10,000 nt of DNA from Flavobacterium sp. Its GTDB lineage: Bacteria > Bacteroidota > Bacteroidia > Flavobacteriales > Flavobacteriaceae. Under the pieces are notes generated by a model. The model did no database searches, was not told where the DNA came from, and saw only the letters and a list, made by a program, of their open reading frames with translations. Position numbers and translations under genes: made by a program. The stretch is from NCBI RefSeq assembly GCF_020217025.1, contig NZ_JAIWOF010000005.1, positions 1 through 10,000 on the forward strand, given 5' to 3'. How positions within the stretch are numbered: the stretch's first letter is position 1; each line of letters starts with the position of its first letter. Below, piece by piece: positions 1 to 10,000 of this stretch.

Positions 1-1043
1 TCTTCCACATCAATTTCAATAAACTCGTCGATTCCTTTTACTAACGAATGCGTTAATCGCTCTTGAACCGAACCGTTTCGCCATTCGGCAATAGCTTTTT
101 CATTCGATTTTATGTCACCTTTGAAACTTTCCGCTAATTCTAACAAACGTTCGGTAGCATCTTCTCTTCTATTTAGCAAAACATCTTCCACATGTTCCAA
201 TAAAACGGGGTCAATTTCATCGTAAATCTCTAACATTTCTGGATTTACAATTCCCATCGTCATTCCGTTTTGAATCGCATGATACAAAAATGCTGAATGC
301 ATTGCTTCACGCACTTTATCATTACCACGGAAAGAAAAAGAAACATTACTAACTCCGCCCGAGACATTTGCATAAGGAAGATTTTCGCGAATCCATTTGG
401 TTGCTCGGAAGAAATCTAAAGCATTTAATTTATGCTCTTCCATTCCGGTTGCGACTGGAAAAATATTAGGATCAAAAATGATGTCTTCAGCTGGAAAACC
501 AACTTTTTCAACTAATATATCGTAACTTCTTTTACAGATTTCGATACGTCTTTCGTAAGTATCCGCTTGACCATTTTCATCAAAAGCCATTACAATTACA
601 GCAGCTCCGTATCGTTTGATTAATTTAGCATGATGAATAAAAGTAGCTTCTCCTTCTTTTAAAGAAATCGAATTCACCACACCTTTTCCTTGAATCACTT
701 TTAACCCAGCTTCAATGATTTCCCATTTGGAAGAATCAATCATTACTGGTACTCGGGCAATATCGGGTTCGGCCGCGATTAGATTTAGGAATTTAGTCAT
801 CGCATAAACGCCATCTAACATTCCTTCATCCATATTGACATCGATGATTTGCGCGCCACCTTCTACTTGAGCACGTGCAATTTCTAAAGCTTCATCGTAT
901 TTTTCTTCTTTAATTAATCGAAGAAATTTTCTAGAACCAGTTACGTTTGTTCGTTCTCCAACATTTACAAAATTGGTTTCTGGAGTTACAATCAAAGGTT
1001 CTAAACCTGATAATTTTAAATATTTATCGGAATTATAACTCAT
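1..1043 (-). CDS. metH: Methionine synthase, pterin-binding/B12 half (partial, C-terminus off the left edge)
   Basis: This is the downstream half of a split cobalamin-dependent methionine synthase, which moves the methyl group of methyltetrahydrofolate through cobalamin to homocysteine in the cytoplasm. The open frame runs from the ATG at 1043 off the window, giving 347 complete codons. Residues about 1-290 form the pterin-binding TIM barrel, with the motifs [12 protein letters not shown] near residue 26, an [12 protein letters not shown] segment, [15 protein letters not shown], and a [14 protein letters not shown] segment. The last visible stretch, around [16 protein letters not shown], should begin the B12-binding cap region. 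The N-terminal homocysteine-binding domain is absent because it is encoded separately just upstream. In Flavobacteriia this half is usually close to 890 residues, so more than half should lie outside the window. It is probably co-transcribed with metH1 under the SAM riboswitch. The start fits the family and is preceded by an A-rich stretch. Confidence 0.95.
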
Positions 1044-1186
1044 TACTTATTCTTTTATAATGTTTCGCAACATCTTTCCAAAAGGTTTTACTGTTGCTCA
1101 CGTATTGGCAAACCCAACATCGTTGCGACTGTAAAAATGTTTCGAATTGTATTTTTATAAAATTATTTTTCATTGTATTTCTTTGC

Positions 1187-2173
1187 TTAAACCAAAACAC
1201 TTTCTCTTGGCTTGAATTCATTTGCTACCTCCGCAATTAATTTGATGTGTTCTGGCGTTGTTCCGCAACATCCACCGATGATATTCACTAAATTTTCTTG
1301 TAAATATTCGCGAATTAATTGTTGCATTTCTTCAGGCGTTTGGTCGTATTGTCCGAAGGCATTGGGTAAACCTGCATTGGGATGCGCCGAAATATTTAAT
1401 GAGGTGTTATTTCCTAATCGTTTCAAATATGGTTTCAATTGGTCAGCTCCCAAAGCGCAATTAAATCCAACGCTCAACAAAGGAATATGCAAAATTGAAA
1501 TCAAAAAAGCTTCCACTGTTTGACCCGATAATGTTCTTCCAGAAGCATCGGTAATTGTACCTGAAACCATTACTGGAATATCTATATTGCGTTCCTCTTT
1601 CACTTCTTCAATCGCGAACAAAGCGGCTTTTGCATTTAACGTATCGAAAATAGTTTCTACCAAAAGTAAATCGCTACCGCCGTCAATTAACGCTTCGACT
1701 TGTTGTTTGTAGGCGATTTTTAGGTCGTCGAAATTCACAGCTCGAAATCCTGGGTCATTTACATCAGGCGACATCGATGCTGTTCGGTTTGTTGGACCAA
1801 TGGAACCTGCTACAAATCTTGGTTTATCGGTAAATTCATCCGCAACTTCACGAGCGATTTTTGCGGATTGAAAATTCAACTCAAAGACCAAATCTTCCAT
1901 GTGATAATCCGCCATTCCGATAGTCGTTCCCGAAAAAGTATTGGTTTCTACAATATCAGCACCTGCTTCAAAATAAGCGCGATGTACCGATTTTACTGCT
2001 TCGGGTTGGGTGATGGAAAGTAAATCGTTATTTCCTTTTAATGGATGTGGAAAATCTTTGAAACGTTCGCCTCTAAAATCTTCTTCTTCAAATTTATAAC
2101 GTTGTAACATCGTTCCCATCGCTCCATCGAGCACGAGAATTCGTTTTTTGATTTCTTCTTGAATTTTTGACAT
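1187..2173 (-). CDS. metH: Homocysteine S-methyltransferase half of split methionine synthase
   Basis: A 328-residue protein equal to the N-terminal module of MetH, binding homocysteine through zinc and activating it for methylation by the partner protein encoded just downstream. The conserved start LDGAMGTMLQ lies at residues 14-23, GADIVETNTFSGT near 71-83, and the zinc ligands are Cys239 (GFNCALG) and Cys302/Cys303 (GGCCGTTPEH). The frame stays open upstream into the riboswitch. I chose the ATG at 2173 because it places LDGAMG at the family's usual distance from the N-terminus and because the extension is encoded by riboswitch and repeat sequence. A 143-bp spacer separates it from the second half. 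The split of MetH into a short and a long protein is common in Flavobacteriia and is not in itself a sign of damage. Expression is likely controlled by the SAM-I riboswitch upstream. Confidence 0.94.
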   Translation of the reverse strand: MSKIQEEIKKRILVLDGAMGTMLQRYKFEEEDFRGERFKDFPHPLKGNNDLLSITQPEAVKSVHRAYFEAGADIVETNTFSGTTIGMADYHMEDLVFELNFQSAKIAREVADEFTDKPRFVAGSIGPTNRTASMSPDVNDPGFRAVNFDDLKIAYKQQVEALIDGGSDLLLVETIFDTLNAKAALFAIEEVKEERNIDIPVMVSGTITDASGRTLSGQTVEAFLISILHIPLLSVGFNCALGADQLKPYLKRLGNNTSLNISAHPNAGLPNAFGQYDQTPEEMQQLIREYLQENLVNIIGGCCGTTPEHIKLIAEVANEFKPRESVLV

Positions 2174-2182
2174 ATTATCTTT

Positions 2183-2230
2183 TAACCGCAAAGCTCGCAA
2201 AGGATTTTCGCAAGGTTTGCAATGCTTTAC
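2183..2230. repeat. Degenerate GCAAAG repeat in the metH leader
   Basis: Four near-copies of GCAAAG (GCAAAG, GCAAAG, GCAAGG, GCAATG on the plus strand) are spaced 7-13 bp apart between the riboswitch and the metH1 start. The composition is more GC-rich than the surrounding leader. From memory of flavobacterial genomes, similar CGCAAAG-rich intergenic repeats are common. I could not search for copies, so its identity as a dispersed repeat is inference. It lies where the riboswitch expression platform should be. Confidence 0.5.
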
Positions 2231-2273
2231 TTTATTTAATATGTTATCAAGAAATTGGAGAAAATTTCCTTGG

Positions 2274-2374
2274 GTTATCTGCTTCCGATAAATCGGAATA
2301 GAATGTAGCACCTTCTACAAGTGTAGGGTTGCTAAGCTTTCATAGGGTCTATTCCCTCCAGCTTTCGTGATAAC
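2274..2374 (-). ncRNA. SAM-I (S-box) riboswitch upstream of metH1
   Basis: Read on the minus strand this matches the SAM-I aptamer closely. P1 is GUUAUC (2369-2374) pairing with GAUAAC (2274-2279). P2 arms are AAGCU and AGCUU, around the conserved GGAGGGA, CCC and UGAA elements. UAGCAACC follows, P3 is CUAC/GUAG, then comes the signature AGGUGCUA, and P4 is UUCCGAU/AUCGGAA. SAM-I riboswitches bind S-adenosylmethionine and normally switch off methionine genes when SAM is plentiful. No GC-rich terminator with a U-run is visible between the aptamer and the metH1 ATG about 100 bases downstream, so control at translation, or by a non-classical platform, seems more likely than intrinsic termination. 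Confidence 0.95.
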
Positions 2375-2397
2375 AAACACTATGTTTATGAACACCG

Positions 2398-2405
2398 CAA
2401 ATGTA
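2398..2405 (-). promoter_or_regulatory. Candidate -7 box of the metH promoter
   Basis: Minus-strand TACATTTG fits the Bacteroidota -7 consensus TAnnTTTG exactly. It lies about 25 bp upstream of the riboswitch, so transcription would start near 2391 and include the whole aptamer. No convincing TTG -33 element is visible. Confidence 0.6.
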
Positions 2406-2459
2406 GTGACAAAATTGAAATAATGAAATATTTTCTAAAATTTCATTAAAAAAAGATTA

Positions 2460-2513
2460 TTTATAGATTTATATTCTAAATTAATTATTTTAAACAGAAT
2501 ATAAATCTATAAA
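2460..2513. repeat. Perfect 18-bp AT-rich inverted repeat carrying a 16-bp box also found at metY
   Basis: The arms are TTTATAGATTTATATTCT (2460-2477) and its exact complement (2496-2513), separated by 18 nt. The left arm and its flank contain AGATTTATATTCTAAA (2465-2480), one mismatch from a box at the metY promoter. The right arm carries a partial inverted copy. It lies about 55-110 bp upstream of the metH -7 box and just past the metZ stop codon. It could be a transcription factor site, a weak terminator for the metZ transcript, or both. The very low G+C of the stem argues against a strong terminator. Confidence 0.65.
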
Positions 2514-2528
2514 ATATTTTAAAAACTT

Positions 2529-3701
2529 TTATTCTAACGCTTGTTTTAAGTCATTAATTACATCTTGAACCGTTTCCAAACCAACAGAAACGCGCACCAA
2601 ACCATCTGTAATACTTACAGCTAAACGTTCTTCTTCAGTTAATTTGCTGTGAGTTGTGGAAGCTGGATGAGTTACAATCGAACGCGTATCACCTAAATTA
2701 GCAGATAACGAACATAGTTTGATTTTATCCAAAAACTTTCTTCCCGATTCAATTCCGCCTTTGATTTCGAAAGCTACGATGTTTCCAGCTAATTTCATTT
2801 GCTTTTTAGCGACTTCATATTGTGGATGCGATTTCAAAAATGGGTATTTCACAGAAGCTACATTCGGATGATTTTCTAAAAATTCAGCGACTTTTAAAGC
2901 GTTTTCGCAATGTTTTTCGATACGAACTGGCAACGTTTCCAAACTTTTGGACAACACCCAAGCATTGAAAGGCGACAAAGCGGGTCCAGTATTTCGGGAA
3001 AACAAATAAATTTCGCGAATTAAATCCGAACGACCAACAGTTACTCCACCTAAAACACGCCCTTGACCATCGATTAATTTAGTTGCGGAATGAATCACTA
3101 AATCAGCACCGAATTGAATTGGGTTTTGAATATAAGGCGTTGCAAAACAGTTATCGATGATTAAAATTAAGTTGTGTTTTTTGGCAATTTTCCCCAACAA
3201 TTCTAAATCTAAAATATCAACCGCTGGATTAGTTGGAGATTCTGCGTAAAGAATTTTTGTATTTGGTTGGATGAAATTTTCAATCGTTTCTGGTTTATTT
3301 ACATCGAAGTAACTCGTCGTGATATTCCATTTAGGAAAATATTTGGTAAATAACGTATGCGTCGAACCAAACACACTACTCGCTGAAACGATATGATCAC
3401 CTGAATTCAATAAAGCAGCAAAAGTAGAGTACACCGCTGCCATTCCTGTTGCGAAAGCGTAGCCATCTTCTGCTCCTTCCATTTGACAAATTTTTTCAAC
3501 AAATTCGGATGTATTGGGATTGGAAAATCGGCTGTAAATATTGCGTTCTTTTTCTTCCGCAAATGAAGCGCGCATGTCTTCGGCATCTTCAAAAATAAAA
3601 CTCGAAGTTAAATATAACGGAACGGAATGTTCTAAATATTGTGTGCGCTCTAATTGCGTTCTGATGGCTTGGGTTTCTAATCCTAAATTTTGATTGCTCA
3701 T
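2529..3701 (-). CDS. metZ: O-succinyl/O-acetylhomoserine sulfhydrylase (MetZ-like)
   Basis: A 390-residue, PLP-dependent cytoplasmic enzyme of the Cys/Met metabolism family. MetZ enzymes make homocysteine directly from an activated homoserine ester and sulfide. The PLP lysine is Lys208 in HSATKLIDGQGR. YSRFSNP (residues 56-62) supplies the Tyr and Arg that hold the cofactor phosphate, and DNCFATPY (183-190) includes the aspartate that pairs with the pyridine nitrogen. At the position where cystathionine gamma-synthases have YGGTY this protein has VFGSTHTLF (110-118), with Phe for Tyr, which favours MetZ. Length is typical. Because the operon encodes a MetX-type acyltransferase, the in vivo substrate is probably O-acetylhomoserine, though acyl specificity cannot be read from the sequence. 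The gap to thrA is 90 bp and contains a hairpin but no TAnnTTTG promoter, so it is probably the last gene of the metY operon. Confidence 0.88.
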   Translation of the reverse strand: MSNQNLGLETQAIRTQLERTQYLEHSVPLYLTSSFIFEDAEDMRASFAEEKERNIYSRFSNPNTSEFVEKICQMEGAEDGYAFATGMAAVYSTFAALLNSGDHIVSASSVFGSTHTLFTKYFPKWNITTSYFDVNKPETIENFIQPNTKILYAESPTNPAVDILDLELLGKIAKKHNLILIIDNCFATPYIQNPIQFGADLVIHSATKLIDGQGRVLGGVTVGRSDLIREIYLFSRNTGPALSPFNAWVLSKSLETLPVRIEKHCENALKVAEFLENHPNVASVKYPFLKSHPQYEVAKKQMKLAGNIVAFEIKGGIESGRKFLDKIKLCSLSANLGDTRSIVTHPASTTHSKLTEEERLAVSITDGLVRVSVGLETVQDVINDLKQALE

Positions 3702-3744
3702 GCTTTGTTTGTTGAATTGTTTAATCGTTGAACTGATAAAGTGT

Positions 3745-3779
3745 AAAACCTACAAGAATTTTTACATCTTGCAGGTTTT
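3745..3779. repeat. Palindromic hairpin between thrA and metZ
   Basis: Arms AAAACCTACAAGA (3745-3757) and TCTTGCAGGTTTT (3767-3779) pair over 13 bp with a single A-C mismatch around a 9-nt loop. On the transcribed strand it is followed by only four U, so it is at best a weak terminator. Palindromes with CTTGCAGGTTT/CTTGTAGGTTT words are, from memory, frequent between flavobacterial genes, so this may be one copy of a dispersed element. It could also protect mRNA ends. Confidence 0.6.
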
Positions 3780-3791
3780 GAGTTTGAGTGG

Positions 3792-6206
3792 TTATAATTT
3801 TTTTTCGGATAAGCGTAAAATATCGCCAAAAACACCTCTTGCAGTAACAGATGCTCCTGCTCCAGCGCCTTGAATTACTATAGGTTGCTCTCCGTACGAT
3901 TCCGTGTAAATTTCAAAAATAGAATCCGAACCTTTTAAGGAACCTAAAGCTGAGTTGGCTGGAACCGAAATTAATTTTACTTCTAACTTTCCTTTGTCCT
4001 GTTGTAAATCGCCAGATAATTCACCGATGTATCGCAATACTTCATTTGGACCTTGAGCGTCTTTGATGTTTTGGTAAATTCCATCTAATTCGGATAAGCG
4101 TTTTAGAAAATCAGTTGCACTTCCTTCGCGTAAGACTTCTGGAATTAAGTTTTGAATTTGGATTTCTTCGAACTCGTTTTGCAAATCTAATTCGCGTGCT
4201 AAGATTAACAATTTTCGACCCACATCGTTTCCGTTTAAATCTTCTCTTGGGTCGGGTTCAGTGAAACCTTTATCAATTGCTTCTTGTAAAACTTCGCTGA
4301 ATTTTTTGTCTTCTATCGAAAAATTATTGAATAAATAACTCAAAGTTCCAGAGAAAACACCTTTTATTTTGGTGATGTTCTCACCTGACAAATGCAGTAA
4401 TTTAATTGTATCAATTAACGGCAAACCTGCACCAACATTTGTTTCATACAAGTATTCTTTTTGGCTGTCTTTTAAGACTTTTCGCAGTTTTTTGTAGAAA
4501 TCAAAACTTACGGTATTCGCGACTTTATTAGAAGAAATCAAATCGAAACTATTTTCAGCTAACGAAATGTAATTTTCAATGAAAGCCGCACTTGCGGTGT
4601 TGTCAATTGCAATTAAATTTTCTAAATGGTGTTCTTTGGCGTACCCGATAATATCTTCTACTTTGTAATCTTGGCCTTTGTCTTCTAAAGTTGCTTTCCA
4701 ATTTTCGCTAATTCCAAATTTATTCAACAAGACTTTCTTTGAATTCGCAATCGCAAATACATTTAGCTTGATTCCTTTTCGTTTTTCGATATTTTTTGCC
4801 GATTCTAAAATTTGAGAAATCAAAGTTCCGCCAACCGTTCCGTGACCGAAAATAGCAATGTTGATTTTTTTCGCTACTCCAAAAATTTCACCGTGAATCA
4901 CATTTAATGCGCGTTTGAATTCATCTTGACTAATCACCAAACTGATGTTTCTTCCCGTAACGGTATTATTCAACAAAATTGGCGTGATCTTATTTCGAAT
5001 TAAAGCCGTGTATGGTTTGTGGAAATTCGTTAAATCTTGTCCGATAATCGAAATCACCGCTATGTTATCGTTTACTGAAATTTTATTGACATCTTTTGTG
5101 TAAAAATCGGTTTCAAACTCTTTTTCTAAACCAACCAAAGCCTTTGATGCTTTATCGGAATTTACCACCAAACCAATTCCTCTTTCCGAAGAACCTTGTG
5201 AAATGATGCTTACGCTAATGTCGTTTTCAGCCATTACTCGGAAAATTCGTGCATCAACACCTATTTTTCCTAATAAACCTCTTCCTTCTAAATTTATCAA
5301 CGACACATTGGTTAAAACCGAAAGCGATTTGATGCCTTCATTGGTTTGTTCCGAAGTAATTAATGTTCCATCATTTTCTGGATTAAACGTGTTTAAAATT
5401 CGTAACGGAATATTTTTTTCTACTAAAGGAATAATCGTTTTGGCATGTAAAATTTGCGCTCCAAAGTTTGCTAGTTCATTTGCTTCGTTGAATGATAAAC
5501 GTTCGATTTTTTTTGCATCTGCAACTAAATCAGGGTTTGCTGTGAAAATTCCGTCAACGTGTGTGTAATTTTGAAATTCTTCGGCGTTTAGATAATTCGC
5601 TAATAAGGAAGCCGTGTAATTACTTCCATTTCTCCCTAAAGTCGTGGTTTCGTTGTGTAAAGTTGAACCAATAAAACCCGTTACGACATTGACTTTATCT
5701 GTATTTTTTTCGAAATAATCTAACACATTTCGTTTTGAAACAGCGTCAATTGGTTGGGCATTACCGAAATTTAAATCTGTTCTTATTAATTGACGAGAAT
5801 CTGTGAATTGTGCCTTGATGCTGTTTTCGTTTAAAACGTTAGCCACATATTTTGCTGATAAAATTTCGCCATACGCAATAACTTGATCTTTGATTTTCTC
5901 ACTGTAATCGCCTAAAAGCGAAACGCCTTCTAATAATTTCTGCAAAACCGAGAATTCTTCCTCGAAGATGTTTTCTTTTAATCCTTCTAATTGGTATTTC
6001 TTGAATTGCTCAAAATCCGCTTGAAAATTAATGTTGGCTTGTGCTTTTTTTAGTAAAATTACCAATTCATCAGTAGCGTTTCCTCTTGCCGAAACTACGA
6101 CTGCGATGGGTTCGTTATTGAAATATTTTTGAGCAATCGTTTGAATTACTTTTTGTAATCCTTCTCCGTTTGCTAATGATTTTCCTCCAAATTTTAATAT
6201 TTTCAT
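3792..6206 (-). CDS. thrA: Bifunctional aspartokinase / homoserine dehydrogenase
   Basis: An 804-residue fusion that catalyses the first and third steps from aspartate to homoserine: phosphorylation of aspartate, and NAD(P)H reduction of aspartate semialdehyde. The aspartokinase covers residues about 1-285, with KFGGKS at 5-10 (most aspartokinases have Thr in place of the Lys) and TTLGRNGSN at 188-196. ACT-type regulatory domains cover about 300-440, including SIISQGSSE. Homoserine dehydrogenase begins with the dinucleotide motif FGHGTVGG at 453-460, followed by SSNKVANT (558-565), ETNVGAGLP (588-596) and PDPREDLNGNDVGRK (651-665). The 820-residue E. coli ThrA has the same layout. The ATG lies one base after the metX stop, so translation is probably coupled. 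Its position among methionine genes suggests that it supplies homoserine for this pathway. ACT domains in ThrA usually confer threonine feedback, which is not proven here. Confidence 0.95.
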   Translation of the reverse strand: MKILKFGGKSLANGEGLQKVIQTIAQKYFNNEPIAVVVSARGNATDELVILLKKAQANINFQADFEQFKKYQLEGLKENIFEEEFSVLQKLLEGVSLLGDYSEKIKDQVIAYGEILSAKYVANVLNENSIKAQFTDSRQLIRTDLNFGNAQPIDAVSKRNVLDYFEKNTDKVNVVTGFIGSTLHNETTTLGRNGSNYTASLLANYLNAEEFQNYTHVDGIFTANPDLVADAKKIERLSFNEANELANFGAQILHAKTIIPLVEKNIPLRILNTFNPENDGTLITSEQTNEGIKSLSVLTNVSLINLEGRGLLGKIGVDARIFRVMAENDISVSIISQGSSERGIGLVVNSDKASKALVGLEKEFETDFYTKDVNKISVNDNIAVISIIGQDLTNFHKPYTALIRNKITPILLNNTVTGRNISLVISQDEFKRALNVIHGEIFGVAKKINIAIFGHGTVGGTLISQILESAKNIEKRKGIKLNVFAIANSKKVLLNKFGISENWKATLEDKGQDYKVEDIIGYAKEHHLENLIAIDNTASAAFIENYISLAENSFDLISSNKVANTVSFDFYKKLRKVLKDSQKEYLYETNVGAGLPLIDTIKLLHLSGENITKIKGVFSGTLSYLFNNFSIEDKKFSEVLQEAIDKGFTEPDPREDLNGNDVGRKLLILARELDLQNEFEEIQIQNLIPEVLREGSATDFLKRLSELDGIYQNIKDAQGPNEVLRYIGELSGDLQQDKGKLEVKLISVPANSALGSLKGSDSIFEIYTESYGEQPIVIQGAGAGASVTARGVFGDILRLSEKKL

Positions 6207-6207
6207 T

Positions 6208-7173
6208 TTAATTAAATATAGGTTTAAGTATGTTGTTTAGTTGTTCAAATTCTATCAAGAACGCATCGTGTCCGTGAATGGATTTGATTTCGTGATAAAA
6301 TGAATAGTTTTTGTAGTTTTTGACTTCCTGAAAAGCGGTTTTGATTTCGTTTGCCGTAAAAAAATAATCGGTATCCACACTTATTAGATGAATATTCGAT
6401 GTGATGCTTTTGATGACTTCCGATTGATTTTTGTTTTTAAAAATATCTGTAGTTTTCAATAAATGATTCATGAGTTTGTAAGCCGAAAGTTGAAATCGAT
6501 TTTGCAATTTTTCTCCGTGATGCAACAACCAACTTTCCACTTGAAACAATCCTTCCGAATTTTGCAATTGGTTATGGAATTTTTCTTGTAATGATTCGGG
6601 TGTTCGATACAATAACATGGCGTGAATTCGGGCATCGTGAATTGGGTTTTTGGAATTATTCAGAATTAAATCTTGAATTAATACATTTCCAATCAACCAA
6701 TCAGAAGCTTTCCAATTGGTTGCTACCGGAATTAAATTCGCAATCGCTTTTGGACGAATCGCCGCCATTTCCCAAGCAATTGCTCCGCCTAAACTTCCAC
6801 CAATAACAGCAAAAACTTGATTCACTTTAAACGAATCGATTCCTTTCCAAAATAAATTAGCAATATCATAAGTGGTAAAATCTTGATAATTTTCAATCAA
6901 ATTTTCCGAATCTTGATAGCCGTTTCCAGGAATATTGAAAGCTAAAACTGCATATTTTTTGGTATCAATAATTTTCTCATCTCCAATTAACGATTGCCAC
7001 CAACCGTTTTCGCCAATAACTTGTGAATTTCCGGTCAAAGCATGATTCACTACCACCAAAGGCGCCGAACCAATCGATTGTCCAAACAATTGATAGGACA
7101 AAATCACTTTTGCTTGCACTACTCCATTTTGCAACGGAACATTTTGGAACACTATTTTTTGAATTGTACTCAT
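6208..7173 (-). CDS. metX: Homoserine O-acetyltransferase (MetX-type alpha/beta hydrolase fold)
   Basis: A 321-residue alpha/beta-hydrolase-fold acyltransferase that activates the hydroxyl of homoserine, most likely with acetyl-CoA. VVVNHALTGNS (residues 40-50) is the oxyanion-hole segment typical of MetX. GGSLGG (125-130) is the nucleophile elbow with Ser127. DARIHAMLLYRTPES (180-194) is a MetX family signature. The acid is probably Asp269 (VDTDYFF), and the catalytic base is His302 in GHDAFL. It is shorter than the roughly 350-380 residues of many MetX proteins, mostly through a short N-terminus and compact lid, but all the catalytic elements are present. A terminator-like hairpin sits about 10 bp upstream of the ATG, and thrA follows after one base. 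Acetyl versus succinyl preference cannot be decided from the sequence; the neighbouring metY favours acetyl. Confidence 0.9.
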   Translation of the reverse strand: MSTIQKIVFQNVPLQNGVVQAKVILSYQLFGQSIGSAPLVVVNHALTGNSQVIGENGWWQSLIGDEKIIDTKKYAVLAFNIPGNGYQDSENLIENYQDFTTYDIANLFWKGIDSFKVNQVFAVIGGSLGGAIAWEMAAIRPKAIANLIPVATNWKASDWLIGNVLIQDLILNNSKNPIHDARIHAMLLYRTPESLQEKFHNQLQNSEGLFQVESWLLHHGEKLQNRFQLSAYKLMNHLLKTTDIFKNKNQSEVIKSITSNIHLISVDTDYFFTANEIKTAFQEVKNYKNYSFYHEIKSIHGHDAFLIEFEQLNNILKPIFN

Positions 7174-7183
7174 CTTTCTTTTT

Positions 7184-7223
7184 AAAAAAAAGACTGCCTT
7201 TAGGTAGGTCTATCGGCAGCCTT
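7184..7223 (-). terminator. Intercistronic intrinsic terminator/attenuator between metY and metX
   Basis: On the minus strand AAGGCTGCC (7215-7223) pairs over 9 bp, with one G-U, with GGCAGTCTT (7190-7198) across a 16-nt loop. A run of eight T (7184-7191) follows at once. This has the form of a Rho-independent terminator. It starts 16 bp after the metY stop codon and its T-run ends about 10 bp before the metX ATG. No promoter motif is visible between it and metX, so metX-thrA-metZ would depend on read-through. Confidence 0.8.
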
Positions 7224-7238
7224 CAAACAAACAAAAAC

Positions 7239-8531
7239 CTAAACTAAATTTTGAACTGGCAATTTTTCGAAAACACTTTGTAAATCGGTTTTCAAGTCTT
7301 CTATATCTTCTAATCCAACGGATAAACGAATTAAATCTTTCGTTACTCCCGTTGTGATTTGTTGTTCTTCTGACAATTGTTGATGCGTTGTACTTGCTGG
7401 ATGAATAATTAATGATTTTGTATCACCAATATTAGCCAACAATGAGAAAAATTGGGTTTCATCGGCAACTTTTTTAGCAGCTTCGTAACCGCCTTTTAAT
7501 CCAAAAGTTACGATACCGCTTTGTCCTTCTGGTAAATATTCTTGAGCTAAATCATAATATTTTGACGAAATCAATCCAGGATAATTTACCCATGCCACTT
7601 CTGGACGTTTTTGTAACCATTTGGCTAATTCCAAGGCATTTTCACTGTGTTTTTTGATTCGGATAGCCAATGTTTCCAAACCTTGAATAATTTGAAATGC
7701 GTTAAACGGACTTAACGAAGCGCCCAAATCCCGTAATCCCTCGATTCTGACTTTTGCGATAAATGATGCAGCACCTAACACTTCATAATATTTTAATCCG
7801 TGATACCCTGCTGAAGGTTCTGTGAATTCTGGGAATTTTCCGTTGCTCCAATCGAAATTTCCTGCATCAATGATAACGCCTCCAAGCGAAGTTCCGTTTC
7901 CACCGATGTATTTGGTTAGGGAATGAATTACGATGTTGGCTCCGTGTTCGATTGGGTTAAGCAAAAAGGGGGTTGCCACAGTGTTATCCACAATAAAAGG
8001 CACTTTGTAGGTTTGTGCGGCTTTTGAAATGGCTTTTAAATCGAGTACATCTAATTTTGGATTTCCTAAACTTTCAGCAAAGAACACTCTTGTATTTTCT
8101 TGTGCTGCGTTTAAGAAGTTTTCTGGATTTGATGGATCTACGAATGTTGTAGTGATGCCTAATCTTGGCAAAGTCACGTTTAATAAATTATATGTTCCGC
8201 CGTATAAACTATTGGAAGCAACAATATGGTCACCAGCTTTTAATAACGTTAACAAAGCAGTTGAAATGGCTGCAGTTCCTGAAGCGGTTACGACAGCTCC
8301 AATTCCGCCTTCTAATTTGGCTAAGCGTTGTTCTAAGATATCGTTTGTTGGATTATTTAATCTTGTGTAAATAAAACCGGCTTCGGCCAAACCAAAAAGA
8401 TTGGCTGCGTGGTCAGAATTATTGAAAACGTAAGATGTGGTTTGGTAAATTGGAACCGCTCTTGTTCCAGCGTTTTTAGTTGTGTCGTGTCCTGCATGTA
8501 AAGCGTTTGTTGCAAATTTATTTGTGCTCAT
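7239..8531 (-). CDS. metY: O-acetylhomoserine sulfhydrylase (aminocarboxypropyltransferase)
   Basis: A 430-residue PLP enzyme of the Cys/Met metabolism family that forms homocysteine from O-acetylhomoserine and sulfide. The opening FATNALHAGHD and the early VPIYQTTSYVF (26-36) are typical of MetY. YTRLNNPT (55-62) and LYGGTYNLL (109-117) hold the cofactor and stack on it, and the PLP lysine is Lys207 in HSLTKYIGGNGTSLGG. The length fits MetY, which carries an insertion (about 218-250 here) that MetZ and cystathionine gamma-synthase lack. It is the first gene of the metY-metX-thrA-metZ set. The start at 8531 is preceded by an A-rich tract as expected for Bacteroidota. About 275 nt of leader between the proposed promoter and the ATG contains an attenuator with a Met/Cys-rich leader peptide and a second small Cys-rich ORF. 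Confidence 0.93.
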   Translation of the reverse strand: MSTNKFATNALHAGHDTTKNAGTRAVPIYQTTSYVFNNSDHAANLFGLAEAGFIYTRLNNPTNDILEQRLAKLEGGIGAVVTASGTAAISTALLTLLKAGDHIVASNSLYGGTYNLLNVTLPRLGITTTFVDPSNPENFLNAAQENTRVFFAESLGNPKLDVLDLKAISKAAQTYKVPFIVDNTVATPFLLNPIEHGANIVIHSLTKYIGGNGTSLGGVIIDAGNFDWSNGKFPEFTEPSAGYHGLKYYEVLGAASFIAKVRIEGLRDLGASLSPFNAFQIIQGLETLAIRIKKHSENALELAKWLQKRPEVAWVNYPGLISSKYYDLAQEYLPEGQSGIVTFGLKGGYEAAKKVADETQFFSLLANIGDTKSLIIHPASTTHQQLSEEQQITTGVTKDLIRLSVGLEDIEDLKTDLQSVFEKLPVQNLV

Positions 8532-8591
8532 GATATTTTTATTTTTGATGTTATTGTATTTTTTAATGTTTTTGATTTTACTGAGTTTGAT

Positions 8592-8642
8592 TCAGCTACA
8601 CATTCGACAACATCGTCTTGGATTGTAAATGGCTATTTTCAT
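8592..8642 (-). CDS. Possible second leader ORF, Cys-rich (16 codons)
   Basis: An ATG at 8642 opens a 16-codon frame ending at TGA (8592-8594). Its second half reads PRRCCRMCS, so three of the last six residues are Cys and one is Met. The start lies in an A-rich context (AAAAAACACAACAGAACATG), favourable in Bacteroidota. It lies just downstream of the attenuator terminator and about 60 bp before metY. No intrinsic terminator follows it: the CTGA/TCAG stem after the stop is short and lacks a U-run. It may sense cysteine supply at the translation or mRNA-stability level, or it may be chance. I know of no named family for it. Confidence 0.4.
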   Translation of the reverse strand: MKIAIYNPRRCCRMCS

Positions 8643-8665
8643 GTTCTGTTGTGTTTTTTAGAAAT

Positions 8666-8693
8666 AAAAAAACCTCTGCTTTCGACAGAGGTT
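8666..8693 (-). terminator. Attenuator terminator in the metY leader
   Basis: Minus-strand AACCTCTG (8686-8693) pairs perfectly over 8 bp with CAGAGGTT (8671-8678) around a 7-nt loop, and the 3' arm runs into seven consecutive T (8666-8672). This is a textbook Rho-independent terminator. It sits 25 bp after the leader peptide stop codon and about 135 bp before the metY ATG, in the position of an attenuator rather than the end of a gene. Confidence 0.88.
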
Positions 8694-8740
8694 ATATTGA
8701 ATTAATTTATTTTTAAAATTATGCAATAGGTTTCCTCTGC
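8686..8740 (-). promoter_or_regulatory. Antiterminator pairing between leader codons and the terminator 5' arm
   Basis: The leader RNA segment CAGAGG (minus strand of 8734-8739, codons 17-18 of the leader peptide) is identical to the core of the terminator 3' arm. It can therefore pair over 6 bp, plus a G-U at 8740/8685, with CCUCUG (8686-8691), the terminator 5' arm. The two structures exclude each other. The terminator helix is longer (8 bp), so the outcome should depend on whether a ribosome covers codons 17-18. Confidence 0.75.
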
Positions 8741-8787
8741 GGATTGTTCCACATCATCATACACATATTGCACATTGTAAAGTTCAT
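8719..8787 (-). CDS. Met/Cys-rich leader peptide controlling metY
   Basis: A 22-codon ORF with ATG at 8787 and TAA at 8719-8721. It begins MNFTMCNMCMMMW, giving six Met and two Cys in 22 residues, with a run of three consecutive Met codons (10-12), and ends NNPQRKPIA. The ATG is preceded by an A-rich stretch (AAAAGAAATAGAAA) and lies about 20 nt downstream of the inferred transcription start. Position, amino acid bias and the overlap of codons 17-18 with an antiterminator arm fit a ribosome-stalling leader peptide. With scarce methionyl-tRNA the ribosome would halt near codons 10-12, leaving CAG AGG free to form the antiterminator. With ample supply it would reach the stop codon, cover that segment and let the terminator form. 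The peptide probably has no function of its own. Confidence 0.82.
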   Translation of the reverse strand: MNFTMCNMCMMMWNNPQRKPIA

Positions 8788-8813
8788 TTTCTATTTCTTT
8801 TAGTTTGATAGGG

Positions 8814-8821
8814 CAAAATTA
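8814..8821 (-). promoter_or_regulatory. -7 box of the metY operon promoter
   Basis: Minus-strand TAATTTTG matches the Bacteroidota -7 consensus TAnnTTTG exactly. Transcription would start near 8807, about 20 nt before the leader peptide ATG. The -33 region is T-rich but shows no clear TTG. Confidence 0.7.
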
Positions 8822-8907
8822 GATTTATTTTCTAAAATAAAAAAATAAATAGATTATTTTTCTAAATTTTGTTATTTTAATTTAAAAAATTAGATTATTA
8901 TTCTAAA
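8819..8907. promoter_or_regulatory. Three near-identical operator-like boxes at the metY promoter
   Basis: Plus-strand boxes AGATTTATTTTCTAAA (8821-8836), AGATTATTTTTCTAAA (8851-8866) and AGATTATTATTCTAAA (8892-8907) differ from each other by one to three bases. Each sits in the palindrome TTAGA-N7-TCTAA (perfect in the first and third, one mismatch in the second). Spacings of 30 and 41 bp are close to three and four DNA turns. The first box abuts the -7 element, which suggests repression by a DNA-binding protein. The region is very AT-rich, but an independent copy upstream of metH makes chance less likely. Confidence 0.65.
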
Positions 8908-8944
8908 AACAACGTAAACAACAAAAATAAAATCTAGAATAAAC

Positions 8945-8969
8945 AAAAAAGAGGCAAAAGCCTCTTTTT
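8945..8969 (-). terminator. Terminator of the T9SS-sorted protein gene
   Basis: GAGGC (8951-8955) and GCCTC (8960-8964), flanked by A and T runs, form a 10-bp stem with a 4-nt loop. On the minus strand the stem runs into six T (8945-8950). It lies 23 bp after the stop codon of the upstream gene. The symmetry would also allow termination on the plus strand. Confidence 0.85.
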
Positions 8970-8992
8970 AAAATCTATTATTTAAAATAAAA

Positions 8993-9877
8993 TTAATTTT
9001 TTACAAACTTAGAAGTTCCTTTTCCTTCATTTGTCTCAATTGAAACAAAATAAACACCAGAAGATAAATTTGACACATCAATTGAAGTGCTTGAAGAACT
9101 TGTAGACACTACTCTCCCGTTTAAATCTGTAATTGACAAACTATTGATTGTCATTTCATTTTTCACAGAAATATTCAACACATTATTAACCGGATTAGGA
9201 TAAATCGAAAAATTATTTTTAAAGAAAGAATCAGAACTTAATGGTCTATCTACAGAAAACGAGTCAACTCCAATAAAATCAGAATTTGCTCCTGAAGGCC
9301 CTCCACTTGTAACAAAATATCTAAACGCAATTTTGCAACTTGTAGCGGTAGGCAAACCAGAAACCGTGTAAGAGTATTGTGTCCAAACGTTTGGATAACC
9401 AGAAGCGATCAATGTTGGATTAACTTCCAGTGCCAAAGTTGTATAATCTCCAACACCTGCTGCTCCAGAAGGATTAGCTGAAGACGCACCATTTGTGCTT
9501 ATTCTCAATTGTAATCTATCTGCATAAGCTGGCGCACTAACTGTTCTGGTATAAAACGTTAACACATCACCATTTACAAGACTAATTACTGGCGTTATTA
9601 ACCAATTACTAATAGTGTTAGCGCCAGCAACACTATTAAAGTTACAAGCAATATAAGAATTAGCTACTCCGGCATAGGAATCAAAAGGCCCTCCATTAGC
9701 TACTGGATTTCCCTGAAACCAATTTGGATTTGTTCCAACTGGAGTACTTTGATTAGTTGAAGTCCAACCAGCAACAGTAAGTGTTGTAATATTGTCAAAA
9801 TTTTCTGATAATAAATTTTGCGCTTGAAATGATAGAGAAACTAACAACAAGCCAAGAGAAAGTAATGTTTTTTTCAT
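8993..9877 (-). CDS. Secreted choice-of-anchor-J-like protein with T9SS C-terminal sorting domain
   Basis: A 294-residue exported protein. Residues 1-20 form a signal peptide (MKK, hydrophobic core, cleavage near SFQAQ). Residues about 22-210 resemble the choice-of-anchor J / cleaved-adhesin beta-sandwich, with the opening LLSENFDN, a central SNWLITPVISL and the closing FIGVDSFSVDR. These domains occur in extracellular peptidases and adhesins, but no catalytic domain is present here. Residues about 222-294 are a type A T9SS sorting domain: FSIYPNPVNNVLNIS, then SITDLNGRVV, LSSGVYFVSIET and a basic end KFVKN. The protein should cross the inner membrane by Sec and the outer membrane by T9SS. 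It has its own terminator and is separated from the methionine genes, so it is probably functionally unrelated. Its ligand is unknown. Confidence 0.88.
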   Translation of the reverse strand: MKKTLLSLGLLLVSLSFQAQNLLSENFDNITTLTVAGWTSTNQSTPVGTNPNWFQGNPVANGGPFDSYAGVANSYIACNFNSVAGANTISNWLITPVISLVNGDVLTFYTRTVSAPAYADRLQLRISTNGASSANPSGAAGVGDYTTLALEVNPTLIASGYPNVWTQYSYTVSGLPTATSCKIAFRYFVTSGGPSGANSDFIGVDSFSVDRPLSSDSFFKNNFSIYPNPVNNVLNISVKNEMTINSLSITDLNGRVVSTSSSSTSIDVSNLSSGVYFVSIETNEGKGTSKFVKN

Positions 9878-9905
9878 AAAGTGAATTTAATTGTTATTGA
9901 TGAAA

Positions 9906-9913
9906 TAAAATTA
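9906..9913 (-). promoter_or_regulatory. Weak candidate -7 box for the T9SS-sorted protein gene
   Basis: Minus-strand TAATTTTA differs from the TAnnTTTG consensus by one base and lies about 30 bp upstream of the ATG. No -33 element is clear, and no exact TAnnTTTG occurs in 9878-10000. A small palindrome AGATA-AC-TATCT (9915-9926) lies just upstream. Confidence 0.25.
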
Positions 9914-10000
9914 TAGATAACTATCTGATAAAAAATTAATTACCGATAAACTGTCATAAATGTCGACAACAAAACAGTTTTCTTAAAAAAAATAGAATAA

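Follow-up and report, generated by a model that had tools for sequence, protein, structure and literature searches.

A predicted ribosome-mediated attenuator with a Met- and Cys-rich leader peptide upstream of metY in Flavobacterium

In the window, i.e. the whole 10,000-nucleotide stretch of DNA analysed here, the metY gene is preceded on the minus strand by a leader that is best read as a ribosome-mediated, four-segment transcription attenuator that responds to charged Met-tRNA and, as a secondary input, to Cys; on comparative sequence evidence, we put the probability of this reading at about 0.9. Direct support is given by the leader ORF, by three helices, and by their conservation, covariation and geometry, as well as, in a small set of leaders, by a match between codons and pathway. 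The initial annotation had proposed a Met-codon-reading, ribosome-mediated attenuator before metY; the core of this proposal stands on the comparative evidence, but Met is probably not the sole signal, since leaders of this type mix Met and Cys codons in gene-dependent proportions. The element belongs to a family, often tandem, that heads several sulfur amino acid units in Flavobacterium.

The metY cluster in the window comprises the following features:
7239-8531, minus strand: metY, O-acetylhomoserine/O-acetylserine sulfhydrylase, the regulated gene (TIGR01326)
6208-7173, minus strand: metX-like homoserine O-acetyltransferase homologue, next after metY (best match TIGR01392, below cut-off)
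3792-6206, minus strand: fused aspartate kinase/homoserine dehydrogenase, thrA type (NF006959, above cut-off)
2529-3701, minus strand: metZ-like O-succinylhomoserine sulfhydrylase homologue (below family cut-offs)
2272-2376, minus strand: SAM-I riboswitch upstream of metH (RF00162, 75.3 bits)

The MetY protein scored 639 bits against TIGR01326 (cut-off, 495), and the metX-like protein 172 bits against the homoserine O-acetyltransferase model (cut-off, 500); the latter may represent a distinct family of homoserine O-acetyltransferase. Gene order on the minus strand is metY, metX-like, thrA-like, metZ-like and metH, and the SAM-I riboswitch before metH is a second regulator within the cluster. 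The metH gene is apparently split in the window (1-2311, minus strand) into an N-terminal part (1187-2311) and a separate ORF (3-1043) running off the window; the matching open frame comprises about 1,250 amino acids in genomes G018, G020 and G063.

The intergenic region that holds the metY leader is 461 nt long and contains these elements:
8719-8787, minus strand: ORF1, Met/Cys leader peptide MNFTMCNMCMMMWNNPQRKPIA, 22 codons
8752-8760, minus strand: Met-Met-Met control codons 10-12 of ORF1
8738-8753, minus strand: protector hairpin (1:2), UGUGGA-ACAA-UCCGCA, -5.9 kcal/mol alone, with covariation
8734-8742, minus strand: segment 2, CCGCAGAGG, the antiterminator strand within ORF1
8671-8693, minus strand: intrinsic terminator (3:4), AACCTCTGT-CGAAA-GCAGAGGTT, -11.6 kcal/mol, whose 5' arm pairs with segment 2
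8664-8670, minus strand: U-tract region behind the terminator stem

A Met/Cys leader plus terminator ahead of metY is confirmed: the annotated 22-codon leader with six Met (start included), two Cys, and Met-Met-Met at codons 10-12 is present in MNFTMCNMCMMMWNNPQRKPIA, an intrinsic terminator follows at 8693-8671 with its U-tract reaching 8664, and CAGAGG at codons 17-18 is a second copy of the 3' arm of the terminator and forms a duplex with the 5' arm (-12.5 kcal/mol). The stall site had been placed about five codons before the antiterminator; the measured distance is shorter, as the last Met codon ends 11 nt before the antiterminator duplex, i.e. less than four codons away. An ORF with 15-35 codons and at least one third Met plus Cys (counted after the start codon; 7/21 as the threshold for ORF1) arose in none of 20,000 block-shuffles of the 461-nt region, and of 56 such ORFs across the window ORF1 is the top-ranking one. 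For the 122-nt leader, the folding energy is -29.3 kcal/mol (z = -3.86 against dinucleotide shuffles; 0/200 shuffles as good).

Segment 1 (UGUGGA) starts within Met codon 12 and pairs with segment 2 (UCCGCA), and segment 2 has two alternative partners in mutually exclusive helices, i.e. segment 1 upstream or the terminator 5' arm. By the size of its footprint, a ribosome stalled on the last Met codon would cover segment 1 and a ribosome at the stop codon would reach segment 2. In the proposed mechanism, RNA polymerase would start just upstream of ORF1, with a ribosome following; when Met- and Cys-tRNA are plentiful, the ribosome would reach the stop codon and cover segment 2, the 3:4 terminator would form, and metY would be off. 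With scarce Met-tRNA, the ribosome would stall at Met codons 10-12, covering segment 1 and leaving segment 2 (CCGCAGAGG) free for segment 3; this pairing would prevent the terminator from forming, so that metY would be transcribed. Should no ribosome be present, 1:2 and 3:4 would both form and transcription would stop. Four parts of this scheme are inferred: where transcription starts, that ORF1 is translated, that ribosomes stall at the Met codons, and that read-through changes. The initial annotation had seen no separate protector hairpin and expected the antiterminator to form without translation; the UGUGGA/UCCGCA hairpin at 8753-8738, which covaries over 102 sequences, corrects the first statement and thereby reverses the second, i.e. 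the untranslated default should be termination.

Covariation of the protector was assessed on 102 distinct segments, with 9 of 127 leaders excluded from the counts for a weak segment 2. Compared with shuffles that ignore the relatedness of the sequences, 87.1% of cells were paired (81.3% shuffled; 0/500 as high), 43 cells were changed on both sides (13.1 shuffled; 0/500), the covariation value was 0.317 (0.227 +/- 0.012 shuffled; 0/500), and six pairs showed any double change (4.0 shuffled; 19/500); controls with slid partners gave a covariation of at most 0.160. The pair count had the same outcome on 87 of the 102 segments (15 omitted by hand) as on all 102. A stricter control, in which the 5' side was exchanged and the register re-searched, gave a weaker signal of the same direction: the native protector outperformed only 63.4% of 1,756 chimeras. 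Of 43 native protector hairpins, only 18 lay above the 95th percentile of shuffles.

For the antiterminator (2:3), swapping terminators between leaders with different cores lowered the pairing in 85.1% of 6,860 swaps. The CAGAGG duplication, which the initial annotation regarded as the antiterminator, covaries in its favour: the 2:3 helices differ between clades, with pairing kept. The commonest helix is GCAGAGG/CCTCTGC (CAGAGG/CCTCTG core), and variants are GCGAGGG/CCCTCGC (L181), CGCAGCG/CGCTGCG (L192), TGTGGG/CCCACA (L072), CAGGAGGG/CCCTCCTG (L301) and, by eye, GCAGCG/CGCTGC (L350 and L353). The sequences of the predicted protector and antiterminator differ between clades, and complementarity is mostly kept. 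Tested locus by locus against codon-shuffled leaders, complementarity gave modest results in 138 att1/att2 rows (see below), which include a few non-leaders: p was at most 0.05 in 83 rows, 0.05-0.1 in 23, and above 0.1 in 32.

The geometry was compared among 118 leaders: ORF1 is 22 codons long in 75, the start of segment 1 falls 1-2 nt inside the last Met/Cys codon in 86, segment 2 follows this codon at 11 or 12 nt in 79 (11 in the window), and 15 nt separate the end of segment 2 from the end of the stop codon in 58. The parts of an attenuator are present: a leader ORF with pathway codons, an intrinsic terminator between this ORF and the gene, a putative stall site placed to cover segment 1 yet free segment 2, a covarying antiterminator exclusive with the terminator, and a covarying protector exclusive with the antiterminator, the latter weaker in the re-searched chimera control.

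The conservation of the Met-rich ORF, on which the initial annotation had staked its reading, was borne out in relatives: in the best 80 of 564 matching stretches (metY loci mostly labelled Flavobacterium), one or two Met/Cys-rich ORFs were found de novo within 900 nt before metY in nearly all, mostly with a terminator behind. Covariance models were built for the first element (R1, att1; 50 sequences) and the second (R2, att2; 53 sequences); within 1,100 nt of metY, the att1 model matched in 59 of these 80 best loci, att2 in 67, both in 46, and at least one in 80, the models having been trained partly on these same loci. Within the genus, 111 of 150 genomes gave an R1 match (39 had no att1 match under strict filters); in a sample of 296 genomes from the order, 54 did, many of these matches being weak. 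The predicted attenuator is apparently widespread in the genus Flavobacterium, often as a tandem pair. Only the first element is kept in the clade of the window (L001-L011) and in two other clades (L044 and L071); behind it, the window contains one further ORF:
8592-8642, minus strand: ORF2, MKIAIYNPRRCCRMCS, 16 codons, Cys-rich, no terminator found behind it in the window clade

ORF2 may be what is left of the second Met/Cys-rich attenuator, or a diverged version of it; 67 of the 80 relatives carry this second attenuator. ORF2 is conserved among L001-L011 apart from minor differences, and recurs with diverged flanks in F. haoranii (L044, PRRCCRMCC). A wider role of the 'CCRMC' of ORF2 as regulatory peptide was considered and rejected: the degenerate pattern occurred in only 4 of 60 genomes. 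In three of these, namely the genome of the window and two close relatives, it matched the metY locus itself, and the fourth match falls within a coding sequence.

The attenuator chassis also heads cysH, cysE, metB/C-like, metH, metX and other units. Of 88 R1 matches, 78 were classified by the first downstream gene in a reference set (the 10 with E > 0.003 were omitted; genes outside the set are invisible to this classification, and names derive from NCBIfam and Pfam matches): 27 leaders precede metY, 18 metX, 15 an OsmC-like gene, six cysH(DN), three metB/C-like genes, two a TonB receptor, two cysE(K), one metH, one an HSD-like gene, and three none; an att2 match follows right after the R1 leader in 45 of the 78. 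Counting Met and Cys after the start in ORF1, plus ORF2 where found, the cysH/cysE leaders (n = 8) contain 54 Cys to 26 Met and the metB/C and metH leaders (n = 4) two Cys to 29 Met; the Cys share per leader is 0.43-0.88 in the former and 0-0.14 in the latter, without overlap (Mann-Whitney p = 0.004, for small groups totalling 12 leaders that were formed after seeing the data). The 27 metY leaders have a median Cys share of 0.35, and a ninth cysteine-type leader (L044, cysK-like frame downstream, by eye) reads MRFTCCSACTCMG. The leader codons seem to follow the regulated pathway, with Cys enriched ahead of cysteine genes and almost only Met ahead of metB/C and metH, and the candidate attenuator seems to have been retuned gene by gene through codon change.

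In a post hoc comparison, His, Thr, Tyr and Trp were more frequent in the OsmC-type leaders (n = 15; in four of them an Opp ATPase comes next) than in 49 met-type leaders, which hints at multi-amino-acid versions of the attenuator. Four attenuators lie before an OsmC-like gene plus an oligopeptide ABC transporter ATPase (L181, 3977-4108; L316, 2976-3108; L317, 221-357; L319, 226-362); such leaders are of varied amino acid composition, as in KCHTNFYTMW, and possibly represent a general starvation sensor. An att1 match directly before cysH was found in 2 of 30 loci (L194, L195) and directly before metH in 0 of 30 loci; to judge from coordinates in some genomes, cysH and metH would mostly lie inside larger clusters headed by another attenuator. 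The seven out-of-genus cysH loci (L361-L367) gave neither an att1 nor an Rfam match, and the G059 family comprises only two genomes, one with cysH.

These OsmC/Opp-type leaders rich in His, Thr, Tyr and Trp, together with family members that have few Met/Cys codons and with some metX and 4 of the 27 metY leaders that have no Met/Cys run, would fit a leader that responds to amino acid shortage or to slow translation in general, with Met and Cys codons as only part of the signal. We consider this unlikely, as adjacent Met/Cys codons stand in ORF1 of the window leader and of the other 23 of the 27 metY leaders, usually right before the protector, and as Cys- or Met-richness tracks the regulated pathway.

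A Met/Cys-tuned attenuator also has to be weighed against a Met/Cys-rich peptide that is itself active, either as a small protein binding a metal, e.g. copper, or as a nascent arrest peptide sensing metal or redox state. Met/Cys-rich peptides are able to bind soft metals, which would suit such a role. A nascent exported protein is reported to sense copper (PMC9973294). We nevertheless judge this possibility to be quite improbable: the spacing of the Met/Cys residues varies, the composition tracks a cys or met downstream gene, and the C-terminal half of the peptide shifts frame between clades while the RNA stays. In the ORF1 tail, the same CCGCAGAG nucleotides are read as Pro-Gln-Arg (PQR) or Ser-Ala-Glu (SAE) in two frames, depending on the clade; comparison of the clades indicates that the 3' end of ORF1 is constrained as RNA, the RNA being kept while the reading frame shifts. 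In the first part of ORF1, the Met/Cys codon fraction is 0.346 in frame 0, versus 0.139 and 0.016 in the other frames and 0.056 in shuffles; frame 0 is the richest in Met/Cys in 99 of 109 distinct ORF1s, and their Cys codons are synonymously mixed (120 TGT, 62 TGC).

SAM-I riboswitches bind SAM, and Met-specific T-boxes bind tRNA, directly and without a ribosome. Both represent RNA control of methionine genes, as here; no match to SAM-I (RF00162) or a T-box was found in the metY leader. Of 51 out-of-genus metY loci, 33 were sampled; in 29 of these, metY is preceded by a SAM-I riboswitch in sense orientation. Of the other four, two have R1 attenuators (L350, L353), L356 has a Met-rich ORF plus terminator and matches R1 weakly (24.6 bits), and L357 has neither. 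Three SAM-I carriers (L354, L355, L358) also have a short ORF that passes the Met/Cys filter, without an R1 match. A SAM-I core pattern, which recovers 24 of the 29 known cases, was found in 0 of the 80 Flavobacterium-type loci within 900 nt before metY, and an Rfam scan of 20 sources (13 such metY loci) yielded no sense SAM-I before metY. An attenuator and a SAM-I riboswitch have apparently been exchanged in place at metY, one presumably replacing the other. At metX, the two can be stacked: SAM-I lies between leader and gene in 11 of 17 scanned metX-first leaders (of 18; L185, L187, L188, L286, L292, L297, L302, L305, L312, L318, L322) and is absent in six, and the Met run is lost in several of the stacked leaders (L297, L305, L322).

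SAM or T-box riboswitches were also considered as candidates for the metY leader and rejected, as Rfam gave no match to them in the window leader or in the relatives scanned; the same holds for the Flavo-1 RNA (RF01705). A metabolite-binding riboswitch (SAM, Met or homocysteine) with an incidental ORF would be in keeping with SAM-I in the same position at most sister-genus loci examined, but is highly improbable, as no Rfam model matches the window leader or, in sense, the region before metY in the relatives scanned, the helices are short with clade-variable sequences, and the Met/Cys codon bias is strong and confined to one frame.

One further element lies upstream of ORF1:
8814-8821, minus strand: TAATTTTG, promoter -7-like element, 26 nt from the ORF1 start

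The Bacteroidetes promoter -7 consensus is TAnnTTTG. Among 57 distinct leader-upstream regions, xxxxTTTG begins 26-38 nt ahead of ORF1 in all 57, and a complete TAnnTTTG occurs within 80 nt upstream in 19, where shuffles predict 3.4; 15 of these 19 stand at 28-36 nt. A constitutive terminator that insulates metY from the upstream gene, for which the stem at 8693-8671 would be good enough as an intrinsic terminator, is scarcely credible, given that the upstream gene already has its own terminator-like site at 8969-8946 (minus strand), that the promoter-like element lies between the two terminators, and that the alternative helices covary.

Amino acid attenuation is textbook knowledge for Trp, His, Leu, Ile/Val, Thr and Phe, and its classical anatomy includes a segment 1 that overlaps the control codons. 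The metY leader resembles the enterobacterial attenuators (trp, his, thr, leu, ilv, phe) in its control-codon peptide and its 1:2, 2:3 and 3:4 helices, and differs from them in that it reads Met/Cys, occurs in Bacteroidota, is often tandem, and represents one chassis over several units. Attenuator motifs for His, Leu, Thr and Trp in Rfam, plus Ile/Val and Phe, are named in the available text of PMC3766115, and none for Met or Cys. For F. psychrophilum, i.e. the same genus as the metY leader family, hints of attenuation by leader peptides ahead of amino acid operons were reported in 2021, and pheA and hisG are named among the conserved structured 5' elements (PMC9723704, main text, in which methionine is absent and cysteine appears once, in a protease name); the class is therefore foreshadowed in the genus, and the metY leader of this species (L020) may coincide with one of the 64 structured regions in that study. 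In Actinobacteria, sulfur/cysteine genes are preceded by leader ORFs that contain runs of Cys, similar to the metY leader, and, as far as the available text of PMC1262725 goes, the mycobacterial cases are without conserved terminator-like hairpins and no conserved RNA structure precedes methionine operons. The beta-proteobacterial metXZ element, with putative alternative structures and a terminator before metX/metZ, is unlike the metY leader in its pseudoknot-type conserved blocks, and no leader peptide is described in the available text (PMC4239095). No description of a Met leader-peptide attenuator was found among the open-access papers searched; the Met/Cys version would be what is new, and the mechanism class of attenuation is known.

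A broader reading, to which we give slightly better than even odds, is that the Flavobacteriales possess a reprogrammable attenuator chassis, i.e. one RNA design that was duplicated in tandem and over the sulfur regulon and re-specified by control-codon swaps (nearly Met-only for metB/C and metH; Cys-rich for cysHDN and cysEK; mixed for metY; His/Thr/Tyr/Trp-enriched, possibly multi-amino-acid, for OsmC/Opp). At metY this design would have taken the place of SAM-I, and at many metX units it stands in series with it, which would make the sensing of charged tRNA and of SAM alternative or joint controls of one set of genes. A regulon-wide and often tandem Met/Cys attenuator would extend attenuation to the sulfur amino acids and bring it into an understudied phylum, the Bacteroidota; elongator Met-tRNA would be an unusual signal, because Met also starts every protein. 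The apparent exchange of attenuator and SAM-I would represent a natural experiment on RNA regulators of one gene replacing each other, and the way codons differ from cys to met units a specificity code open to direct testing.

Further observations concern single loci. Near-direct repeats TTTAGAAAAATAATCTA and TTTTAGAAAATAAATCTA (about 8815-8870, minus strand) overlap the promoter region in the window clade, by eye, and are possibly an operator for a transcription factor. Flavobacterium-type metY loci were found on contigs labelled Bifidobacterium breve (L018), Candidatus Nitrotoga (L034) and Lentimicrobium (L072), which are probably mis-binned. Two loci of family f2 (L356, L101) have Met-rich ORFs and terminators before metY, but their peptide differs and an antiterminator is not evident. 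In L001, L016 and L072, a SAM-II riboswitch in antisense orientation is found upstream of metY, and the divergent neighbour of metY in several loci resembles metK, by eye.
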